A stretch of DNA of 64,000 nt from the NCBI GenBank assembly GCA_015067175.1, contig SVMX01000001.1, positions 186,001-250,000 on the forward strand. Direction: 5' to 3'. The DNA comes from Oscillospiraceae bacterium (GTDB lineage: Bacteria; Bacillota; Clostridia; Oscillospirales; Ruminococcaceae). Within the stretch, counting starts at the first letter, position 1. Each line of letters opens with the position of its first letter. The position numbers and the translations under genes were made by a program. Shown one piece after another: positions 1 to 64,000 of this stretch. Below the pieces are notes generated by a model. It saw only the letters and a program-made list of their open reading frames with translations, did not search any database and had not been told where the DNA came from.

Positions 1-295
1 TCCAGCCGAAGCTTGGCTTGTCAATGATATCACAGTCCGAAGCGTCCAGCTTTTCGGATATCTGCCAACCGTCAGTTCCCTTTACGCAGTGAACCACAGG
101 AAGCTTTTTGCCCTCGGGAGTATCAAGATAATCCTCGCCGTGCGTATCTCTTGTGAATATGACCTCGTCGCCGCGCTCTTTATACTCGTTTATCTTCTGC
201 TTGACCTTTCCGACTATCGCCACAGCCTCGGGAGTACCGAGCGAGCCGTCGATAAAATCATTCTGCATGTCTACTACGATAAGTGTACGTTTCAT
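1..295 (-). CDS. Nicotinamidase-like cysteine hydrolase (5' part only)
   Basis: Isochorismatase-fold hydrolase, cut by the window edge, so only about 98 N-terminal residues are seen. It opens MKRTLIVVDMQNDFIDGSLG, the usual start of nicotinamidases (PncA-like), with the catalytic Asp in the DMQNDF motif. DTHGEDYL and HCVKGTDGW follow, which in this family sit near the metal-binding and substrate loops. Nicotinamidases convert nicotinamide to nicotinate for NAD salvage in the cytoplasm. The start is the ATG at 295, preceded by AGGAGG about 7 bases upstream; the nearby ATG at 300 runs into a stop after two codons. It lies 17 bp downstream of the NrtR-like regulator in the same direction, which supports an NAD role over a generic isochorismatase. 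The catalytic Cys lies outside the window, so the exact substrate is inferred. Confidence 0.85.
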   Translation of the reverse strand, partial: MKRTLIVVDMQNDFIDGSLGTPEAVAIVGKVKQKINEYKERGDEVIFTRDTHGEDYLDTPEGKKLPVVHCVKGTDGWQISEKLDASDCDIIDKPSFGW

Positions 296-312
296 GTCAT
301 TTCCTCCTGTCG

Positions 313-1149
313 TCATGTCAATTCTGTCTGCTTTTTTCTGTAGAGCATCGCGGGTCTGTGTCCCGCGCCTGTTGCCTGTTCGTTGGTTTCTTCAATATAG
401 GGAAGCACCTTGCGCCTGAAATTCGGCGGAGCAAGCGCTGTATTCAGGATAGCCTCATACACGCGCTGAAGATCGGATATCGTAAACAGTTCTGGCAGAA
501 AATCGAACAGTATATCAAAATTATCTGCCACACCGCGCAGCCTGTCAAGCGTTGCCGCTATTATGCACGCATGATCAAATGAAAGACCGTCGCTGTCAAC
601 TATCTCGTATTCAGCCATACCGAGCCGCACCGTCTTTTGCCTCAGCACCGAATGTATCACGATATCCCCGCCTATCATATCAAGGTAGAGCATATCGCCC
701 TCCTTGCGATAAGCGAAATCAAACCATCGCGCGTCAGACGCGTCATCGCCGCTCACCGCACTCGCGCGCTCGCCGCCGATCACCGACACAAACGCATTTG
801 ATATGATCCAGCCGCGGGGATCTCTATCGGGTCTGCTGAACATACCCACTGGCATCAGTGCCCTAGGAGTTATTCCGCACTCTGCTTGTATCTCGCGAAG
901 CGCACACGCTTCAAGCGTTTCGCCTTTTTTAAGAAAGCCGCCAGGCAGCGCCCACATATCCTTAAAAGGGTGTTCTCCCCTTTTTATCAGAAGCAGCGAC
1001 AGCCGCTGACGTGAATCACATTTGTAATTCTCCGCCTCGTCATAGCTTATTGAGAAAGCAGCGATATCCACCGCAACCGAAGGACGCTCATACTTGTCAA
1101 TACGGTAATCACTGAGATAGCGTTCTTCTGCTTTATCCTGCAAAATCAT
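313..1149 (-). CDS. NrtR-like Nudix-domain transcriptional regulator
   Basis: About 278 residues: an N-terminal Nudix domain and a C-terminal region ending in a winged-helix-like segment (ELFTISDLQRVYEAIL, then PPNFRRKVLP), the architecture of NrtR regulators of NAD metabolism. The Nudix box is visible as GFLKKGETLEACALREIQAE, but the first Glu of the usual REuxEE core is Ala. NrtR proteins often have weak or no hydrolase activity and use the Nudix domain to sense ADP-ribose. Start choice is open: GTG at 1152 overlaps the GAGGTG ribosome site, ATG at 1149 is very close to it, and TTG at 1143 has the best spacing. It is the first gene of an operon with the nicotinamidase, behind a strong promoter and a palindrome that it probably binds itself. 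An ADP-ribose pyrophosphatase is the alternative. Confidence 0.83.
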   Translation of the reverse strand: MILQDKAEERYLSDYRIDKYERPSVAVDIAAFSISYDEAENYKCDSRQRLSLLLIKRGEHPFKDMWALPGGFLKKGETLEACALREIQAECGITPRALMPVGMFSRPDRDPRGWIISNAFVSVIGGERASAVSGDDASDARWFDFAYRKEGDMLYLDMIGGDIVIHSVLRQKTVRLGMAEYEIVDSDGLSFDHACIIAATLDRLRGVADNFDILFDFLPELFTISDLQRVYEAILNTALAPPNFRRKVLPYIEETNEQATGAGHRPAMLYRKKQTELT

Positions 1150-1160
1150 CACCTCGCTTT

Positions 1161-1190
1161 GATAATATCAGCGTGATATTATCATCTTGA
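1161..1190 (-). promoter_or_regulatory. Palindromic operator, probable NrtR site
   Basis: Positions 1161-1170 (GATAATATCA) and 1174-1183 (TGATATTATC) form a perfect 10-bp inverted repeat with a 3-bp centre. A further half-site, TGATATTATT, starts at 1188. It lies directly downstream of the -10 box at 1195-1200, across the expected transcription start, which is the position of a repressor site. The assignment to the NrtR-like protein is inferred from its being the first gene transcribed. Confidence 0.7.
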
Positions 1191-1194
1191 TATT

Positions 1195-1223
1195 ATTATA
1201 TGCCCATATAATAAATTTGTCAA
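1195..1223 (-). promoter_or_regulatory. Sigma-A promoter of the NrtR/nicotinamidase operon
   Basis: On the minus strand, TTGACA (1218-1223) and TATAAT (1195-1200) are separated by exactly 17 bp, both perfect consensus hexamers. Nothing else lies between it and the NrtR-like gene except the operator palindrome. Confidence 0.85.
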
Positions 1224-1244
1224 GTGGTTTTTCAAAATTTTTTT

Positions 1245-1284
1245 AAAAAAATACCGACTGTCTGCGTTGAGCAAACCGTCGGTA
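1245..1284 (-). terminator. Rho-independent terminator of spoVT
   Basis: TACCGAC (1278-1284 read on minus) pairs with GTCGGTA (1252-1258); an inner stem GTTTGC/GCAGAC extends it. Seven T residues follow on the minus strand (1245-1251). It separates spoVT from the NAD operon promoter just downstream. Confidence 0.85.
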
Positions 1285-1303
1285 TCAAAAATGAATAAAG
1301 AGG

Positions 1304-1846
1304 CTATTCCTCCATCTGCTTTCCGAAATACATCGCAGCCGCCTGCACGAGCGCGCTCTGCTCGCCTGTCGCAAACTCGCTTGTATCATCGGCAAGCATT
1401 ATAACAGCGCCGTTCACATCGCCCTGCGATAAGATAGGAGCGCAAGCAATAGCGTAGCGGTCGATGCCCTCTATGGGATTGAGGCGTTTGTCCTCCTTGC
1501 TTTTGTAGATGTGGGTCTTTCTCTGCTCGATAAGATCCTCAAGCGAGCCTGATACGCGGCGCTCAATAACCTCTTTTTTGGACATTCCCGAAACCGCGAT
1601 GACATGGTCGCGGTCGCAGATTACGGCAGGACAGCCGCCCACCTTTGACAAAACATCTGCGTACTGCGAAGCCGTACCCGATATCTCACCCACAGGAGAA
1701 TACTTCTTGAATATCACCTCTCCATCAGGACTGGTGTATATCTCAAGCGGGTCGCCCTCACGGATACGCATCGTTCTACGTATCTCCTTGGGAATAACTA
1801 TACGTCCGAGGTCGTCTATCCTGCGCACGATTCCTGTTGCTTTCAT
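1304..1846 (-). CDS. spoVT: Stage V sporulation protein T
   Basis: 180 residues. The N-terminal AbrB-type swapped-hairpin DNA-binding domain is near-canonical (MKATGIVRRIDDLGRIVIPK, then EIRRTMRIREGDPLEIY). The remaining 120 residues match the GAF-like C-terminal domain of SpoVT (AVSGMSKKEVIERRVS; ATGEQSALVQAAAMYFGKQ). SpoVT is a forespore transcription factor that modulates sigma-G dependent genes. The ATG at 1846 has AAAGGAA nine bases upstream; an upstream TTG at 1855 would add three residues and is less likely. It is transcribed alone and closed by its own terminator. Its presence marks the organism as descended from endospore formers. Confidence 0.95.
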   Translation of the reverse strand: MKATGIVRRIDDLGRIVIPKEIRRTMRIREGDPLEIYTSPDGEVIFKKYSPVGEISGTASQYADVLSKVGGCPAVICDRDHVIAVSGMSKKEVIERRVSGSLEDLIEQRKTHIYKSKEDKRLNPIEGIDRYAIACAPILSQGDVNGAVIMLADDTSEFATGEQSALVQAAAMYFGKQMEE

Positions 1847-2027
1847 ATATTTCAATTCCTTTCATTTACCGATTTTTATTATGTCACAAGAGTATTCTCT
1901 GCCGCAAATCGGGAATTTATTCAATAGTTTCGACATTTTTCATAATATAGTGCCATGAAAATAAGCAACTCATACATCACAAACGTCGCAATACCGCAAA
2001 AACATTACTAAAACATGATAATTGCAC

Positions 2028-2056
2028 TTGAAAAACTCATGAAAGTATGATACAAT
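2028..2056 (+). promoter_or_regulatory. Promoter of the hybrid kinase/DegV operon
   Basis: TTGAAA (2028-2033), a 17-bp spacer and TACAAT (2051-2056), 67 bp before the kinase start codon. Confidence 0.65.
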
Positions 2057-2123
2057 TATTGTGTGTCAAATTTTAAACAAATACATATAAAATATTAAAA
2101 ACTGAAAACAAGGAAACGGAAAA

Positions 2124-4235
2124 ATGTCAACAATAAGTAAGATACTAAAATATATCGCGCATATACGCGAAAAACGTGTGCACATAAACAAGGGCGCACT
2201 GAATATATGCTTCGTGCTTTTGAGCATTTACGCTTTTATAATGAGCATCATATGCTTTATTAAACCCGATGTTGTCATGGGTATTGTTAATGTAGTTATA
2301 GGTTGTGTGATGCTGTTATCCATCGTTATTATCCTAAAGGTAAAATCACACGCAATAGTTGCAACTTATGTGCTGACTTTTTTATATCTTCTTATGATGG
2401 TATTCCTTTGCGAAGGCGGCGTTGGCGGCGTAAGCGTAATATGGCATCTTTTTATTCCAATAGGCGGTATGGCGCTGATTAACCTGTATTACGGCAGTAT
2501 ACTGAGCTTTATGGTCGGAATAAGCACTACGCTTTATATGCTTACTCCATTGCATGAACTTGCTTACCATTACAACGAAGACTACAGGATACGCTTCCCT
2601 ATTATCTATTGGGCATTCACAACGATGACTCTGTTTATTTTTATAAGAATAGACAGATTTGAAGAAACACAAAAGCAGTTTATCAAAGAAGCTGATGACT
2701 CCAACCGCGCAAAAAGCGAATTTCTCGCAAATATGTCGCATGAGCTTCGCACTCCCATGAACGCTATCATGGGCATGTGCGAGATAACATTAAAGGAAGA
2801 TATCCCCGACAACATAAGAGAAAACAACGAGAGCATCTATCATTCGAGCAAAGATCTTATGAACATCATAAACGATCTGCTCGATTTCTCAAAGATCGGC
2901 TCAGGCAGAATGGAGCTTTCCTGCAGTCAGTACAGGCTGTCAGATGTGATCAAAGATGTTGTACATATGGCTTCGGCACGAAAAGGAAGCAAGCCGCTTG
3001 CGTTTGTCGTTGAGTGTGACCCTGATATTCCCGACCTGCTGTACGGCGATGATATGAGAATTAAGCAGATAATGATAAATCTGCTCACAAATGCAATAAA
3101 ATACACCCAAGAAGGCGGATTTTTGCTGAAGCTATCCCACCGAAAGGAAAGCTACGGAATTAATCTTATCATATCCGTTCAAGACAGCGGAATCGGTATC
3201 AAAAACGAAAATATCGACAAAATCTTCGATGTCTACGGAAGAGTTGACGCCGAAAAAACGCACAAGATCGAAGGCACTGGACTCGGACTGCCGATCACAA
3301 AAAAGCTTGTCCGACTTATGAACGGCGTTATCGGTGTGACAAGCGTATACGGCGAAGGCACCGAATTTAAAGTGGTTATTCCGCAGAACGTTGTTGACGA
3401 AGCGCCTATCGTAAACCTGGAGAAAAACGAATGTACAGGTATCCTGTGCTACTACAACGCTGATAATCTTCCCAATTTTGCCGATGAAGCGCTCGCAAAC
3501 ACTTTCAATGTTGCAATAGACAAGCTTGGCAAGGCAGGCTATATCTGCAAAAATCTTGAAAGCTTAAAAGATGAGGTCAGCACAGGCGCTTACTCGCATA
3601 TTTTTATCGGCAAAGACGAATTTTTCGAGGACGAACAGTATTTCAAAGAGCTTTCCGAAACTTATAGCGTAACAGTTGTCCGCGATAAGACCGACCAATT
3701 CAACCTTGGCGGAAACATAACAGGCGTATATAAACCATTTTATATCAACAAGCTCTGTGCTGCTATCAGCAAGCCTGTTCAGAAGAAAGCGCAAAACGAA
3801 GCAATGGGTGATAACTTCACCGCTCCAAACGCAAACATTCTTGTTGTTGACGACAACGCGCTGAACCTCAGAGTAGCAAGAGGTCTTATGAAGCAATACG
3901 GAATGAAGATCGACATAGCAAAGAGCGGCGCACAAGCGCTTCAGCTTATGGTTCAGAAGAAATATGACATGGTTTTCCTTGACCATCTCATGCCTGATAT
4001 GGACGGTGTAGAAACTCACCGCGCGATCAAAGAATTGGAAAATGAGAGTGACAGAAAAACCCCTGTTATCGCATTGACAGCATACACAGCAGCAGATGTA
4101 AGAGATATGTTTACACGCGAAGGCTTTCAGGGCTTTATGTCAAAGCCCATACAAGCTGATATCCTGAAGGATATGCTGCTGAATTGGCTGCCCAAGGAGC
4201 ATATCATATACAGCAAGGAGCCCACCAATGAATAA
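2124..4235 (+). CDS. Membrane-bound hybrid sensor histidine kinase
   Basis: 703 residues. About six hydrophobic segments fill the first 180 residues, with no extracellular sensor domain of any size, so sensing is probably within the membrane. Then come HisKA (FLANMSHELRTPMNAIMGM, phospho-accepting His206), a HATPase with N, G1 and G2 boxes (LLTNAIKYT, DSGIGI, GTGLGLPI), a degenerate receiver-like stretch around 430-550, and a C-terminal receiver with acidic pocket Asp576/577 and acceptor Asp620 (FLDHLMPDMDG). No HPt domain is present, so the signal must leave through a separate HPt protein or a direct partner. The stop overlaps the start of the DegV gene by 8 bp. The closest local relative is the kinase at 30606-32987, which does carry an HPt. 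Confidence 0.93.
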   Translation: MSTISKILKYIAHIREKRVHINKGALNICFVLLSIYAFIMSIICFIKPDVVMGIVNVVIGCVMLLSIVIILKVKSHAIVATYVLTFLYLLMMVFLCEGGVGGVSVIWHLFIPIGGMALINLYYGSILSFMVGISTTLYMLTPLHELAYHYNEDYRIRFPIIYWAFTTMTLFIFIRIDRFEETQKQFIKEADDSNRAKSEFLANMSHELRTPMNAIMGMCEITLKEDIPDNIRENNESIYHSSKDLMNIINDLLDFSKIGSGRMELSCSQYRLSDVIKDVVHMASARKGSKPLAFVVECDPDIPDLLYGDDMRIKQIMINLLTNAIKYTQEGGFLLKLSHRKESYGINLIISVQDSGIGIKNENIDKIFDVYGRVDAEKTHKIEGTGLGLPITKKLVRLMNGVIGVTSVYGEGTEFKVVIPQNVVDEAPIVNLEKNECTGILCYYNADNLPNFADEALANTFNVAIDKLGKAGYICKNLESLKDEVSTGAYSHIFIGKDEFFEDEQYFKELSETYSVTVVRDKTDQFNLGGNITGVYKPFYINKLCAAISKPVQKKAQNEAMGDNFTAPNANILVVDDNALNLRVARGLMKQYGMKIDIAKSGAQALQLMVQKKYDMVFLDHLMPDMDGVETHRAIKELENESDRKTPVIALTAYTAADVRDMFTREGFQGFMSKPIQADILKDMLLNWLPKEHIIYSKEPTNE

Positions 4236-5073
4236 CAAGATAATAATTTCAACTGATTGCATTTGCGATCTGTCCGAAGAACTTATCAAAAAATACTCGA
4301 TAAAAACAGTTCCCGATTATATAACGATAAACGGTGCACGTTTTCAGGATTATTCCGAGATAAACTCCACAATGCTCCGCGAATATATAGGAACAGACGA
4401 CATCGTATCGAGCTCTCCCGCTTCGATCGATGACTACAAAAAGCATTTCGTTAAGCACGCAAACGGCAATGTAACTCTGATACATATCTCTGTATCGAGC
4501 AAGCTTAGCAAAGCTTATGCAAATGCAGTTTCCGCCGCCAAGGATTTCAAAAACATCCACATAATTGATTCGGGATCGTTTTCTCACGGCGTAGGACTTC
4601 TTGTGCTGACAGCAGCAGACCGCGTAAACAACAATGCAACAGTTGAAAGTATATGTGAGGAATTGCGAAAACTGTGCAGCAGAGTAAGCTGCAGCTACTT
4701 GTTAAAGACTACCCGATACGCGTCCTACAACGACAGACTCAGTCCAACACTCTCATATTTCCTTGATCTTTTAAAGATAAAGCCGACAGTAAAAATGAAA
4801 AACAAAGAGGTCAAGGTGACACGCGTATGCTTTTTGAGCATGACGTCATGTGCAAAACGATACATCAAAAGAACTTTAGCAAATAACAAAAAAATATGCG
4901 ATGACATTCTCTTTATTGCTTTTTCAGGCTGTACGGAAGAATTCAAGCAATTTGTTTACAACGAAGCGACAAAACGCATAAAATGGAAGCGAGTATATAT
5001 GCAAGATGTATCTGCAACCAATATTTGCAACGTTGGCCCCGAAAGCTTTGGACTTATTTTTTTCACGAAGTGA
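4228..5073 (+). CDS. DegV family protein (fatty-acid binding)
   Basis: 281 residues. DegV proteins bind one long-chain fatty acid and, in Gram-positive bacteria, can act as the FakB subunit that presents it to a fatty acid kinase. The N-terminal STDCICDLSEELIKKYSIK matches the family start (usually DSTADLP...). SSPASIDDY matches the TSQPS-type motif and IDSGSFSHGVG the DS...SMGQG motif. The middle and C-terminal parts are more diverged and lack the usual repeated glycine motifs, so binding is not certain. It is translationally coupled to the upstream hybrid kinase by an 8-bp overlap, with its ribosome site AAGGAG inside the kinase gene. Confidence 0.8.
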   Translation: MNNKIIISTDCICDLSEELIKKYSIKTVPDYITINGARFQDYSEINSTMLREYIGTDDIVSSSPASIDDYKKHFVKHANGNVTLIHISVSSKLSKAYANAVSAAKDFKNIHIIDSGSFSHGVGLLVLTAADRVNNNATVESICEELRKLCSRVSCSYLLKTTRYASYNDRLSPTLSYFLDLLKIKPTVKMKNKEVKVTRVCFLSMTSCAKRYIKRTLANNKKICDDILFIAFSGCTEEFKQFVYNEATKRIKWKRVYMQDVSATNICNVGPESFGLIFFTK

Positions 5074-5111
5074 CAGCTTTGCATATGTTCAATAGTAGCA
5101 CATATAGATCG

Positions 5112-5139
5112 ACCCTCCTGTAACAAAACACAGGAGGGT
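5112..5139 (+). terminator. Stem-loop after the DegV gene
   Basis: ACCCTCCTGT (5112-5121) and ACAGGAGGGT (5130-5139) form a perfect 10-bp stem with an 8-base loop. The following sequence is only moderately T-rich (GTTCTCATGTT), so termination is likely but not textbook. Confidence 0.6.
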
Positions 5140-5162
5140 GTTCTCATGTTATCATATATCGC

Positions 5163-5199
5163 AAAACCGCCGCACGCTAGGTACATTAGCGCGCGGCGG
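5163..5199 (-). terminator. Terminator of the sigma/lipoprotein operon
   Basis: On the minus strand CCGCCGC-GCGCTA pairs with TAGCGT-GCGGCGG (5167-5199), a 13-bp stem with one G-T pair, followed by TTTT. It can also stop plus-strand readthrough from the DegV gene. Confidence 0.75.
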
Positions 5200-5223
5200 C
5201 TTCTATATTAAAGGGAGAAAAGC

Positions 5224-6567
5224 TTATTCAGCGGAGTTGATAGCAAGCGTATAGGTTACTATATCACCGTTCTCAACTATGGGAAATACAAATGTATCTC
5301 CGCCAACAATTCCAATAGAGCCGGTATATGCATTTCCGCCCTTAATTATGTCAGCGATTTTTTCAAACTGCTCGTTGATAAGATACATACCATCGTTGTC
5401 ATACACCAGCGCAACACCGTTTATAAACGGAGTTCCCGCTTCATAGTACGCATCGTACTCACCATCGTTCACATCGTAGTAACCGCCGCTCATGCTTCCG
5501 AAATTGGGAATCCAGAAATACGCGGAATCATTTGCGTAATATTCACTGTCGAATTTATAGCCGAAAACGTACTCGCCCGTAAGAACATTGATATACTTGC
5601 GTGTGTTCCGGTAACTTTCATCGCACATATTGATGCACATAAGACCATCATTGAAATATGTTCCGTCGGACAGCGGCATTATCGATACATACATCAAACT
5701 GAAGAAGTAGCTGCCGATATCTATCTCGCTTACAACAGTGCCGTCAGTCTTGTATGTAGTCAGCTTTTCGGTATCGGAGCTATATGTAACGATATACTCA
5801 CCGCCTAAAAAAGCAGTCCAATCATTTGCACTGAAATCATGATCTATTGCATATTCAGTGATATTGCCGCTTGTGTCCATGACGGTAACCTTGCCGTTTT
5901 CGCTCTTGCAGGCATAGCCATCGGTAAAGCCGCCGTAGTAAGGCAAATCGATCTTGTTTCCATCAAAATCATAGTAGCACTCATTTTTATGATCGTTTAT
6001 TATATCGCCATAAAAAGCAACGCCGTATGCATCGCCGACAGTGGCGATATCGCCGTTTTTATCTGCAAGAATCAGTTCCTTGCTCTCATTGTAATATGTA
6101 TACAATCTGCCATCAATGCAGTTCATCACCTTTAATCCCTTTTCAAGCTTGTTAAAATCAGAATCAAGGTAGCAAGTCTGATAACCGTTCAAATTATCGT
6201 AAGCAGTATAAAAATCAGAATACATCTGACCATTTACTGAAACCGTCATATCCTTACACGCTTTATTAAGTGTATAATCCACCTTTGTAACAGCGCTGGG
6301 TGCAGGCACTTCATAGCATTTGTCCTCCTCAGCGGGCGGTTCTTCCTCAGCCACGGAGGTCGTTGTATCATCAGGAGCGCTGCTCTCCTCAGACACAGTG
6401 CTTTCGGGTGCGGAGGAGCTTTCTTCGACCTTTGATGTACCAGACGTTGTGGCAGATGTTGTCGGTTCGCTGCTATCGGGAGCAGTGGTGCTTTCGTTGT
6501 TGTTTCCGCACGCTGTCAGCGACAGTATCATTGCCGCTAAAAGAATGGTTATTGTGAGTTTTTTCAT
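5224..6567 (-). CDS. Lipoprotein with WG-like repeats
   Basis: 447 residues, fourth and last gene of the sigma-factor operon. A signal peptide with lipobox LTAC puts the acylated Cys near residue 20. A Ser/Thr/Glu/Pro-rich linker of about 60 residues follows, then an exported domain rich in Tyr, Gly and Asp. The C-terminal part (GGYYDVNDGEYD, INGVALVYDNDGMYLINEQ) aligns with the C-termini of the lipoprotein at 7247-8638 and of the sigma-factor fusion at 8684-10690, and resembles WG beta-repeats. No catalytic motif is seen; a surface sensor or binding role is inferred. The ATG at 6567 has a GGAAA ribosome site (AAAGGAAAACTAAAA). Confidence 0.8.
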   Translation of the reverse strand: MKKLTITILLAAMILSLTACGNNNESTTAPDSSEPTTSATTSGTSKVEESSSAPESTVSEESSAPDDTTTSVAEEEPPAEEDKCYEVPAPSAVTKVDYTLNKACKDMTVSVNGQMYSDFYTAYDNLNGYQTCYLDSDFNKLEKGLKVMNCIDGRLYTYYNESKELILADKNGDIATVGDAYGVAFYGDIINDHKNECYYDFDGNKIDLPYYGGFTDGYACKSENGKVTVMDTSGNITEYAIDHDFSANDWTAFLGGEYIVTYSSDTEKLTTYKTDGTVVSEIDIGSYFFSLMYVSIMPLSDGTYFNDGLMCINMCDESYRNTRKYINVLTGEYVFGYKFDSEYYANDSAYFWIPNFGSMSGGYYDVNDGEYDAYYEAGTPFINGVALVYDNDGMYLINEQFEKIADIIKGGNAYTGSIGIVGGDTFVFPIVENGDIVTYTLAINSAE

Positions 6568-6590
6568 TTTTAGTTTTCCTTTCGTGTTGG

Positions 6591-7241
6591 TTATTTAAAA
6601 GCTCTTTCAGCTAGTGAAAATTCGGCAGAAATCGCCTTAACCTCGTCTTTAAAATATTCCTCGGTGGAGTCGCTTGTGGTTTTGGATAGCCGTATACTTA
6701 TCTCCTCGGCAGGGTTTGAAACGCCGAGGTATTCCATATCAAACGGGATTGTCAGCCCACGAATGTCGCCCAGCCTCACCTGCTTGTACGGCAGAAGCTC
6801 CGTAAAGGTGAAGTAGGGGTTGCCGCAAAGCTCCGTTTTCGTGAGCTTTTCAATGCTTTTTCGTACCGCCGTAAGCTGTGCCAAAGGAAGCGGCTCACCT
6901 GAGATATGGCGGTAGTATTGAAGCTGATAGAAGCTCAGCGGCTCGAATTTTATTTCGTCAAGCTCGTCGCCGTAAAGTCGCCTGAACAACCCGACATACA
7001 GGTCGTCGCTGTGCATATCAAGGAAATAGTCTATTCTTGCCGCCTCAGGATGAGCTGTCCTGATGTGCAGGATACGCTCGCCAAATGCTGTGAATATCTC
7101 TTCCGTCAGTGCTGCGGTATCAAAGCCGAGAAGCTCCGTGTAATGTATAATATTCACAAATTCATTATTTTCACCCAGCAGGAGAGTACAGACTTCCGTA
7201 TTCGGGCAGTCAAGCCGCCTTCGTGGTGTTTTAGGCTCCAT
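6591..7241 (-). CDS. Conserved-looking cytoplasmic protein of unknown function
   Basis: 216 residues, no signal peptide or membrane segment, acidic and rich in aromatic residues (FYQLQYYRHISGEPLPL). I do not recognise a family. It starts 5 bp after the stop of the upstream lipoprotein and ends 23 bp before the next lipoprotein, so it is co-transcribed with both and with the membrane-bound sigma factor. The ribosome site is weak, so translation is probably coupled to the upstream gene. A cytoplasmic protein between surface lipoproteins could act with the sigma-factor half inside the cell, but this is speculation. Confidence 0.7.
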   Translation of the reverse strand: MEPKTPRRRLDCPNTEVCTLLLGENNEFVNIIHYTELLGFDTAALTEEIFTAFGERILHIRTAHPEAARIDYFLDMHSDDLYVGLFRRLYGDELDEIKFEPLSFYQLQYYRHISGEPLPLAQLTAVRKSIEKLTKTELCGNPYFTFTELLPYKQVRLGDIRGLTIPFDMEYLGVSNPAEEISIRLSKTTSDSTEEYFKDEVKAISAEFSLAERAFK

Positions 7242-7246
7242 AGGCT

Positions 7247-8638
7247 TTATTCTGCCGCAGGGTAGTTCACAGGGTAGAACTGCTCTGTATCAGCAAGGTA
7301 CAGCAGACCGTCATAATGCGTTGCGTCTGTTGCTGCGATATCATCAGTTACAGCCTCTAGATCCTCATTTATAAAGTGACCCTTGCCGTTCTCAATAACA
7401 AATGCATAGCCATTATAGAAGAATGTAGCCTTGTCATACAATGCAGCTTCGCCACTTTCCATAGCATAGTAGCCGCTCTTTTCGCCGTCGGAGATAAAAA
7501 TATACTTATCATTACAGCCTGAACGATATGCTGTTGTAAGACCATCAAGAAGGACGGTTACACCTGAATCGCTTATATTTACAACTTGCCAAACGTCATC
7601 CTTTTTCAGCGTGTAGATTCCGATTTCGCTGTCTACGAAATCGGGGCCCTCGTATATAGTGTCCAGCTCGTAGAATTTATCGCTTGTCATATCGTACAGA
7701 GCACTGAATGAATCATATGAGCCGCCATCAGGTCTAATGCCAACATGAAGATTCAAAATGTTATTATTCTTGATTACATTCTCAAGATCGCATTCTCCGA
7801 ACTGTTCTCTGAGTTTGCAATCGCCACCGTATTCATATAACTTGGTCATATTTCCCTGATTGTCAACTGAATACAGATACATTAAACCATGTCTGCCGAC
7901 AGGGAAAAGTGCATATAACAAGGCGTAGTCATTTCTGTATTTCATATAATTGAAGCGGGGTGTATACTCGTCGGGTTCGGGGAACATTTCATGCTCATCA
8001 AGCGTACATAACACCTTTCCTGTGGCGGTATCTGTAAAGGTGAATTTGTGCATATTGGTATCTTCGAAGAATGCCGGACTAAAATATGTGCCCGATACCT
8101 CTTTTGTCACCGTTATTCCTTCGTAATAATCAATAATGTTTTCGTGTGCTACATTGCCCTGCTTGTCAATAACGCAGGTAGCACCGTCTATGTCGACAAC
8201 TGCATATCCGTCTGCGTCAAAGCCTTTTGATATAGAGCTATATAAAGTATCGTTAATCGCTGTTCCGTTGATATCTGCAAGATAATAGGTGCTGTCTGCT
8301 TCGTTGTACATTATTAAGGTATCGCCATAAGCGTCCCATAGCATATCTCTTGTAAAAGAAGTTGCCGCACTCAGCGTGACATCACCTGTTATGGCTGTGG
8401 GGTCAGCCTGTACAGGATCTTCCTCAACCACAGGTGCGGTCGTGGTGGTCGCCTCGGTTGAAGTAGTTGTTGCCGCAGTAGTTGTGGCGGAGGTCGTGGT
8501 CGCAGAGGTAGAAGTCACCTCCGGCTCTGAGGGTGCGCTAACAGAGCTGTTGTCAGATGCAGCTGTGTCCTGCTGACCGCAGCCCGCAAGAGATAATATC
8601 ATCGCAGCCGCAAGTGCAAGTGAAGCAAATTTTTTCAT
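7247..8638 (-). CDS. Lipoprotein paralogous to the sigma-factor ectodomain
   Basis: 463 residues. The signal peptide ends in lipobox SLAGC, followed by a very Thr/Ala/Ser-rich linker (about residues 28-70), then a beta-rich exported domain. The C-terminal 100 residues match the last 100 of the sigma-factor fusion closely: both have VLLDGLT, SG, GYY, then VIE-G-G-F and E-L--V-D at the same spacing. The start ATG at 8638 has AGGAAGG nine bases upstream. It follows the sigma-factor gene by 45 bp, so the two are probably made together. A ligand-binding or cell-envelope sensor role is inferred from the shared domain; no enzyme motif is visible. Confidence 0.82.
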   Translation of the reverse strand: MKKFASLALAAAMILSLAGCGQQDTAASDNSSVSAPSEPEVTSTSATTTSATTTAATTTSTEATTTTAPVVEEDPVQADPTAITGDVTLSAATSFTRDMLWDAYGDTLIMYNEADSTYYLADINGTAINDTLYSSISKGFDADGYAVVDIDGATCVIDKQGNVAHENIIDYYEGITVTKEVSGTYFSPAFFEDTNMHKFTFTDTATGKVLCTLDEHEMFPEPDEYTPRFNYMKYRNDYALLYALFPVGRHGLMYLYSVDNQGNMTKLYEYGGDCKLREQFGECDLENVIKNNNILNLHVGIRPDGGSYDSFSALYDMTSDKFYELDTIYEGPDFVDSEIGIYTLKKDDVWQVVNISDSGVTVLLDGLTTAYRSGCNDKYIFISDGEKSGYYAMESGEAALYDKATFFYNGYAFVIENGKGHFINEDLEAVTDDIAATDATHYDGLLYLADTEQFYPVNYPAAE

Positions 8639-8683
8639 GGTTTTTACCTTCCTTAAATATTCTTATAAACAGCAAAAGCTGAT

Positions 8684-10690
8684 TTATTCTTTTTCAATCT
8701 CAAAGGAATATATCATTCCCTTGCTTTCAAGGTAAATATAGCGTGAATTCTTGTATATCACAGCAAAGGTTTCCGCTTCTTTATCGGAGACACATCTTAA
8801 ACTCTCGTCAACGAAATACCCCATACCATCTTCTATGACATAAGAGTAGCCATCACTGAAATATGTGGTGCAGTCGAAATAGCTTATCCTGCCTGTATCA
8901 ATATTGTAATAGCCATTGCCTTTGTCGTCGGTTATCAAAAGATATCTGTCACTGCCCGAAGCTTCAGCCTTTGTAAGACCGTCAAGCAACACATTGAGAG
9001 ATAGATCACAGACTGAATATGTATTTCCGTCATAAAGCAGAATAGTATCTTTATCTCTGTCAGCGTATTCTATTGAGACATATTTTCCTTCCGAAACAAC
9101 AAAAGTATCATTTGCTATATCATAAAGAACGTATTCAATATCCTCGCCTTGAAGTTCCATAAGCACGAAGCCCTCACAGCTTACAGAGGCGCTGTTTATC
9201 GTGTGATTGGAGAACTCCTCTTTTGCTCTGCCTACGCCGCTTAAGATCTTGTTTTCAGACTGATAGATAACGGTAGGAGCACCCTTTCTGTCAACCGCAA
9301 TAAGATACTCTCCGCTGATACGATCATTTTCACTGTCGTAAGTTCCGATAAAGGAATATTCTCCGTCCGTATAGCTGAAATATCTCGACTTTGGAAAAGA
9401 CCCCTTGGTCAGAACATCCTCAGGATAATAATCCCTTTCTTGGAACTCGAAAACGGCATTCATATTATCGTCCTCATAGCGGTAGTAATATGTGACAGGA
9501 TCTGTTTGTATATCTGCGTATACTTGAACAGATAGATCTTCAAGCTTGTCCACAGTGAATAGATTATATGAGCCGCCGTAGCCCTCACTCTGATATGACA
9601 GAATATAATACTGATCGTCTTCACCTATTACAAGAGCGTCGTTATTTGAGTTAAATCCTATAAATTCGGTTAAGGAAATTCCGTTGGAGATATCAATCTG
9701 TTCTCCGTCCTGTCCGGAGAATGCATAAGTGCCGTCCTCATTCTGTATGAGTGCGTTCACTCCCAACATAGCCGCAATATTTTCGTGATCTAAAATAGCC
9801 TCGTTGTTGGTTAGTACGAAAAGATCATCGGACAGGTTGTCTATCTCCTCAATAAGGTTGTCGATATCAACCTCCACTCTGCCGTTATCCACGATGGAAA
9901 CACCCATGCGATCGGTGTTATCCTGATTAAGGTAATGCACACCGACAGCTATTCCTGTACCTGCAACAGTGATTCCTATACACGCCGCGGCTATTTTAGC
10001 TGCTCCTGTATGCGTCACTGAGGAAGCACCACCTGCGGCAGTTGATAGACCTGCTGTTGGGTGAGCACCTTTTTTCAATGCGTGAAGCAATCCCGTAACG
10101 GCAGGTATGCCGTACAGTTTCGTGCCTTTCTTGGCAAGCGCTTCAAGCTCCTTTTTGATATGTTTTCTGGCATAGTTCAGGCGGCTCTTGACTGTATTCT
10201 GATTCGTTTCGGTAACCTGAGCGATACGCTCGATCGGCATCTCTTTATAATAAAAAAGCTTTACCGCCTGTTGCTGTACTTCGGGAAGTCCGTTTATGAT
10301 CTGAGCAATAATACGCTCTGTTTCTTTTTGCTCGACTATCTGCTCGGGCTGAGGATTATCAGCTTCCAAGGAAGCGGCGTTGATAAGCTGCTCCTCCTGC
10401 TCATCGCTCTCGAAAAGCTCGGGGCGTTTCTTTGAGAGGTGATTTTTGCTGAGATTTACCGCAATGACTTTCAGCCACTTCAGGAACGCCTTGTCGTCCT
10501 TTAACTTGGGCAGCTTTTTAAATGCATTTATGTAGGTATCCTGCACGATATCCTCTGCATCTGCTGGGTCTCCCACGATTTTGAGCGCAGTAAAGTAGAC
10601 CGACCTGTTGGTCAGCCTGTATATTTCATCAAAAGCAGCTATATCGCCGTTTTTTGCTTGTTTTACAGCTTCAATAAGCCCTGTGTTCAT
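8684..10690 (-). CDS. ECF-like sigma factor fused to a membrane anchor and extracytoplasmic domain
   Basis: 668 residues. Residues 1-190 form an ECF-type sigma factor: region 2 (EDIVQDTYINAFKKLPKLK, WLKVIAVNLSKNHL) and region 4 with a helix-turn-helix (LPEVQQQAVKLFYYKEMPIE, then RIAQVTETNQNTVKSRL). A single hydrophobic segment lies near residues 230-252 (AAACIGITVAGTGIAVGVHY). The remaining 410 residues carry no sigma motif but match the neighbouring lipoproteins, so they are predicted to be outside the cell. The reading frame is continuous, so this is one polypeptide. Such a layout would keep the sigma factor at the membrane until a signal or proteolysis frees it. No anti-sigma gene is adjacent; the fused tail may take that role. 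First gene of the operon. Confidence 0.9.
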   Translation of the reverse strand: MNTGLIEAVKQAKNGDIAAFDEIYRLTNRSVYFTALKIVGDPADAEDIVQDTYINAFKKLPKLKDDKAFLKWLKVIAVNLSKNHLSKKRPELFESDEQEEQLINAASLEADNPQPEQIVEQKETERIIAQIINGLPEVQQQAVKLFYYKEMPIERIAQVTETNQNTVKSRLNYARKHIKKELEALAKKGTKLYGIPAVTGLLHALKKGAHPTAGLSTAAGGASSVTHTGAAKIAAACIGITVAGTGIAVGVHYLNQDNTDRMGVSIVDNGRVEVDIDNLIEEIDNLSDDLFVLTNNEAILDHENIAAMLGVNALIQNEDGTYAFSGQDGEQIDISNGISLTEFIGFNSNNDALVIGEDDQYYILSYQSEGYGGSYNLFTVDKLEDLSVQVYADIQTDPVTYYYRYEDDNMNAVFEFQERDYYPEDVLTKGSFPKSRYFSYTDGEYSFIGTYDSENDRISGEYLIAVDRKGAPTVIYQSENKILSGVGRAKEEFSNHTINSASVSCEGFVLMELQGEDIEYVLYDIANDTFVVSEGKYVSIEYADRDKDTILLYDGNTYSVCDLSLNVLLDGLTKAEASGSDRYLLITDDKGNGYYNIDTGRISYFDCTTYFSDGYSYVIEDGMGYFVDESLRCVSDKEAETFAVIYKNSRYIYLESKGMIYSFEIEKE

Positions 10691-10732
10691 ATATGAAACC
10701 CTTTCGGAGAATTGTTTTCCGCAAACAACTAT

Positions 10733-10761
10733 ATTTTATATTAAAGCACGTTATAAGTCAA
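10733..10761 (-). promoter_or_regulatory. Promoter of the sigma/lipoprotein operon
   Basis: TTGACT (10756-10761 on minus), a 17-bp spacer and TAAAAT (10733-10738), 42 bp ahead of the start codon. It looks like a housekeeping promoter; no second, ECF-type promoter was recognised. Confidence 0.6.
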
Positions 10762-10976
10762 CACTTTATCATGATAGAACAGGTAAGTTTGGAGATTATT
10801 ACATTATTCGACATCTCTGCCGACGTATTCTTTGTGTAGAATAACGAACAAAATCAGCCTAAACAACACATTTAAACTGGCATTTACAACTATATGCGAA
10901 ATTGATAACGCTTTGTTTCCGTATTTTATGCATATAATATGAGTTAATATATAATTATAATGTTCGGAGGTGCAAT

Positions 10977-11300
10977 ATGGATTATAAGAATTATATACGT
11001 GATAGGATAACACAACTGCGTTTGCAGAAGAATGTTTCGGAATACTCGATGAGCCTCGATCTGGGTTTGAATAGGAGCTACATCCAGAGTATTTCGGCAG
11101 GAAAAGCATTGCCGTCGATGGACAGATTTCTGGACATCTGCGATTATTTTGAATTGACCCCGAAAGAGTTCTTCGATAACTCGTTTGATGACCCTAAATT
11201 GCTTGCTACCTTTGTTGAAGAAGCCAAAAAGCTTTCTGATGATGATCTGCTTGCACTGATTGCCATTATGAAGCGTATGCACGGCAGGAATGATGAATAA
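10977..11300 (+). CDS. XRE-family helix-turn-helix regulator
   Basis: 107 residues. The N-terminal Cro/CI-type helix-turn-helix spans about residues 8-65 (MSLDLGLNRSYIQSISAGKA, then PSMDRFLDICDYF), followed by the common FELTPKEFFD segment and a helical tail of about 40 residues (KKLSDDDLLALIAIMKRMH) that may dimerise. The start ATG has CGGAGG seven bases upstream. It is divergent from the sigma operon, with 286 bp between the starts, so it may regulate that operon or itself. No operator was identified with confidence. Confidence 0.88.
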   Translation: MDYKNYIRDRITQLRLQKNVSEYSMSLDLGLNRSYIQSISAGKALPSMDRFLDICDYFELTPKEFFDNSFDDPKLLATFVEEAKKLSDDDLLALIAIMKRMHGRNDE

Positions 11301-11321
11301 GAATTATCGTTACATTAAACA

Positions 11322-11358
11322 GGACAAGTCTGATTTGTCCGAGGTTTTAATTTTTACA
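11322..11358 (+). terminator. Terminator of the XRE gene
   Basis: GGACAA (11322-11327) pairs with TTGTCC (11335-11340), followed after four bases by TTTTAATTTTT. Short stem; moderate support. Confidence 0.5.
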
Positions 11359-11434
11359 AAAAAATATGAAAAAAGCAGCAGAATTTTTGATATACACCCC
11401 AAAAGTTAGACACTATTGGAGGTGCATATTTTTT

Positions 11435-11660
11435 ATGGGCAAAACAGGAAGAAAAAACAAAAGCTACTCGCCAGAATTTAAAATATCTGTTATAATGGAT
11501 ATGCGAGAACACAAATTAGGATACAATGAAACAATCCGCAAATATTGGGATGATGGACTGGTAGGAAATCATTTTAGGCAAATTAAATTGTGGGAACGCA
11601 TATTCTTAGAAGAAGGAGCCGAAGGTCTTATGAAAGAAAGACGAGGCAAATCATGTTCCG
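11435..11660 (+). pseudogene. Truncated IS3-family transposase OrfA
   Basis: About 75 codons match the helix-turn-helix OrfA of IS3/IS150-type elements: YSPEFKISVIMDMREHKLGY, then a WERIFLEEGAEGLMKERRGK segment typical of the end of the first half. The reading frame then runs into unrelated AT-rich sequence and a stop at 11813, and no OrfB follows. Just upstream, TACACCCCAAAAGTTAGACAC (from about 11394) resembles the terminal inverted repeat of such elements, and GGAGG at 11418 is its ribosome site. An insertion sequence that has lost most of its body. Confidence 0.75.
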
Positions 11661-12073
11661 CTAATATATTAATAATTTTTATTATACTACATTTTACCAT
11701 CATTTTAAACAAAATGAGAAATGTTCAGTTTATGAACATTTCTCGCACCACATTATTGCAATCTTCTCATTTTCCTAATACAATATACCGAAAAGCGAAA
11801 ATAAGAGTATTGTAAAATACAAGGGAATACCACAAGCAAGAGTCCGAATTTGTTACCATTTTTATTAAATTGTTCGATTTCTCCTTTTGGAAATAATCTA
11901 TCCAATACAATTTCGTTGCCAATCCCTATATTCAACGAGAAAAAACAAGTAAATTTATCACGGGAAATACAGAAAATGCGTAAACCCATACACAGAGCCT
12001 ATTCTCGAAACTTTATACATTGACGTAAAAATTACGTAAAAAATCCACAAAAACAAGCAATTCGGACATAAAG
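11661..12073 (+). other. AT-rich stretch without a gene
   Basis: About 410 bp between the IS remnant and the tRNA terminator. It holds a perfect palindrome (listed separately) and no reading frame with a ribosome site and coding character. A 78-codon minus-strand frame (11753-11989) has no recognisable start context. Confidence 0.5.
11716..11744. repeat. 29-bp perfect palindrome
   Basis: GAGAAATGTTCA (11716-11727) and TGAACATTTCTC (11733-11744) are perfect 12-bp arms around GTTTA. On the minus strand the palindrome is followed by ATTTTGTTTAAA, so it could terminate transcription from the right; it could equally be an operator. No linked gene decides this. Confidence 0.7.
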
Positions 12074-12109
12074 AAAAACCGCTCAACCCTAATGGTTAAG
12101 CGGTTTTTT
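12074..12109 (-). terminator. Terminator of the initiator tRNA gene
   Basis: AACCGCTTAACC pairs with GGTTGAGCGGTT on the minus strand with one mismatch and a 5-base loop, followed by TTTTT. It begins 2 bp after the CCA end of the tRNA. The plus strand also ends in six Ts, so it can work in both directions. Confidence 0.85.
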
Positions 12110-12110
12110 A

Positions 12111-12323
<213 letters not shown>

Positions 12324-12503
12324 AGAATTGCATCAACAGCAAAAAGCAGAGTATCTTCGGCTCTTGGCGTAAGCAGCAACAGCATAGCCGCTGCCCAAAA
12401 ACAATCAAAAATCACTGTTATCACCTCAAACTGCTATACAATTGCTATAAAAACTGCTATACATTCGCACCGAAAAACGTCTATAAAAATATCTATAACA
12501 GTA
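12324..12503. other. Gene-free stretch after integrase 1
   Basis: About 180 bp between the attachment repeat and the integrase stop codon. It contains ACTGCTATA and similar short repeats (12431, 12452) that could be arm-type integrase sites; this is a guess from position. No gene seen. Confidence 0.35.
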
Positions 12504-13670
12504 TCAACTGCCAGACCTGTAAATCTCGGACAGCTTATCCATACACTCGCGCTTGTGGCTTGGGAGAGCGTGTCCGTATTTGTTCAGCGTGGTGCTTGGC
12601 TGAGCATGACCCAGCAGCTTTGACAGCACATAGATATCTACGCCGCTTTCAAGGGCTCTTGTGGCAAATGTGTGCCGCAGCGTGTGGATATGCGCGTCCC
12701 CAATGCCAGCCCTTGAAGCAACGTTATGGAATATCGTTTCAAAATACCGTGGCTCTACATGACAGAAATTCCGTCCTGTGAAGATAAAATCTGTATCCTC
12801 GTGAGCAACACCAGCTCGTTCCTTTAGCTGCATCTGTCTTTCTTTGTACCTTACAAGCTCGTCATACAGCTTATCGAACAGTGGTATCTCCCTGTCGGAG
12901 CAGCTGGACTTCGTGCTGCCGATAAGTATCTCGGTCTTAGGCTTGCCCTCTGCTTCGTTAGCCACATGAAGCCTGTTGATAGCCCGTCGCACTGTTATTG
13001 TGCGCTTATCCTCGTCAAAATCACGCCACTGCAGCCCCAGAAGCTCGCCCTTTCGCAAGCCCGTATAGACATCGAGAATTATTCCAAAGCTCGCTTCGTG
13101 CGGGTAATGGCGAGCCTCAAACACCAGCGCGTCCTGCTCCTCCTGCGACAATACCCGTTCCTCGGTTTTGCGCAGCTTGGGGAGCTGCACGAACTCAATA
13201 AAGTTCTTGGTTATTAGATCGTTAATGACCGCTTGCTGCATAGCACTATGGAGCATATTCTTGATATTGCGCACCGACTTCTGCGACAGACCGCTTTCCT
13301 CCAGAAGCCGCACCAGATACTCCTGAAATACCCGCACCGACAGCTTTTTAAGCGGAACTCCACCTATATCAGGCTTCACACGAAGCCGAATGTTTGTCTC
13401 ATAATTGATATAGGTGGCGCGCTTAACCCGTGGCTTTGCATAGTATTTCAGCCAGTAATCCAGCCAATCACCCAACGACTGCTCGCGGCTGTCTAAATCC
13501 AGTCCCTGCTCAATAAAGGACAGCACCTCCTTCAGTTTCTGACGAGCCTCCTGCTGTGTTTTTCCGTAAACCGCCTTACGCTTACCCTGATAGGTGTACT
13601 GACCCGCCCATGTTCCGCTTTTAAGCTGAATGATAGAGCCTTCACCATTACTGCGCCTTTTTTGCGCCAT
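12504..13670 (-). CDS. Tyrosine recombinase (integrase 1)
   Basis: 388 residues, a full-length phage/transposon-type integrase. The N-terminus (about 1-60, GSIIQLKSGTWAGQYTYQGK) is an AP2-like arm-binding domain. A SAM-like core-binding domain follows (about 65-165), then the catalytic domain with Arg in TGLRKGELLGL, His329 and Arg332 (HTLRHT), His355 (LLGHA) and nucleophile Tyr365 (LNKYGHA). The start is the ATG at 13670, preceded by AAAGGAGG; an earlier in-frame ATG at 13688 overlaps that ribosome site. It is the gene nearest the attachment repeat, the usual place for the integrase that acts at a tRNA site, and has its own promoter at the end of the second recombinase gene. Confidence 0.95.
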   Translation of the reverse strand: MAQKRRSNGEGSIIQLKSGTWAGQYTYQGKRKAVYGKTQQEARQKLKEVLSFIEQGLDLDSREQSLGDWLDYWLKYYAKPRVKRATYINYETNIRLRVKPDIGGVPLKKLSVRVFQEYLVRLLEESGLSQKSVRNIKNMLHSAMQQAVINDLITKNFIEFVQLPKLRKTEERVLSQEEQDALVFEARHYPHEASFGIILDVYTGLRKGELLGLQWRDFDEDKRTITVRRAINRLHVANEAEGKPKTEILIGSTKSSCSDREIPLFDKLYDELVRYKERQMQLKERAGVAHEDTDFIFTGRNFCHVEPRYFETIFHNVASRAGIGDAHIHTLRHTFATRALESGVDIYVLSKLLGHAQPSTTLNKYGHALPSHKRECMDKLSEIYRSGS

Positions 13671-13699
13671 AATAAACCCTCCTTTCAAAAGGTGGGTTT

Positions 13700-13728
13700 A
13701 TTTTAACTCTGACACAGACATTTGTCAA
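13700..13728 (-). promoter_or_regulatory. Integrase 1 promoter with AGAGTTA motif
   Basis: TTGACA (13723-13728 on minus), a 17-bp spacer and TAAAAT (13700-13705). The last five spacer bases and the -10 start read AGAGTTA, as in the resolvase and amidoligase promoters of the same element. Confidence 0.7.
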
Positions 13729-13731
13729 GTA

Positions 13732-15015
13732 TCAATCGGAGCTTTTTACAATATATCTGCGGGTCATGCTCACGCTGGCATGACCCAGCTGCGCCTGTAC
13801 TGCTTTTATATCATGATTTATGTTATACTCAAGTGTTGCGTAGGTATTACGCAGCTCATGCACCTTAATACACTTCACACCAGCGTTATTTGCAGCCTTT
13901 TTAAGTATTGCTCTCACATAGTCAGGATCAAATACAGTACCTGAGGAATTGACAAAGCAATAATCGTTTTCTGCAGCTGCGTTACTATCCCGATACTGTC
14001 TTAATTTAGCCGAAAGCTCCTCTGGGATAGACACCCAACGGTATGAACTGCTTGTTTTCAGCGAGGAGCTGCACTCCACTATCGTCTTTGAAGCATCACC
14101 ACTCTCCTTGTAATCAGGATTTGAACGCCTTACTACCGCACGCTGGATATGTACCTTATTCTGTTCAAAATCGATATCGGAAAATCTCAATCCCAGAGCC
14201 TCGCCGCGCCTTACACCAGACCGCAGGATATATTCCAACAGCAGACCCTCGGACTCACCGACACAATACCCGCTTTCGATCAGCTTTCTGCGATCTTCCT
14301 CTGTATATACCTCAGGCTCTTTAACTCGCATACCACTGGCTACTAGCTCATCAATGGAAAGCTTTGGGAAAGTTACCCTCCGCATTTGCTCGTCCTCGGC
14401 AAATTCCTCCTTCGCTCTCTCGATAACCTGACTGCAGAATTGAAGTATATTCTTAACGGTCTTAGGTGCTAAAATACCCAGCAGCTCCTCCGCAAACGTA
14501 GTGAAATTTTTAGAAGTTAAGACATTGATAGGTGTCATACCGATGGAGTGAGTTTCGATATGATTGCTGATGAAACCCTTGCAGTCCTGTACTCGGTCAT
14601 AATTTACGGTGGCTCTGCCAGCCTTATGGCTTCTGATCTCACATCTCTTTTTCAGATACTTGTCCGTGTAAAGGCTACAGTAATCAGCGAAAGGCATATT
14701 GCCGCTTATAATACCCTCAAACGGACTATCCCCATTTATGAGCTTATCGAAATACGCTACTGCCTCCACGGGAGTAAGCTCGCCAGCCTCCAGCATATCA
14801 TAAAACCTATCGCGCATAACAATACGCTCTGCGAGATAATTCTGCGCCGCTGCCTCCGTAGCAAAGGTATTCACCAGAGCCTTAACACCCCAGACCGAAT
14901 ACTCGGCTTTATAGCCGCTGCCGTTACGGCTGATGCTGCCCTTGCTGCGGCGGCACTTCTTCTGACCACTGCAATATTTATTTATAAGCATATCGGACAT
15001 TTTAAAGGTAGGCAT
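13732..15015 (-). CDS. Tyrosine recombinase (integrase 2)
   Basis: 427 residues, diverged from integrase 1. Catalytic residues are Arg in SGVRRGEALGL, His386 and Arg389 (HELRNT, where the family usually has HxLRHT), His412 (QLGHAS) and Tyr421 (TRRYIVK) only six residues from the C-terminus. The His-to-Asn change lies beside, not at, the catalytic Arg, so activity is plausible. The start ATG overlaps the stop of the D12-like gene by one base (TAATG), so both are translated from one message. Two unrelated tyrosine recombinases in one small element suggest either separate integration and excision roles or a composite origin. Confidence 0.92.
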   Translation of the reverse strand: MPTFKMSDMLINKYCSGQKKCRRSKGSISRNGSGYKAEYSVWGVKALVNTFATEAAAQNYLAERIVMRDRFYDMLEAGELTPVEAVAYFDKLINGDSPFEGIISGNMPFADYCSLYTDKYLKKRCEIRSHKAGRATVNYDRVQDCKGFISNHIETHSIGMTPINVLTSKNFTTFAEELLGILAPKTVKNILQFCSQVIERAKEEFAEDEQMRRVTFPKLSIDELVASGMRVKEPEVYTEEDRRKLIESGYCVGESEGLLLEYILRSGVRRGEALGLRFSDIDFEQNKVHIQRAVVRRSNPDYKESGDASKTIVECSSSLKTSSSYRWVSIPEELSAKLRQYRDSNAAAENDYCFVNSSGTVFDPDYVRAILKKAANNAGVKCIKVHELRNTYATLEYNINHDIKAVQAQLGHASVSMTRRYIVKSSD

Positions 15016-16691
15016 TACTGTTCGCCTCCCTTCTCGGTGTCGGTAGCTTTACGGCTCTCAAAAAGCTCACGCCTCTGCTCATTTATATCAGCCTGATATA
15101 CCGTCTTACCATCAACAATTCTGGACTTACCCGTTCTCAAAACGAAAAAGTCCTTTTCGGTTATATCCTTGGTATAAACAATAGTCACATAGGAGTTAGT
15201 ACCGAAAGAGCTTCTGTACTCAAAGCCATAATCTAAACCAGCACAGTAACAAGCGTTCTCAAATTCGGTCTCAAATGAATGAGTAATAAACGCCTTGCAC
15301 TCTGATGTGGCAATAAGGCTAACCAGCTTCTCAGCCTCCTTGATACCGAAAGGCTTTAAAAAGCGTGTCGCAGTAGCCTCATCAACATAAGTTGTATCTG
15401 CACCGCCCCAAATCAGAACATAAGGCGAATCGCAGTCAATAATAACATACCTATTATTGATATGAGCAATAAGGAACTTACAACAGTCATTACACGAGAT
15501 CTCTGCCTTCTGCAATACCAAGCTTGCAGAAAGCATCTTCGGAAACTTGCCATCAAGCTTAGGATACAAACAATCCTTTGCAACACCCGAGCCAAAATTG
15601 CCGCAGAACGAAAGCTGAAACCACCAGAACAGACTTGCTGCCGCTTCAACACGGCACTTAACAGACTTCGCATTCGCAATTGTGCTGTCATGCGTCATCT
15701 TTGCTCTAAGCCCCAGAAGATCCTTTGCTTCACGCAGCTTATTAAAGCTGTCATCGGCATCGATATTGCATATCGCATCGATCATCAGAAGTGGGTAGTC
15801 CTTCATACAACTTAAAAAGTTTGCGATTTTAGGATCGGCATCGTTTAAATACAGCTTTTTAAAATGCTTATGAGCCATAAGCGGAACGGTGCAGGTTCTG
15901 GCACAGCAGCACACATATACTGGATCGCCGTTGTCGTCGAATACCAGCTTTGAGAAATCAACAAATCTGGAGAAGGTCTTCTTTGAGCCAGCCGAAGCAA
16001 TACATAAGTAAGGCTCGCAGCCCCGAAAGCAATATAACACAACATCATTAATAAGACTCCACACCATCTGAGTTACATCGGTGCATTCGCCGTAAAGAAT
16101 TCTCAACTGCTTGTCATAATAATCTGTATAGCCGCCGAAGTAATCCGCTGCACCGTCATGTATTAAAACCTCCATAGGCATACTCGGCATAGCATTCTTT
16201 ACATACCTGAAAGCGTGCACCTTATATCCCTTGTTTTTATGTGCATCAAGAATAAGGTCAAGACAAGCCCGTAAAAATACCGACTTCTTCACATTCATGA
16301 TATTGTCAAGAACAATCTTTGCCTGTACGTCCTTAATTTCTTTATGCGCCTGTTCGCATTGACTTACTTCCTTCAAATGTCTGAGCATGAAAAAAATGCT
16401 TTTCGTAGAGCTAAGAAACTGCTTGTTTTCAACAGTAGCAATATCTTTAATCTCCTTAACGTGTTCAATACCCTTGCTTTTACGCATCATATAGCTTAAG
16501 CATAGCATGGCGAGAATGTAAGACCACTTCCCGATACTGCACCTGAGCCTACGGGGATTGCTCACGCTCACAATTTTGGGATTTGCTCCTGCGCTGTCTG
16601 AGACAATAGGGTTGTCCGCATTTGCTGATGTCATGGGTGCGGCAGCATCAACAATGATATCTGCCTGAATTTCAGTATTAGTTGGGTACAT
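15015..16691 (-). CDS. D12-class DNA adenine methyltransferase-like protein (atypical)
   Basis: 558 residues. The second half has the layout of D12/Dam-type N6-adenine methyltransferases: a possible AdoMet-binding region (SAGSKKTFSRFVDFSKLVF), KLYLNDADPKIANFL matching the conserved yiNDiNpeLin segment, a leucine/valine run leading to VIIDCDSPY, and a C-terminal strand region. The catalytic DPPY motif reads DSPY (421-424). The N-terminal 150 residues are unlike the family and rich in Lys and Met. Cysteines are unusually frequent. It may be an active methyltransferase, a non-catalytic DNA-binding relative, or an element-specific partner of the recombinase it overlaps. The ATG at 16691 has GAAAGGGG twelve bases upstream; ATG 16712 is in frame but lacks a ribosome site. 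Confidence 0.6.
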   Translation of the reverse strand: MYPTNTEIQADIIVDAAAPMTSANADNPIVSDSAGANPKIVSVSNPRRLRCSIGKWSYILAMLCLSYMMRKSKGIEHVKEIKDIATVENKQFLSSTKSIFFMLRHLKEVSQCEQAHKEIKDVQAKIVLDNIMNVKKSVFLRACLDLILDAHKNKGYKVHAFRYVKNAMPSMPMEVLIHDGAADYFGGYTDYYDKQLRILYGECTDVTQMVWSLINDVVLYCFRGCEPYLCIASAGSKKTFSRFVDFSKLVFDDNGDPVYVCCCARTCTVPLMAHKHFKKLYLNDADPKIANFLSCMKDYPLLMIDAICNIDADDSFNKLREAKDLLGLRAKMTHDSTIANAKSVKCRVEAAASLFWWFQLSFCGNFGSGVAKDCLYPKLDGKFPKMLSASLVLQKAEISCNDCCKFLIAHINNRYVIIDCDSPYVLIWGGADTTYVDEATATRFLKPFGIKEAEKLVSLIATSECKAFITHSFETEFENACYCAGLDYGFEYRSSFGTNSYVTIVYTKDITEKDFFVLRTGKSRIVDGKTVYQADINEQRRELFESRKATDTEKGGEQ

Positions 16692-16712
16692 AATAAAATT
16701 GACCCCTTTCAT

Positions 16713-17629
16713 AGTGATATTCAGAGGGCATTGTTATCCGCTCTGTACCACTGGTACTGAAACTTCCAATAGAAACCCATCTCAGCATAGGCACTTCACA
16801 AGTCAAGGAAACTCGCTTCGGTTAGCGCCATATCCCGCAGATCGATAATATACAATAGCATATTCGATAGATATTTCTCAGAGATGAACCTGTTTATCTT
16901 CCGATGAGCCGTCATTACTTCATCTCAGACCATCAATGCGCAAGCACATAAAATAAAGCACATCGAAAACCGTAGGTTAAGCATATCGAAATACCAAGTT
17001 TGACATACTAACCTTTATCCGAGAATACCACTTTGCTGGTGGTATATCACTGGGGAATCGCCTTATAATTTCCAGTAAATTCCCGCAAACCTCCGACAAT
17101 CGACATAAATTCCTTGATAGATAGCTGAATTAATTAGCTTGCCAAATACCGAATTTGACATACTAACTTTCAATTGAGAATACCACTTTGCTGGTGGTAT
17201 ATCTCTGGAAAATTGCCTTATAATTTCCAGTAAATTCCCGCACACCTCCAGCAATCGACATAAATTCCTTGATAGATAGCAGTGAAAATTATCTTGTATA
17301 ATATCGACTTTGTGACAATATCATCACTCGAAAATACCACTTTGTTGCTGTAAAATAATTACATAATTCAACATATATCCTCCCCCCGAATTTCTACCCG
17401 AAAGCTAACCAACCCCATCGCACCACAAACGCCGTAAGCCCCCTTAATCGCGCCGTGTGCGCCCATAACAGCGAGGTAGGGAAACAACCCGCGCAAACAC
17501 AAAAAGCCGCCCCACGGCGAACGTGAAGCGGCTGTGAAGAAGCGGCGAAAAGGGCAAAAAAAGAGGGCGCAAAATCGCCCAGCAACTGCACCGCAATACC
17601 CTTGTATGGGCGCAGGAATATAAAATATT
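16713..17629. other. Long non-coding stretch with repeats
   Basis: About 920 bp without a credible gene. It contains a 13-bp palindrome GTACCACTGGTAC at 16745-16757, two 127-bp direct repeats (listed separately), a decayed third copy near 17309-17350, and a GC-rich segment (17397-17580) related to one at 21990-22200. The 63- and 65-codon minus frames here follow the repeats and lack ribosome sites. A leader, a binding-site array or an origin is possible. Confidence 0.5.
16999..17280. repeat. Two 127-bp direct repeats, 155-bp period
   Basis: 16999-17125 and 17154-17280 match closely from TTTGACATACTAAC to CGACATAAATTCCTTGATAG and ATAGC. Each carries a hairpin ATACCAC-TTTGCTG-GTGGTAT and a TAATTTCCAGTAAATTCCCG block. 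A third, degraded copy retains ATACCACTTTG at about 17334. Confidence 0.85.
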
Positions 17630-17650
17630 AAGGGCAGCGGGGCTGCCCTT
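17630..17650 (-). terminator. Terminator of the LRR lipoprotein gene
   Basis: AAGGGCAGC and GCTGCCCTT form a perfect 9-bp stem with a 3-base loop; on the minus strand TTAATATTTTA follows. Confidence 0.7.
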
Positions 17651-17679
17651 GTAAATTAGTTATAGCAATGGATATCCTT

Positions 17680-19968
17680 TTAATTAGATACAACAGTACC
17701 ACCAGAAAAATTAGGATGTGTATCCTCACTAAAACTCGTATTATAAATTTCTTGTATGGTTTCATAAGAATATGTTTTGCCTTTGTATGTAGCATTCAAT
17801 AGGTTAGTACAGCCATTGAATGCTTCGCCGATTGTAGTCACACTATCAGGGATAACAATAGATGTGAGACTAGTGCAATCGCCGAATGCATAATCACCTA
17901 ATATGATAACACTTTCAGGAATAGTAACAGAGACGAGACTGGTACAACCACGAAATGCAAAACTGCCAATTCCAGTAACGCTATCAGGGATAACTATAGA
18001 TATGAGATTAGCGCAGTCTTCAAATGCACCTCCCCAGATTTCGGTAACGCTGTCAGGAATACTAACTGAGATAAGATTTTCGCATCCATAGAAAGTACCA
18101 GTGTAGATTACTTCCACATTGTTAGGTATGACAATTGAAGTAAGAGAGGTGCAGCCTCTGAATGCATCCTCGCCTATTGAAATAATACTATCGGGTAGGA
18201 TGACTTCCGTTAATTCCTCGCAATATTCAAATGCTTGTTCATCTATATACTTTATACCATTAGGAACGATGCATTTACCTTTATAGTTTTCATAACACTT
18301 CTTAAATGTATCACCCAGAATGTAAATGCCATCAGATGAGTTTATAATATCCGCTATATCATAATCAAAATCCTTATATGTATATACTACATCATTGAAG
18401 CTAATATTGATCATTTCATCATACAAGCCTTTAAAGCTTCTAATAAGATCACGTGCAAGATCATCAGCATCTTCCCACTCGTCTGAATCCAAATCGGAAA
18501 AATAGCTGATAGCGTAATTGTTACCTGAACAATACCCACAATCTTTAAAAGCACGGTCTCCAATATAACCGATATTATTCGGTATTACAATATCGCTCAA
18601 GCTAATACAGCCGCTAAAAGCTGAATACCCAATCGCCGTTACACTTTCAGGTATAATTACCTCAGATAAACTACAACAATTATCGAATGCATAATCACCA
18701 ATTGAATTTACATTGTTTGGTATATTGATTGATGAAAGTTTATAGCAGTATGCAAAGGCGTGGTCGCTGATAAATTCAACTTTTGGTGGTATTGCTACCG
18801 AAGATAAATTGTAACAACGCACAAACGCACTATCACCAATATACGACATCTCTTTAGGAAACACCACCGAAGTTAAATTATAGCAATCAGAAAAAGCTCC
18901 ATCCCCAATAGCTGAAACTGTATTTGGAATATTTACTTCTCCATTAATGGCTTCATTGCAATCTATCAATACCCCATTCTCAATGGTGAGCATATTTAAT
19001 TTATCAAATATAGCAAAAAGCTCTTGGAGCGTATGGGTAGCATCTAGATAATTCACTTCTTCAAGGCTAGTGCAGCCCGAAAAAGCTTGCTCACTTACCA
19101 ACGCTACTACGCTATCGGGAATATCTATCGACGTAATTTTGCTGCAATTATAAAATGCTTTGCCGCCTATTGTGTGTACTCCATCAGGAATCGTAAATCT
19201 GCCCTCATGACTTGTTGAACAACCCAGCAAAACACCATCTTCAATTCGATAACCGTCAGGATATCGGATTTCATTGTATAAATCCTCAATATTCTCATAA
19301 GAATATGTCTTTCCTCTGTAGCAGATATTAGTAAGATTTATGCATCCATCAAATACCCCATCAGGCATATCGGTTACTTCGCTTGAAATATACACTGTTT
19401 CAAGAATGGTAGCATTTTTATAAACATGATCAGCCATCATATCCCACCGAAACCCTTCATGGTTTTTACTGGATAAGAAAGCCATGTCTCTGGGATAATT
19501 GATATGTTTGATTGTCGAAGTATTGATAGCTGCATACTTAACTGTGTCTGGCATCACTATTTGTGTAAGCTTGCTGTTTTTCAAATCGATTGCTACAACA
19601 GGCTCTCCATCAATGGTATCGGGTATGTTTACTCTGAGAGATTGACCAGTATAGCCTGTTATCACAATACCGACACACTCTGTGTCATAAGTATATTCAA
19701 AGCTTTCAACAGGGGTTTCTTCGATTACAGGTAAGACATCCCATACGTCAGGATATTTTGTAGCAGCATCTTCGGTAATTGAATTATTTCCGTAATTCAG
19801 AGCTTGATCTTCCTCATCACTCTCGTCATCCCTGTCCTCGGTTTCGTACTCTTCCGTATCGTCGCGGCGGCTATCCGAACTGCCGCTGCAACCGCTAAAA
19901 GCACTAACAGCTATCACCGCCGCAAGAATACCCGCTAGGCATCTTTTGAGCTTATACTGGCTTGACAT
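17680..19968 (-). CDS. BspA-type leucine-rich repeat lipoprotein
   Basis: 762 residues. The signal peptide ends in SAFSGC, so Cys is lipidated after cleavage; an acidic Asp/Glu linker follows. The body is built of LRR_5 (BspA/TpLRR) repeats of about 23 residues with the pattern AF-GCTSL-SI-IPDSV--IG, in two blocks interrupted around 480-560. A recurring GKTYSYE(T/N)I segment ends two blocks. Such proteins sit on the outer face of the membrane and bind host or microbial surface ligands. The start is the ATG at 19968 with GGAAGGG seven bases upstream; the frame is open further upstream, but that part overlaps the promoter. It is cargo of the integrative element and divergent from an XRE regulator. 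Confidence 0.92.
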   Translation of the reverse strand: MSSQYKLKRCLAGILAAVIAVSAFSGCSGSSDSRRDDTEEYETEDRDDESDEEDQALNYGNNSITEDAATKYPDVWDVLPVIEETPVESFEYTYDTECVGIVITGYTGQSLRVNIPDTIDGEPVVAIDLKNSKLTQIVMPDTVKYAAINTSTIKHINYPRDMAFLSSKNHEGFRWDMMADHVYKNATILETVYISSEVTDMPDGVFDGCINLTNICYRGKTYSYENIEDLYNEIRYPDGYRIEDGVLLGCSTSHEGRFTIPDGVHTIGGKAFYNCSKITSIDIPDSVVALVSEQAFSGCTSLEEVNYLDATHTLQELFAIFDKLNMLTIENGVLIDCNEAINGEVNIPNTVSAIGDGAFSDCYNLTSVVFPKEMSYIGDSAFVRCYNLSSVAIPPKVEFISDHAFAYCYKLSSINIPNNVNSIGDYAFDNCCSLSEVIIPESVTAIGYSAFSGCISLSDIVIPNNIGYIGDRAFKDCGYCSGNNYAISYFSDLDSDEWEDADDLARDLIRSFKGLYDEMINISFNDVVYTYKDFDYDIADIINSSDGIYILGDTFKKCYENYKGKCIVPNGIKYIDEQAFEYCEELTEVILPDSIISIGEDAFRGCTSLTSIVIPNNVEVIYTGTFYGCENLISVSIPDSVTEIWGGAFEDCANLISIVIPDSVTGIGSFAFRGCTSLVSVTIPESVIILGDYAFGDCTSLTSIVIPDSVTTIGEAFNGCTNLLNATYKGKTYSYETIQEIYNTSFSEDTHPNFSGGTVVSN

Positions 19969-20029
19969 TGTAATACCCTTCCTTTTTGCATAACGCATTA
20001 TTTGACAGGAAAATACCCTATCAGCACTA

Positions 20030-20058
20030 ATTATACTGGATATGCCAGTAAAAGTCAA
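20030..20058 (-). promoter_or_regulatory. LRR lipoprotein promoter with internal operator
   Basis: TTGACT (20053-20058 on minus), a 17-bp spacer and TATAAT (20030-20035). The spacer is a palindrome, TACTGG-N5-CCAGTA (20034-20050), reaching into the -10 box: a repressor bound here would block polymerase. The divergent XRE protein 50 bp away is the obvious candidate. Confidence 0.75.
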
Positions 20059-20100
20059 GCCTTTTTTAGGAAATAGTATATACTCTAGGTGGGTGATAGT

Positions 20101-20388
20101 ATGGTATTACATAAATTTGAACGAATCCGCAATCTGCGTGAGGATAATGACTTGAAGCAGCGGCAACTAGCCGAGCTGCTGGACTGCGATCAGCGCACTT
20201 ACAGCAACTATGAGTGCGGCGTGCTGAACGTTCCGAACGATGTGCTTATACGATTGGCACTGTTCTACAATACCAGCGTAGACTATCTCCTCGGCATCAC
20301 CGACGCTAAAGTACCCTACACCCGAAACAAAACCGCTGATGAGCGCATCAAGGCGACTAAAGATATCAAAAAGACAGCTCCGAAATAA
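20101..20388 (+). CDS. XRE-family helix-turn-helix regulator
   Basis: 95 residues, essentially one Cro/CI-type DNA-binding domain (RIRNLREDNDLKQRQLAELL, then CDQRTYSNYECGVLNVPNDV) with the usual YNTSVDYLLGITD ending and a short basic tail. The ATG at 20101 is 8 bases after AGGTGG; a GTG at 20089 overlaps that site. It is the only clear rightward gene in the element and is divergent from the LRR lipoprotein, whose promoter holds a palindrome. Autoregulation and control of the lipoprotein are inferred. Confidence 0.9.
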   Translation: MVLHKFERIRNLREDNDLKQRQLAELLDCDQRTYSNYECGVLNVPNDVLIRLALFYNTSVDYLLGITDAKVPYTRNKTADERIKATKDIKKTAPK

Positions 20389-20406
20389 AATCGGGCTGTC
20401 TTTTTT
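20371..20406 (+). terminator. Terminator overlapping the end of the XRE gene
   Basis: AAGACAGC-T-CCGA pairs with TCGG-GCTGTCTT across AATAAAA, followed by TTTT. The stem starts inside the last codons of the gene. Confidence 0.85.
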
Positions 20407-20596
20407 CGTATGAGCCACTTCTCGCAGTACCCCTGAGCCAGAAACTCAAAACTGTCTTTTTTTCAACGCTTACTCGGATACTTGCTCTCACTACTTGCCG
20501 AATACTCACCACGAAAACTGTCTTTTTATTAAGTTCTGAGTACCCTCTGACATCATCTCTGCGCCTCGCTCCATCGGAAAACTGTCTTTTTTTCGC
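20396..20596 (+). repeat. Four spaced CTGTCTTTTT units
   Basis: CTGTCTTTTTT occurs in the terminator (20396) and as AAAACTGTCTTTTT at 20448, 20514 and 20578, about 56-66 bp apart. The DNA between units is not conserved. The later three lack the left arm of the hairpin, so they are not complete terminators. Their CTGTCTT is complementary to the AAGACAG arm at 20371. Confidence 0.7.
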
Positions 20597-21131
20597 AAAC
20601 TGAGTTTGGATAGTATCTGCTTGTAATGCGACTTCAGAGGCTATCGGAGAAATATCTGCTCCTTTATCGGGACAATTAAACTGCTTGATACAAAAAATCG
20701 GGATATCGCTGTATCCATAAACCCACCGCCCACCCTATACGAATACCTTATCTCCGAATCCCTCTATACCTGAATTCTATTTACCTACCCCTCAATTCCA
20801 AGTATAATCAGGTAGCGGAATTTCTCGTCATCTATCACCCGAATTATCCTCTTATATCTGTATCTCGGTATATCTCTCGTGTAATGTATAGTCAGGAATT
20901 AATCGACCGAATATCTTATTACTCGAATTATCCGATCTCACATTCTTCTTCCTGATATAATAATAAAGCAACTCGGAATTGAATTTTATTATCGGAGATT
21001 TTTTCACGCATTATCAGACATAATTATGAAAAATTTTTCTGCACCTCCAAAGTAAATATTTCTACTCGGAAAAGGAATAAATATCCGTAGCGAATTGCAC
21101 CTATCCGCATACTACCGCAAACAAACAGAAT
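20597..21131. other. Gene-free AT-rich stretch
   Basis: About 535 bp without a gene. Short CG-centred motifs recur in AT-rich DNA: CTCCGAATCC (20752), ACCCGAATTATCC (20837), ACCGAATATC (20907), ACTCGAATTATCCG (20922), CTCGGAATTG (20961). CGAATTATCC occurs twice. These could be iteron-like protein sites; no replication protein is seen nearby. Confidence 0.4.
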
Positions 21132-21776
21132 TCACACTCCTGCGCCGCCACCGCCCATAAGCTCGGAGATAAGCTGCTGCTTCTGTTGCGAGTACGCCTC
21201 GTCCTCAGTGGAGAGCAGAAACATAAGGTGCGCCAGCTTATCGGAATCCGCAAAACCAAGCCGTTTCCTTACAACAGTCGCCATAACGCTGCGCAGAATT
21301 TTGACTTCTTCGGCGCAGTCACTGACCAGCAAATTGTCTTTTTTCTCACCCTTTGGCAGCAGCGCGGAGATATTGTAGTCAAGCTCACGCTCTGAAAGTA
21401 CCCCAGCCGAAGCATAAAAGCAGATAAGCCCATCTTCCGTTTCATCGTCAGCAATGAGCGAAAGAGCCTCCCCAATACGCTCGCGCAGCCGCTTATCCTG
21501 CCGTGAAGCGAACACGTCAAGACTCTCTCTTGTGGTGTTGAACTTCTCTGCGGTCAGCTTGTAGTCAAAGCCGCTTGTCACCAGCGCAATGTACTTTTCC
21601 CTCGACGAGCTGCGAGTCCAACTGCCGCCTGTTACATATTTCTGTAGAACATTCAGAGCGTTCTTCCTGCGCATCAAAACGGTATACTCCTCGCTGTCGG
21701 TTTCATCCAGCTGTTGAAGCTCCCTCAGACGGGCGACGGTCAGCTTGCCGCAGCTAATTAGGTCTTTGATAATCAT
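21132..21776 (-). CDS. Unknown element protein, possibly DNA-binding
   Basis: 214 residues, charged and helical, no signal peptide or membrane segment. The middle part (KLTAEKFNTTRESLDVFASR) resembles the helix-turn-helix of small phage or sigma-like regulators; the C-terminus ends in a Gly run (MGGGGAGV). I do not recognise a family. The ATG at 21776 lies 9 bases after GGAGGG. It has no close partner gene: 595 bp separate it from the upstream operon. Confidence 0.7.
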   Translation of the reverse strand: MIIKDLISCGKLTVARLRELQQLDETDSEEYTVLMRRKNALNVLQKYVTGGSWTRSSSREKYIALVTSGFDYKLTAEKFNTTRESLDVFASRQDKRLRERIGEALSLIADDETEDGLICFYASAGVLSERELDYNISALLPKGEKKDNLLVSDCAEEVKILRSVMATVVRKRLGFADSDKLAHLMFLLSTEDEAYSQQKQQLISELMGGGGAGV

Positions 21777-22331
21777 AACATGATACCCTCCTCGTTTTGG
21801 TTTTGTTATGACAGAATGTAGCGGAAGATTTATTTTCGCTGTACGGGTCGGGTTTTTTATCGGAAACGAGCCGAAAAATTCTTAACAAAACAAATTCCAT
21901 TTTGTTATCGTTAAGGTACAATGTTAAGAGAAAACGCTCAACTCGGTAGGAAATATCAGTGCAGATAAAATGCTGCTCAAGCCTTTGATACTGCGGTTTT
22001 CTGAGGAGTAACGCCGCCCCGAAAAGTCCAGCCGGACGCCAAAGCACACGACCGCCCAGAAGCCCCGCAAACGCCCGTAAAGCTGCCCATACCCACGAGG
22101 TAGGGAAAGTACCCGCCGCAGCCAGATAAAGCCCGCAAAACGCACGCCAGAGGGCTGAAAACGCACGTCCTGTAAAACGGCAAAAGCGCCGCAAACCCTT
22201 TCGTAGAGCCGCATCGCAGATTCTCATTTCAGGTAGAACAGCCTTAATAATCTGGCTAATAACCTCGGTAATCCAGCAAACAACCTTTTAAATCTGCAAA
22301 ACAGCCTTGAAAATCTCAAAAATGACATAAG
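21777..22331. other. Gene-free stretch with a GC-rich repeat
   Basis: About 550 bp. From 21990 to 22200 the sequence is GC-rich and resembles 17397-17580: both share ACGC-CGTAA, GCCCATA and CGAGGTAGGGAAA in order. A 157-codon minus frame covers it, but its start lacks a ribosome site and its product is mostly low-complexity Ala/Leu/Arg/Trp, so I do not call a gene. Confidence 0.45.
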
Positions 22332-22364
22332 AAAAGCCGCCCGAATCAGTAGAAACAGGCGGCT
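22332..22364 (-). terminator. Terminator of the resolvase operon
   Basis: AGCCGCC and GGCGGCT (22335-22341 and 22358-22364) form a perfect 7-bp stem; on the minus strand TTTTCTT follows. Confidence 0.75.
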
Positions 22365-22371
22365 CCGGGTA

Positions 22372-22668
22372 TCAGCGGACGATAATTCCGCCGTAGGGGA
22401 TAGTGCTTGTGCCTTTAGGTGTTTTCCTCAGCAGCGTTCTCGTTCTGTCGTTGTACGCTGCCAGCACCTGTGAGGGGACGATCATCGAATTCTGCTCCAT
22501 ATCCAGCTTTGAAACTGGCGTATAGAGGTGACCGCTGCCTATATCCGAAACGATCCAGAATACTACGTCCGAGGTTTTGGTGACTGGCACACCATCGCCG
22601 TTGATAACGATCTGCTGCAGCTTGCATCCGTTAGAGCCAAGCTGAATACCCAAAAATGTAAATCCCAT
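22372..22668 (-). CDS. Small unknown protein coupled to the resolvase
   Basis: 98 residues, beta-rich, Gly and Thr-rich, no signal peptide or membrane segment (MGFTFLGIQLGSNGCKLQQI at the start). Family not recognised. The start ATG overlaps the stop of the resolvase gene by one base (TAATG) and has AAAGGAGG inside that gene, so it is translated with the resolvase. A role in resolution or regulation of the element is inferred from position only. Confidence 0.65.
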   Translation of the reverse strand: MGFTFLGIQLGSNGCKLQQIVINGDGVPVTKTSDVVFWIVSDIGSGHLYTPVSKLDMEQNSMIVPSQVLAAYNDRTRTLLRKTPKGTSTIPYGGIIVR

Positions 22669-23288
22669 TACTGTTCCTCCTTTACAAGTCGATAAAATGT
22701 GTGTTTAGTAATACCCAGCCGCCGCATAGCCTCGACTGCTGTAATCTGCTGCTCACGCCATAGGGCGCATACCTCTGAAAAACCCTCGGGCTTCGGAATG
22801 CGCTTCCTGCCCAGCTTCACGCCGCGAGTCTTCGCCGCATCAATACCCTGTCGCTGTCGCTCACGGATAGACAGGCGCTCCTTTTCGCTGACATAGCTGA
22901 GTATCTGCAGCACTAGATCTGCGACAAACCGCTTATCGAGGTTACCGTCAGCGCATCGGGTGTCCAGCAGTGGCATATCCAGAATCACGATATCGCACTG
23001 AAGCTCTGTTGTGATATACTGCCACCATCTGCGTATCTCCTCGTAGTTGCGCCCCAGCCTGTCCAACGACACTACAACAAGGCAGTCCCCAGCTCGCAGC
23101 AGCGGAGCTGTCCTGTCAGTACCCACCAGCGACATGAACACGGGTCTGTTGAAATCCTTGCCCGACTGCTGCTCCTGCAGTATCTGTCTTTCCTCGATAC
23201 CGTAATCACTCAGCGCGGTTACCTGCCTGTCTAAATTCTGACTGGTGCTGCTGACACGGGCATAGCCCCACATTTTTGCGTTTTCCAT
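22668..23288 (-). CDS. Serine recombinase (resolvase/invertase)
   Basis: 206 residues, the usual size of small Tn3/Hin-type serine recombinases. The catalytic domain has the nucleophile Ser13 in GYARVSS, then DRLGRNYEEI (the conserved LDRLgR motif) and a long E helix region. The C-terminal helix-turn-helix is seen in VEAMRRLGITKHTFYRLVKE. These enzymes resolve co-integrates or invert DNA. The ATG at 23288 has GGAGG eight bases upstream; the open frame further upstream lies over the promoter. It heads a two-gene operon. Confidence 0.93.
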   Translation of the reverse strand: MENAKMWGYARVSSTSQNLDRQVTALSDYGIEERQILQEQQSGKDFNRPVFMSLVGTDRTAPLLRAGDCLVVVSLDRLGRNYEEIRRWWQYITTELQCDIVILDMPLLDTRCADGNLDKRFVADLVLQILSYVSEKERLSIRERQRQGIDAAKTRGVKLGRKRIPKPEGFSEVCALWREQQITAVEAMRRLGITKHTFYRLVKEEQ

Positions 23289-23310
23289 AATCATCACCTC
23301 CGTGGTTGGC

Positions 23311-23339
23311 ATAGTAACTCTTTTCTCCGAAAAAGTCAA
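23311..23339 (-). promoter_or_regulatory. Resolvase promoter with AGAGTTA motif
   Basis: TTGACT (23334-23339 on minus), a 17-bp spacer and TACTAT (23311-23316); AGAGTTA joins spacer and -10 as in two other promoters of the element. Confidence 0.6.
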
Positions 23340-23493
23340 GCGGAAAATGTACACCTTTTCGGACACCCCAAATCCGCATAACAGAGCCGTTTCCGTGTGG
23401 ATGGAATAGCCGCTGAATGACTTATCGGACAGGCGGAATGCAAACTGTCGTTTTCGGAGAGGTTTTACAGGTTCAGCCTGTAACGGTAGAAAT

Positions 23494-23524
23494 AAAAAAC
23501 AGCCTTGCGGTAGTAAGCAAGACT
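23494..23524 (-). terminator. Terminator of the amidoligase/cyclotransferase operon
   Basis: AGTCTTGC pairs with GCAAGGCT (one G-T pair) across an 8-base loop; on the minus strand GTTTTTTATTT follows. Confidence 0.75.
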
Positions 23525-23554
23525 GAGTAAAAATGATGCTATTATGGGACAGTT

Positions 23555-24004
23555 TTATTTAGTGGCAGTACATCCATTCGCCGCAAACAGCGCATTGAAC
23601 AGCGGCTTTGTATCAATATCGTTATCCGCATAGCCTTCCAGTATCACATTGAAGTAATATTCCGATGGAATACCAACAGGATAACCATGCGCCATTATGT
23701 AAGCAAAGGCGTCCACCTTATGCTTGCCGAAGTACACACGAAAATCCTCCTTGTAGTACAATCTCGGGAAACCTTCGTACCTGTCTAAATTTCGCTCATC
23801 ATTTGCTGATATCTCCCACACTACGACAGGAACACTGCTGTCTTTATTTGGAACGATAGTAGCCACTGCACTACCATCTCCGCCGTGAAATTCAAGAGAA
23901 TACCCGTCTATCTCCGAAATGCCGAGAACTCTGGCATCGGGGCAGCGGCGCTTCATCTGGTCGATGTTCATATTAGATCCGTAAGCAAGATAAATTCTGT
24001 TCAT
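23555..24004 (-). CDS. AIG2/gamma-glutamylcyclotransferase-like protein
   Basis: 149 residues, full length for the family. The N-terminal YLAYGSNM carries the YGSN motif that binds the gamma-glutamyl group, and Glu77 in DRYEGFP is at the position of the proposed catalytic acid. These enzymes release 5-oxoproline from gamma-glutamyl amides or amines. It follows an amidoligase gene by 70 bp in the same operon. AIG2-like cyclotransferases and amidoligases are known to co-occur: one joins a glutamyl or similar acid to an amine, the other reverses or trims it. Start ATG with GGAGGAAT upstream. Confidence 0.9.
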   Translation of the reverse strand: MNRIYLAYGSNMNIDQMKRRCPDARVLGISEIDGYSLEFHGGDGSAVATIVPNKDSSVPVVVWEISANDERNLDRYEGFPRLYYKEDFRVYFGKHKVDAFAYIMAHGYPVGIPSEYYFNVILEGYADNDIDTKPLFNALFAANGCTATK

Positions 24005-24074
24005 ATTTTTAAATTCCTCCGTTTTTCGTGTACATATTGTGAGGTGGTAGCTACCTCCCCGAATTTCTGTCTTT

Positions 24075-24950
24075 CTATGCGGCGTGTCGCCATGCTATGT
24101 CGCCGTCGAGGTTCTCAAGCATAAACTTACGGCAGGTCTTGAACTCATCACCGATAAGCCCCATTCGCAACAGCCATGAGCGAAATGTGTACTTCTCATT
24201 ATCGCTTTTCGTGACCTTTGCACTTGTGGATTTCTGAACTATCGCCTGATGCGAAACCGCAAGACAGAACTGGATATACGCCTTGACCTTTCCTGCGTGA
24301 GTAGTGGAATTGAAGCAGCGGAACTCCACCGTTCCCTTTGTAAATACGGCGTGGAGATTAAGCCCATGATAGCGGCTGGAGTTATAATGAGCGTTCCTGT
24401 CGCCGCAGTACCCAGCATACCAGATATCCGCCGCTTTTGCCATGCTATCAGGACGCTGCCTGTTGAAACTCGACGTCAGCGACTCCTCTAGCTTCTTGCA
24501 ATAGCCGACTTCGCGCCTGTTCTGTACGGCTAAAGCCTTGTAGATGATATCCTGCTTACTGGAAAAGATATTCACGAGATTTCGCAATGACTTCGGCGTG
24601 TGCTGATCAGCTCCCACATGAATATGAATACCGCAGCTGCTGTTTGCAATCGCACCAGCGTGCCTCAGTCGGCGTATAAGCTCCTGCAAGGTTTCGATGT
24701 CCTCGTATTTGAGGATAGGAGTGACAAACTCCACCTCCTCAGCGGAAGCATTGCTCCTGCGCTCAACGGTAATGGAACTGTCCGAAACTACGCTCCACTT
24801 TCTGCCCGAACTATCTGCGACGATATATCGGTCATAACCGCCGCCCTGATGTACTGCAGTTGTTCCGAAATACTCCGCTACCGTTTCAGCTGCCTTTCTG
24901 CGTGTAAGCCCTGTAAGCTCGATCTCCACTCCGAATGTCTGTGTTCTCAT
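24075..24950 (-). CDS. Putative amidoligase (COOH-NH2 ligase)
   Basis: 291 residues. It matches the amidoligase_2 family, a glutamine-synthetase-like fold: TFGVEIELTG at the start (metal-binding Glu pair), EEVEFVTPILKYEDIETLQE, GIHIHVGAD with the conserved HIHVG histidines, and GTVEFRCFNSTTHAGKVKAY with the Arg/Glu motif near the end. Family members are proposed to use ATP to form amide bonds between a carboxylate and an amine, on a small molecule or peptide; no substrate is known here. The start ATG at 24950 has AGAGGTG upstream; a GTG at 24959 overlaps that site. First gene of an operon with the cyclotransferase, inside an integrative element. Confidence 0.88.
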   Translation of the reverse strand: MRTQTFGVEIELTGLTRRKAAETVAEYFGTTAVHQGGGYDRYIVADSSGRKWSVVSDSSITVERRSNASAEEVEFVTPILKYEDIETLQELIRRLRHAGAIANSSCGIHIHVGADQHTPKSLRNLVNIFSSKQDIIYKALAVQNRREVGYCKKLEESLTSSFNRQRPDSMAKAADIWYAGYCGDRNAHYNSSRYHGLNLHAVFTKGTVEFRCFNSTTHAGKVKAYIQFCLAVSHQAIVQKSTSAKVTKSDNEKYTFRSWLLRMGLIGDEFKTCRKFMLENLDGDIAWRHAA

Positions 24951-24988
24951 TGTCAGCACCTCTGTCTTTTTTCGTTTTTGCTGGTGCT

Positions 24989-25017
24989 ATGGTAACTCTG
25001 ATTTGAGAATTATTCAA
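24989..25017 (-). promoter_or_regulatory. Amidoligase promoter with AGAGTTA motif
   Basis: TTGAAT (25012-25017 on minus), a 17-bp spacer and TACCAT (24989-24994). The -10 is weak, which suggests an activator or tight control. TCAGAGTTA is shared with the integrase 1 promoter in the same phase. Confidence 0.55.
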
Positions 25018-25077
25018 GATGCTAAACTGTACAATGTTTCGGGTGTGGAATTGGTGGTTGTGCTTGGGGTACAAAAT

Positions 25078-25110
25078 AAAAAAAGCCCTTTCGGGATCAA
25101 CCGAAAGGGC
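25078..25110 (-). terminator. Terminator of the RloA/RloB-like operon
   Basis: GCCCTTTCGG and CCGAAAGGGC form a perfect 10-bp stem with a 6-base loop; seven Ts follow on the minus strand (25078-25084). Confidence 0.92.
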
Positions 25111-25116
25111 GAAATG

Positions 25117-25791
25117 TTATTCAAGGTATTGCTTTAATTCTTCAATCAACTCATATACTTTTGTAGCTGGTTTGTTATGGGATGGAGGAATGCTATCATT
25201 AATAAGTGCCTTTGCATTTCTTATTGCTTCATACATTCGATCTTCAAGTAGCGCATAAATATTTGGACAAGTTTTGTCATATTTAAAGCCAAACAGCTCA
25301 CTTAATCGCTTCTGATAGTATTTCCTATCATTCGCAGATTGCAGGAAATCGAAATGCAGTATAAACCACAGTTCTATACATTCATTAGACCAAGCTACTT
25401 TATATACAGTTTTACCTTTGGTTGTGTTAGCACTGGATATAGCATTATCAAAATCATCATAAGGGAAATCATCCTTATCGAACATAAGCCAAACCACTTC
25501 AGTGTCTGGACAATTCTCCTCTACATATTTCCGAGTATATTCTAACAAACCGCGAGTATTTCTTCCAGTGCCGTGAACTTGTATAACCGCATTCTGTGAA
25601 ATATAGTTGGCATACCTTGCATTTATTTTTGATACTATTCCATTGATGTAATAGGGTTCTGTTTTTGTTCCCTCAGATACAATCAGCATACGCGGCGGCA
25701 ATAACGGAATCTGCTCAACAGGCTTTTTCTTTTTGGCAATCTTTTCTTTTAAAGCTTTCATTTCAGAATGTTTGAGAGGTTTATTACTCAT
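25117..25791 (-). CDS. RloB/AbiLii-like TOPRIM-type protein
   Basis: 224 residues. The RloB pattern is visible: a basic N-terminus, then PRMLIVSEGTKTEPYYINGI (the SEG-T-KTE-PYF motif with the TOPRIM-type Glu), a central VVWLMFDKDDF with the DxD pair, and SNECIELWFILHFDF (the family's SN-P-cFE-WFLLHF motif). In RloAB and AbiL systems the partner is an SMC/ABC-like ATPase and the RloB protein is the presumed nuclease effector that acts during phage infection. Its start overlaps the ATPase gene by 8 bp. Confidence 0.92.
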   Translation of the reverse strand: MSNKPLKHSEMKALKEKIAKKKKPVEQIPLLPPRMLIVSEGTKTEPYYINGIVSKINARYANYISQNAVIQVHGTGRNTRGLLEYTRKYVEENCPDTEVVWLMFDKDDFPYDDFDNAISSANTTKGKTVYKVAWSNECIELWFILHFDFLQSANDRKYYQKRLSELFGFKYDKTCPNIYALLEDRMYEAIRNAKALINDSIPPSHNKPATKVYELIEELKQYLE

Positions 25792-27052
25792 TGATATCCT
25801 CCCATTCTAAACCTTTTCTTATATAAGGATCAGCACCAAACTTACCCTCAATATATTGCTTCGAATACGATCCGTCATTTCTCGGCTTAGTTCCATTAGG
25901 CATCTTAAACTGGACTAACGAATACAGGGTAGACTCGTTCTTGGCGTTCATAGAGCAAAACCATATTTCATCACGTCTGAAACGTTCCTTATTCATATTA
26001 TACAAATCGTGGGATGTGCAAATAAGTTGAGCCTGATTTTTATTTATTTTCGGATCAGTAAAAAGACTAATAATATAACCAAATAATTTGGGATGAAGCT
26101 TTGCATCCATCTCATCAGCAATAAAAACAGAGCCTTCATATAAACTAGTATAAACTAAAGGAAGAAGCGAAAGCACTTTACGAGTACCACTTGATTCATC
26201 ATTAAAATTAAGCTCTACCTTTATATTATCGCTATTAATTCGTGTTGTATATATCTGTCGATGTTTTCCGTCAGAATCTTTTTCTTCTCGCATATCATCT
26301 ATGTCAATTCCCATACTATTTAGTAATTCGATTATTGACTTTTTATTTTTTGATATAGTATCAAAGTCTACAGCTGAGTCAAGAAAAGGTTTATCATAGT
26401 TAAGTAATTTACAATCCATCAACCAATGGACAAACTCATCAATTATCTTAGTATCCGAAATTATTGCGATTAGTGACAGTAATGTTAAATCTGATCTTAC
26501 CTTATTCAGTGCTAAGCCTTCAAGATCTTCGTTTGGTGAATTAATAATTTGATTTCCATCATTAGTAACATTTCGCTCAAATATTATTTCAGGTTCATCA
26601 TCTATAATATGTGTACGATAAAAGCATTCATCAACTACACATTCACCTTTAAGACTCAATTGATAATTATATTCATATTCACCAATGCGACAAATGATTA
26701 CAAATTCAGTTGGCTGCTCAGCGCATTCAGATGAAAACTTAAAATATTTTTGTTCTTCGTTAATTTTAAGAATATCATTAATATCCAATAATTCGCGATT
26801 ATAGTCACTGTCTAATAGTGTTGCCATTACAGGAAAGCAGATTTTTTTACGAATATAAGCAAATGCCTCCAAAACGCTTGTCTTGCCTCCACCGTTAGGT
26901 CCATAAATTGATACAACAGGCAAAAACTTCTCACCATCATACTCATCTACAAGGAGCGTTTCAGAATGCTCACCAATATTTTCGGCACATAAATCAAGCG
27001 TCGCCTCATTCCTGAAAGACTTAAAATTCTTAAAAGTAAACTGACATAACAT
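25784..27052 (-). CDS. RloA/AbiLi-like ATPase
   Basis: 422 residues. An SMC/RecF-type N-terminus (FTFKNFKSFRNEATLDL) leads to Walker A GPNGGGKTS at 51-58; the signature region is around SSGTRKVLSLLPL, and Walker B is VFIADEMDAKLHP near residue 310, with the switch His in ICTSHD. This is the AAA_15/AbiLi group, whose members pair with RloB proteins in abortive infection. The start ATG at 27052 has GAGGTGA seven bases upstream; an earlier in-frame start would put the operator arm inside the gene. Lower GC than the chromosome genes around it, in keeping with transfer. Confidence 0.92.
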   Translation of the reverse strand: MLCQFTFKNFKSFRNEATLDLCAENIGEHSETLLVDEYDGEKFLPVVSIYGPNGGGKTSVLEAFAYIRKKICFPVMATLLDSDYNRELLDINDILKINEEQKYFKFSSECAEQPTEFVIICRIGEYEYNYQLSLKGECVVDECFYRTHIIDDEPEIIFERNVTNDGNQIINSPNEDLEGLALNKVRSDLTLLSLIAIISDTKIIDEFVHWLMDCKLLNYDKPFLDSAVDFDTISKNKKSIIELLNSMGIDIDDMREEKDSDGKHRQIYTTRINSDNIKVELNFNDESSGTRKVLSLLPLVYTSLYEGSVFIADEMDAKLHPKLFGYIISLFTDPKINKNQAQLICTSHDLYNMNKERFRRDEIWFCSMNAKNESTLYSLVQFKMPNGTKPRNDGSYSKQYIEGKFGADPYIRKGLEWEDINE

Positions 27053-27065
27053 AATATTCACCTCG

Positions 27066-27154
27066 GGAGAAAAAATCTCATAGACCACCTAGATACATTA
27101 GATATTATACCACAAGGCTAAACAGAATTCAATACCTCGTGAGATTTTTTCTCC
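27066..27154. promoter_or_regulatory. Paired operators flanking the defence promoter
   Basis: 27066-27080 and 27140-27154 are perfect 15-bp inverted copies (GGAGAAAAAATCTCA and its complement), one upstream of the -35 box and one downstream of the start point. Each is itself nearly palindromic (GAGA-N5-TCTC). Two such sites around one promoter suggest a looping repressor; which protein binds is unknown. Confidence 0.7.
27104..27132 (-). promoter_or_regulatory. Promoter of the RloA/RloB-like operon
   Basis: TTGAAT (27127-27132 on minus), a 17-bp spacer and TATAAT (27104-27109). Confidence 0.7.
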
Positions 27155-27305
27155 TGTCTATCACAATTAATATACAATATACTGCAAAACTCACCATGAT
27201 AACAATTTAAGTACAATTAATCAAACTATTCTGACAAGCATCTCAAGTTCAGTATCAGAAAACATCTATAAAAACAGCTATACAACCACACACCTCAAAC
27301 GCAAC

Positions 27306-27339
27306 AAAAAAGCCCTCAACCGGCACGGTTAAAGGCTTT
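27306..27339 (-). terminator. Terminator at the right end of the element
   Basis: A 14-bp stem with two G-T pairs (27309-27322 with 27326-27339) and a 3-base loop, followed by six Ts on the minus strand. It lies 31 bp inside the right attachment repeat and would stop transcripts from the promoter at 27447-27475. Confidence 0.85.
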
Positions 27340-27369
27340 GTAAATATTCAATCCAACTTATCTCGGGTA

Positions 27370-27545
27370 GTTATGAGCCCGACGAGCTACCGAGCTGCTC
27401 CATCCCGCGACATTTGATGTACTCAGTATTTCCCGAGTGCTTAATAATTATACCACAAGCATTTACTTTTGTCAACCCCTTTTTGAAAATTTCCTGCAAG
27501 AATTTTTCGACATTCGGGAGAAACGGCTTTGCTAAGCGGTTTATT
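27370..27545 (-). repeat. Attachment-site repeat, right copy (176 bp)
   Basis: Copy of 12148-12323 with three differences. It contains the 5' half of tRNA-fMet (27370-27409) but no 3' half, so it makes no tRNA. By position this is the original chromosomal 5' half; excision would rejoin it to the 3' half at 12111-12147. Confidence 0.9.
27447..27475 (-). promoter_or_regulatory. Duplicate tRNA-fMet promoter reading into the element
   Basis: TTGACA (27470-27475 on minus), a 17-bp spacer and TATAAT (27447-27452), intact despite one spacer change. It drives the half-tRNA and stops at the terminator at 27306-27339, giving an RNA of roughly 130 nt. Confidence 0.75.
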
Positions 27546-27647
27546 GGCACTGTTCAAAAGTAGAAAGCCTATAATTATACAGACATTAGCGCAGGCAAGA
27601 TCGACCTTGACACTACCCAAAACCAATACACCTAATTATAACACACC

Positions 27648-27680
27648 AAAGCCCTCATTCATAAATTAATTGAGGGCTTT
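27648..27680 (-). terminator. Stem-loop after the surface protein gene
   Basis: AAAGCCCTCA (27648-27657) and TGAGGGCTTT (27671-27680) form a perfect 10-bp stem. The minus-strand tail is GGTGTG, so it relies on the Ts within the stem. Confidence 0.55.
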
Positions 27681-27700
27681 AGCGTAATTATTAGGAAGAT

Positions 27701-28496
27701 TTACTTTTTCTTACGGGAGAGTGTTAATGCTGTACCTGCAATAAATGCAACACCTGCGATTACTGCAATTCCCTGTGTACCAGTGTCAGCGGACCGCTTG
27801 TCCTCGGTATCTGCGCTTTCGGTGCTGCCTGCCGCGTTTGCGGAGATATCCTCTGTTGTGAGAAGGTAATCGGAGCAGCTATCCTGTGTAACAGTGATAA
27901 AGCCATTCTCATCAACCTCTGCGCTGTCGATGAGCTTAACGCCGTTTTCAAGAACTCTGCTGTAGTACAGTGTCTTGCCTGCATACTCAACGCCAACGGG
28001 AATTGTTATCTCAGCCTTTGCAGGAAGCTTTCCGCTGTAAGCGTAGTCGATAGACATAACAAAGTTGTCCTCTGTCAGCTTATCACTTGCATTGTCTGTA
28101 AGCTCTGTGGAGATAACACTCGTAAAGTCGAAAGTATCGATACCTTTAACAGCTAACATTGACATTGTGTTCTGCTCAAACTTAAAAGAAACGCCGTTAT
28201 CACTCTTGATAATTACGTCAGCTTCGCAGTTTACTGTAACGATACCCGAAAAAGTCATTCTGTCGAGCGCTTGTGTTACGTCAACCTCATAAGCTTCGGA
28301 AGAAGTATCAGGAGCATTTTCGGATTCGTTAGCTGCGAGCTCGCTCAGCATAGCTGCGCCATTCTCGGTGAACACCCATTCGCTTGACCATGCAGTTTCC
28401 TCAGGCTGTATCGGTCAGCACCTTGTCAGCATAAGCTACGGTGCTTGTCACAAGCGCAGTTGCCAACATAGCAGCTGCAATCCTTCTGAATTTCAT
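27701..28496 (-). pseudogene. Cell-surface protein with sorting-signal-like tail, frameshifted
   Basis: Two frames make one protein. From the ATG at 28496 (GGAGGATAAAAA upstream) come 31 codons of a clear signal peptide (MKFRRIAAAMLATALVTSTV, then AYA), ending at a TGA at 28401-28403. The other frame continues without a gap (PEETAWSSEWVFTENG...) to 27701 and ends in SADTG, a hydrophobic span and SRKKK, the layout of a sortase-type or C-terminal membrane anchor. Joining them needs one nucleotide to be skipped near 28401-28410. The middle part is beta-rich; no family is recognised. It could be a recent mutation, a sequencing error, or a programmed +1 shift at GCC-TGA. Confidence 0.7.
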
Positions 28497-28549
28497 TTTT
28501 TATCCTCCGTTTTATTACTATTTCGACAGAATTCCGCCTGTCACGATAG

Positions 28550-28578
28550 ATTATAACACAAAACGCCGTCTTTGTCGA
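28550..28578 (-). promoter_or_regulatory. Promoter of the surface protein gene
   Basis: TCGACA (28573-28578 on minus), a 17-bp spacer and TATAAT (28550-28555). Confidence 0.65.
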
Positions 28579-28655
28579 GTATTAATATCATTCTCGATAA
28601 GTATTTTAACATCACAAGAGATATAATTAGTATCATAGAATGGGGGGGACCGATT

Positions 28656-28958
28656 ATGTATGTGGGAAATCTTTATCAAAGAATTGCCGATATGCGCAAA
28701 GCCTTAAATATAACGCAAACGCAGCTTGCAAAGAAGCTTGGCGTGACCAGAAGTGCAGTAAACGCTTGGGAAATGGGATTGTCAACTCCGCAACTAAAGC
28801 ACGTTATAGTAATGGCAGAAATATTTCATACTACAGTTGACGGGCTGCTGAGCACACCGACAAAGACTGTTATTGATATTTCCGATCTGTCTGAACAAGA
28901 ACAGGAAACGATATTGCAAATGGTAGATTGCCTAAGGCAAAAGTCAAGCCTCAAATAA
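28656..28958 (+). CDS. XRE-family helix-turn-helix regulator
   Basis: 100 residues. The helix-turn-helix is in MRKALNITQTQLAKKLGVTR and SAVNAWEMGLSTPQLKHVIV, followed by the FHTTVDGLLS ending typical of small XRE repressors and a C-terminal helix (LSEQEQETILQMVDCLRQK) likely to dimerise. The ATG at 28656 follows a GGGGGGG ribosome site; the frame is open further upstream without one. It is divergent from the surface protein gene with 160 bp between them, so it may control it. Confidence 0.9.
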   Translation: MYVGNLYQRIADMRKALNITQTQLAKKLGVTRSAVNAWEMGLSTPQLKHVIVMAEIFHTTVDGLLSTPTKTVIDISDLSEQEQETILQMVDCLRQKSSLK

Positions 28959-29074
28959 CCTCAACGCTTGCCTCATGAGCCGTTTTTAAGCATAAAACTC
29001 ATGTCATCAACCGTTTTTAACATTTTGTCCAATATTTGTATATAAAATTTGGCGCTATTGATTTAAATTTGTTG

Positions 29075-29103
29075 TTGAACTTTTCATAAAGCTATGCTAT
29101 AAT
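29075..29103 (+). promoter_or_regulatory. Promoter of the receiver/lipid-kinase/hybrid-kinase cluster
   Basis: TTGAAC (29075-29080), a 17-bp spacer and perfect TATAAT (29098-29103), 89 bp before the receiver gene. Confidence 0.7.
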
Positions 29104-29191
29104 ATAATGTAGATATGTATGCAGATATATTATGTTGTTGATGTAAAGCATATAACATGATTTCCATAAGAATACACTCGGAGGTAGAAAA

Positions 29192-29626
29192 ATGGCAATA
29201 TCAAGCAAAAAGCCTGAAGATGGAATGAAAGGAATGGAGTTATCCGACAAAGCCGGATTCAAAAGAGTTTTGGTCGTTGACGATAACACCATTCTTCTCA
29301 GAACTGTTAAAGAAATGCTTGACAAAGACTACAGCGTTTCTATTGCCGCTTCCAGCGCACAGGCTTTCATGGCTGTATCAAAATGCAAGCCTGATATAAT
29401 CCTTCTGGACTACGAAATGCCATATACAGACGGAACAGAGGTTCTCAGAAAGCTGCGCAACCACCCTGACACTATGCACATTCCCGTTATTTTCTTCACC
29501 AGCAGTGCCGAAAGAGAAGTTGTTGCAAAGCTCGTAGAGCTGAAGCCTGACGGATATCTCCTCAAGCCTCCGAACAGAGATAAAATGATAAAGATCATTG
29601 AAAAAACGCTTCCACCTGAAATATAA
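29192..29626 (+). CDS. Single-domain response regulator (CheY-like)
   Basis: 144 residues, one receiver domain with no output domain. A 24-residue N-terminal extension precedes the core. The acidic pocket is Asp30/31 (VLVVDDN), the acceptor Asp73 (IILLDYEMP), the Thr/Ser switch lies in FFTSS, and the conserved Lys in LLKPP. It can take phosphate from a kinase or HPt and pass it on by protein contact. It is followed by a terminator, then by a lipid-kinase-like gene and a hybrid kinase with HPt on the same strand; that kinase is its likely partner. Confidence 0.93.
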   Translation: MAISSKKPEDGMKGMELSDKAGFKRVLVVDDNTILLRTVKEMLDKDYSVSIAASSAQAFMAVSKCKPDIILLDYEMPYTDGTEVLRKLRNHPDTMHIPVIFFTSSAEREVVAKLVELKPDGYLLKPPNRDKMIKIIEKTLPPEI

Positions 29627-29648
29627 TGATATTCATTGATCCAAATCG

Positions 29649-29681
29649 GCTGCTTCTTCAAACGAACAAGCAGCTTTTTTT
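29649..29681 (+). terminator. Terminator or attenuator after the receiver gene
   Basis: GCTGCTT (29649-29655) pairs with AAGCAGC (29668-29674), followed by seven Ts. The next gene starts only 14 bp later with its ribosome site right after the Ts, so partial readthrough probably feeds it. Confidence 0.85.
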
Positions 29682-29694
29682 ATAGGAGAACGAT

Positions 29695-30609
29695 ATGGTA
29701 CATATTTTCATCATCAATCCCTTTGCGGGACGGCAGACTTTTGCCGATGATCTTAGAACCAAGCTTAATTCAATAAAAAACCTCGACTTCTTCGTATTTA
29801 ACACGCGTTATGCTGGATATGAAACAGAGCTGGTTAAAAAGATACAGCATATATTCGCAGGTGTCCCTATGCGTTTTTACTGCTGTGGGGGGTCGGGAAC
29901 CATGAAAAATATGCTCAATGGCTTTGAAGATCTCTCTAAAACCGAGATAGCTTTCTTCCCTTGCGGTCTAACCAATGATTTTCTCAAAATGTTCGGAAAA
30001 GACGAGTCTCGCTTCCATCAGATAGAAGAGCTTATAAACGGCGATATCATAGAGGTAGATTACATTAAAAGCAATCACGGAATTTCGCTAAATTCGCTTT
30101 CAACGGGTCTTGACAGTAACTGCGTAAATAAAATGAACGACTACCGCATACTAAGGCACATCGGAGATGATGTTCCGTACTCTTTGGCGACATTGTATTC
30201 CATTTTTGTATCAAACACTCTGGAATATGAACTTATGCTTGACGACAAGGTGTTCATTGATAAATTTGCCGAAATATTCATAGGAAACGGGTGCGTCTTC
30301 GGAGGATCAATGTTCTTCTCTGACCACACCTGCATAAACGACGGACAAGCAATATACCGTTTAGTGCCGAACAAGCGCGGCTTTTCACTGCTCCCTACCC
30401 TTTCAGTCATTACAGGAAGAAAATACGATAAGATACCGCAGGCTATGGCCTGTGGCGAATGCTCAAAAATACGCATACGCCGCACAAACAGAGAGCCTTT
30501 CACTATCAATCTTGACGGCGATCTTATCAATAATGTCACAGAATGTAACGCAGAAATAGTCCGCAAAGGATTAAAGCTTGTCGTACCCAAGGGGGTGAGC
30601 GTTAAATGA
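29695..30609 (+). CDS. Diacylglycerol kinase-like lipid kinase
   Basis: 304 residues. It has the DAGK catalytic fold: INPFAGR at the start, CCGGSGTMKNMLNGF in place of the usual GGDGTlnevvnG, PCGLTNDFLKMFG for the conserved P-GTaNDfar, GNGCVFGGSMFF for the glycine-rich loop and INLDGDLI for the C-terminal DGE. The first-motif Asp is Ser here, which may change nucleotide binding or activity. Family members phosphorylate diacylglycerol, sphingosine or related lipids at the membrane. It overlaps the start of the hybrid kinase gene by 4 bp, so the two are made together. Confidence 0.87.
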   Translation: MVHIFIINPFAGRQTFADDLRTKLNSIKNLDFFVFNTRYAGYETELVKKIQHIFAGVPMRFYCCGGSGTMKNMLNGFEDLSKTEIAFFPCGLTNDFLKMFGKDESRFHQIEELINGDIIEVDYIKSNHGISLNSLSTGLDSNCVNKMNDYRILRHIGDDVPYSLATLYSIFVSNTLEYELMLDDKVFIDKFAEIFIGNGCVFGGSMFFSDHTCINDGQAIYRLVPNKRGFSLLPTLSVITGRKYDKIPQAMACGECSKIRIRRTNREPFTINLDGDLINNVTECNAEIVRKGLKLVVPKGVSVK

Positions 30610-32987
30610 GCAGCAATTTTAAGCTTGGTCATATGTGCTGTCTTGCTTTCTATATTATTGAAAGCATTGTAGTATTGATAATGAGCCTGGTCACGCAAAG
30701 ATTAGAGCTATGGGGAATACTCATCTTCGCCGTAGTGACAATCGGTATGATTGCACTTCTTAAACTTGGAAAGAACAACAAGGTAAAGCTAGGCGAAGAG
30801 GTTCACAAAAAAGTTCAGGCGATCGCTTTTGTTTTTGTAAATACCATGCTGTCGTGGACGTTTGATTCTGCGCAGACATTCCTCTTTGCAACCTGCTTCA
30901 GCTCAGTGCTTTGCTTTATTTTCCTTGACGGGAATTTTGCTAAATACCAAATGTACCTGTCGCTTGTTTCAACGCTCGTAATGTCGATGATCGTTGGTTT
31001 CTATACTCAATCGACACACACTATGATGGTATTCTGCTTCGGAACCGTCGTCATAATCGTTATGAACTGGATCATAATGATCATGGCAAAGGCTATAACT
31101 TTCCAGAACCGCAAAAGCTTTGAGCAGGAACGAAGTCTTGACGACCTGCTGAAGGTAGTTGAAGCGAAGTGTGACGATGCGCAGACAGCTACACGAAGCA
31201 AAACGCGCTTCCTCGCTCACGTTTCGCACGAAATAAGAACGCCTATTAACTCCATCATGGGCATGAACGAGCTTATCATGCGCGAGACCTCAGAGGAGGA
31301 GATACGCGAATACGCCGTCGAAACAAAGGTTGCCGCAGAATCTCTGCTTGGTATAATCAACGACATTCTGGATATTTCCAGAATCGAAGCAGGCAAGGTA
31401 AGGTTTTGCCGTGTTAAATTCAATCTTCCCAAGATAATCGGTGATGTCTATAACCTCATAAAATTCCGTGCACAGACTAAGGATCTGGATTTTATCATAA
31501 CCGCAGACAGAAAAATCCCCTCAGTCGTTATGGGTGACGATATACGCTTAAAGCAGATCATCACAAACCTGCTGACAAATGCCGTGAAATACACCAACAA
31601 GGGCAGCATAACACTCGACCTCAAAATGCTGAGCGAGGACGAGATCCGAATCTCGGTCAAGGATACGGGTATCGGTATCAAGGAGGAAGATCTTCAACGC
31701 GTATTCAGCGCATTCGATCGCCTTGAAGAAACCAGAAACCGCAGCGTCGAGGGTACGGGTCTTGGACTTAACATCACGACCGAGCTGCTTGAAATGATGG
31801 GCAGTAAGCTTGAGGTCAACAGCGTTTACGGCGAAGGTTCCGAATTCTTCTTCGTACTGAAGCTTGAAATAGTTGACCCGACACCGATGGGCGAGCTTAA
31901 GCTCAACGACCGAGTTATCAGAAGCGAGGAATACTCCGCAAGCTTTGAAGCTCCCGATGCGCACGTTCTTGTTGTTGACGATAATGATATCAACCGAAGC
32001 GTTTTCACAAAACTGCTTAAACATACAAAGATAAAGATAACCGAAGCCGAAAACGGCGAGGATTGTCTCTTAAAAACACAGAACACTCATTTCGATGTTA
32101 TCTTTATGGATCACATGATGCCTGTAATGGACGGCACCGAGGCATTCAAGAGGCTTCGTAAGCAGGAAAACGGAAAATGCCGCAATACACCTGTCGTGAT
32201 GCTCACGGCAAACGCTGTTATCGGTGCAAAGACCGAATACTCGAACATGGGCTTTGATGGCTTCCTGACAAAGCCTATAGACTATAAAAAGCTTGAAGAG
32301 ATGCTTCATTCTCAGCTTGACGCAAATCTTGTAAAGAGCGCTCCGCCCAAAACAAGACGCAGCAAGAATGAGCCTGTTGAAACCATCGAATTTCCTGAGA
32401 TCCCCGGCGTTGATTGGAGCTATGCCAGAATGCACATAGCAGATGACGAGCTTATTCTCGAAACAGTTAAGCTTTTCTGCGCAGCAGCAAAGTCACATCT
32501 GAACGAGCTTGACTTGTATGTTGACAGCATTGATTCCGAGAGCAGCCTTGACAGTTACCGCATAAAGGTACACGGGATGAAGAGTTCCGCTGCAATCATT
32601 GGTATTGTACCGCTTGCAGGTATGGCAGCTGAGCTTGAAAGTTGCGCAAAAACTGCCGATACAGAGGCAATAAAGGCTATGCACCCGATATTTGCTAGCA
32701 GATGGCTTAGTTTAAGCGGCGCTCTTCAGCAAAGCCTTTTTGAAAGCGACGAGCCTAAACAAAATGCCGCCGATCATGTAGCTGAGATCGAGGAGATATT
32801 CGCTCAGATACGCAACGGTGCCGAGGAAATGGATATTGATATCCTTGATGAAATGGCGAAGAAGCTTGACGAATACAGCTTTGACGGCGCTGAAGCCGAA
32901 AAGATCGATGAGATAAAGCAGGCAATACTTAATTTCGAGATCGAAAGCCTTATGACCTGCACCTCTCCCTTCTCATCTGCACAATAA
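30606..32987 (+). CDS. Hybrid histidine kinase with receiver and HPt domains
   Basis: 793 residues. The first 165 hold about five to six membrane segments without a large outer domain. Then a short coiled coil, HisKA (FLAHVSHEIRTPINSIMGM, His208), HATPase (LLTNAVKYT, DTGIGI, GTGLGLNI), a receiver with Asp458/459 and acceptor Asp502 (FMDHMMPVMDG), and an HPt domain with His656 (VHGMKSSAAIIG). So the full His-Asp-His relay is in one chain, with the final aspartate probably on the CheY-like protein at 29192. Same overall type as the kinase at 2124, which lacks an HPt. Coupled by 4 bp to the lipid-kinase gene. Confidence 0.94.
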   Translation: MSSNFKLGHMCCLAFYIIESIVVLIMSLVTQRLELWGILIFAVVTIGMIALLKLGKNNKVKLGEEVHKKVQAIAFVFVNTMLSWTFDSAQTFLFATCFSSVLCFIFLDGNFAKYQMYLSLVSTLVMSMIVGFYTQSTHTMMVFCFGTVVIIVMNWIIMIMAKAITFQNRKSFEQERSLDDLLKVVEAKCDDAQTATRSKTRFLAHVSHEIRTPINSIMGMNELIMRETSEEEIREYAVETKVAAESLLGIINDILDISRIEAGKVRFCRVKFNLPKIIGDVYNLIKFRAQTKDLDFIITADRKIPSVVMGDDIRLKQIITNLLTNAVKYTNKGSITLDLKMLSEDEIRISVKDTGIGIKEEDLQRVFSAFDRLEETRNRSVEGTGLGLNITTELLEMMGSKLEVNSVYGEGSEFFFVLKLEIVDPTPMGELKLNDRVIRSEEYSASFEAPDAHVLVVDDNDINRSVFTKLLKHTKIKITEAENGEDCLLKTQNTHFDVIFMDHMMPVMDGTEAFKRLRKQENGKCRNTPVVMLTANAVIGAKTEYSNMGFDGFLTKPIDYKKLEEMLHSQLDANLVKSAPPKTRRSKNEPVETIEFPEIPGVDWSYARMHIADDELILETVKLFCAAAKSHLNELDLYVDSIDSESSLDSYRIKVHGMKSSAAIIGIVPLAGMAAELESCAKTADTEAIKAMHPIFASRWLSLSGALQQSLFESDEPKQNAADHVAEIEEIFAQIRNGAEEMDIDILDEMAKKLDEYSFDGAEAEKIDEIKQAILNFEIESLMTCTSPFSSAQ

Positions 32988-32993
32988 AAAAGC

Positions 32994-33022
32994 GATATCC
33001 CCGATAAAACTTCGGGGATATC
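32994..33022 (+). terminator. Stem-loop after the hybrid kinase
   Basis: GATATCCCCGA and TCGGGGATATC form a perfect 11-bp stem with a 7-base loop; the tail TTATAC is short in Ts. Confidence 0.65.
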
Positions 33023-33028
33023 TTATAC

Positions 33029-33059
33029 AAAAACGCCGATGACCTTACAGCCATCGGCG
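33029..33059 (-). terminator. Terminator of cheV
   Basis: CGCCGATG and CATCGGCG form a perfect 8-bp stem; TTTTT follows on the minus strand (33029-33033). Confidence 0.85.
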
Positions 33060-33079
33060 CATTTTATTGTTCTGATAAA

Positions 33080-33973
33080 TTAGATGTGATCGTTGATATA
33101 TGCGATAAGACTGCCTATCTGCGGCTTAGAGAACTGTGCGTCCGCACCAACGCTCTCGCCCTTCTTACGCATCTGATCGTTTATCAGCGACGAGAAAAGG
33201 AACACAGGAATATCCTTCAAGAAAGCATCGTCCTTGATGAGCTTTGTAAGACGGTGACCGTCCATCTGGGGCATCTCGATATCACTGATAACACACGCGA
33301 TCTGGTCACGGATATTTCCGCCAAGCTGTCTGTGACCGCTGACATAATCCCACGCGTCCTTACCGTTTGTGAAGTGCGCAACATTCTTATAGCCTGCTTC
33401 TTCGAGCGTGCTCATGATAAGCTTGTTGAGGAACGGAGAATCCTCTGCGATAACAATATGCTTTTCAGCCTTGTCCTCACTTACAGAAACAAGACCTGTC
33501 GTATCAAGCACAGCAGTACGATTAAGATCGGACACGATCTTCTCAAAGTCAAGAATGAGAATAATGCGGTCCTGAAGCTTTGCGATACCTGTAGCGATAT
33601 TTGTCGCGCCGTCGCCCGAAATTGCAGGCGGCTTTTCGATATCCTCCCACGAAATACGCTGGATGCCCTTTACAGAGGTAACATGGAAGCCAACGTCCAT
33701 CTGATTGAAATGGCAGACAACGAGCAGATCGTGCTCAACGTCGTTGCTTTCCTTCTGCAGCACCTTATGTAAGTCGATAACAGAAATAACTGTATCACGA
33801 GGAGTGAACACACCCTCAAACTCAGGCGGTGCATCGGGCACAGGGATAACGGGAGTATAATTCATGATCTCAGTAACCTTGGCGATGTTGATACCAAAGC
33901 TCTGCTGACCTACCATGAACTCAAGCACCTCAAGTTCATTAGTGCCGCTCTCAAGGAGTATATTAGTTTCCAT
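33080..33973 (-). CDS. cheV: Chemotaxis protein CheV
   Basis: 297 residues: an N-terminal CheW domain (about 10-150; LEFMVGQQSFGINIAKVTEI, later GVFTPRDTVISVIDLHKVL) joined to a C-terminal receiver (about 172-297) with IVIAEDSPF, acceptor Asp in VISDIEMPQMDG, and FSKP. This is the CheV layout. CheV couples chemoreceptors to CheA and is tuned by phosphorylation. It stands alone here, with promoter and terminator; no other motility gene is in the window. The start ATG has AAAGGAGAG upstream. Confidence 0.94.
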   Translation of the reverse strand: METNILLESGTNELEVLEFMVGQQSFGINIAKVTEIMNYTPVIPVPDAPPEFEGVFTPRDTVISVIDLHKVLQKESNDVEHDLLVVCHFNQMDVGFHVTSVKGIQRISWEDIEKPPAISGDGATNIATGIAKLQDRIILILDFEKIVSDLNRTAVLDTTGLVSVSEDKAEKHIVIAEDSPFLNKLIMSTLEEAGYKNVAHFTNGKDAWDYVSGHRQLGGNIRDQIACVISDIEMPQMDGHRLTKLIKDDAFLKDIPVFLFSSLINDQMRKKGESVGADAQFSKPQIGSLIAYINDHI

Positions 33974-34008
33974 AGCAATCTCTCCTTTGCTTATATAATT
34001 CTAGTTAC

Positions 34009-34037
34009 ATTATACAACATATCCTCACAAAAATCAA
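34009..34037 (-). promoter_or_regulatory. Promoter of cheV
   Basis: TTGATT (34032-34037 on minus), a 17-bp spacer and perfect TATAAT (34009-34014). Confidence 0.7.
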
Positions 34038-34132
34038 TATGTTCTGTAAAATTTGTGTACTTTTTCTAAAAAAACTTGTAATATTATTCTCATTTCACGC
34101 TAAAGCGAAGCCACTGAAATATAATATTAGTG

Positions 34133-34945
34133 TTAAAACACGACACTCATACCGCTGTACATCTGCTTTACCATATCACCAAGTTCGCTTCTCAGCAGCT
34201 CAAAACCTATATCGCCCGTGCAATGACCCGTAATTATACATTTAACACCTGTGGCTTTCAGTCTTTGCGCCATTTCCAGCACCTCACTGTCATTGCTTCT
34301 GAATAAATGGAGTCCTCCCACAAGTGCGTAAACCTCGCCCCCGAGTGCCTCTTTTGCCTCCTCAATAACAACGTCGGCACCGCCGTGGCAGCAGCTATTG
34401 AACACAACAAGCCCCTTATCAGTGCGAAATACCAGGCTTTGCTCATGCGAAAACAGATCAGTCTGCCACTCGCCGTTCTTTAAAATGTACATATGCGCGC
34501 ATTTTCCTGCAGAAAGCATATCGCGTCTGTGCCCTATCAGCCAAGCACCGTCAAATAGCTGTACATCGCCCGCACAGCGGCGTATTCTGCTCTTAAACAG
34601 TTCGAGCGTGCCGATCTTTATTCCGATATAATGACGTTCTGCCCCCTCACCGCTGTAGCAGTCCTCACCGCTGTCAGCACGCAGACAGAACTCTGCCCGT
34701 TTATTTTTCTGAAAAAAATCTTCCATGCCGTCAGCGTGGTCATAATGCGCGTGTGATAGCACGCCATATTCAATATCGGCAAGCTCTATACCGAGCTGCA
34801 CAGCATTTTCTGCAAAGCCTCCCGACTTTCCCGTATCAAGAAGTATTTTCCGTCCGTTATACTCTATGCATATCGAAAGCCCCCACTCGCAAAGCAGCGG
34901 CGGATCTGCGATATTATCAATAAGCACTGTCGCTTTCAGCTCCAT
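34133..34945 (-). CDS. Metallo-beta-lactamase-fold hydrolase
   Basis: 270 residues. The metal motif HxHxDH is complete in LSHAHYDHADGM, with further ligands in FNSCCHGG (about 190) and ITGHCTG near the C-terminus. The order and spacing match the COG1237 group annotated as methanopterin-biosynthesis-like or RNase Z-like hydrolases of unknown substrate. No signal peptide. The start ATG at 34945 has GGAGGTAA upstream. It follows the double-GNAT gene by 58 bp and may share its message. Confidence 0.87.
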   Translation of the reverse strand: MELKATVLIDNIADPPLLCEWGLSICIEYNGRKILLDTGKSGGFAENAVQLGIELADIEYGVLSHAHYDHADGMEDFFQKNKRAEFCLRADSGEDCYSGEGAERHYIGIKIGTLELFKSRIRRCAGDVQLFDGAWLIGHRRDMLSAGKCAHMYILKNGEWQTDLFSHEQSLVFRTDKGLVVFNSCCHGGADVVIEEAKEALGGEVYALVGGLHLFRSNDSEVLEMAQRLKATGVKCIITGHCTGDIGFELLRSELGDMVKQMYSGMSVVF

Positions 34946-35003
34946 ATTTACCTCCAAAACTTTATAACAAATACGAGCCGCACCTACAATGCGGCTCGCT
35001 TTA

Positions 35004-35945
35004 TTAAAGGTCTTTTTTCCATATAGTTTCTATCTCGCCGCGAGAATTCTCGCCGATATATCCGCCCGTGCTGTGCAGAGTAAAGCCCATAGCTGTATGG
35101 AATGCTTTTGCACCCTCGTCATGCGCACCGAAGCAGGAACATACATATTCACCGCCGCTTGAGAACAAGCGCACACGCTCAATACCGCGCTCTGTAAGCA
35201 GCTTTGCGATACCCCGTCTGCGATATCCCGAGGAAACGAAAAGATTATACATATACCAGCACATTGCATTGTCACTGTCACGCATAAAGCTCGCTGCACC
35301 TACTGTTTCGCCATCAAGGAAAGCCACAACTGTGAAGTGCTTTTTTCCTCGCGAATTCACCTGACTGCTGTGCTTTAAACGCCACAGCATTGACGCAGGA
35401 TTTTCGGGTATCTCAAGTCCGCTTGCACGCGCAATTGAAAGATAAAGCTCATCTGACAAAGGCTTATCCTTGCTGAATATCTCAAACCTCATCTCTCGGG
35501 GCGTATCGGCTGCATATATCTTTGCAACGCCGCCCCAATCAGTAACATCGCTGCCTATCTCCAAAAAACCAAATTTCTCATAATAACCGATATGGTCAGT
35601 CGCAATATACACTCTATCATAGCCAATGTGAGCAGCCTCGTATTTTGCGTGCGTCAGCAGCATCTCGGCAATTCCCGTGCCGCGGACACTCTGATCCACA
35701 TAAAGCGAGCCGATAAACGGCGTAAGCTCAGTTCTATTGGTTAAATGGTCGTTCTGAACAAGCTGGTAAAAGCCAAGTATCTTTTCCCCACTGAGCACTA
35801 GCCAAGTCTGCGGAAGCCGATCAGAATTTACGCTTAACTCAGCACAACGCGAAAAGACCGCACTGACGGAGCCCCAGTGCTCTTCACAATATGCAACAGC
35901 ACTTTTAAGAAGTGCGGGCTGCTGTTTTAACGAACGTATCAGCAT
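35004..35945 (-). CDS. Protein with two tandem GNAT acetyltransferase domains
   Basis: 313 residues, twice the size of a single GNAT. The first domain has the acetyl-CoA loop in VDQSVRGTGIAEMLL (about 88-102) followed by YYEKFGFLEIG; the second has VSSGYRRRGIAKLLTERG (about 235-252) and AFHTAMGFTLH. Both keep the R/Q-x-x-G-x-G/A core, so either may be active. Substrate unknown. The start ATG at 35945 has AAGGAGAG upstream. Downstream in the same direction is a metallo-beta-lactamase-fold gene. Confidence 0.88.
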   Translation of the reverse strand: MLIRSLKQQPALLKSAVAYCEEHWGSVSAVFSRCAELSVNSDRLPQTWLVLSGEKILGFYQLVQNDHLTNRTELTPFIGSLYVDQSVRGTGIAEMLLTHAKYEAAHIGYDRVYIATDHIGYYEKFGFLEIGSDVTDWGGVAKIYAADTPREMRFEIFSKDKPLSDELYLSIARASGLEIPENPASMLWRLKHSSQVNSRGKKHFTVVAFLDGETVGAASFMRDSDNAMCWYMYNLFVSSGYRRRGIAKLLTERGIERVRLFSSGGEYVCSCFGAHDEGAKAFHTAMGFTLHSTGGYIGENSRGEIETIWKKDL

Positions 35946-36084
35946 ATGCTCTCCTTATTAAACACTATCCAAACAAATCCAAATTTGCATTTTACAACTA
36001 CTAAACACTACCGTTATAATTTTAACACTAAAATGCCGCGCTGTCAAGGTCAAATATCAAATATGCGTATAGAATATTATATTT

Positions 36085-36963
36085 TTATTCTACTATTTCC
36101 AGAATCTCACGGCGTATAAGCTTCAACATTATTGATGTATTGAGGTCAACAGCGTCCTCTGGATAGATATCCCTTATGTAGCCTTTCCAATATCGGCGCT
36201 TGTACTTTTCGATTATCTCCTCGTCAGAAAGGTCATCACGCACGCTTTGCGCAAGCAGCTCCGCCGCCTCTATCGAAGCGCTTTTTGCATTTTCAAGAAA
36301 ATACTTCGTATGCTCCTCGTCCAAAAGACCTAAATGCGGCGAAATAAGCTTTTTTATTTTCAGCTTTCCAACACGCTCTATAGCACGCAGCGACATCTCA
36401 TAACCGACAAGGTATGATGGCACGATCAGCTCGCCGCCGTCGTAAACACCCAGTGTTTCCGAGGATAAAAGCAGCTCGCGCTCCTCGCAGTAAAATCCGA
36501 CAGAGCATTTTGTGTGTCCCGGCAGCGCAAGCACCTCAAAGCGCATATCTCCCGCCTTAATAACGTCGCCGTCACTCGCAGGAATATCAACGCGAAGCTT
36601 ATCTCCGAGAAAAGGATACTCACCTACACCACACCTGTCTGCAAACTTTCTGTCCATATCACGCATAACAGCCTTTGCACCGTCCCGCTTGAATATTCCT
36701 GCGGCGTACTCCCCCGCAACTACCTTTGCCTCGGGATAACGCTGTATAATATAAGCGCTTCCGAGCGCGTGGTCGTAATGCGAATGTGTAAGGAAAATGT
36801 AATCAAGTTCGCGTGTTCCGAGACACTCTTTTATCTTATCTGCTACAGCAAAGCCTGTAAAACCAAAGCCTGTGTCGTACAATATTGACGTTTCCCCATC
36901 ATCTATCAGAAAAGCGCTGTCACCCGCTTGCACTCTCACATCTGTAACCTTTAGATCTCTCAT
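36085..36963 (-). CDS. Metallo-beta-lactamase-fold hydrolase
   Basis: 292 residues. LTHSHYDHALGS gives the complete HxHxDH motif (about 58-63), ALPGHTKCS the third metal-binding His, and SPHLG near 212 the last. The C-terminal 70 residues are helical and charged, longer than the minimal fold. It is not closely related to the protein at 34133. Substrate unknown; glyoxalase II-like or thioesterase-like activity is possible. A GGAGG lies 13 bases before the ATG, so initiation may be modest. Confidence 0.87.
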   Translation of the reverse strand: MRDLKVTDVRVQAGDSAFLIDDGETSILYDTGFGFTGFAVADKIKECLGTRELDYIFLTHSHYDHALGSAYIIQRYPEAKVVAGEYAAGIFKRDGAKAVMRDMDRKFADRCGVGEYPFLGDKLRVDIPASDGDVIKAGDMRFEVLALPGHTKCSVGFYCEERELLLSSETLGVYDGGELIVPSYLVGYEMSLRAIERVGKLKIKKLISPHLGLLDEEHTKYFLENAKSASIEAAELLAQSVRDDLSDEEIIEKYKRRYWKGYIRDIYPEDAVDLNTSIMLKLIRREILEIVE

Positions 36964-37017
36964 TCTCTATTGATAGCCTCCGTTTTAGTTATTAAATGAA
37001 GCAAAATTATATTCAGC

Positions 37018-37045
37018 AAAAAGAGGGAAGCGCAAACTTCCCTCT
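37018..37045 (-). terminator. Terminator of pnp
   Basis: AGAGGGAAG and CTTCCCTCT form a perfect 9-bp stem with a 6-base loop; TTTTT follows on the minus strand. Confidence 0.9.
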
Positions 37046-37058
37046 AGATAGCTTTTTA

Positions 37059-39188
37059 TCAGCCGTTATTCTGCTGTGCGGCTCTCTTAGCCTCGATGTC
37101 AGCGAGAGCGTCCTTGCGGGAGAGATTGATTCTGCCCTGCTGGTCGATCTCCATAACCTTAACGATGATCTCATCACCGATGGAAACAACGTCTTCGACC
37201 TTCTCAACGCGACGGTTTTCAAGCTTGGAGATGTGCACCATGCCGTCCTTGCCGGGAGCGATCTCAACAAATGCACCGAAGTTCATGATACGAACTACCT
37301 TGCCCTTGTAGATTGCGCCGATCTCGGGAGGATTAACGATAGTGCCGATAACCTGAATACAAGCCTTTGCCTTCTCCATATCGAGACCGCAAATGAATAC
37401 GTTGCCGTCATCATCAATGTCGATCTTGCACTCGAAGTCAGCACAGAGCTTCTGAATAACCTTGCCGCCCTTACCGATGACCTCGCTGATCTTATCAGCG
37501 GGAACCTTAGTGGTGAGCATCTTGGGAGCGTACTTACCGACCTCCTTGCGAGGCTCGGGAATAGCCTTCAGCATTATCTCATCAAGGATATAGTTACGAG
37601 CCTTGTGTGTGCTCTCGATAGCCTGACGAATAATCTCAGGTGTAAGACCGTCGATCTTGAGGTCCATCTGGATAGCTGTGATACCGTCGTGTGTACCTGC
37701 TACCTTGAAGTCCATATCGCCGAAGAAGTCCTCAACGCCCTGAATATCGATCATTGTATCCCATCTGTCGCCCTCTGTTATAAGACCGCAGGAAATACCT
37801 GCAACGGGCTTCTTTATCGGAACACCTGCGTCCATCAGTGCAAGTGTGGAGCCGCAGATAGAGCCCTGAGATGTGGAGCCGTTGGAGGACAGCACCTCAG
37901 AAACCAGACGGATAGCATAGGGAAACTCCTCAATGGAGGGGATAACGGGAACAAGTGCACGCTCAGCCAGTGCGCCGTGACCGATCTCACGTCTGCCGGG
38001 GCCGCGGCTTGCCTTTGTCTCGCCTACAGAGTATGCGGGGAAGTTATAGTGATGCATATAGCGCTTGCCATCTTCCTCGTCAAGACCCTCAAGCTTCTGA
38101 GAATCACTTACGGGGCCGAGTGTTGCAACAGTCATAACCTGTGTCTGACCTCTTGTGAACAGACCGGAGCCGTGAACTCTGGGAAGAACGCCAACCTCAG
38201 CAGCGAGAGGACGGATCTCGTCCATTCTTCTGCCGTCAACACGCTTGCCCTCGTCAAGCAGCCAACGGCGAACTACAAACTTCTGCAGCTTGTAGATGCA
38301 CTCGTCGATCATGCCGATCTGCTCGGGATACTGCTCGTCAAACTTAGCGTGGATATCGTCAACGATGGGAGCAAGGCGCTCCTCGCGAATATTCTTGTCG
38401 TCTGTGTCAAGTGCGTACTTAACACGGTCGATAGCAAACTCAGAGATAGCGTCGAACATATCATGGTCAACTTCCTGAGATTCAAACGCAAACTTGGGCT
38501 TGCCGATCTGAGCCTGAATGTCCTTGATAAAGGGAATAAGGCTTGTTGTGATCTCCTTGTGACCTGCCATGATAGCTTCGATCATCTTTTCGTCGGGCAC
38601 TTCGTTAGCGCCTGCTTCGATCATAACAACCTTGTGCTCGGAGGAAGCTACAGTCAGAGTGAGGTCTGTCTTAGCTCTCTGCTCGAGTGTAGGCATCATA
38701 ATGATCTCGCCGTCAACAAGACCAACAGAAACACCGCCGATAGGGCCATTCCACGGGATATCGGAGATAGATACAGCGATGGAAGCGCCGATCATGCCGA
38801 GGATCTCGGGAGAAGCGTCGGGGTCAACTGCGAGAACAGTCATTGTGATAGCTACGTCATTTCTCATGTCCTTGGGGAACAGAGGACGCATGGGGCGGTC
38901 AACTACACGGGAAGTAAGTATTGCCTTCTCGGAGGGTCTGCCCTCTCTCTTTAAAAAGCCGCCGGGGATCTTACCAACGGAGTAGAGTCTTTCCTCGTAA
39001 TCAACGGCTAAGGGGAAGAAATCCACGCCGTCACGGGGCTTAGCGGAAGCGGTAACGTTTACCATAACAACGGTCTCGCCATACTTTATCCAGCAAGAGC
39101 CGTTTGCAAGTCCGCAGGTCTTACCTGTTTCAACAGTAAGCTCTCTGCCTGCGAACATGGTCTTGAATATCTTGTGATTTTCAAACAT
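37059..39188 (-). CDS. pnp: Polyribonucleotide nucleotidyltransferase
   Basis: 709 residues, full length. Two RNase PH domains (about 10-140 and 310-540, with the second-core motifs FTRGQTQVMTVATLG and SNGSTSQGSICGSTLALMDAG) flank an all-helical domain; then a KH domain (IGKGGKVIQKL, about 560-615) and an S1 domain (GAIYKGKVVRIMNFGAFVEI, then APGKDGMVHISKL). PNPase degrades RNA 3' to 5' using phosphate. Upstream is rpsO in the same direction, the classical rpsO-pnp order. The 5' leader can form a long hairpin (39216-39294). A 652-codon open frame on the opposite strand is a by-product of its codon use. Confidence 0.98.
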   Translation of the reverse strand: MFENHKIFKTMFAGRELTVETGKTCGLANGSCWIKYGETVVMVNVTASAKPRDGVDFFPLAVDYEERLYSVGKIPGGFLKREGRPSEKAILTSRVVDRPMRPLFPKDMRNDVAITMTVLAVDPDASPEILGMIGASIAVSISDIPWNGPIGGVSVGLVDGEIIMMPTLEQRAKTDLTLTVASSEHKVVMIEAGANEVPDEKMIEAIMAGHKEITTSLIPFIKDIQAQIGKPKFAFESQEVDHDMFDAISEFAIDRVKYALDTDDKNIREERLAPIVDDIHAKFDEQYPEQIGMIDECIYKLQKFVVRRWLLDEGKRVDGRRMDEIRPLAAEVGVLPRVHGSGLFTRGQTQVMTVATLGPVSDSQKLEGLDEEDGKRYMHHYNFPAYSVGETKASRGPGRREIGHGALAERALVPVIPSIEEFPYAIRLVSEVLSSNGSTSQGSICGSTLALMDAGVPIKKPVAGISCGLITEGDRWDTMIDIQGVEDFFGDMDFKVAGTHDGITAIQMDLKIDGLTPEIIRQAIESTHKARNYILDEIMLKAIPEPRKEVGKYAPKMLTTKVPADKISEVIGKGGKVIQKLCADFECKIDIDDDGNVFICGLDMEKAKACIQVIGTIVNPPEIGAIYKGKVVRIMNFGAFVEIAPGKDGMVHISKLENRRVEKVEDVVSIGDEIIVKVMEIDQQGRINLSRKDALADIEAKRAAQQNNG

Positions 39189-39215
39189 TTTTTCATTATC
39201 CTTTCATTATTTTTG

Positions 39216-39294
39216 AAAGGTGCGCAGCTTTAGCAATAAGCTCAGCGCCCGTTACAACGAACGCTCAGTTTAATGCTAACCTCTGCGTACCTTT
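39216..39294 (-). promoter_or_regulatory. Long hairpin in the pnp leader
   Basis: AAAGGTACGCAG pairs with CTGCGCACCTTT (one mismatch), then TTAGCA with TGCTAA, then CTGAGCG with CGCTGAG (one mismatch). No T-run follows. In Escherichia coli a comparable pnp leader stem is cut by RNase III and then by PNPase in autoregulation; a similar role here is inferred. Confidence 0.6.
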
Positions 39295-39316
39295 GAAATA
39301 CGATATAATGTAAGTT

Positions 39317-39355
39317 AAAAGGGCGAAACTGTTCATCAGCCAGCGCCGCCCTTTT
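39317..39355 (-). terminator. Terminator or attenuator between rpsO and pnp
   Basis: AAAAGGGCG and CGCCCTTTT form a perfect 9-bp stem with a 21-base loop; the tail on the minus strand is AACTTAC, so termination is probably partial and pnp is still reached. Confidence 0.6.
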
Positions 39356-39385
39356 ATTACATTTGTGCGTTGTTCCCGCAGATGA

Positions 39386-39652
39386 TTACTTACGGATACC
39401 CAGCTTAGCGATGATAGCTCTGTAACGCTCGATGTCCTTCTTCTGCAGGTAGTTCAGCAGGTTTCTTCTCTTACCAACCATCTTCAGCAGACCACGTCTG
39501 GAGTGGTGATCCTTCTGGTGAACCTTGATGTGCTCGGTGAGGTCGTTGATTCTCTTTGTGAGAATAGCAATCTGAACCTCAGGAGAACCTGTGTCGTTGT
39601 CAGCAAGACGATTTGCCTCGATAACCTGTGCTTTTTCTTCTTTTCTTAACAT
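39386..39652 (-). CDS. rpsO: 30S ribosomal protein S15
   Basis: 88 residues, the standard length. Family motifs are intact: [40 protein letters not shown] and [21 protein letters not shown]15 binds the central domain of 16S rRNA early in 30S assembly. The start ATG has GAGG upstream. Confidence 0.99.
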
Positions 39653-39757
39653 AATAACACCTCATAAAATTTTTATTCCGAGATCATAGTGGCGGGCTTG
39701 GTGTTTATCCACGCTCCATGAAATCGGTATGGTCGTGCCATACAGCACAACACAAGT

Positions 39758-39786
39758 ATTATATCACATTAATTTTATTTTGTAAA
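39758..39786 (-). promoter_or_regulatory. Promoter of rpsO(-pnp)
   Basis: TTTACA (39781-39786 on minus), a 17-bp spacer and TATAAT (39758-39763). About 100 nt of leader follow before rpsO, including GTATGGCACGACCATAC, a short hairpin that could be the S15 control site; that last point is a guess. Confidence 0.75.
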
Positions 39787-39861
39787 GGGGTTTTTGAAAA
39801 AATAATGACCAAAAATGAACAAAGTTATGTATCTTACAAAATCAGTTCTCAACGCATATCA

Positions 39862-40620
39862 TCAGATAAACGCTTTAACTATATCCGCCGCCCATTGCAG
39901 CCATGAGGGCACGATCGTTTCGATACTTCTGAACAGATGACTGCGAAATTCAGGCTCAAGCGGAAGCAAATATGCAGACTCCCCTCGCGCTTCGGTAATA
40001 CCCACGGCTATCTGCGCCGTTGCGCTGTCGCCGTAAGCAAGATACTGCGCCGCTGCCGCACCGCCCATAGAAATAAGACCTACCGCACAACCACCAAGTG
40101 CAAACGCTCCGACCGCAAGTCCTCCAAGCGCAATAAATCCCAGAGCGAGAGCGCCGAAAGCAAGCAAACCAAGCGCTATTGAGCCAAATGCAAGCAAGCC
40201 AAGACTCATCACGCCGCAGGAAAACACACCCATCGAAAACAATCCGCAGGAAAAAACGCCCCTTGCTGCAAGCCCAAGGGCAAAAATACCCTTTGCGCTG
40301 CGTCCGTAGCCGATATTTACGTGCCATAGCGGCACTCCGTGCACCATGCGTGTGCTTTTCTTTTCAAAGTGGATATCACTGAAATTCAACCTTAACCCAA
40401 CCTGATTTGGCTGCACCTCGGGCTGCTTATCCTTTAAAAGATAGTCAAGCGAGCAATCATACAGCTCACTTAGTTTTATAAGCTTCTCCGTTTCGGGATA
40501 TGCGAGGTCGCTCTCCCACTTGCTCACCGCCTGACGGGATACTCCCACCAGCTCCGCAAGCTGCTCCTGTGTGTAGTTATTCTGCTTTCTGTACATCGAC
40601 AGCTTTTCGCCCAATGTCAT
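39862..40620 (-). CDS. XRE regulator with GxxAx pentad-repeat domain (long form)
   Basis: 252 residues. Residues 1-65 are a standard XRE helix-turn-helix (YTQEQLAELVGVSRQAVSKW, DCSLDYLL). After a linker come about fifteen tandem five-residue repeats of the form G-h-h-(A/S)-x (for example GVFSCGLFSMGVFSCGVMSL) spanning about 105-185. Glycine recurs every fifth residue without a break, which suggests a right-handed beta-helix like pentapeptide-repeat proteins, but with hydrophobic outer residues, so a membrane-associated or aggregated solenoid is also possible. No charged breaks mark individual membrane helices. The gene at 40723 is a shorter paralogue. Start ATG preceded by AGGAGGAG. Confidence 0.85.
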   Translation of the reverse strand: MTLGEKLSMYRKQNNYTQEQLAELVGVSRQAVSKWESDLAYPETEKLIKLSELYDCSLDYLLKDKQPEVQPNQVGLRLNFSDIHFEKKSTRMVHGVPLWHVNIGYGRSAKGIFALGLAARGVFSCGLFSMGVFSCGVMSLGLLAFGSIALGLLAFGALALGFIALGGLAVGAFALGGCAVGLISMGGAAAAQYLAYGDSATAQIAVGITEARGESAYLLPLEPEFRSHLFRSIETIVPSWLQWAADIVKAFI

Positions 40621-40722
40621 TGTATGCTCCTCCTTTTATTTTGGTAAATTCAGCATAACATTTTTGGCAAAAAAACACCACCAATTTCAAATTTCTTTAT
40701 GTAAGCTTTGGGTTGCATTGGC

Positions 40723-41265
40723 TTAATCATACGGGCTTATACGCGATCCCGCCGTGAGGAAAGCCCATGCAGTTTCTATCCATGGCCAGAACGCATTGAA
40801 CAAGTTCAGACCTATGCCTGCTGTCACGACATACAATCCCATTGAAAGAAATCCCGCAGCGAGCAGTCCGAGTGACAGCAGCCCCACCGATATAATTCCC
40901 ATAGAAAGCACGCCGATCGAAACTATACCCTTTGCAAAGAATCCAATGGCAATTATTCCCTCGGCTTTTCTCAAAGGTCTGATATTTATGTCAACGAGCG
41001 GCATACCGCGAAAATGACGGCGGCTTGTCCATTCAAAGCCCCATTCGGGTTCAGGCTCTTCCTGCTCCTCGGGCTCTGGCAAAAGCTTTTCATAGCCGCA
41101 GCCGAATATTTCACCCAGTTTTTTTAGCTGCTCAGCATCGGGAGCTTCAAGTCCGGACTCCCATTTATCAATAGTAAGTGCATCTACCCCGACAAGATTT
41201 CCTAGTTTTTCAAGCGTGTAGCCTCGTCTTTTCCTGTAATCCATAATTTTGTCGTGGGTTTTCAT
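40723..41265 (-). CDS. XRE regulator with GxxAx pentad-repeat domain (short form)
   Basis: 180 residues, paralogous to the protein at 39862: helix-turn-helix (GYTLEKLGNLVGVDALTIDK), an acidic Pro/Glu linker (PEPEEQEEPEPEW), the shared FRGMPLVDINI segment and eight G-h-h-(A/S)-x repeats (from about 115 to 155), then a Trp-rich tail. The conserved linker segment (GVPLWHVNIG in the longer copy) shows the two arose by duplication. Start ATG at 41265 with AGGAGG; the open frame upstream has no ribosome site. Confidence 0.82.
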   Translation of the reverse strand: MKTHDKIMDYRKRRGYTLEKLGNLVGVDALTIDKWESGLEAPDAEQLKKLGEIFGCGYEKLLPEPEEQEEPEPEWGFEWTSRRHFRGMPLVDINIRPLRKAEGIIAIGFFAKGIVSIGVLSMGIISVGLLSLGLLAAGFLSMGLYVVTAGIGLNLFNAFWPWIETAWAFLTAGSRISPYD

Positions 41266-41347
41266 GGTCGCTCCTCCTATAATAATATGGTAAGCTTTGG
41301 GATATATCCGGCGGTTCACACTACAGCACTCTGTATCAGTATTAATG

Positions 41348-42475
41348 TCAATTAGTCTTGCCGCCCATAGACATTTCATTTTCGCGCTGATTAGTTACAG
41401 GCTGAGTCATTTTGTTGGAACTGCTCATACCTGCCTCTTCCTGCAGCTCCATGAAATCCATGATAGACATATCGGCATTATCGTTTTCGAGTGCTGCCGA
41501 AGCGGCTCTTGTATCAAGACCTGCCGCCTTTGCCTCCTCTATAACATCTTTAAATTGCTTGTCTGCTTTATCCAGAGTATCTTTCATCTGTTCAAACTCG
41601 TATGCAGCCTCATCAAACTCCACGTTACCAATGATCGTATTATCCTCAAACTGAGCATCATTCATAACGCCGCTCGTATCAAGACCCGCCGCTTTTGCCT
41701 TTTCAACGAACTGCTCGATCATATCGTCTGTCTGTCCAAGCGATTTTATATTCTCAGCGTCACGCCATGCTTTATTTTCTGCCTCAACGCGCTTCTGACG
41801 CGCTTCTATGGCAGCGTCCAATCTATCGTAAATATGACGTTTGTTATATTCTTCCATCTGCACGTTATAATCTTGCATTTTTCTCTCATATCTATCAAAA
41901 TCATTCTTAAACGCGCTATTCGAGAGAGCATGAATGATCCGCTTAAAAATGTTAGGCTTTGACGGCTTTCTAGGCTTTACAGATGTGTCTCTGGTATAGC
42001 TCTTCATATCAACGAAAAGAGGCTCCTTGGTATCCGCAAGCGTAAAGCTTACAGGCTTAGTTGTACCATCACGCAGCAGCGCACCATCGGTCTTCATATT
42101 CTGCACACCCGCAAGCTCTTTTGCAACAGCCATAGAGATCACGCCCAAAACCGAATGGAAGTTTGTTGCTTTAGGCTCATATTCGATCGGCTTGCCGTCG
42201 ATCAGCACATTTTCTCTGATCTTTATTACATCATCAAGTTCTGCTGTGGCTGCGTCAAAATCCTTGCCGAGAATCGCAGAGTAAATACGATTGAAATTCT
42301 TAGAGATCTGCACTGACGTCTGATTCTGCTCATTTACAAAAACCATAGAGTTCTCAGGCCAGCGTTCTCTTCTTGCTACCACAAATATATTGCTCTCCGC
42401 GCCGCCGCCAAGAGCTTCTGCCCCGCAAATAAGCTCGTCAGCCGTCTGTGTGTAAGTTAACTGCAAATGCTGCAT
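41348..42475 (-). CDS. Unknown protein with a duplicated C-terminal motif
   Basis: 375 residues, soluble, no signal peptide. The N-terminal half is mixed alpha/beta; the second half is charged and helical, with a coiled-coil-like stretch near 200-260 (RYERKMQDYNVQMEEYNKR). Two copies of EKAKAAGLDTSG / EEAKAAGLDTRA about 60 residues apart, each followed by an acidic helix, point to an internal duplication. Ends in a Met/Asn-rich tail. I do not recognise a family. It is transcribed alone and starts at an ATG with AGGAGGG upstream. Confidence 0.75.
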   Translation of the reverse strand: MQHLQLTYTQTADELICGAEALGGGAESNIFVVARRERWPENSMVFVNEQNQTSVQISKNFNRIYSAILGKDFDAATAELDDVIKIRENVLIDGKPIEYEPKATNFHSVLGVISMAVAKELAGVQNMKTDGALLRDGTTKPVSFTLADTKEPLFVDMKSYTRDTSVKPRKPSKPNIFKRIIHALSNSAFKNDFDRYERKMQDYNVQMEEYNKRHIYDRLDAAIEARQKRVEAENKAWRDAENIKSLGQTDDMIEQFVEKAKAAGLDTSGVMNDAQFEDNTIIGNVEFDEAAYEFEQMKDTLDKADKQFKDVIEEAKAAGLDTRAASAALENDNADMSIMDFMELQEEAGMSSSNKMTQPVTNQRENEMSMGGKTN

Positions 42476-42670
42476 AGTGTATGCCCTCCTGAAATGTGTT
42501 TTCTTTTCATTATCTTTTTACGCGAAAGCAATTAAAAAGTAACATCTTATGTGCAACAAATTTGTAAACCTGTATAAAACTTTTCATGTTACTTCTCATT
42601 ATATATAAACTGTACATTTATGATTATAGCATAAAACCGTCAGCACTGCAATATTTTGACGCAAAAGGTG

Positions 42671-42699
42671 TTGAAATATCGCTTGGAATGTGGTAGAAT
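42671..42699 (+). promoter_or_regulatory. Promoter of the GH27/GtrA operon
   Basis: TTGAAA (42671-42676), a 17-bp spacer and TAGAAT (42694-42699), 45 bp before the GH27 start. Confidence 0.6.
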
Positions 42700-42743
42700 A
42701 TTTCAGACGATAAGTGCAATTATCAAAAAAGGAGAACAAAAAC

Positions 42744-44006
42744 ATGATCGCAAAAACTCCCCCAATGGGTTGGAACAGCTGGGACTGCTACGGCCCCGCA
42801 GTAAATGAAGCTACTGTCCGCGCCAATGCGGAATTTATGGCAAAGCACCTCAAGCAGTACGGCTGGGACTACATCGTTGTTGATATTCAGTGGAGTCAGC
42901 CCGCCGCTACGAACCACGACTACCACCCGTTCACCGAGCTTTGCATGGACGAATATTCCCGTCTTATACCTGCCGAGAACCGTTTTCCCTCCTCTGCGGG
43001 TGGAAAGGGCTTTGCACCCCTCGCAGAATATGTACATTCCCTCGGACTTAAATTCGGTATACACATAATGCGAGGAATACCCCGTCAGGCTGTACATCAA
43101 AACACGCCCATCAAGGGAAGCGACAAGACTGCACGACAGATAGCAAAGACCTCCTCCATCTGCCAGTGGAATACCGATATGTACGGCGTTGACCCCGAAA
43201 AGGACGGCGCTAAAGCCTACTACGACAGCATTTTCGAGCTGTACGCAGAGTGGGGCGTTGATTTTATTAAGATAGACGATATCTGCCGTGAGCTTCCTCA
43301 TGAGGAGAGCGAACTTTTGATGGTAAGCGAAACTATACGCTCCTGCGGCCGCGACATGGTGCTTAGCCTCTCCCCAGGTCCGGCGCTGCTTGAAAAGGCG
43401 GAGCTTTACAAGGAATGTGCCAATATGTGGCGTATAACCGATGATTTTTGGGACAAGTGGGAGCTACTTTACAATATGTTCGACCGCGCGGAAAAGTGGT
43501 GCATACACGCAGGCGCTGGACATTGGCCCGACTGCGATATGCTGCCTATCGGCGCAATTCTTCAGGACTACTCCCCCGATATCCGCACAAAATTCACAGA
43601 GGACGAGCAGATAACCATGATGACCCTGTGGAGCATCATGCGCTCTCCCCTCATCATCGGCGGCGAAATGACGAAATTCGATGACTTCACCATGAGCCTG
43701 CTTACAAACGCAGAGCTTATCGAGGTGCTTAACAACACGCACTCCGCGCACCCGCTGTTCAGAAAGACGGTTGACGGAAATGAGCAGATCGCGTGGTTCA
43801 GCTCGCACAACGACGGTAAGAGCTACTACATCGCGCTGTTCAATGCAGGTGAAGCAGAGTGCGATATCACCGCAACGCTGCCTTTTGCAGCTGAGTTCAA
43901 AGCAACTGACGTATGGAGCGGAGCAGCTCTCGGTGCTGTTACAGACAGCGTTTCAGCTACCGTGAAGCCTCATGGCGCAAGACTTATAAAGGCGGTAAGA
44001 GCATAA
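42744..44006 (+). CDS. Glycoside hydrolase family 27 (alpha-galactosidase-like)
   Basis: 420 residues. The family signature opens the protein (TPPMGWNSWDCYG), followed by VVDIQWSQP, the nucleophile Asp in DFIKIDDICRE and the acid/base Asp in WRITDDFWD. A C-terminal beta-sandwich ends it. There is no signal peptide, so it acts inside the cell on imported oligosaccharides. GH27 includes alpha-galactosidase and alpha-N-acetylgalactosaminidase; the substrate loop does not let me decide. The ATG at 42744 has AAGGAG seven bases upstream. It overlaps the next gene by one base (TAATG). Confidence 0.9.
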   Translation: MIAKTPPMGWNSWDCYGPAVNEATVRANAEFMAKHLKQYGWDYIVVDIQWSQPAATNHDYHPFTELCMDEYSRLIPAENRFPSSAGGKGFAPLAEYVHSLGLKFGIHIMRGIPRQAVHQNTPIKGSDKTARQIAKTSSICQWNTDMYGVDPEKDGAKAYYDSIFELYAEWGVDFIKIDDICRELPHEESELLMVSETIRSCGRDMVLSLSPGPALLEKAELYKECANMWRITDDFWDKWELLYNMFDRAEKWCIHAGAGHWPDCDMLPIGAILQDYSPDIRTKFTEDEQITMMTLWSIMRSPLIIGGEMTKFDDFTMSLLTNAELIEVLNNTHSAHPLFRKTVDGNEQIAWFSSHNDGKSYYIALFNAGEAECDITATLPFAAEFKATDVWSGAALGAVTDSVSATVKPHGARLIKAVRA

Positions 44007-44425
44007 TGGGATTTTTTGACAAGATATTCCGCAGGAAGGATAAGCCTGTTACGATAGCTGTCAAGGGCAAAAAGACCGACGTTAACAACAAATTCGGCAT
44101 AATGGCGGAAAATCAGGATCGCCGTGTTCCCGCAGAGCTTAACGCAGCAATGATGATGCTGGACGAGGCATTCCAAAACGACGAGCAGTTTCTCACGTTA
44201 TCGCTCGAAAAACCGCTTTATGACGGGGTATATTTCGTTCAGGCGGCGCGTATTCCGAGCGGCGCGATAAGCGTTCAGGTCGGAATTGAGAGCGAGGACG
44301 GCACTAAGCTTGTTGGACGGCTTACGGACGAGGTTACCTGCGCGAAAATTATGATGTATTTCCTTGATACCGCAAAAGTCGAAAGCATTGATGACTATGA
44401 GGTCGTAAAAATCTGCAAGGTCTGA
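44006..44425 (+). CDS. Unknown small protein between GH27 and GtrA
   Basis: 139 residues, starting MGFFDKIFRRKDKP, a basic amphipathic start that may touch the membrane, followed by an alpha/beta domain (LSLEKPLYDGVYFVQAARIP). I do not recognise a family. The start is coupled to the GH27 stop by a one-base overlap. Its stop TGA (44423-44425) is in the same frame as the GtrA gene, with no other stop between them. Confidence 0.75.
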   Translation: MGFFDKIFRRKDKPVTIAVKGKKTDVNNKFGIMAENQDRRVPAELNAAMMMLDEAFQNDEQFLTLSLEKPLYDGVYFVQAARIPSGAISVQVGIESEDGTKLVGRLTDEVTCAKIMMYFLDTAKVESIDDYEVVKICKV

Positions 44426-44440
44426 CGGGAGGCGAGCGCA

Positions 44441-44986
44441 ATAACTATCAAAGGAATAGACCTCGGCGAGGCGCTTCGCAGCCTTAAAACCTCCGAGGGG
44501 CGAAAAGAATTCTTTCGAAAGCACCGCGAGATAATAATGTACATCATCTTCGGTGTGTGCACTACAATAATCTCATTTTTGACGTATTACCTGTTCCGCT
44601 GGATATTCCCCGATGAAAACAGCGTTCCCGATTGGCTGAAATGGGTGTTCAACCTCACTTCGGCAACGGGTACGGAGAGCGCTACTGCGCTTCCTGTACT
44701 GCTGTCGTGGATATGCTCAGTAACATTTGCGTTTGTGACTAACAGGCTTTTTGTATTTCAAAGCAAATCCAAAAAGGCAGGAGTACTCCGCGAGGGCGTG
44801 ACATTCTTCCTTTCACGAGTGTTCACACTTATCATTGACCTTGTGATAATGTTCCTGTTGGTAGACCTTACGGGTATTCAGAACGGTCTGTATGAATTTG
44901 CGGCAAAGGTGCTGTCAAATGTCGTGGTACTGGTGCTGAATTATGTACTGAGCAAGGTGTTCGTGTTCAGAAAGAAGAAAGAATAA
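44441..44986 (+). CDS. GtrA-family membrane protein with a non-standard start
   Basis: GtrA proteins have four membrane helices and help move polyprenyl-linked sugars across the membrane. The core is clear: IIFGVCTTIISFLTYYLF, SWICSVTFAFVTNRLFVFQS and a C-terminal VVLVLNYVLSKVFVFRKK. The first ATG (44537) would remove the conserved basic lead-in (FFRKHREII) and has no good ribosome site. Coding character extends upstream to 44441, where GGGAGG lies 8 bases before an ATA codon, and no ATG, GTG or TTG exists in frame between the previous stop and 44537. The 182-residue product from ATA is my best guess; it may be a mutated ATG, an ATA start, or the shorter 149-residue form. Confidence 0.75.
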   Translation: MTIKGIDLGEALRSLKTSEGRKEFFRKHREIIMYIIFGVCTTIISFLTYYLFRWIFPDENSVPDWLKWVFNLTSATGTESATALPVLLSWICSVTFAFVTNRLFVFQSKSKKAGVLREGVTFFLSRVFTLIIDLVIMFLLVDLTGIQNGLYEFAAKVLSNVVVLVLNYVLSKVFVFRKKKE

Positions 44987-44990
44987 ACAA

Positions 44991-45018
44991 ACGGCGAGGT
45001 GTAAATCTCGCCGTTTTT
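44991..45018 (+). terminator. Bidirectional terminator between GtrA and GH31
   Basis: ACGGCGAG and CTCGCCGT form a perfect 8-bp stem with TTTT on the plus strand; on the minus strand the stem is followed by TTGTTT, serving the convergent GH31 gene. Confidence 0.9.
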
Positions 45019-45025
45019 CTGTATA

Positions 45026-47089
45026 TCAATATATCTCAAGCTCCGCACCGTTCTTTAAGAACACGGGAATTACATCAATAGGCGCAGGCACCGTCACGCG
45101 CTGACCTCCCTTGTAGGTAGTTTTTGTGTAGGCGTCAGTCCAGACTGCACCCTCGGGGAGATAAACGCTGCGCTCTGTTGCGCCCTCCTCCATAACGGGA
45201 GCAACAAGAATATCACTTCCGAACATATATTCGTCCTCGGTCTCCCATGCGGTCTTGTCCTCGCTGAAATCAAAGAACAGCGGACGCATCGCGGGAAGTC
45301 CGCTTGCGCTGCACTCGTCCATTGCCGCTCTGATATAAGGACGCATACGCTCGCGGATAAACAGATACTTTTTCAGTATCTCGTAGTTATCCTCGCCGAA
45401 GCTCCACACCTCGTTATCCTGACCCGAGGTTAGCTGACGCACGCCGTCAATAAACTCCGTTTCGCGCTCATACCACGGACTTCTCTCGCCGTGCATACGG
45501 AACACGGGGCAGAATGCTCCCCACTGGAACCAGCGCACAAGCAGCTCGCGGAATCTCTCATCGCTTATATCGCCGCCAAGAAAGCCGCCGATATCGCTCG
45601 TCCACCACGGAATGCCCGCAACGCACATATTAAGTCCTGCCTGAAGCTGCTCGCGCATTGCGCGGAACGAGGAATGTATATCTCCCGACCATGTAAGCAC
45701 GCCATATTTCTGACTTCCCGCCCATGCGCAGCGCACTAAACTCAGCACGTCCTGCTCGCCCTCAGCTTTAAGTCCGTCATAGAAGCCCTTTGCATACATC
45801 AGCGGATAGATGTTGGTGCACTGAAGCGCAGTACCCGCATAGTAGCGGTAGTTATCAAAGTCATAAGGGCCGTACTCAGGCTCGGCTTCGTCAAGCCAAA
45901 ATGTGCGTATACCCTTTGTGTAGTAGTTCTCTTTGCACTTCTCCCACACGAATTTCTGCGCACCGGGGTGAGTTGCGTCGTAGAAAACTGTATTGCCCAT
46001 CCATGTCATGTGCAGACCGTTTCCGCGGTCAGCCGACACAAGGTAGCCCTTATCTGCCATCTCACCGAAATTCTCACTCTTTTCGTCAATGGTTGGCCAT
46101 ACGGAAACGACAGTTTCAATGCCGAGGGATTTCAGCTCCTTTACCATCGCATCGGGGTCGGGCCAGTCGCGCGGCTCGAATTTAAAGTCGCCCTGTCTTG
46201 TCCAGTGGAAGAAGTCAACAACGATAGCGTCCATAGGAAGTCCGCGCTTTTTGTGCTCCCTCGCAACGGCGAGTATCTCGTCCTGTGTGCGGTAGCGCAG
46301 CTTGCACTGCCAATAGCCCAGACCGTATTCGGGCATTCGGGGCGCTCTGCCGACAGCGGCTGTGTAGTTCTTTTCAATCTCCGCGGGAGTATCGCCTGCG
46401 GTGATGAAGTAGTCAAGCTTCTGCGTACTCTTTGCGTACCACTCGGTCTTGTTCGTGCCAAAGGTCGCTGTACCTATCGCAGGGTTGTTCCATAAAAAGC
46501 CGTAGCCGCGGCTGGATATCATAAACGGAACGCTCGCCTGTGAATTTCTGTGGGCAAGCTCCAGCACGGCACCTTTTTTGTTGAGGTGCTTTTCCTGATA
46601 CTGACCCATACCGAATATCTTCTCGTCGTCGAATGCCTCGAAGCGCGCAGTCAGCTCGTAATCCGTGCCGCCCTGACGGCATTTAAGCTCCCTTGCGACA
46701 ACGCGTAGCGGCACGCAGTAGCGGTTTATGCGGTTGCGGTCGCGGTTATATTCCTCGGTAAGAAGCTCGCCACGCTGGTTGTAGAAGCTGATACGACCCT
46801 CATAGTCTACCTTTGCGGTTATCTTGCCGTTAGTAATGTAGTGGTTCACGCCTGTCTGATGGTAATGCGCGAACTCCTCGCCCTTGTACCACGGGTCGGT
46901 GGTGTCCACTGTTTCCTCGCGGAAAGAGGGCACGCACCATTTCACAGGCTCACACAGCGCCCAGTCGTGCTCGTCCATCTTAGGCTCAGCGGTCATGCGC
47001 ACGCGCAGGGAATTCTCGCCCCACGGCTCTATCCAGACCTGTGAATTGCCGTTTGCGATTATAAGTCGGTTGTTTTCAGTGTAGATCAT
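45026..47089 (-). CDS. Glycoside hydrolase family 31 (alpha-xylosidase/alpha-glucosidase-like)
   Basis: 687 residues. An N-terminal beta-sandwich (to about 240) precedes the TIM barrel with the nucleophile in FWLDEAEPEYG and the acid/base Asp in WSGDIHSS, then GLNMCVAGIPWWTSDIGGF, FRMHGERSPW and a C-terminal sheet domain (EEGATERSVYLPEGAVWTD). The order and the RxHGxRxPW variant resemble YicI-type alpha-xylosidases. No signal peptide, so cytoplasmic. The ATG at 47089 has AAAGGAC upstream; a frame extension to 47137 lacks one. Together with the convergent GH27 gene it points to use of branched plant or host glycans. Confidence 0.92.
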   Translation of the reverse strand: MIYTENNRLIIANGNSQVWIEPWGENSLRVRMTAEPKMDEHDWALCEPVKWCVPSFREETVDTTDPWYKGEEFAHYHQTGVNHYITNGKITAKVDYEGRISFYNQRGELLTEEYNRDRNRINRYCVPLRVVARELKCRQGGTDYELTARFEAFDDEKIFGMGQYQEKHLNKKGAVLELAHRNSQASVPFMISSRGYGFLWNNPAIGTATFGTNKTEWYAKSTQKLDYFITAGDTPAEIEKNYTAAVGRAPRMPEYGLGYWQCKLRYRTQDEILAVAREHKKRGLPMDAIVVDFFHWTRQGDFKFEPRDWPDPDAMVKELKSLGIETVVSVWPTIDEKSENFGEMADKGYLVSADRGNGLHMTWMGNTVFYDATHPGAQKFVWEKCKENYYTKGIRTFWLDEAEPEYGPYDFDNYRYYAGTALQCTNIYPLMYAKGFYDGLKAEGEQDVLSLVRCAWAGSQKYGVLTWSGDIHSSFRAMREQLQAGLNMCVAGIPWWTSDIGGFLGGDISDERFRELLVRWFQWGAFCPVFRMHGERSPWYERETEFIDGVRQLTSGQDNEVWSFGEDNYEILKKYLFIRERMRPYIRAAMDECSASGLPAMRPLFFDFSEDKTAWETEDEYMFGSDILVAPVMEEGATERSVYLPEGAVWTDAYTKTTYKGGQRVTVPAPIDVIPVFLKNGAELEIY

Positions 47090-47164
47090 GTTATTGTCCT
47101 TTCTGTGATGTAAATTGGGATTTACCATAGAATACATATTTTTATTTATGAATATTGAATTGAC

Positions 47165-47860
47165 TTAAAACGGGCACTTATCAAAATACCCGTTTTCTTT
47201 CCAATACTCAAAAGGATAATTTCCATCTCCAATAAATTTTTTAATAATAAATCTATTCAAATAATACATAAAGACCGACGATGCATAAGGTCTCTTTTTT
47301 TTCATTGAGTGGAAGTTGCGTGCTGCTTTCTGAAGCCTTTTTTCCAGCTTTTTCTGCTTCTTTATCGGCATTTTATCCCACTTGTCTATAAACATTCTTA
47401 TTCCTACTGAGGATACTCGATTTATTCCCCAACTTTTTAAGCACTTTTTGATCTGTTGAACGGCAGCAGCGGAGCCTGTTGCTGTTGTAAGTATAAAGGC
47501 TTTTTTACTAAACATTTCTTTTCGCGGAGATACGGTCAATGTGAAAAAATCAAGATGATCCAGCAGATTTTTCATGCTGCCTGTCATGCTGGCTGCTCCA
47601 TAATGGGGAGTAGCAAAAACAAGCGCGTCAGCCTCCATTATTGCCTGATATATTGGGTCAACATAATGGGCATGAGGGCATTTTTCACGCGGATTGCCAA
47701 GGCATAACTGACATCCCAAACAAAACTCCGGAACATCTTTCGGCAAGAAAAATTCTGTATAACTCACTTCGCCGCATTGAAACATTGCGTCCATGAAAAT
47801 CTTAGTGGCAATATATGTATTTCCTTTTCTTGGACTTCCATGGAAAACTACTACTTTCAT
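47165..47860 (-). CDS. Flavodoxin-fold NAD(P)H-dependent FMN reductase-like protein
   Basis: 231 residues. VVFHGSPRKGNTYIATKIF is the phosphate-binding loop of NADPH-dependent FMN reductases, FCLGCQLCLGNPREKCPHA gives a CxxC and further Cys as in iron-sulfur flavoprotein relatives, and ATPHYGAASMTGSMKNLLDH is the second FMN loop. The C-terminus (about 150-231) is unusually basic (KKQKKLEKRLQKAARNF) and may contact the membrane. It sits 76 bp upstream of the GH31 gene with no terminator between. Confidence 0.88.
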   Translation of the reverse strand: MKVVVFHGSPRKGNTYIATKIFMDAMFQCGEVSYTEFFLPKDVPEFCLGCQLCLGNPREKCPHAHYVDPIYQAIMEADALVFATPHYGAASMTGSMKNLLDHLDFFTLTVSPRKEMFSKKAFILTTATGSAAAVQQIKKCLKSWGINRVSSVGIRMFIDKWDKMPIKKQKKLEKRLQKAARNFHSMKKKRPYASSVFMYYLNRFIIKKFIGDGNYPFEYWKENGYFDKCPF

Positions 47861-47905
47861 TTTATTCCTTTCTTCACAAGAATACTTATTCTTTGATCAC
47901 CTACA

Positions 47906-47934
47906 ATTTTACCTCATAACGGAAATATTTTCAA
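47906..47934 (-). promoter_or_regulatory. Promoter of the flavin reductase gene
   Basis: TTGAAA (47929-47934 on minus), a 17-bp spacer and TAAAAT (47906-47911). Confidence 0.6.
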
Positions 47935-47986
47935 GCCCCGCAGTAAAATTTTCTCCGTGGCACCGATTACACGCTTTCATTTTCTA

Positions 47987-48015
47987 TTGCAAAAAAAGCG
48001 GAATTATGGTAAAAT
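47987..48015 (+). promoter_or_regulatory. Promoter of the DnaD/DnaC operon
   Basis: TTGCAA (47987-47992), a 17-bp spacer and TAAAAT (48010-48015), 33 bp before the dnaD-like gene. Confidence 0.6.
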
Positions 48016-48047
48016 GATATAAAGTATATTATTTTTCGGGTGATGAA

Positions 48048-49055
48048 ATGAACTATTCTCTGAACGCAGGCGAATGGAGCAGCGTTTTCGCCGTTCCGTC
48101 CAGCGTTGTTGATAAATATATAAAGCTTGCGGGCGGAAACTCGCTGAAGCTGCTGCTGTTCTTACTTCGCCACGGCGGCGAGATATTCACCGACGGTCAG
48201 CTCAAAGAGGCTCTCGGCTTCAGGCGCGAGGGCGAGCTTGAGGACGCGGCGCTGTTCTGGGTGCAAAGGGGCATTATCCGCGCAGACAACGGCAGCCTTA
48301 CCGCCGCAGCCGATGATATTCCTCAGCAGGAGCTTCTGCCTGAGTTCACACCGCAGCCGCAGGAAGAGAAAAAGCCTGCGCCGAGCCTACGTGCAGTTTC
48401 CGACAACAGCGCCGCTATCTACACAGCGGCAGATATTGCGGGACGAATAAGCTCCGACAGCGCGATACAATACCTTTTTTCCGAGGCGCAGACGCTTTAC
48501 GGCAGACTTTTAAAGCAGCCCGAAAGCCGCACCGTACTTATGCTGGTAGACCACTACGGACTGCCCGCCGAGGTCGCCGCAATGCTGCTGAAATACTGCT
48601 TTAAGATAGGCAAGACAAGCACGGGCTACATTCAGGCGGCGGCGCAGTCGTGGGCTGACGATAACATCAAGACCGCCGAGGAAGCCGACGCGGTGCTTTC
48701 AAAGCTTGAAAAGCGCTTCTCCGTTGAGGAAAAGCTGAGAGCGGCAATGGAGCTTAAAACCAAGTTTTCACAAAAGCAGCTCGGCTTTATCAAGGTATGG
48801 TCAGAGGACTGGGATTTCAACGCGGACATGATACTGCTTGCGCATGAGCTTACGCTCGACCGCACAGGCGGCATGAATTTCAGCTACACAAACAAGATAC
48901 TCGAAAACTGGAAAGCGGCAGGCATTTACACCAAAGAAGCCGCCGCACAGGAGAGCGCAGCCCGCAAGGCTCCCGCACAGAACACAAAAAGCAGCAGTTC
49001 CTCGCTTGATGTTGGCGATATCATGCAGGACGTTCTGAAAAAATACCGCAATTAA
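48048..49055 (+). CDS. DnaD-domain replication initiation protein
   Basis: 335 residues. The N-terminal winged-helix part (LKLLLFLLRHGGEIFTDGQL, KEALGFRREGELEDAALFW) is joined by a Pro/Glu/Gln linker to two DnaD-like repeats (LYGRLLKQPESRTVLMLVDH and KFSQKQLGFIKVWSEDWDF), the second ending in YTNKILENWKAAGIYT, the YYxxxIxxW-type motif. DnaD acts with DnaB and DnaI in loading the replicative helicase in Firmicutes. The dnaC-like helicase loader follows by 12 bp. Confidence 0.9.
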   Translation: MNYSLNAGEWSSVFAVPSSVVDKYIKLAGGNSLKLLLFLLRHGGEIFTDGQLKEALGFRREGELEDAALFWVQRGIIRADNGSLTAAADDIPQQELLPEFTPQPQEEKKPAPSLRAVSDNSAAIYTAADIAGRISSDSAIQYLFSEAQTLYGRLLKQPESRTVLMLVDHYGLPAEVAAMLLKYCFKIGKTSTGYIQAAAQSWADDNIKTAEEADAVLSKLEKRFSVEEKLRAAMELKTKFSQKQLGFIKVWSEDWDFNADMILLAHELTLDRTGGMNFSYTNKILENWKAAGIYTKEAAAQESAARKAPAQNTKSSSSSLDVGDIMQDVLKKYRN

Positions 49056-49067
49056 GGACAATAACAA

Positions 49068-50042
49068 ATGAGCTTAAACGAACAATATTTCGACAAGGCT
49101 TCCGCGCAGCTTGAAGACCGCAGACGCCGCAATAAAGCTACCGAGCAGCTTCGTCATGACGAGGTCTGCGCAAAGCTTCCCGAATACGCAAAGCTTGAAA
49201 CGCTTCTTTCCGACACCTCGCGAAAGCTTATCACGATAATGATACAGGACAAGGATAACGCCGCAGAAAAGCTATCTCAGCTTGAGCAAAGCAATCTCAC
49301 TTTACAAAAAAGCATGAGCGATTTGTTGGTGCAAGGCGGCTTTCCCGAAGACTATCTTGAGCCTGTCTACACCTGCAAAAACTGCCGCGACAAGGGCTAT
49401 GCGGACGGGAAATGGTGTGAATGCTTTATAAGACTTATGCTGGACGAGGCGGCAAAGGAAATGAACTCCGTTTCTCCGCTGAAGCTTTCCACATTCGACA
49501 GCTTTAAAACGGAATATTACTCCGATACTTTTGACAGTACGCTCGGCACCTCACCGCGCACGATAATGTCGCGCAATCTCGAGTTCTGCAAAAGCTATGC
49601 GGATAGCTTCACAGAAAAAAGCGACAGCGTCTTCATGACAGGGGGCACGGGACTTGGAAAAACTCACCTTTCGCTCGCAATTGCCGACGCGGTAATAAAA
49701 AAAGGCTACAATGTTATTTATGGCTCGGCGCCCGAGCTTCTTCGCGTCATGGAGCGTGAGTACTTCGGCAGAGCCGACAGCGACACGATGGACGCACTGA
49801 CAAAATGCGACCTGCTGATATTCGACGACCTCGGCGCAGAAATGGACAAGCCACTGTATTCCTCGCTCATCTATGAGCTTATGAATGCGCGTATAAGCCG
49901 CGGTCTGCCGACCATAATCAGCACAAATCTCGGCGAGAACGAGTTGAACCGCAGATATCAGGACAGAATACTATCAAGAATGCTGAGCTTTGAAGTGCTG
50001 ATGTTCGCGGGAACTGATATCAGACGAAAAATTTCACGGTAA
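49068..50042 (+). CDS. DnaC/DnaI-like helicase loader ATPase
   Basis: 324 residues. The N-terminal third is helical and ends in a zinc-finger-like CKNCRDKGYADGKWCEC (about 101-117), as in DnaI. The AAA+ domain has Walker A MTGGTGLGKTHLSLAIA (about 191-207), Walker B LLIFDDLGAEM (about 249-259), sensor PTIISTNLGENEL and an Arg finger in YQDRILSRM. It loads the replicative helicase onto DNA. Second gene of the operon with the DnaD protein. Confidence 0.95.
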   Translation: MSLNEQYFDKASAQLEDRRRRNKATEQLRHDEVCAKLPEYAKLETLLSDTSRKLITIMIQDKDNAAEKLSQLEQSNLTLQKSMSDLLVQGGFPEDYLEPVYTCKNCRDKGYADGKWCECFIRLMLDEAAKEMNSVSPLKLSTFDSFKTEYYSDTFDSTLGTSPRTIMSRNLEFCKSYADSFTEKSDSVFMTGGTGLGKTHLSLAIADAVIKKGYNVIYGSAPELLRVMEREYFGRADSDTMDALTKCDLLIFDDLGAEMDKPLYSSLIYELMNARISRGLPTIISTNLGENELNRRYQDRILSRMLSFEVLMFAGTDIRRKISR

Positions 50043-50074
50043 CATAAACATTCCAAAACAGGAGGTAAAAAACT

Positions 50075-51160
50075 ATGGGAAAACTGAAGATAGGTATACT
50101 CACAAGCGGCGGCGACTGTCCAGGTCTTAACGCAACAATAAGAGGCGTTGCAAAAGCGACCTACGAGGCATTCGGTGAGGACAAGGTCGAGATAATCGGT
50201 ATCCACGACGGCTATCACGGACTTATCCACGGCGTTCATAAGACCATGAAGCCCTCGGATTTCTCGGGTATCCTCACACAGGGCGGTACTATCCTCGGCA
50301 CAAAGCGCACTCCGTTCAAGATGATGCAGATAATCGAGGACGACAAAGTCGATAAGGTCAAGGAAATGAAGCAGACCTACAAGGATCTGAAGCTTGACTG
50401 CCTGTTCACTCTCGGCGGAAACGGCACTCACAAGACCGCGAATATGCTCTCCGAGGAGGGTCTTAACGTTATTGGTCTGCCCAAGACCATCGACAACGAT
50501 ATCTACGGCACAGACGTGACATTCGGCTTCCACTCCGCTGTGGATATCGGCACAGATGTTATCGACCGCATTCACACCACCGCAAACTCCCACAGCCGTA
50601 TTATGGTTATTGAAATAATGGGCAACAAGGCAGGTTGGCTCACACTGTACAGCGGACTTGCAGGCGGCGCTGATATTATCCTGCTTCCCGAGATACCCTA
50701 TGACATCGAAAAGGTCGCAAAGGCTTGCCAAAAACGCGCTGACGCAGGCAAGGACTTCTCTATCCTCGCCGTCGCAGAGGGCTGCTTTGACAAGGAAGAA
50801 GCAAAGCTTAAGAAAAAGGAGCGCGCAAGACTTCGCGCAGAACAGGGTCTTACTACCGCAACATCGCGTATCGCAAAGGATATTCAGGCTATGACAGGAC
50901 TTGAAACAAGAACCGTAGTTCCCGGTCATATCCTCAGAGGCGGCAGCCCCTCGGCTTACGACAGAGTGCTTGCAACACAGTTCGGCGCACACGCTGCTCA
51001 GCTTTTAAAGATGGAGAAATTCGGCTACACCGTTGCTATGGTCGACGGCAAGATAACCGAAAATCCGCTCGGCGACGTTGCTATGAAAACAAAGTTCGTG
51101 CCTGTTGACAGCAAGCTCGTAACTACAGCAAGGGATATCGGCATCTCATTCGGAGATTGA
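50075..51160 (+). CDS. 6-phosphofructokinase, probably ATP-dependent
   Basis: 361 residues. SGGDCPGLNA (11-20) starts the fold; the phosphoryl-donor motifs are GGNGT (114-118) and PKTIDND (136-142). Gly in the fourth place of GGNGT fits ATP use, while the Lys in PKTIDND is shared with PPi-dependent and group III enzymes, as in actinomycete ATP-PFKs with GGEGT. IEIMGNKAGWL and PGHILRGGSPS complete the substrate site. It phosphorylates fructose 6-phosphate in glycolysis. First of a three-gene operon pfk-mnmA-pfk; ribosome site AGGAGG. Confidence 0.93.
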   Translation: MGKLKIGILTSGGDCPGLNATIRGVAKATYEAFGEDKVEIIGIHDGYHGLIHGVHKTMKPSDFSGILTQGGTILGTKRTPFKMMQIIEDDKVDKVKEMKQTYKDLKLDCLFTLGGNGTHKTANMLSEEGLNVIGLPKTIDNDIYGTDVTFGFHSAVDIGTDVIDRIHTTANSHSRIMVIEIMGNKAGWLTLYSGLAGGADIILLPEIPYDIEKVAKACQKRADAGKDFSILAVAEGCFDKEEAKLKKKERARLRAEQGLTTATSRIAKDIQAMTGLETRTVVPGHILRGGSPSAYDRVLATQFGAHAAQLLKMEKFGYTVAMVDGKITENPLGDVAMKTKFVPVDSKLVTTARDIGISFGD

Positions 51161-51162
51161 TA

Positions 51163-52212
51163 ATGAAAAAAAAGCTTATGCTTGCAATGAGCGGCGGAGT
51201 TGACAGCTCCGCTGCGCTTGTGCTGTTAAAAGAAGATTACAACGTTATCGGCGGCACGCTTCAGCTTTTTGAAAAGGAAAGCACTCAGGATATCGACGAC
51301 GCGAAAGCTGTCGCGGAAAAATTCGGCGTGCAGCACCATGTATTCGAAATGAAAGAGCTTTTCAAAGCCCACGTCACCGATGATTTTGTGAACACCTACC
51401 TTTCGGGAGGCACGCCAAACCCATGCATACAGTGCAACAAGTATATAAAGTTCGGCGCACTGCTTGACGAGGCTGTAAAGCTCGGCTGCGAATACTTCGC
51501 AACGGGTCACTACGCGCGCGTGGAATACGACGAGCGCTGCGGCAGATATCTGCTGAAAAAAGCTTTGTGTGACGGAGAGATAAACCCGAAAGACCAAAGC
51601 TATGTTCTGTACAATCTCACACAGGAGCAGCTAAAGCGCATAGTGCTTCCGCTCGGCAGCATGAACAAGCAGCAGGTGCGCTCACTTGCCGAAAGTGCGG
51701 GTCTTGTAAACAGCAAAAAAAGCGACAGTCAGGATATCTGCTTTGTTCCCGATGGTGATTATGCGGGATTTATAAAGCGCTGCACAGGCTGCAATCCAGA
51801 AGCAGGCAGCTTTATTGATGACAGCGGCAGCGTCCTCGGTCAGCACAAGGGACTGATACACTACACCATCGGTCAGCGCAAAGGTCTTGGACTTTCTTTC
51901 GGAAAGCCAATGTTCGTTATCGGAAAAAACGCCGAAAACAACACCGTTGTACTCGGCGAGAGCGAAAAGCTTATGAAAAGCTCACTCACGGCACGGGACG
52001 TGAATTTCATCGCCTTTGACGAGCTTACTACCCCCCTGCCCTGCAAAGCAAAAACGCGCTATTCGCAGGTCGAGCAGCCATGCGTTATCACTCCGCTTTC
52101 AGATGGCAGAGTACAGGTTGATTTCAACGAACCGCAAAGGGCAATAACCGCAGGACAATCGGTAGTTTTCTATGAAGATGACATCGTCCTCGGCGGAGGA
52201 ATTATAGAATAA
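51163..52212 (+). CDS. mnmA: tRNA-specific 2-thiouridylase MnmA
   Basis: 349 residues. The PP-loop is in AMSGGVDSSAALVLL, the first catalytic Cys in NPCIQCNKYIKFG and the second in SQDICFVPDGDY. C-terminal beta-barrel domains follow (GQRKGLGLSFGKPMFVIG). MnmA puts sulfur on U34 of tRNAs for Lys, Glu and Gln. The ATG at 51163 has GGAG seven bases upstream, inside the end of the pfk gene; the two genes are 2 bp apart. Its place between two phosphofructokinases is unusual and ties tRNA thiolation to glycolytic expression. Confidence 0.96.
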   Translation: MKKKLMLAMSGGVDSSAALVLLKEDYNVIGGTLQLFEKESTQDIDDAKAVAEKFGVQHHVFEMKELFKAHVTDDFVNTYLSGGTPNPCIQCNKYIKFGALLDEAVKLGCEYFATGHYARVEYDERCGRYLLKKALCDGEINPKDQSYVLYNLTQEQLKRIVLPLGSMNKQQVRSLAESAGLVNSKKSDSQDICFVPDGDYAGFIKRCTGCNPEAGSFIDDSGSVLGQHKGLIHYTIGQRKGLGLSFGKPMFVIGKNAENNTVVLGESEKLMKSSLTARDVNFIAFDELTTPLPCKAKTRYSQVEQPCVITPLSDGRVQVDFNEPQRAITAGQSVVFYEDDIVLGGGIIE

Positions 52213-52241
52213 AAGAACAAAAGACATCGGAGGTCATAACC

Positions 52242-53453
52242 ATGTTTAATATCGCAATAGCACAATCGGGCGGCCCTACCGCCGCTATCAACGCTTCGCT
52301 TACAGGCGTATTCAACGGAGCGGAGGCTTGTCCCGACATTGACGAGATCTACGGCGCTGAAAACGGCATCGAGGGAATCCTCGGCGACCGCCTTTTAAAT
52401 CTCCGCAATATTCTGATGGACGAGCACGACAAACAGCTTCTTATGAAAACTCCGTCCACGATACTCGGCTCCTGCCGCTTCAAGCTGAAAGATTTTGAGG
52501 AGGACGAGGAAAGCTATATTAAGATACTCGACACGTTCAACCGCCACAACATCAAGGCTTTCTTCTACATCGGCGGAAACGACTCGATGGATACCGTAAT
52601 GAAGCTCAACCGCTATTTCACAGCGCAGGGCATCGACATCAAGGTCATCGGTGTTCCCAAGACCATCGACAACGATGTTACCGAAACCGACCATACTCCG
52701 GGCTTTGGCTCTGCGGCGAAATATGTTGCTACCTCTCTGCAGGAGATAATCCGCGACTGCCGCGTATATTCCATTCCCTCCGTCACTATCGTTGAGATAA
52801 TGGGCCGTGACGCGGGTTGGCTTGCAGCTTCGTCATGCGTGCTTCGCGCAAACGGTGAGCCTGCACCGCACATGATCTATCTGCCCGAGGGCGATTTCTC
52901 CGCGGAGAAATTCCTTGCTGATATAAAACAGGCTCAACTCCGCTACAAGGCAGTCATAGTTGCCGTTTCCGAGGGCATAAAGCTCAATGATGACAGCGAC
53001 GAAAGCGGTGCTGTTGACGCATTCGGTCACGCAATGCTCGGCGGCATCGGAAAGCAGCTTGAAAAGTTCGTTTCCTCTCACATCGGCTGCAAGGTGCGCT
53101 CTATTGAGCTTAACGTTATGCAGCGATGCAGCTCACACATTGCGTCGCTCACCGACATCGAAGAAGCCGAGCGTATAGGCAGAGAAGCTGTAGCCGCTGC
53201 TATAGAGCGCGGCGAAAGCGGCATGATGATGTGCTTTAAGCGTATCAGCAACAATCCCTACCGCTGCGAGGTATTTTCCGCCGATATTTCAAAGATCGCA
53301 AATCAGGAGAAGAAATTCCCTCGCGAGTGGATAAACCTCGAGGGAAACAACGTTACGATAGACGCGCTGAACTATTTCCTGCCGCTCATTCAGGGCGAAC
53401 CCGAGATAGAATACCGCAACGGTATCCCCGTACATTTCAGATTAGACCAGTAA
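52242..53453 (+). CDS. Phosphofructokinase, probably PPi-dependent
   Basis: 403 residues. AQSGGPTAAINASLTGV opens the fold. The donor motif GGNDS (111-115) has Asp where ATP enzymes have Gly, and PKTIDND (139-145) has the Lys that fills the ATP pocket; both mark PPi-dependent enzymes. VEIMGRDAGWLAAS and a C-terminal GIPVHFRLDQ fit. It interconverts fructose 6-phosphate and fructose 1,6-bisphosphate reversibly with pyrophosphate. Third gene of the operon with the ATP-type enzyme and mnmA. Confidence 0.94.
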   Translation: MFNIAIAQSGGPTAAINASLTGVFNGAEACPDIDEIYGAENGIEGILGDRLLNLRNILMDEHDKQLLMKTPSTILGSCRFKLKDFEEDEESYIKILDTFNRHNIKAFFYIGGNDSMDTVMKLNRYFTAQGIDIKVIGVPKTIDNDVTETDHTPGFGSAAKYVATSLQEIIRDCRVYSIPSVTIVEIMGRDAGWLAASSCVLRANGEPAPHMIYLPEGDFSAEKFLADIKQAQLRYKAVIVAVSEGIKLNDDSDESGAVDAFGHAMLGGIGKQLEKFVSSHIGCKVRSIELNVMQRCSSHIASLTDIEEAERIGREAVAAAIERGESGMMMCFKRISNNPYRCEVFSADISKIANQEKKFPREWINLEGNNVTIDALNYFLPLIQGEPEIEYRNGIPVHFRLDQ

Positions 53454-53470
53454 AACCAAAACTTCAACAA

Positions 53471-53512
53471 GCCGCCGCACTTTGATCTGTGCAGCGGCCT
53501 GTTTATTATCTT
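53471..53512 (+). terminator. Terminator after the pfk-mnmA-pfk operon
   Basis: GCCGCCGCAC and GTGCAGCGGC form a 10-bp stem with one mismatch; CTGTTTATTATC then TTGGTTTTTT follow. Confidence 0.6.
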
Positions 53513-53548
53513 GGTTTTTTAATATTATTAGCTTCGGCATTAGGCGCT

Positions 53549-54712
53549 CTAAAAAAGCGCTGTCTTAGTTCCGCTGTCAGCCATGCGGCGCAGCTCACGC
53601 AGCAGCGCTTCGACCTCTGCCGCTGTTGTGAAAACGGACGGCGAAAACCGCACAGTGCCGCTTTCGAGCGTTCCAAGCTTTTTGTGTGCCATAGGCGCAC
53701 AGTGAAGTCCGCCTCTCAGGCAAAAGCCGCGCTCGCCCAGTATCTGCGACACCTCAGACGAATGCTTATCTCGCACATTGAACGACACAACGGGCGCATA
53801 CAGCGAAAGATTTCCGACTGTAATATCCGCGTACAGCTTAACGCCGTCAATATGCCGCGCACCGTTGCAAAAGCGGCGGCACAGCTCAAGCTCATGCCGC
53901 AGTATCGCTTCGGGAGTTCGCTCCTTAACGAATCGCGCACCCGCTCCAAGAGCTATCGCGCCCGCGGTGTTTATCGTGCCGCTTTCAAAGCGGTCGGGTG
54001 TAAAATCAGGATGAACAGGACTTTCCGAGGCGCTGCCCGTTCCGCCCTCGATGAGAGTTTTAAGCGTGTAGCTGCCATCGGATATCAAAAGCCCCGTACC
54101 CATCGGACCGTAAAGCCCCTTGTGACCCGCCGCGCAGATAAAGCTCACGCCGTTTCCTACTTTCAGCGGAAGCACGCCTGCGCCCTGCGCCGCGTCAACA
54201 ATAAACGGAACTCCCTTGCTTCTGCAAAGCTCCGCAAGGCGATATATCGGCAGCCTTTTACCCGTCACGTTGCTTGCCGCTGTGCATATCACCGCCGAAG
54301 TATCTCTGCGTATCGCGCGCTCGGCACGGGAAAGAGTCAGCTCCTCATCGTCCGAGCTTTCAAAAATACTGTAGCTTCCGCCGCTGCCCGCCGCGCACGA
54401 ATGTACGGGACGAAGCACCGCATTGTGCTCAACATCGCTTATCACAAAATGCGGCTTTCTGCCCGCTATGCCCTTTATCGCGTAATTCAGCGCCTGCGTG
54501 CAGTTAAGCGTAAATACAGTGTTTTCAGGCTCAGCGCCGAAAAGCTCGGCGCAGCTCATTCTGCTGTTGTAAACTTCCTCTGAGGTATGCGCGGAAAACG
54601 CATAGCCTCCCCGCCCCGGATTTGCCCCAAAGCTACGCATAGCCTCAGTCCATGCGCGGTATACCTGCGGCGGCTTCGGGTAAGTGGTCGCGGCGTTGTC
54701 AAGATATATCAC
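53549..54712 (-). CDS. Cysteine desulfurase-like aminotransferase class V
   Basis: 387 residues. IYLDNAATTYPKP is the family start; NPGRGGYAFS, AAGHKGLYGPMGTGLL (the PLP-binding Lys in GHK) and GLHCAPMAHKKLGT (the active-site Cys loop, RxGLHCAPxAH) fit the cysteine desulfurase/selenocysteine lyase group often paired with DUF3343. It would release sulfur or selenium from cysteine or selenocysteine. The start is taken as the GTG at 54712, overlapping the DUF3343 gene by 14 bp; the frame is open further upstream through that gene, but family alignment begins here. No selenium-protein gene is in the window. Confidence 0.88.
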   Translation of the reverse strand: MIYLDNAATTYPKPPQVYRAWTEAMRSFGANPGRGGYAFSAHTSEEVYNSRMSCAELFGAEPENTVFTLNCTQALNYAIKGIAGRKPHFVISDVEHNAVLRPVHSCAAGSGGSYSIFESSDDEELTLSRAERAIRRDTSAVICTAASNVTGKRLPIYRLAELCRSKGVPFIVDAAQGAGVLPLKVGNGVSFICAAGHKGLYGPMGTGLLISDGSYTLKTLIEGGTGSASESPVHPDFTPDRFESGTINTAGAIALGAGARFVKERTPEAILRHELELCRRFCNGARHIDGVKLYADITVGNLSLYAPVVSFNVRDKHSSEVSQILGERGFCLRGGLHCAPMAHKKLGTLESGTVRFSPSVFTTAAEVEALLRELRRMADSGTKTALF

Positions 54713-54902
54713 AGGGTATTCCCGCAGCAGAAAGCAGCAGACAAGCCTCCCGCCTGCCCGCATAAACACGCAGCGCAAAAGAGCAGCCTGCCCCCTGCCT
54801 GTGCGTTCTTTCAACCGTGCTGCGTATTCCCTTTTTCGCAAGCAGCGCCCGCGCCTTGTGCGCCTGCGTGGAATTTCGCATATTTATAGTAAAGCTGTCC
54901 AT
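54699..54902 (-). CDS. DUF3343 protein (putative Se/S carrier-like)
   Basis: 67 residues. Pattern of DUF3343: a short beta-alpha-beta protein (AHKARALLAKKGIRSTVERT, then GAGCSFALRVYAGR) with Cys near residue 41 and a late Cys in GIPCDI. Often encoded next to a cysteine desulfurase-like protein in selenium-using anaerobes, where it may carry sulfur or selenium. The ATG at 54902 has AAGGAGAG upstream. Its stop lies inside the next gene. Confidence 0.85.
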   Translation of the reverse strand: MDSFTINMRNSTQAHKARALLAKKGIRSTVERTHRQGAGCSFALRVYAGRREACLLLSAAGIPCDIS

Positions 54903-54988
54903 ATTGCTCTCCTTTTCTTTTTTGGGAAGTAAAAAACTCCCTGCTTTATTTTATGCAGCCCGGAAAAAAGCGTGAGAGCTATGGAATG

Positions 54989-55017
54989 TTGACAAGAGGG
55001 CAAGGTAATGATATAAT
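54989..55017 (+). promoter_or_regulatory. Promoter of the phoH-ybeY-dgkA operon
   Basis: Perfect TTGACA (54989-54994), a 17-bp spacer and perfect TATAAT (55012-55017). Confidence 0.88.
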
Positions 55018-55060
55018 AAAAACAGTTCGACCTTAATAACCAGCACAAGAAAGGAAACGT

Positions 55061-56032
55061 ATGTCAGAAGCTACTGTAAATATGGACAGCATGGAGCAGC
55101 TGCACGCCGTTTTCGGCGACCTTGACTGCAACGTAAATCTTATACAAAAAGCATTCGGAGTTACTATATTCAGCCGTGGCAGCGATATCAAGATATCGGG
55201 CGACAGCGACAGCAGCGTAAGCCGTGCCGAAAAGGCAATGCAGTCACTATCAAAGCTGCACTTCAAGGGCGAAGCGATAAACGAGCAGTCGGTGCGTTAC
55301 GTCATTTCAATGGTAAACGACGGCACCGAAAACGAGGTAGAAAATATGTCCTCGGACTGCGTTTGCGTAAGCTACTCGGGTAAGCCGATAAAGCCCAAAA
55401 CGCTCGGTCAGAAAAAATACTGCGATATGATACGCAAAAACACCATCACATTCGGCGTAGGCCCTGCAGGTACGGGTAAGACCTACCTTGCGGTAGCGCT
55501 TGCGGTTGCGGCTTTCAAGGCGCATGAGATACAGCGTATAATCCTCACGCGTCCCGCCGTTGAGGCAGGCGAAAAGCTGGGATTTCTCCCCGGCGACCTG
55601 CAGAACAAGGTAGACCCTTACCTCCGTCCGCTTTATGACGCACTGTTTGAGATGTTCGGACAGGAGGCTTTCAACCGCCATCTTGAGCGCGGCTCTATTG
55701 AAGTCGCTCCCCTCGCCTACATGAGAGGACGTACGCTTGACGACAGCTTTATCATTCTCGACGAGGCACAGAACACCACACGCGAGCAGATGAAGATGTT
55801 CCTTACGCGACTTGGCTTTAACAGCAAGATGGTCATTACAGGCGATATCACTCAGATAGACCTGCCCGAAACCAAAAAATCGGGACTTATCGAAGCTCTG
55901 CGCGTGCTGAAAAACGTTGACGATATCGCACAAAACCGCTTCAGCGACAAGGACGTAGTACGTCACAGACTTGTTCAGGACATCGTAAAGGCTTACGAAA
56001 ACGCCGCAAATCACGACAACAGGAGAAGCTAA
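55061..56032 (+). CDS. PhoH family ATPase
   Basis: 323 residues. An N-terminal KH-like region (about 20-85, GVTIFSRGSDIKISGDSDSS) is followed by the PhoH ATPase: KPKTLGQKKYCDMI, Walker A FGVGPAGTGKTYLAVALA, RPAVEAGEKLGFLPGDL and Walker B IILDEAQNTT. Cytoplasmic ATPase linked to RNA metabolism; function not fully settled. First gene of the common phoH-ybeY-dgkA group. Start ATG with AAAGGAAA upstream. Confidence 0.95.
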   Translation: MSEATVNMDSMEQLHAVFGDLDCNVNLIQKAFGVTIFSRGSDIKISGDSDSSVSRAEKAMQSLSKLHFKGEAINEQSVRYVISMVNDGTENEVENMSSDCVCVSYSGKPIKPKTLGQKKYCDMIRKNTITFGVGPAGTGKTYLAVALAVAAFKAHEIQRIILTRPAVEAGEKLGFLPGDLQNKVDPYLRPLYDALFEMFGQEAFNRHLERGSIEVAPLAYMRGRTLDDSFIILDEAQNTTREQMKMFLTRLGFNSKMVITGDITQIDLPETKKSGLIEALRVLKNVDDIAQNRFSDKDVVRHRLVQDIVKAYENAANHDNRRS

Positions 56033-56511
56033 TGAACATCGAGATATTTTACAGCAACGAGCAGGATAAGCTCGACCCGCCTGCCGATATAGAGCAGCTT
56101 ATAGAAAAATGCGCCCGCGCCGCACTCGCAGAGGAAGAAATAAACGAGAACGCGCAGGTTTCAGTGACGCTAGTGGATAACGAAGCTATCCGCGAGATAA
56201 ACCGCGAGCACCGCGATATCGACCGCGCGACCGATGTGCTGTCATTTCCGCTTGGCGACGAGGACAGCTTTGACACCGACCCCGAAACAGGCGCGATACT
56301 GCTCGGCGACATCGTGATAAGCCTTGAACGCGCCGCCGAACAGGCAAAGGAATACGGACACTCGTTCTACCGCGAGGTAGCTTTTCTGATAACACATTCG
56401 CTGTTCCATCTTCTCGGCTACGACCATGTTGACAGCGAGGAAGACGAAAAGCTGATGTTCGGTAAGCAGGACAAGGTGCTGGAGGCTCTCGGCATTACCC
56501 GCGAGGCGTGA
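56032..56511 (+). CDS. ybeY: Endoribonuclease/rRNA maturation factor YbeY
   Basis: 159 residues. The metal-binding motif HxxxHxxxxxH is present as HSLFHLLGYDH (about 127-137), preceded by the conserved TDVLSFPLG. YbeY matures the 3' end of 16S rRNA and takes part in ribosome quality control. The start overlaps the last base of the phoH stop; ribosome site AGGAG within phoH. Confidence 0.97.
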   Translation: MNIEIFYSNEQDKLDPPADIEQLIEKCARAALAEEEINENAQVSVTLVDNEAIREINREHRDIDRATDVLSFPLGDEDSFDTDPETGAILLGDIVISLERAAEQAKEYGHSFYREVAFLITHSLFHLLGYDHVDSEEDEKLMFGKQDKVLEALGITREA

Positions 56512-56512
56512 T

Positions 56513-56971
56513 ATGAAAAAATTTCTGAAAGGCTTTGCTTATGCGGGCCGCGGCTTTGTTACAGCGCTGCATGAGCGCAACTTCCGCTTTCACCTGTGCG
56601 CCGCGGCATTTGTGGTATTCTTTGGCTCGGGATTTTACGAGCTTTCAAGAGCGGAATGGGCGATACTTTTGCTCACTATCGGCTCGGTCATAGCGTTTGA
56701 AGCCGTAAACACCGCGATAGAACACCTTGCAAACAAGGTGACAACAGAGCAAAACGAAAATATACGCCGCTGCAAGGACTGCGCCGCTGCCGCCGTACTT
56801 ATCTCCTCAGTCGCCGCTGTCGGAGTCGGAATTGCTATTCTCGGAGATACCGAGCGGCTGTCCGCGATATGGACTTTCTACAGCTCAGATATTTGGCGAC
56901 TTTTAGCGCTTGCTGCTGCGGTTTTCGCCGCTGTGCTGTTGGTGTTTGTTCCCGAAAAAATAAAGAAATAA
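56513..56971 (+). CDS. dgkA: DgkA-type membrane kinase (undecaprenol/diacylglycerol kinase)
   Basis: 152 residues. The amphipathic start and EXNFRFH motif (ERNFRFHLCAAAF), the catalytic core FEAVNTAIEHLANKVT, then a cytoplasmic CKDCAAAAVLIS. Three usual membrane helices, plus a fourth hydrophobic segment at the C-terminus (LLALAAAVFAAVLLVFV). In Gram-positive bacteria this enzyme phosphorylates undecaprenol for cell-wall carrier recycling. Follows ybeY by 1 bp. Confidence 0.95.
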   Translation: MKKFLKGFAYAGRGFVTALHERNFRFHLCAAAFVVFFGSGFYELSRAEWAILLLTIGSVIAFEAVNTAIEHLANKVTTEQNENIRRCKDCAAAAVLISSVAAVGVGIAILGDTERLSAIWTFYSSDIWRLLALAAAVFAAVLLVFVPEKIKK

Positions 56972-57010
56972 AGGCGATATCAGGTACACTCTTTTAATTA
57001 GAAATGATTG

Positions 57011-57036
57011 ACCCCGCGGTTGTGAATCCGCGGGGT
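57011..57036 (+). terminator. GC-rich stem-loop after dgkA
   Basis: ACCCCGCGG and CCGCGGGGT form a perfect 9-bp stem with an 8-base loop. T-runs on both sides are poor; it lies between convergent genes and may act in both directions. Confidence 0.55.
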
Positions 57037-57074
57037 TAAAAGTTTATATATGGCGAATTTCCCTTGCGTTTTGT

Positions 57075-57563
57075 TCATACAGGAGGAAGCACGATGACCT
57101 TTTTCCCCTGCTTTTTTGCGTAATCAACAGTATACTGCGTGCCGCCGCTCTTTCCGTCATACACAGCAAGCAGAACATCGCACAGCGAAACAAGCTCTCG
57201 GTTGCGGCGATACATACAATCCCATGTGTATGTGGAGCTTATGCACTTCACTGCGCTGCACTGAGCCAAGATATCATTATACCGCTTCTGCTGCTCAGCT
57301 GTCCACTTTATCTCCTGTCCCTTGCACGGGATAACTGCAAACAATCGTATTTCAGGGCGAGTTTTTTTCAGCTCCAGTACCGCCTCGGCGCACCATGTAT
57401 CCACGCCGAGAGCCATACCCGAGAAAAAATCGCGCGCACCGCTGTCAGCAAGTGACGCTATCTGCGCAGAAATGCGCTCTTTAAGCTCTATGCAAAGCGG
57501 GTCGTCCTCGCCGAAAAACGGCAGCTTTGTCGGACGATAGCCCGTAAATGAAACCTTATACAT
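57075..57563 (-). CDS. SLOG-family protein (YpsA/DUF1273-like)
   Basis: 162 residues. SFTGYRPTKLPFFGED is the typical start, FFSGMALGVDTWCAEAVLEL the glycine loop of the Rossmann-like nucleotide-binding fold, and LLAVYDGKSGGTQYTVDYAK the second conserved loop. SLOG proteins are thought to bind nucleotide-derived ligands; the bacterial YpsA has been linked to cell division and stress. Stands alone; exact role unknown. Confidence 0.87.
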   Translation of the reverse strand: MYKVSFTGYRPTKLPFFGEDDPLCIELKERISAQIASLADSGARDFFSGMALGVDTWCAEAVLELKKTRPEIRLFAVIPCKGQEIKWTAEQQKRYNDILAQCSAVKCISSTYTWDCMYRRNRELVSLCDVLLAVYDGKSGGTQYTVDYAKKQGKKVIVLPPV

Positions 57564-57636
57564 ACCGCAGACCTCCGTTCACAATATCATTATACCATGA
57601 ACATTTTCGTTTTTCAAGTACTTTTTCAAAAAAATC

Positions 57637-57838
57637 AGGGAGCTTTTACGCTCCCTCCAGCTTGTCGAAAAACTATGTTTTCGCCCGCGAAGCGGGCATT
57701 TTTTATAATTTTTTGACCGAATTCACTTCGGTCAAAAAACACTGCTGTCCGCACAACTGTACTAACCGAGCGCGTGCTCGGCTATGACGCGGGCAGTGCG
57801 GATGTTTCGACGGTCTCCAGGGAGCTTTTATGCTCCCT
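57637..57838. repeat. Palindrome-rich intergenic element, about 200 bp
   Basis: Both ends are the hairpin AGGGAGC-N6-GCTCCCT (57637-57656, 57819-57838). Next inside, GTCGAAA and TTTCGAC lie as inverted copies. The middle holds CCCGC-GAAG-CGGG followed by TTTTTT, TTGACCGAA-TTCAC-TTCGGTCAA and CCGAGC-GCGT-GCTCGG. No gene. It looks like a folded RNA or a small non-autonomous palindromic element. Confidence 0.7.
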
Positions 57839-57845
57839 CAACTTT

Positions 57846-57932
57846 TTATTCAGATGTCTGTTTTTTAATACCGAACATTGCTCTGAGCAAGCCCGCAAAA
57901 AGCTTCGGGCTTTTTACCACAACTATCTTCAT
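57846..57932 (-). CDS. spoVM: Stage V sporulation protein M
   Basis: 28 residues: an amphipathic helix opening MKIVVVKSPKLFAGLLRAMF and ending GIKKQTSE. It matches SpoVM of Bacillus and Clostridia (KLPKFLGGIVRAMLG), including the Pro at position 9 that bends the helix. SpoVM recognises the curved forespore membrane and anchors the coat basement protein SpoIVA. The ATG has AAAGGAGCG upstream. Easily missed because of its size; a longer open frame through it has no homology upstream of this Met. Confidence 0.9.
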   Translation of the reverse strand: MKIVVVKSPKLFAGLLRAMFGIKKQTSE

Positions 57933-57946
57933 ATGTAACGCTCCTT

Positions 57947-58111
57947 TCAAAGCCGAATGAGGAATAGCCCCAGAACGATGAACAGCACCGCCACGGCGAA
58001 AAGCAGAAGCTTCACCGAAAAGAACGAAATGCACATCACTGCCCCGAAAAACGCTATCAACGCAAGCACTCCGCACCTTGAACGTCCGTGTCTTTTCTTC
58101 GGTCTGCGCAC
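57947..58111 (-). CDS. Small two-helix membrane protein upstream of spoVM
   Basis: 54 residues from the GTG at 58111: a basic head (RRPKKRHGRSRC), then two hydrophobic segments (GVLALIAFFGAVMCISFF and LLLFAVAVLFIVLGLFLI) ending in RL. A GGGGGTGA site lies 5 bases upstream; GTG 58120 is an in-frame alternative. It ends 14 bp before spoVM, whose ribosome site follows its stop, so the two probably share a message. Family not recognised; a sporulation role is inferred from position. Confidence 0.55.
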   Translation of the reverse strand: MRRPKKRHGRSRCGVLALIAFFGAVMCISFFSVKLLLFAVAVLFIVLGLFLIRL

Positions 58112-58249
58112 CGCCGTCACCCCCTGTTCCCGTTCGCACGGAGCCTCCTCCGCGCTAATACATAATATTCAAACCAAGAAAAAGGGTGACTGATATTTCA
58201 GCTAAGCAAAATTTATGTCATAGAGAAAAAGAGCCTTAATGAGCGCCTA

Positions 58250-58969
58250 TCAGCGTTCAAGCGGCGCGGAGTTTTCCACGGCAATAGTGCTGTGCTCCCT
58301 TAAATAAGGCTGATATACCCATCTCACGCCGTTCGTGATAACACGCTGAATGTTTTTGTCGTGATAGATCGGATATTCCTCATGACCGGGCTGAAAATAG
58401 AAGATACGTCCCATTCCGCGCGTGAAAGTAACACCGCTGCGGAACACCTCTCCGCCCGCAAACCAGCCGAGGAATATCGTAACATCGGGATTTGGAATGT
58501 CGAACGGCTCGCCGTACATCTCCTCCATCGGCAGCTCAAAATGCATAGGTACGCCCTGTGCGATAGGGTGCGAGGGCATAGCGCACCAGATACGCTCCCT
58601 GTCGCCGTGACGCCATTTCAGATTAAGAGTTGTGCCGAGCAGCGCTTTCATCAGCTTGCTGTGGTGCGCGGAATGCAGCGCAACAAGTCCCATTCCTCCG
58701 AGAACGTGCCGCTGCACACGCTGTACCACCGCGTCATCTACCTTTTCATGCGCACGATGTCCCCACCATATAAGAACATCGGTGTCAGAAAGAAGCTCCT
58801 CGGAAAGCCCGTGCTCGGGCTGAGAGAGCGTTGCGGTGCGCACTGTGATGTCCTCGTTTGTGCCGAGAAATTCCGCAATACAGCCGTGTATTCCGTTAGG
58901 ATATATCTCAGCGACCTCAGGCTGCTCGATCTCATGGATATATTCGTTCCATACCGTTACTTTTATCAT
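58250..58969 (-). CDS. ThuA-domain protein
   Basis: 239 residues with the ThuA (trehalose utilisation) fold: [49 protein letters not shown] and [19 protein letters not shown]. It is a class I glutamine amidotransferase-like fold, and its role is linked to sugar oxidation or metabolism without a settled reaction. It overlaps the upstream sugar isomerase-like gene by 4 bp, a common pairing in carbohydrate operons. Confidence 0.9.
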
Positions 58970-59796
58970 ATTCTCTCCGTGGTCTTCAAAATATTTTCCG
59001 CCGATCTTTTAATATACAAAATCTGCTCAGCCGCGCCGAAATGCTCTATAGCTAAAACTCCGTCATAGCCGTCAGCGACAAGCTTTTTGATAAGCTTATC
59101 AATGCCGATAACGCCGCCGCAGACCTCCGCAGGATACATCACAGCGCCCGAAAGGTCAGCCTTTCCGTTTGAACCCGCCTTGTCCGCACGCGCCGCGTCA
59201 TAGCTTCGGTCTTTTAGATGAACGTGCGCTATCCTGTCGCAAAGCAGCGAATAAGCTTTTTCGGCGTCCTCAAGGCAATAGCGGAAATTTCCCGTGTCAA
59301 ACGTGTACATAAGCCCCTCGCACCTATCGAGGAGATATCGGATATCCTCCATCTTGCAGCACGGGGAATTTATATCGTCAAAATCCTCAACCGTAACGGT
59401 AACGCCATATTCCTTTGCGACTTCGCACATACGCGAAATCCCCTCACAAAACAGCTCCATCTGCTCGGACTTTTCTCTGCCGCTTTCGAAAAATCCGGGA
59501 ATACACAGCACTTTTTTAGCACCGAAATACTGCGCAGTTTCAAAAAGTCCGCGATATTTCTGCTCCGACTGCTCTGCGCTGTCATGCAGAAAATCAAAAT
59601 GCGCGTAGATACACGAAACGCTCATGCCACATTTGTCAAAAAGCGACTTTTGACCCTCTTTATCGGAGAGCCGCCAAAGGTCGCAGTCTAAAAAATCTAT
59701 GCCGCAGACTTTCGCGTATTCAAGAGCGGCTTCCACAGAAATTCCGCTTTGCTGTGCGGCTTCAAATATATGCTCATAAAAAACAGACAGTTTCAT
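58966..59796 (-). CDS. Sugar phosphate isomerase/epimerase-like TIM barrel
   Basis: 276 residues, xylose-isomerase-like (AP endonuclease 2) barrel. Metal and catalytic positions are suggested by VTVEDFDD (Glu near 157), MYTFDTGNF (Asp near 191), AHVHLKD (His near 215) and LAIEHFG (Glu near 258). Such enzymes isomerise or epimerise free sugars or inositols. Operon with the ThuA protein points to a shared sugar pathway. Confidence 0.88.
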
Positions 59797-59850
59797 AATA
59801 ACACCTCGAAATTATTTTAGCATATAATCAGCGTGTTTTCAAGCGGTTTC

Positions 59851-59880
59851 TTGACAAGGACATCACAATGGTGATATAAT
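59851..59880 (+). promoter_or_regulatory. Promoter of the GNAT/membrane protein pair
   Basis: Perfect TTGACA (59851-59856), an 18-bp spacer and perfect TATAAT (59875-59880). Confidence 0.8.
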
Positions 59881-59909
59881 TCGGACAGATACATTAAAGG
59901 GAGATAGTT

Positions 59910-60695
59910 ATGACAGAATACGAAATATTCAAAAGCTGCTTTCCACAGCTTAGAATAAACGAAAACGCATTTTTAAAACTCGCCTTTTCGGAAGATACAA
60001 AGTGCTTTCATAACACAGAGGCTTTCGCGTGCTGCGACGGTGACAGACTTACGCTGCTGTGCGTTGCGCCGAAACAGCGCGGCCAAGGCATTGGCTCGGA
60101 GCTTCTGAAAAAATGCGAGGATTACGCTAAAAGCCTCGGCAAAGAAAAGCTTTCCATAAGCGGCGGTATAATAGCAGGTGCAGCCGAGGGCAGCTCGGAA
60201 TTTTTTGCAAAGCGCGGTTATACTCTCGGTGGCAGTTTCTGCGAGATGGAGCTTCCCCTTGACGGCTTCACCGCGCCGAATGCGGAGCTTCCTCAGAATG
60301 TGGACTTCCGCTTTTTCGACGGTGATATAAAAGTTATCCGCTCCGCTGTGGAAGAAGTAGATAACGAATGGGTGCAGTATTTCAATGCGGACGGGCGTTT
60401 TTTCTGCTGCTATGCAGACGGTGAGCTTGCCTCTTTCTGCATAATCGACGAGGACGTTAGATGTGCGCTGTCAGACGAAAATTCCCAGATAGGAAGCATC
60501 GGCTGTGTCGGCACTGTACCGAAATTCCGCAGAATGGGACTGGGACTTCACATGGTAGCACTGGGCGCACAATGGCTTAAAACACATGGCTGCAACAAGG
60601 TGTTCATTCACTACACACATCTTGATAAGTGGTACGGAAAGCTTGGCGCAAAGGTATTTCTACGATTTACCGCCGCCGAAAAGGAGCTTCTATGA
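59910..60695 (+). CDS. GNAT-family acetyltransferase (two domains)
   Basis: 261 residues. The first domain has VAPKQRGQGIGSELLKKCED (acetyl-CoA loop, about 49-68) and FFAKRGYTLGG; the second has GTVPKFRRMGLGLHMVALGA (about 200-219) and DKWYGKLGAKVF. Acceptor unknown. It overlaps the following membrane-protein gene by 4 bp. Confidence 0.9.
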   Translation: MTEYEIFKSCFPQLRINENAFLKLAFSEDTKCFHNTEAFACCDGDRLTLLCVAPKQRGQGIGSELLKKCEDYAKSLGKEKLSISGGIIAGAAEGSSEFFAKRGYTLGGSFCEMELPLDGFTAPNAELPQNVDFRFFDGDIKVIRSAVEEVDNEWVQYFNADGRFFCCYADGELASFCIIDEDVRCALSDENSQIGSIGCVGTVPKFRRMGLGLHMVALGAQWLKTHGCNKVFIHYTHLDKWYGKLGAKVFLRFTAAEKELL

Positions 60696-61315
60696 AAAAA
60701 ATACACATCTTGCTTTCGGTGCTTTGCCTTATCGCAGCGTCAGCAGGCATTTTTTTATTGGACGAGGCAATACCGATGCTCGGCTGCGCGCTGCTGCTTG
60801 CCGCGTCTGTGCTGCAGATACCTGCAATCATTCTTTCAACACGCAAAAGCCTTGTTTTCAGGCTGAAGATACCGCATATCAGTCTGATTTTACTGCTTTT
60901 GAGTGCCGCGCTGTGCGGTATGGTACTGCTCGGCGTTGACTGTGCAATATATTTCTTGCCCATATCACTTATTGCGAGCATTGTCGCACTTATACCCATG
61001 CCGCGCACAGCAGACCCCGACCCCACGGGAGAGCGCTTCACATCTATGCTCACCGAGGCTTTGGACACGATAAGCCGCGCCACTGCCGAGCGCGATTGCG
61101 GCATACATACACAGCTTTTGTATGAAAAGGCGCGCTTCTGCGAGCCTTGCGCCGACTCCGCCGCAAGAAGCACAGAAAAAAAGATACTTTCTGAGATACT
61201 GGCGCTTCACCCAAAGGACAGCGACGATATCATGGCGAAAAAATGCGCCGCTATTTCAGCGCTTCTTGACGAGCGTTCTGAAATTACACACGGTGAAGCT
61301 CTGATAAAGCATTGA
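60692..61315 (+). CDS. Unknown membrane protein
   Basis: 207 residues. Four hydrophobic segments fill about residues 5-110 (IHILLSVLCLIAASAGIFLL, then others to LIASIVALIPM), followed by a 100-residue cytoplasmic helical region with several Cys and His. Family not recognised. The ATG at 60692 is coupled to the GNAT gene by a 4-bp overlap, with AAGGAG inside that gene. Confidence 0.75.
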   Translation: MKKIHILLSVLCLIAASAGIFLLDEAIPMLGCALLLAASVLQIPAIILSTRKSLVFRLKIPHISLILLLLSAALCGMVLLGVDCAIYFLPISLIASIVALIPMPRTADPDPTGERFTSMLTEALDTISRATAERDCGIHTQLLYEKARFCEPCADSAARSTEKKILSEILALHPKDSDDIMAKKCAAISALLDERSEITHGEALIKH

Positions 61316-61362
61316 TTTTTTCAGTTAACGTTAAATTTTTCTCAAATTATATCAAAAACCAC

Positions 61363-61391
61363 TTGCAAAAATTACTGAAATATAGTACAAT
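61363..61391 (+). promoter_or_regulatory. Promoter of pgk
   Basis: TTGCAA (61363-61368), a 17-bp spacer and TACAAT (61386-61391), 65 bp before pgk. Confidence 0.65.
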
Positions 61392-61455
61392 ATATCTTGT
61401 AGGCGCAAAGCCTTAAAAGTGTTCAATATTTTCATTATGAAAGGAAAATACAACT

Positions 61456-62676
61456 ATGAGCAAGCTTAACAAGAAACACGTAGAAGACCTCGCAGTCAAG
61501 GGCAAGAAGGTACTCGTAAGAGTTGACTTCAACGTTCCCATGAAGGAAGGCAAGATCACAAACGACAACAGAATCGTTGCAGCTCTCCCCACCATCAACA
61601 AGCTGGTTGAGAACGGCGCAAAGATCGTTCTGTGCTCTCACCTCGGCAAGCCGAAGAACGGTCCCGAGGACAAGTTCTCCCTCAAGGCTGCTGCTGACAG
61701 ACTTGCAGAGCTGGTTTCTACAAAGGTTACTTTCGCAAAGGACGATACAGTTGTAGGCGACAACGCAAAGGCTGCTGTTGCTGCTATGAACGACGGTGAG
61801 ATCGTTGTTCTCGAAAACACACGTTTCCGCGGCGCAGAGGAAACAAAGAACGGCGAGGAGTTCGCTAAGGAGCTTGGCGCTCTCGTTGACGGCGAGTTCT
61901 TCGTAATGGACGCTTTCGGCTCTGCTCACAGAGCACACGCTTCCACAGCAGGCGTTACAAAGTTCGTTAAGGAGACAGCAGTAGGCTACCTCATGAACAA
62001 GGAGATCGACTTCCTCGGAAACGCGGTTGAGGATCCCGTTCGTCCTTTCGTTGCTATCCTCGGCGGTGCTAAGGTTGCTGACAAGCTGAACGTTATCTCC
62101 AACCTCCTCGACAAGTGCGATACACTCATCATCGGCGGCGGTATGGCTTACACATTCCTCAAGGCTAAGGGATTCGAGGTTGGTACTTCCCTCGTTGACG
62201 ACGAGAAGATCGACTACTGCAAGGATATGATCGCTAAGGCTGAGAAGAACGGCAAGAAGCTTCTTCTCCCCATCGATACAACTATCACAAAGAGCTTCCC
62301 CGACCCCATCGACGCTGCTGTTGAGGTTTCCGTTGTTGATTCCGACAAGATCCCCGCAGACATGATGGGTCTGGATATCGGTCCCAAGACAATGGAGCTG
62401 TTCGCTGCTGAGGCTAAGGCAGCTAAGACTGTTGTTTGGAACGGTCCTATGGGCGTATTTGAGAACCCCATTCTCGCAAAGGGTACTATCGCTGTTGCTA
62501 AGGGTCTCGCAGAGGCTGACGCTACAACAATCATCGGCGGCGGCGACTCCGCAGCTGCTGTTGTACAGCTCGGCTACTCCGACAAGATGAGCCACATCTC
62601 CACAGGCGGCGGCGCTTCTCTCGAGTACCTCGAGGGTAAGGTACTTCCCGGTATCGACGTAATTCAGAATAAGTAA
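61456..62676 (+). CDS. pgk: Phosphoglycerate kinase
   Basis: 406 residues, full length. RVDFNVPM at the start, [35 protein letters not shown] and C-terminal GGGDSAAAV cover the 3-phosphoglycerate and nucleotide sites. It transfers phosphate from 1,3-bisphosphoglycerate to ADP. Codons are strongly biased (GCT, GTT, AAG, CTC), a mark of very high expression. First of the cluster pgk-tpiA-gpmI. Confidence 0.99.
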
Positions 62677-62680
62677 GCCA

Positions 62681-62818
62681 GCGAACGCAAGCGTTCGCGA
62701 GGCGCGAACTCCGTTTCGTTGGCGAAGCGCCACCGATTTCGCTACGCGAAACTACTATGTTCGCCATTCGTGAAAAGATGTAACAAACAATATGTACGGG
62801 CGAACATCGTTCGCCCGT
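62681..62818. repeat. Palindrome cluster between pgk and tpiA
   Basis: Successive hairpins: GCGAACGC-AA-GCGTTCGC (62681-62698), GGCGC...GCGCC (62701-62731), TTTCGC-TAC-GCGAAA (62737-62751) and ACGGGCGAAC-ATC-GTTCGCCCGT (62796-62818). The last could terminate pgk messages. GCGAA/TTCGC is common to all. Confidence 0.7.
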
Positions 62819-62840
62819 TACTTAAATAAAAGGATATCTC

Positions 62841-63116
62841 ATGAACATCAAATGCGAAAACATCACCCTTATAAGCGAATGCAGCTCTAACGACCTGCAT
62901 ATTGAACGCAGTGGGCTTCAGAACGCAGCGTTTTCCGAAAACGATATGCGCGGCATTGTTATTGAACAATGCAACCTTAGCAACAACTGCGTTAGACACA
63001 GCGACCTCACGGGCGCTTGTATCGAAAGCTGCAAGCTTGACGGAATGACCATAGACGGCATAAATGTTCAGCAGATGATGGATTTCTACAAAAATAATTT
63101 TAAGGAGAATTTGACA
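62841..63116 (+). CDS. Pentapeptide-repeat segment, in frame with tpiA
   Basis: 92 codons from an ATG with AAAGGA upstream, open straight into tpiA without a stop. The sequence has degenerate pentapeptide repeats (LHIERSGLQNAAFSENDMRG, IVIEQCNLSNN) and ends in CKLDGMTIDGINVQQMMDFY, a tail typical of small free-standing pentapeptide-repeat proteins. Codons are unbiased, unlike tpiA. It either makes a 349-residue fusion with triosephosphate isomerase or reflects a small gene that has lost its stop. The strong ribosome site of tpiA lies within its last codons. Confidence 0.7.
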
Positions 63117-63890
63117 ATGAACAAGGCAACAAGAAAAGCAATAATCGCAGGCAACTGGAAGATGAACAAGACACGTCCCGAGGCTAAGGCTCTGCTGGAC
63201 GAGCTCAAGGGCATGGTTGCTGATATCAAGACAGTTGAGATCGTAGCTTGCGTTCCTTTCACAAACCTCGAGACAGCTCTCGCTGCAACAGAGGGCACAA
63301 ACATCAAGATCGGCGCTGAGAACTGCCACTTTGAGAAGAGCGGCGCTTTCACAGGCGAGATCTCCGCTGATATGCTCGCTGAGATGGGCGTTGAGTATGT
63401 AGTTCTCGGTCACTCCGAGCGCCGTCAGTACTTCGCTGAAACAGACGAGACCGTAAACAAGAGAACAAAGGCCGCTCTCGCTGCAGGTCTGAAGCCCATC
63501 GTTTGCGTAGGTGAGCTTCTCTGGGAGCGCGAGTGCAACATCACAGAGGAAGTTATCGCTCGTCAGATCAAGCTCGACTTCTTCGGTATCAAGGCTGCTG
63601 ACCTCAAGAAGTGCGTTATCGCTTACGAGCCTGTTTGGGCTATCGGCACAGGCAAGACAGCTACCGCTGATCAGGCTGAGGAGGTTTGCGCATTTATCCG
63701 TGCTACTCTCGCTAAGCTCTACGGCGCTGATGTTGCTGAGGCTATCACAATTCAGTACGGCGGCTCCATGAACGCTGCAAACGCTGCTGAGCTCGTTTCC
63801 AAGAAGAACGTTGACGGCGGTCTTATCGGCGGTGCTTCCCTCAAGGCTGCTGACTTCACAACCATCATCAAGGCTGCTGAGAACGGCTGA
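63117..63890 (+). CDS. tpiA: Triosephosphate isomerase
   Basis: 257 residues from the ATG at 63117, which has AAGGAG nine bases upstream. Catalytic residues are Lys in AGNWKMN, His in VVLGHSERR and Glu in AYEPVWAIGTGKTA; GGSMNAANA closes the phosphate site. It interconverts dihydroxyacetone phosphate and glyceraldehyde 3-phosphate. Strong codon bias as in pgk. An in-frame pentapeptide-repeat stretch lies directly upstream, so a longer form is possible. Confidence 0.98.
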   Translation: MNKATRKAIIAGNWKMNKTRPEAKALLDELKGMVADIKTVEIVACVPFTNLETALAATEGTNIKIGAENCHFEKSGAFTGEISADMLAEMGVEYVVLGHSERRQYFAETDETVNKRTKAALAAGLKPIVCVGELLWERECNITEEVIARQIKLDFFGIKAADLKKCVIAYEPVWAIGTGKTATADQAEEVCAFIRATLAKLYGADVAEAITIQYGGSMNAANAAELVSKKNVDGGLIGGASLKAADFTTIIKAAENG

Positions 63891-63908
63891 TAAAACACAA
63901 AACCAAAA

Positions 63909-63927
63909 GGGCGGCTGTCTGCCGCCC
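63909..63927 (+). other. Hairpin between tpiA and gpmI
   Basis: GGGCGGC and GCCGCCC form a perfect 7-bp stem with a 5-base loop and no T-run. More likely an mRNA processing or stability element than a terminator. Confidence 0.5.
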
Positions 63928-63952
63928 TACTATATAACAAGGAGATATAAAC

Positions 63953-64000
63953 ATGGCAAAACCCGTATTATTAGTAGTAATGGACGGTATCGGCTTTTCC
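63953..64000 (+). CDS. gpmI: 2,3-bisphosphoglycerate-independent phosphoglycerate mutase (first 16 codons)
   Basis: Only MAKPVLLVVMDGIGFS is seen before the window ends. The MDGIG motif with the metal-binding Asp is the start of GpmI, and the position after pgk-tpiA fits. Ribosome site AAGGAG nine bases upstream. Confidence 0.87.
   Translation, partial: MAKPVLLVVMDGIGFS

Follow-up and report, generated by a model that had tools for sequence, protein, structure and literature searches.

A 668-aa protein encoded on the minus strand of the window (the whole stretch of DNA analysed, 64,000 nucleotides) joins the two regions of an ECF sigma factor to a likely membrane helix and a long, predicted outside part. 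The original prediction had described one uninterrupted frame with sigma regions 2 and 4, a single membrane segment and an outside domain, and had left the strand unstated; the frame, running from 10690 to 8684, confirms this layout. The long outside part stands as well, with 417 residues in place of the 410 first given. On the same strand follow genes for a 463-aa lipoprotein, a 216-aa protein and a 447-aa lipoprotein, separated by gaps of 45, 5, and 23 bp, and the four genes form a probable operon. The lipoprotein labels rest on lipobox-like N-termini. The features are listed below in the direction of reading.

10733..10761, minus strand: sigma-A-like promoter, TTGACT-17-TAAAAT, 42 bp upstream of the receptor's start codon; score 10/12, the best in the region
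8684..10690, minus strand: gene of the one-chain sigma receptor, 668 aa, ATG start, stop codon included, without internal stop
10424..10618, minus strand: sigma region 2 (aa 25-89), Pfam PF04542 Sigma70_r2, E 1.8e-12
10157..10315, minus strand: sigma region 4 (aa 126-178), Pfam PF08281 Sigma70_r4_2, E 1.8e-12
9995..10141, minus strand: linker (aa 184-232), 49 aa, with a KLYG-hydrophobic helix and without the HxxxCxxC zinc anti-sigma motif
9938..9994, minus strand: likely single membrane helix (aa 233-251), small-residue-rich (63% G/A/S/T/C), hydropathy 2.06
8687..9937, minus strand: exported part (aa 252-668), 417 aa, its C-terminal half probably WG-repeat-like; kinship to the downstream lipoprotein
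7247..8638, minus strand: lipoprotein, 463 aa, 45 bp downstream of the sigma receptor and kin to its exported part
6591..7241, minus strand: 216-aa protein without Pfam match, adjoining a lipoprotein also in the same-genus genome G005 (82% identity)
5224..6567, minus strand: second lipoprotein, 447 aa, with distant kinship in its C-terminal part

Pfam searches of six neighbouring proteins returned no anti-sigma family, in agreement with the earlier claim that no anti-sigma gene lies nearby; three of the six score above cut-off with other domains (histidine kinase, DegV, HTH) and three have none. Two tyrosine integrases in tandem (12504-13688 and 13732-15015) and a resolvase (22668-23366) suggest an integrated mobile element, with its start some 1.8 kb upstream of the receptor gene. 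Among plasmid records, 484 have a match to the query and none reaches 80% query coverage. A 792-aa BspA-type leucine-rich protein with a lipobox-like start is encoded at 17680-20058 (minus strand), and its domain is of the kind matched by 14 of 57 fused relatives.

Both sigma regions exceed the curated Pfam cut-offs, and the protein scores 103.7 bits with NCBIfam sigma70-ECF (cut-off 42.9). Regions 2 and 4 are present and regions 1.1 and 3 are unmatched, as expected of ECF (group IV) sigma factors. Residues 7-183 align with SigW, whose structure is solved (E 1.1e-19), the sigma domain matches sigma-E (E 3.3e-16), and the family-wide invariant residues of regions 2 and 4 are retained. In the AlphaFold2 model, residues 1-190 have block pLDDT values of 82 to 98, save for the loop 91-120 (55 to 66). 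The sigma domain looks intact by these comparisons; the SigW alignment and the retained invariant residues speak against a domain lacking DNA- and polymerase-binding residues, the finding on which the original prediction was to be given up.

A hydropathy scan of the protein finds one membrane segment, at residues 233-251 (mean 2.06), and no second. The helix is not seen in the AlphaFold2 model (block pLDDT 27-28), so that the evidence for an anchor consists of hydropathy, charge and recurrence; full-chain structure prediction, proposed earlier as a check, thus gives confident values for most of residues 1-190 and leaves the membrane segment unmodelled. Across 57 family members the mean net charge is +2.35 before the helix and -1.09 after it, with the higher charge before the helix in 46 of the 57 and equal values in eight, which favours a predicted topology with the sigma domain inside and the long part outside. 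Small residues (G/A/S/T/C) make up 52% of the helix in the fused family vs. 33% in 280 control helices.

The linker between region 4 and the membrane has a median length of 71 aa over the 57 members (automatic helix choice, which gives L187 and L188, both retained in the set, an implausible linker of 8-9 aa). In the window protein it measures 49 aa by the hydropathy-scan helix and 41 aa by the automatic choice. In 55 of the 57 members a hydrophobic 11-mer is present no more than about 40 residues beyond region 4, and a strict pattern of the form KLY..PFL..LF is found in 34 of them; in the window protein the AlphaFold2 model has a linker helix at 196-207 (block pLDDT 60 falling to 49). This hydrophobic stretch may hold the sigma domain down at rest. 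A zinc anti-sigma domain within the chain was rejected, HxxxCxxC being absent between sigma domain and membrane in 57 of 57 members, and the first cysteine of the window protein does not occur before residue 237. Class I anti-sigma domains (ASDI) comprise about 100 aa (101 +/- 33) in the accessible text of PMC7406223, and the window linker of 49 or 41 aa is too short to count as one; for other members, with longer linkers, the anti-sigma check consisted of the zinc motif and Pfam.

No Pfam family scores above cut-off in the exported part, and no solved structure is related to it at E 1. The AlphaFold2 model of this part is mostly beta, with a pLDDT of 39, for which reason it was not used for a fold search. 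The exported part is 30% identical to the first downstream lipoprotein over 200 residues (E 1.6e-19) and matches the second weakly (profile E 5e-4); the probable operon would thus encode three related exported domains, one of them on a sigma factor. A profile of the outside part (A2) has matches in five of 148 family genomes, own genome included, and one of these matches is L232, a protein with 11 WG repeats (E 1.1e-4); on the strength of this match the C-terminal half is probably a WG-like beta domain. In the genus, at an E limit of 1e-15, the outside part matches just its own lipoprotein and one in G005, and the window sigma domain occurs together with its outside part in its own genome alone among 43 genomes. 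The 216-aa protein (6591-7241) and the first lipoprotein (7247-8638) have counterparts in G005 (L150), at 82% identity and about 46% over 346 residues, respectively; by this comparison, the surface lipoprotein diverges much more than the adjoining 216-aa protein.

The same domain order recurs in other genomes at genus, family and class level. A set of 57 proteins with the order sigma domain, helix, outside part was assembled from loci selected, not exhaustively, from match lists (58 frames met the fusion rule, of which L191, with its long stretches of undetermined bases, is excluded, and a few members start at the edge of a contig); all of the named ones are from Clostridia. In the 43 genus genomes, 17 fused-type matches were found in seven genomes, some ending at contig ends. 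A profile of 14 fused members gave 35 matches in 15 of 148 family genomes, and in 34 of them the frame stays open for at least 354 aa; 12 fused-family matches fall in G187, the most in one genome, where several fused genes precede genes for proteins of 667 to 2226 aa that look secreted. In 291 class genomes there are at least 38 matches in at least 33 genomes, of which at least 16, in at least 11 genomes, extend through the linker with a frame of at least 396 aa, and the remaining ones mostly end with the sigma domain (frames of about 200 aa); up to eight candidates per genome were scored, so these counts are lower bounds. Among the best 80 of 394 loci in the genome collection, 14 are fused (L065-L073, L075-L077, L079, L085), all Clostridia by title, and the rest, where complete, are ECFs from many phyla without a membrane segment after the sigma domain.

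Recurrence in so many genomes led to the rejection of a chance or assembly fusion, and the absence of the fusion from all relatives, another finding that would have spoken against the original prediction, is not observed. Together with Pfam and hydropathy, the recurrence supports the view that sensor, anchor and sigma factor are one chain. G147 was rejected as an ortholog; its identity to the window sigma domain is 35% over 146 residues and its high score is a profile effect. In a quick tree of the fused proteins and 89 unfused ECFs, the fused label needs four changes vs. a mean of 45 in shuffles, and well-supported branches force just one change between fused and unfused. Fused sigma domains cluster together in this tree; the unfused set was chosen by likeness to the family, so that the tree indicates clustering and is not proof of a single origin.

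The outside domains of the 57 members are varied. Among the families listed, Pfam matches include BspA leucine-rich repeats (14), SdrD_B (3), CarboxypepD_reg (3), DUF5050 (2), RHS (2), Ig-like Big_13 (2), MacB/FtsX permease domains (2), WG repeats (1), and a lipocalin-like domain (1); one protein may match several families, and 12 families beyond those listed were matched. Two neighbours in the same genome, L030 and L033 (L176a and L176b), have closely paired sigma domains (98% SH-aLRT) and outside parts with no mutual match at E 1e-3 among the matches listed, a pattern that reads as an exchange of outside domains behind a constant sigma engine. The MacB_PCD (2) and FtsX (2) permease domains are likely borne by the proteins of L192 and L205, long sister proteins encoded at L192:1924-5379 and L205:3939-7364. 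In L192 the sigma frame is directly followed by a gene whose start resembles that of an ABC ATPase. Fusion of a sigma factor with part of a transporter would yield a transporter-sensor in a single chain.

Among the 58 fused frames there are 37 cases with a next gene on the same strand within 400 bp, and 22 of these 37 genes look exported, vs. 49 of 276 controls taken from the remaining genes of those loci (Fisher p 2.4e-7). Exported proteins were called by a coarse hydropathy rule that produces obvious false positives and was applied equally to the controls. The 37 cases are not independent, since several fused genes share a genome (G187 accounts for at least five of the 22 exported cases). 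Among 12 unfused ECFs, all but one are followed by a same-strand gene within 400 bp, which in ten cases starts within 50 bp, and five of these 11 genes count as exported by the same rule; an exported neighbour is therefore not peculiar to the fused type. The contrast of exported neighbours is clear with ordinary genes and not with unfused ECFs. By inspection, several genes that follow unfused ECFs resemble anti-sigma genes, including membrane-bound ones. Pfam searches of 49 proteins downstream of fused genes, including three from the window, matched 65 families, and the 25 listed first include no anti-sigma family.

In L146, L182, L183, L192, and L206, small ORFs of 42-50 aa directly precede the fused gene, and in the first three they lie between an ECF-like promoter and the sigma start. 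They possibly encode a small partner or inhibitor. A scan for such ORFs returned a mixed list (16 of 55 upstream regions), the others being less convincing, and none at the window gene.

Self-control is suggested by an upstream motif. AACCT-N15-YGTC occurs on the coding strand in 10 of 56 regions upstream of fused genes and in none at 16 other spacings (N 8 to 24), which indicates that several fused sigma factors probably direct transcription of their own genes. The other strand has no match at N=15 and a single one at N=16. The AACYT variant of the motif is found in 11 of the 56 regions; the ten bearers of the strict form are divided between the genus of the window (five) and other groups (five). 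A second form, TATCYY-N16-YGTY, occurs in six regions of 56, with none on the other strand at N16 and single matches at five other spacings. Either form is present in 17 upstream regions and neither in 39. A matrix built from the ten sites recovers six of 46 held-out regions at p <= 0.01, with about 0.5 expected.

The family self-promoter is absent at the window gene (held-out p 0.86). The 64-kb window has two sites in all (N 14-16), no more than chance by a rough estimate, including an N15 match at 11346 on the minus strand, 656 bp off. The sigma-A-like promoter listed above comes from a consensus scan with 18 sites in the region vs. 14.4 (sd 4.0) in shuffles, i.e., without overall excess. 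In L148 and L149, strong sigma-A-like promoters (TTGACA, 17 bp, TATACT) are seen by eye before the lipoprotein genes downstream of the fused gene, and those neighbours therefore have at least one promoter that is not of ECF type. No genome-wide excess of the motif was found: a looser pattern gave seven sites in the own genome vs. nine for the reversed pattern, and the strict motif nine sites vs. eight reversed in the genus, two of the nine preceding fused genes. A regulon based on the strict motif was rejected for this lack of excess, and regulation beyond self-control is not indicated.

The favoured explanation, which has about an even chance of being right, is a one-chain ECF sigma receptor that is held at the membrane and freed upon a signal by an M50 protease. 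The outside, WG-repeat-like beta domain would meet a ligand or a surface partner. At rest, anchor and linker would hold the sigma domain at the membrane, away from RNA polymerase. The signal would lead to cutting of the outside part, after which an M50 protease of RseP/RasP type would cleave the membrane helix with its many small residues, and transcription would be started by the sigma domain thus released. The sequence itself shows the one-chain layout, an intact-looking sigma domain, a Clostridia family with varied outsides, frequent exported neighbours, promoter sites for self-control in some relatives and an M50 gene in the own genome. Under this scheme we infer topology, ligand, resting inhibition, cleavage, and the own operon as target. 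Proteolytic release is favoured by the small-residue helices, by the presence of an M50 gene and by the topology and release of IutY; the own genome encodes M50 proteases (E 1.5e-63 and a second frame). Several results count against it: no PrsW-type protease was found in the own genome (about 84% complete, 2.14 Mb), and a cleavage site was not identified either; the same is true of the unmodelled membrane helix, the exported neighbours shared with unfused ECFs, the pairing of sigma domain and outside part in a single genus genome, the 39 upstream regions with neither promoter form, the missing self-promoter at the window gene and the motif without genome-wide enrichment.

The protein could instead work from the membrane without proteolysis, outside binding altering dimerisation or freeing the sigma domain so that RNA polymerase is recruited there. 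ToxR/CadC-type one-component regulators are the model for such a mode of action. The small-residue helix would suit helix packing, the family linkers are long (median 71 aa), and the lack of a detected PrsW-type protease points the same way. Small-residue helices would equally suit M50 substrates, however, and the window linker has just 49 aa. Moreover, proteolysis frees the one-chain IutY and has been proposed to free ECF52, as far as the accessible text of the sources goes, which leaves activity from the membrane rather unlikely.

A different view of the resting state places the inhibitor in the linker, where the helix after region 4 would be a short, class II-like anti-sigma element that masks the sigma domain until the outside part pulls it away or a cut removes it. 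The recurrence of the hydrophobic 11-mer (55 of 57) and of the KLY..PFL..LF form (34 of 57) speaks for it, but model confidence in the window protein is low (60 falling to 49) and the helix might equally lie on the membrane surface; the proposal is improbable, if worth keeping in mind. Far less credible is a degenerate sigma domain, i.e., a mere surface protein with a relic cytoplasmic tail. A gene without the family self-promoter and with no ortholog seen in 43 genus genomes would fit such a relic, but both regions pass curated cut-offs, the SigW alignment covers residues 7-183, and the invariant family residues are retained.

More broadly, and tentatively, the Clostridia may possess a large class of sigma receptors that are self-contained and lack any anti-sigma domain, in which a conserved engine of sigma domain, linker and helix carries swapped outside domains (leucine-rich, SdrD-like, RHS, WG, even MacB/FtsX permease). 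Each receptor gene would neighbour that of the exported protein which the receptor serves, and many receptors would act on their own promoter. The outside part in the window would be a paralog of the neighbouring lipoprotein, so that both could compete for one ligand and provide feedback on surface composition. In a one-chain receptor, an outside signal could act on transcription without a separate inhibitor protein. A Clostridia family with readable self-promoters in some members would give a testable code, outside domain in and promoter out, and could reveal which surface signals Clostridia of gut and rumen detect, as well as being a source of modular sensor parts.

The latest ECF classification reportedly includes further groups with C-terminal membrane segments. 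In the accessible text of the sources cited here, C-terminal extensions are spread over many groups of that classification (PMC8103513), membrane-spanning ones are described for Actinobacteria and IutY, and IutY is the only membrane-fused ECF with a worked-out activation (PMC8999054). IutY of Pseudomonas putida (ECF243) is a sigma/anti-sigma hybrid freed by Prc and RseP, and it resembles the window protein in having a cytosolic ECF sigma domain, a single membrane segment and an exported C-terminal domain in one chain under outside control (PMC5411451). Its outside is an anti-sigma domain working with an outer-membrane receptor of a Gram-negative bacterium (PMC5411451). The window protein likewise combines sigma domain, single helix and exported domain in one chain (topology predicted). 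Unlike IutY, it is from Clostridia and has a WG-like, lipoprotein-related outside, and its family has many other outsides. Exported anti-sigma domains of the IutY type are FecR-like; in place of one, the window protein has an exported part with no Pfam family above cut-off and with WG-like lipoprotein kinship.

Among Actinobacteria, ECF52 (SCO4117) and ECF48/ECF53 share the ECF sigma domain, membrane helix and long outside part (PMC5826349, PMC8999054). SCO4117 comprises sigma domain, zinc finger, membrane helix, and a carbohydrate-binding domain (PMC5826349), and proteolytic release and a putative self-promoter are proposed for ECF52 (PMC5826349, PMC8999054). All three groups carry a zinc-finger domain, whereas HxxxCxxC is found in 0 of 57 Clostridia members and the 49-aa window linker holds no zinc anti-sigma domain between sigma domain and membrane. 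SigI/RsgI of Clostridium thermocellum is alike in its outside sensor, one membrane helix, RseP cut and paralogs with different outsides, but sigma and sensor are two proteins there and SigI belongs to a separate sigma group (Group V) (PMC12203970). The canonical pair SigW/RsiW has a similar sigma domain and a separate anti-sigma protein, in contrast to the window, where six neighbours include no anti-sigma family. Literature searches listed no paper, by title or abstract, on a Clostridia family of one-chain sigma receptors, and the main ECF reclassification may cover such proteins. One-chain sigma receptors as such are already known from IutY and ECF52, as presented in these sources, and the Clostridia family with its varied outsides is a variant thereof.
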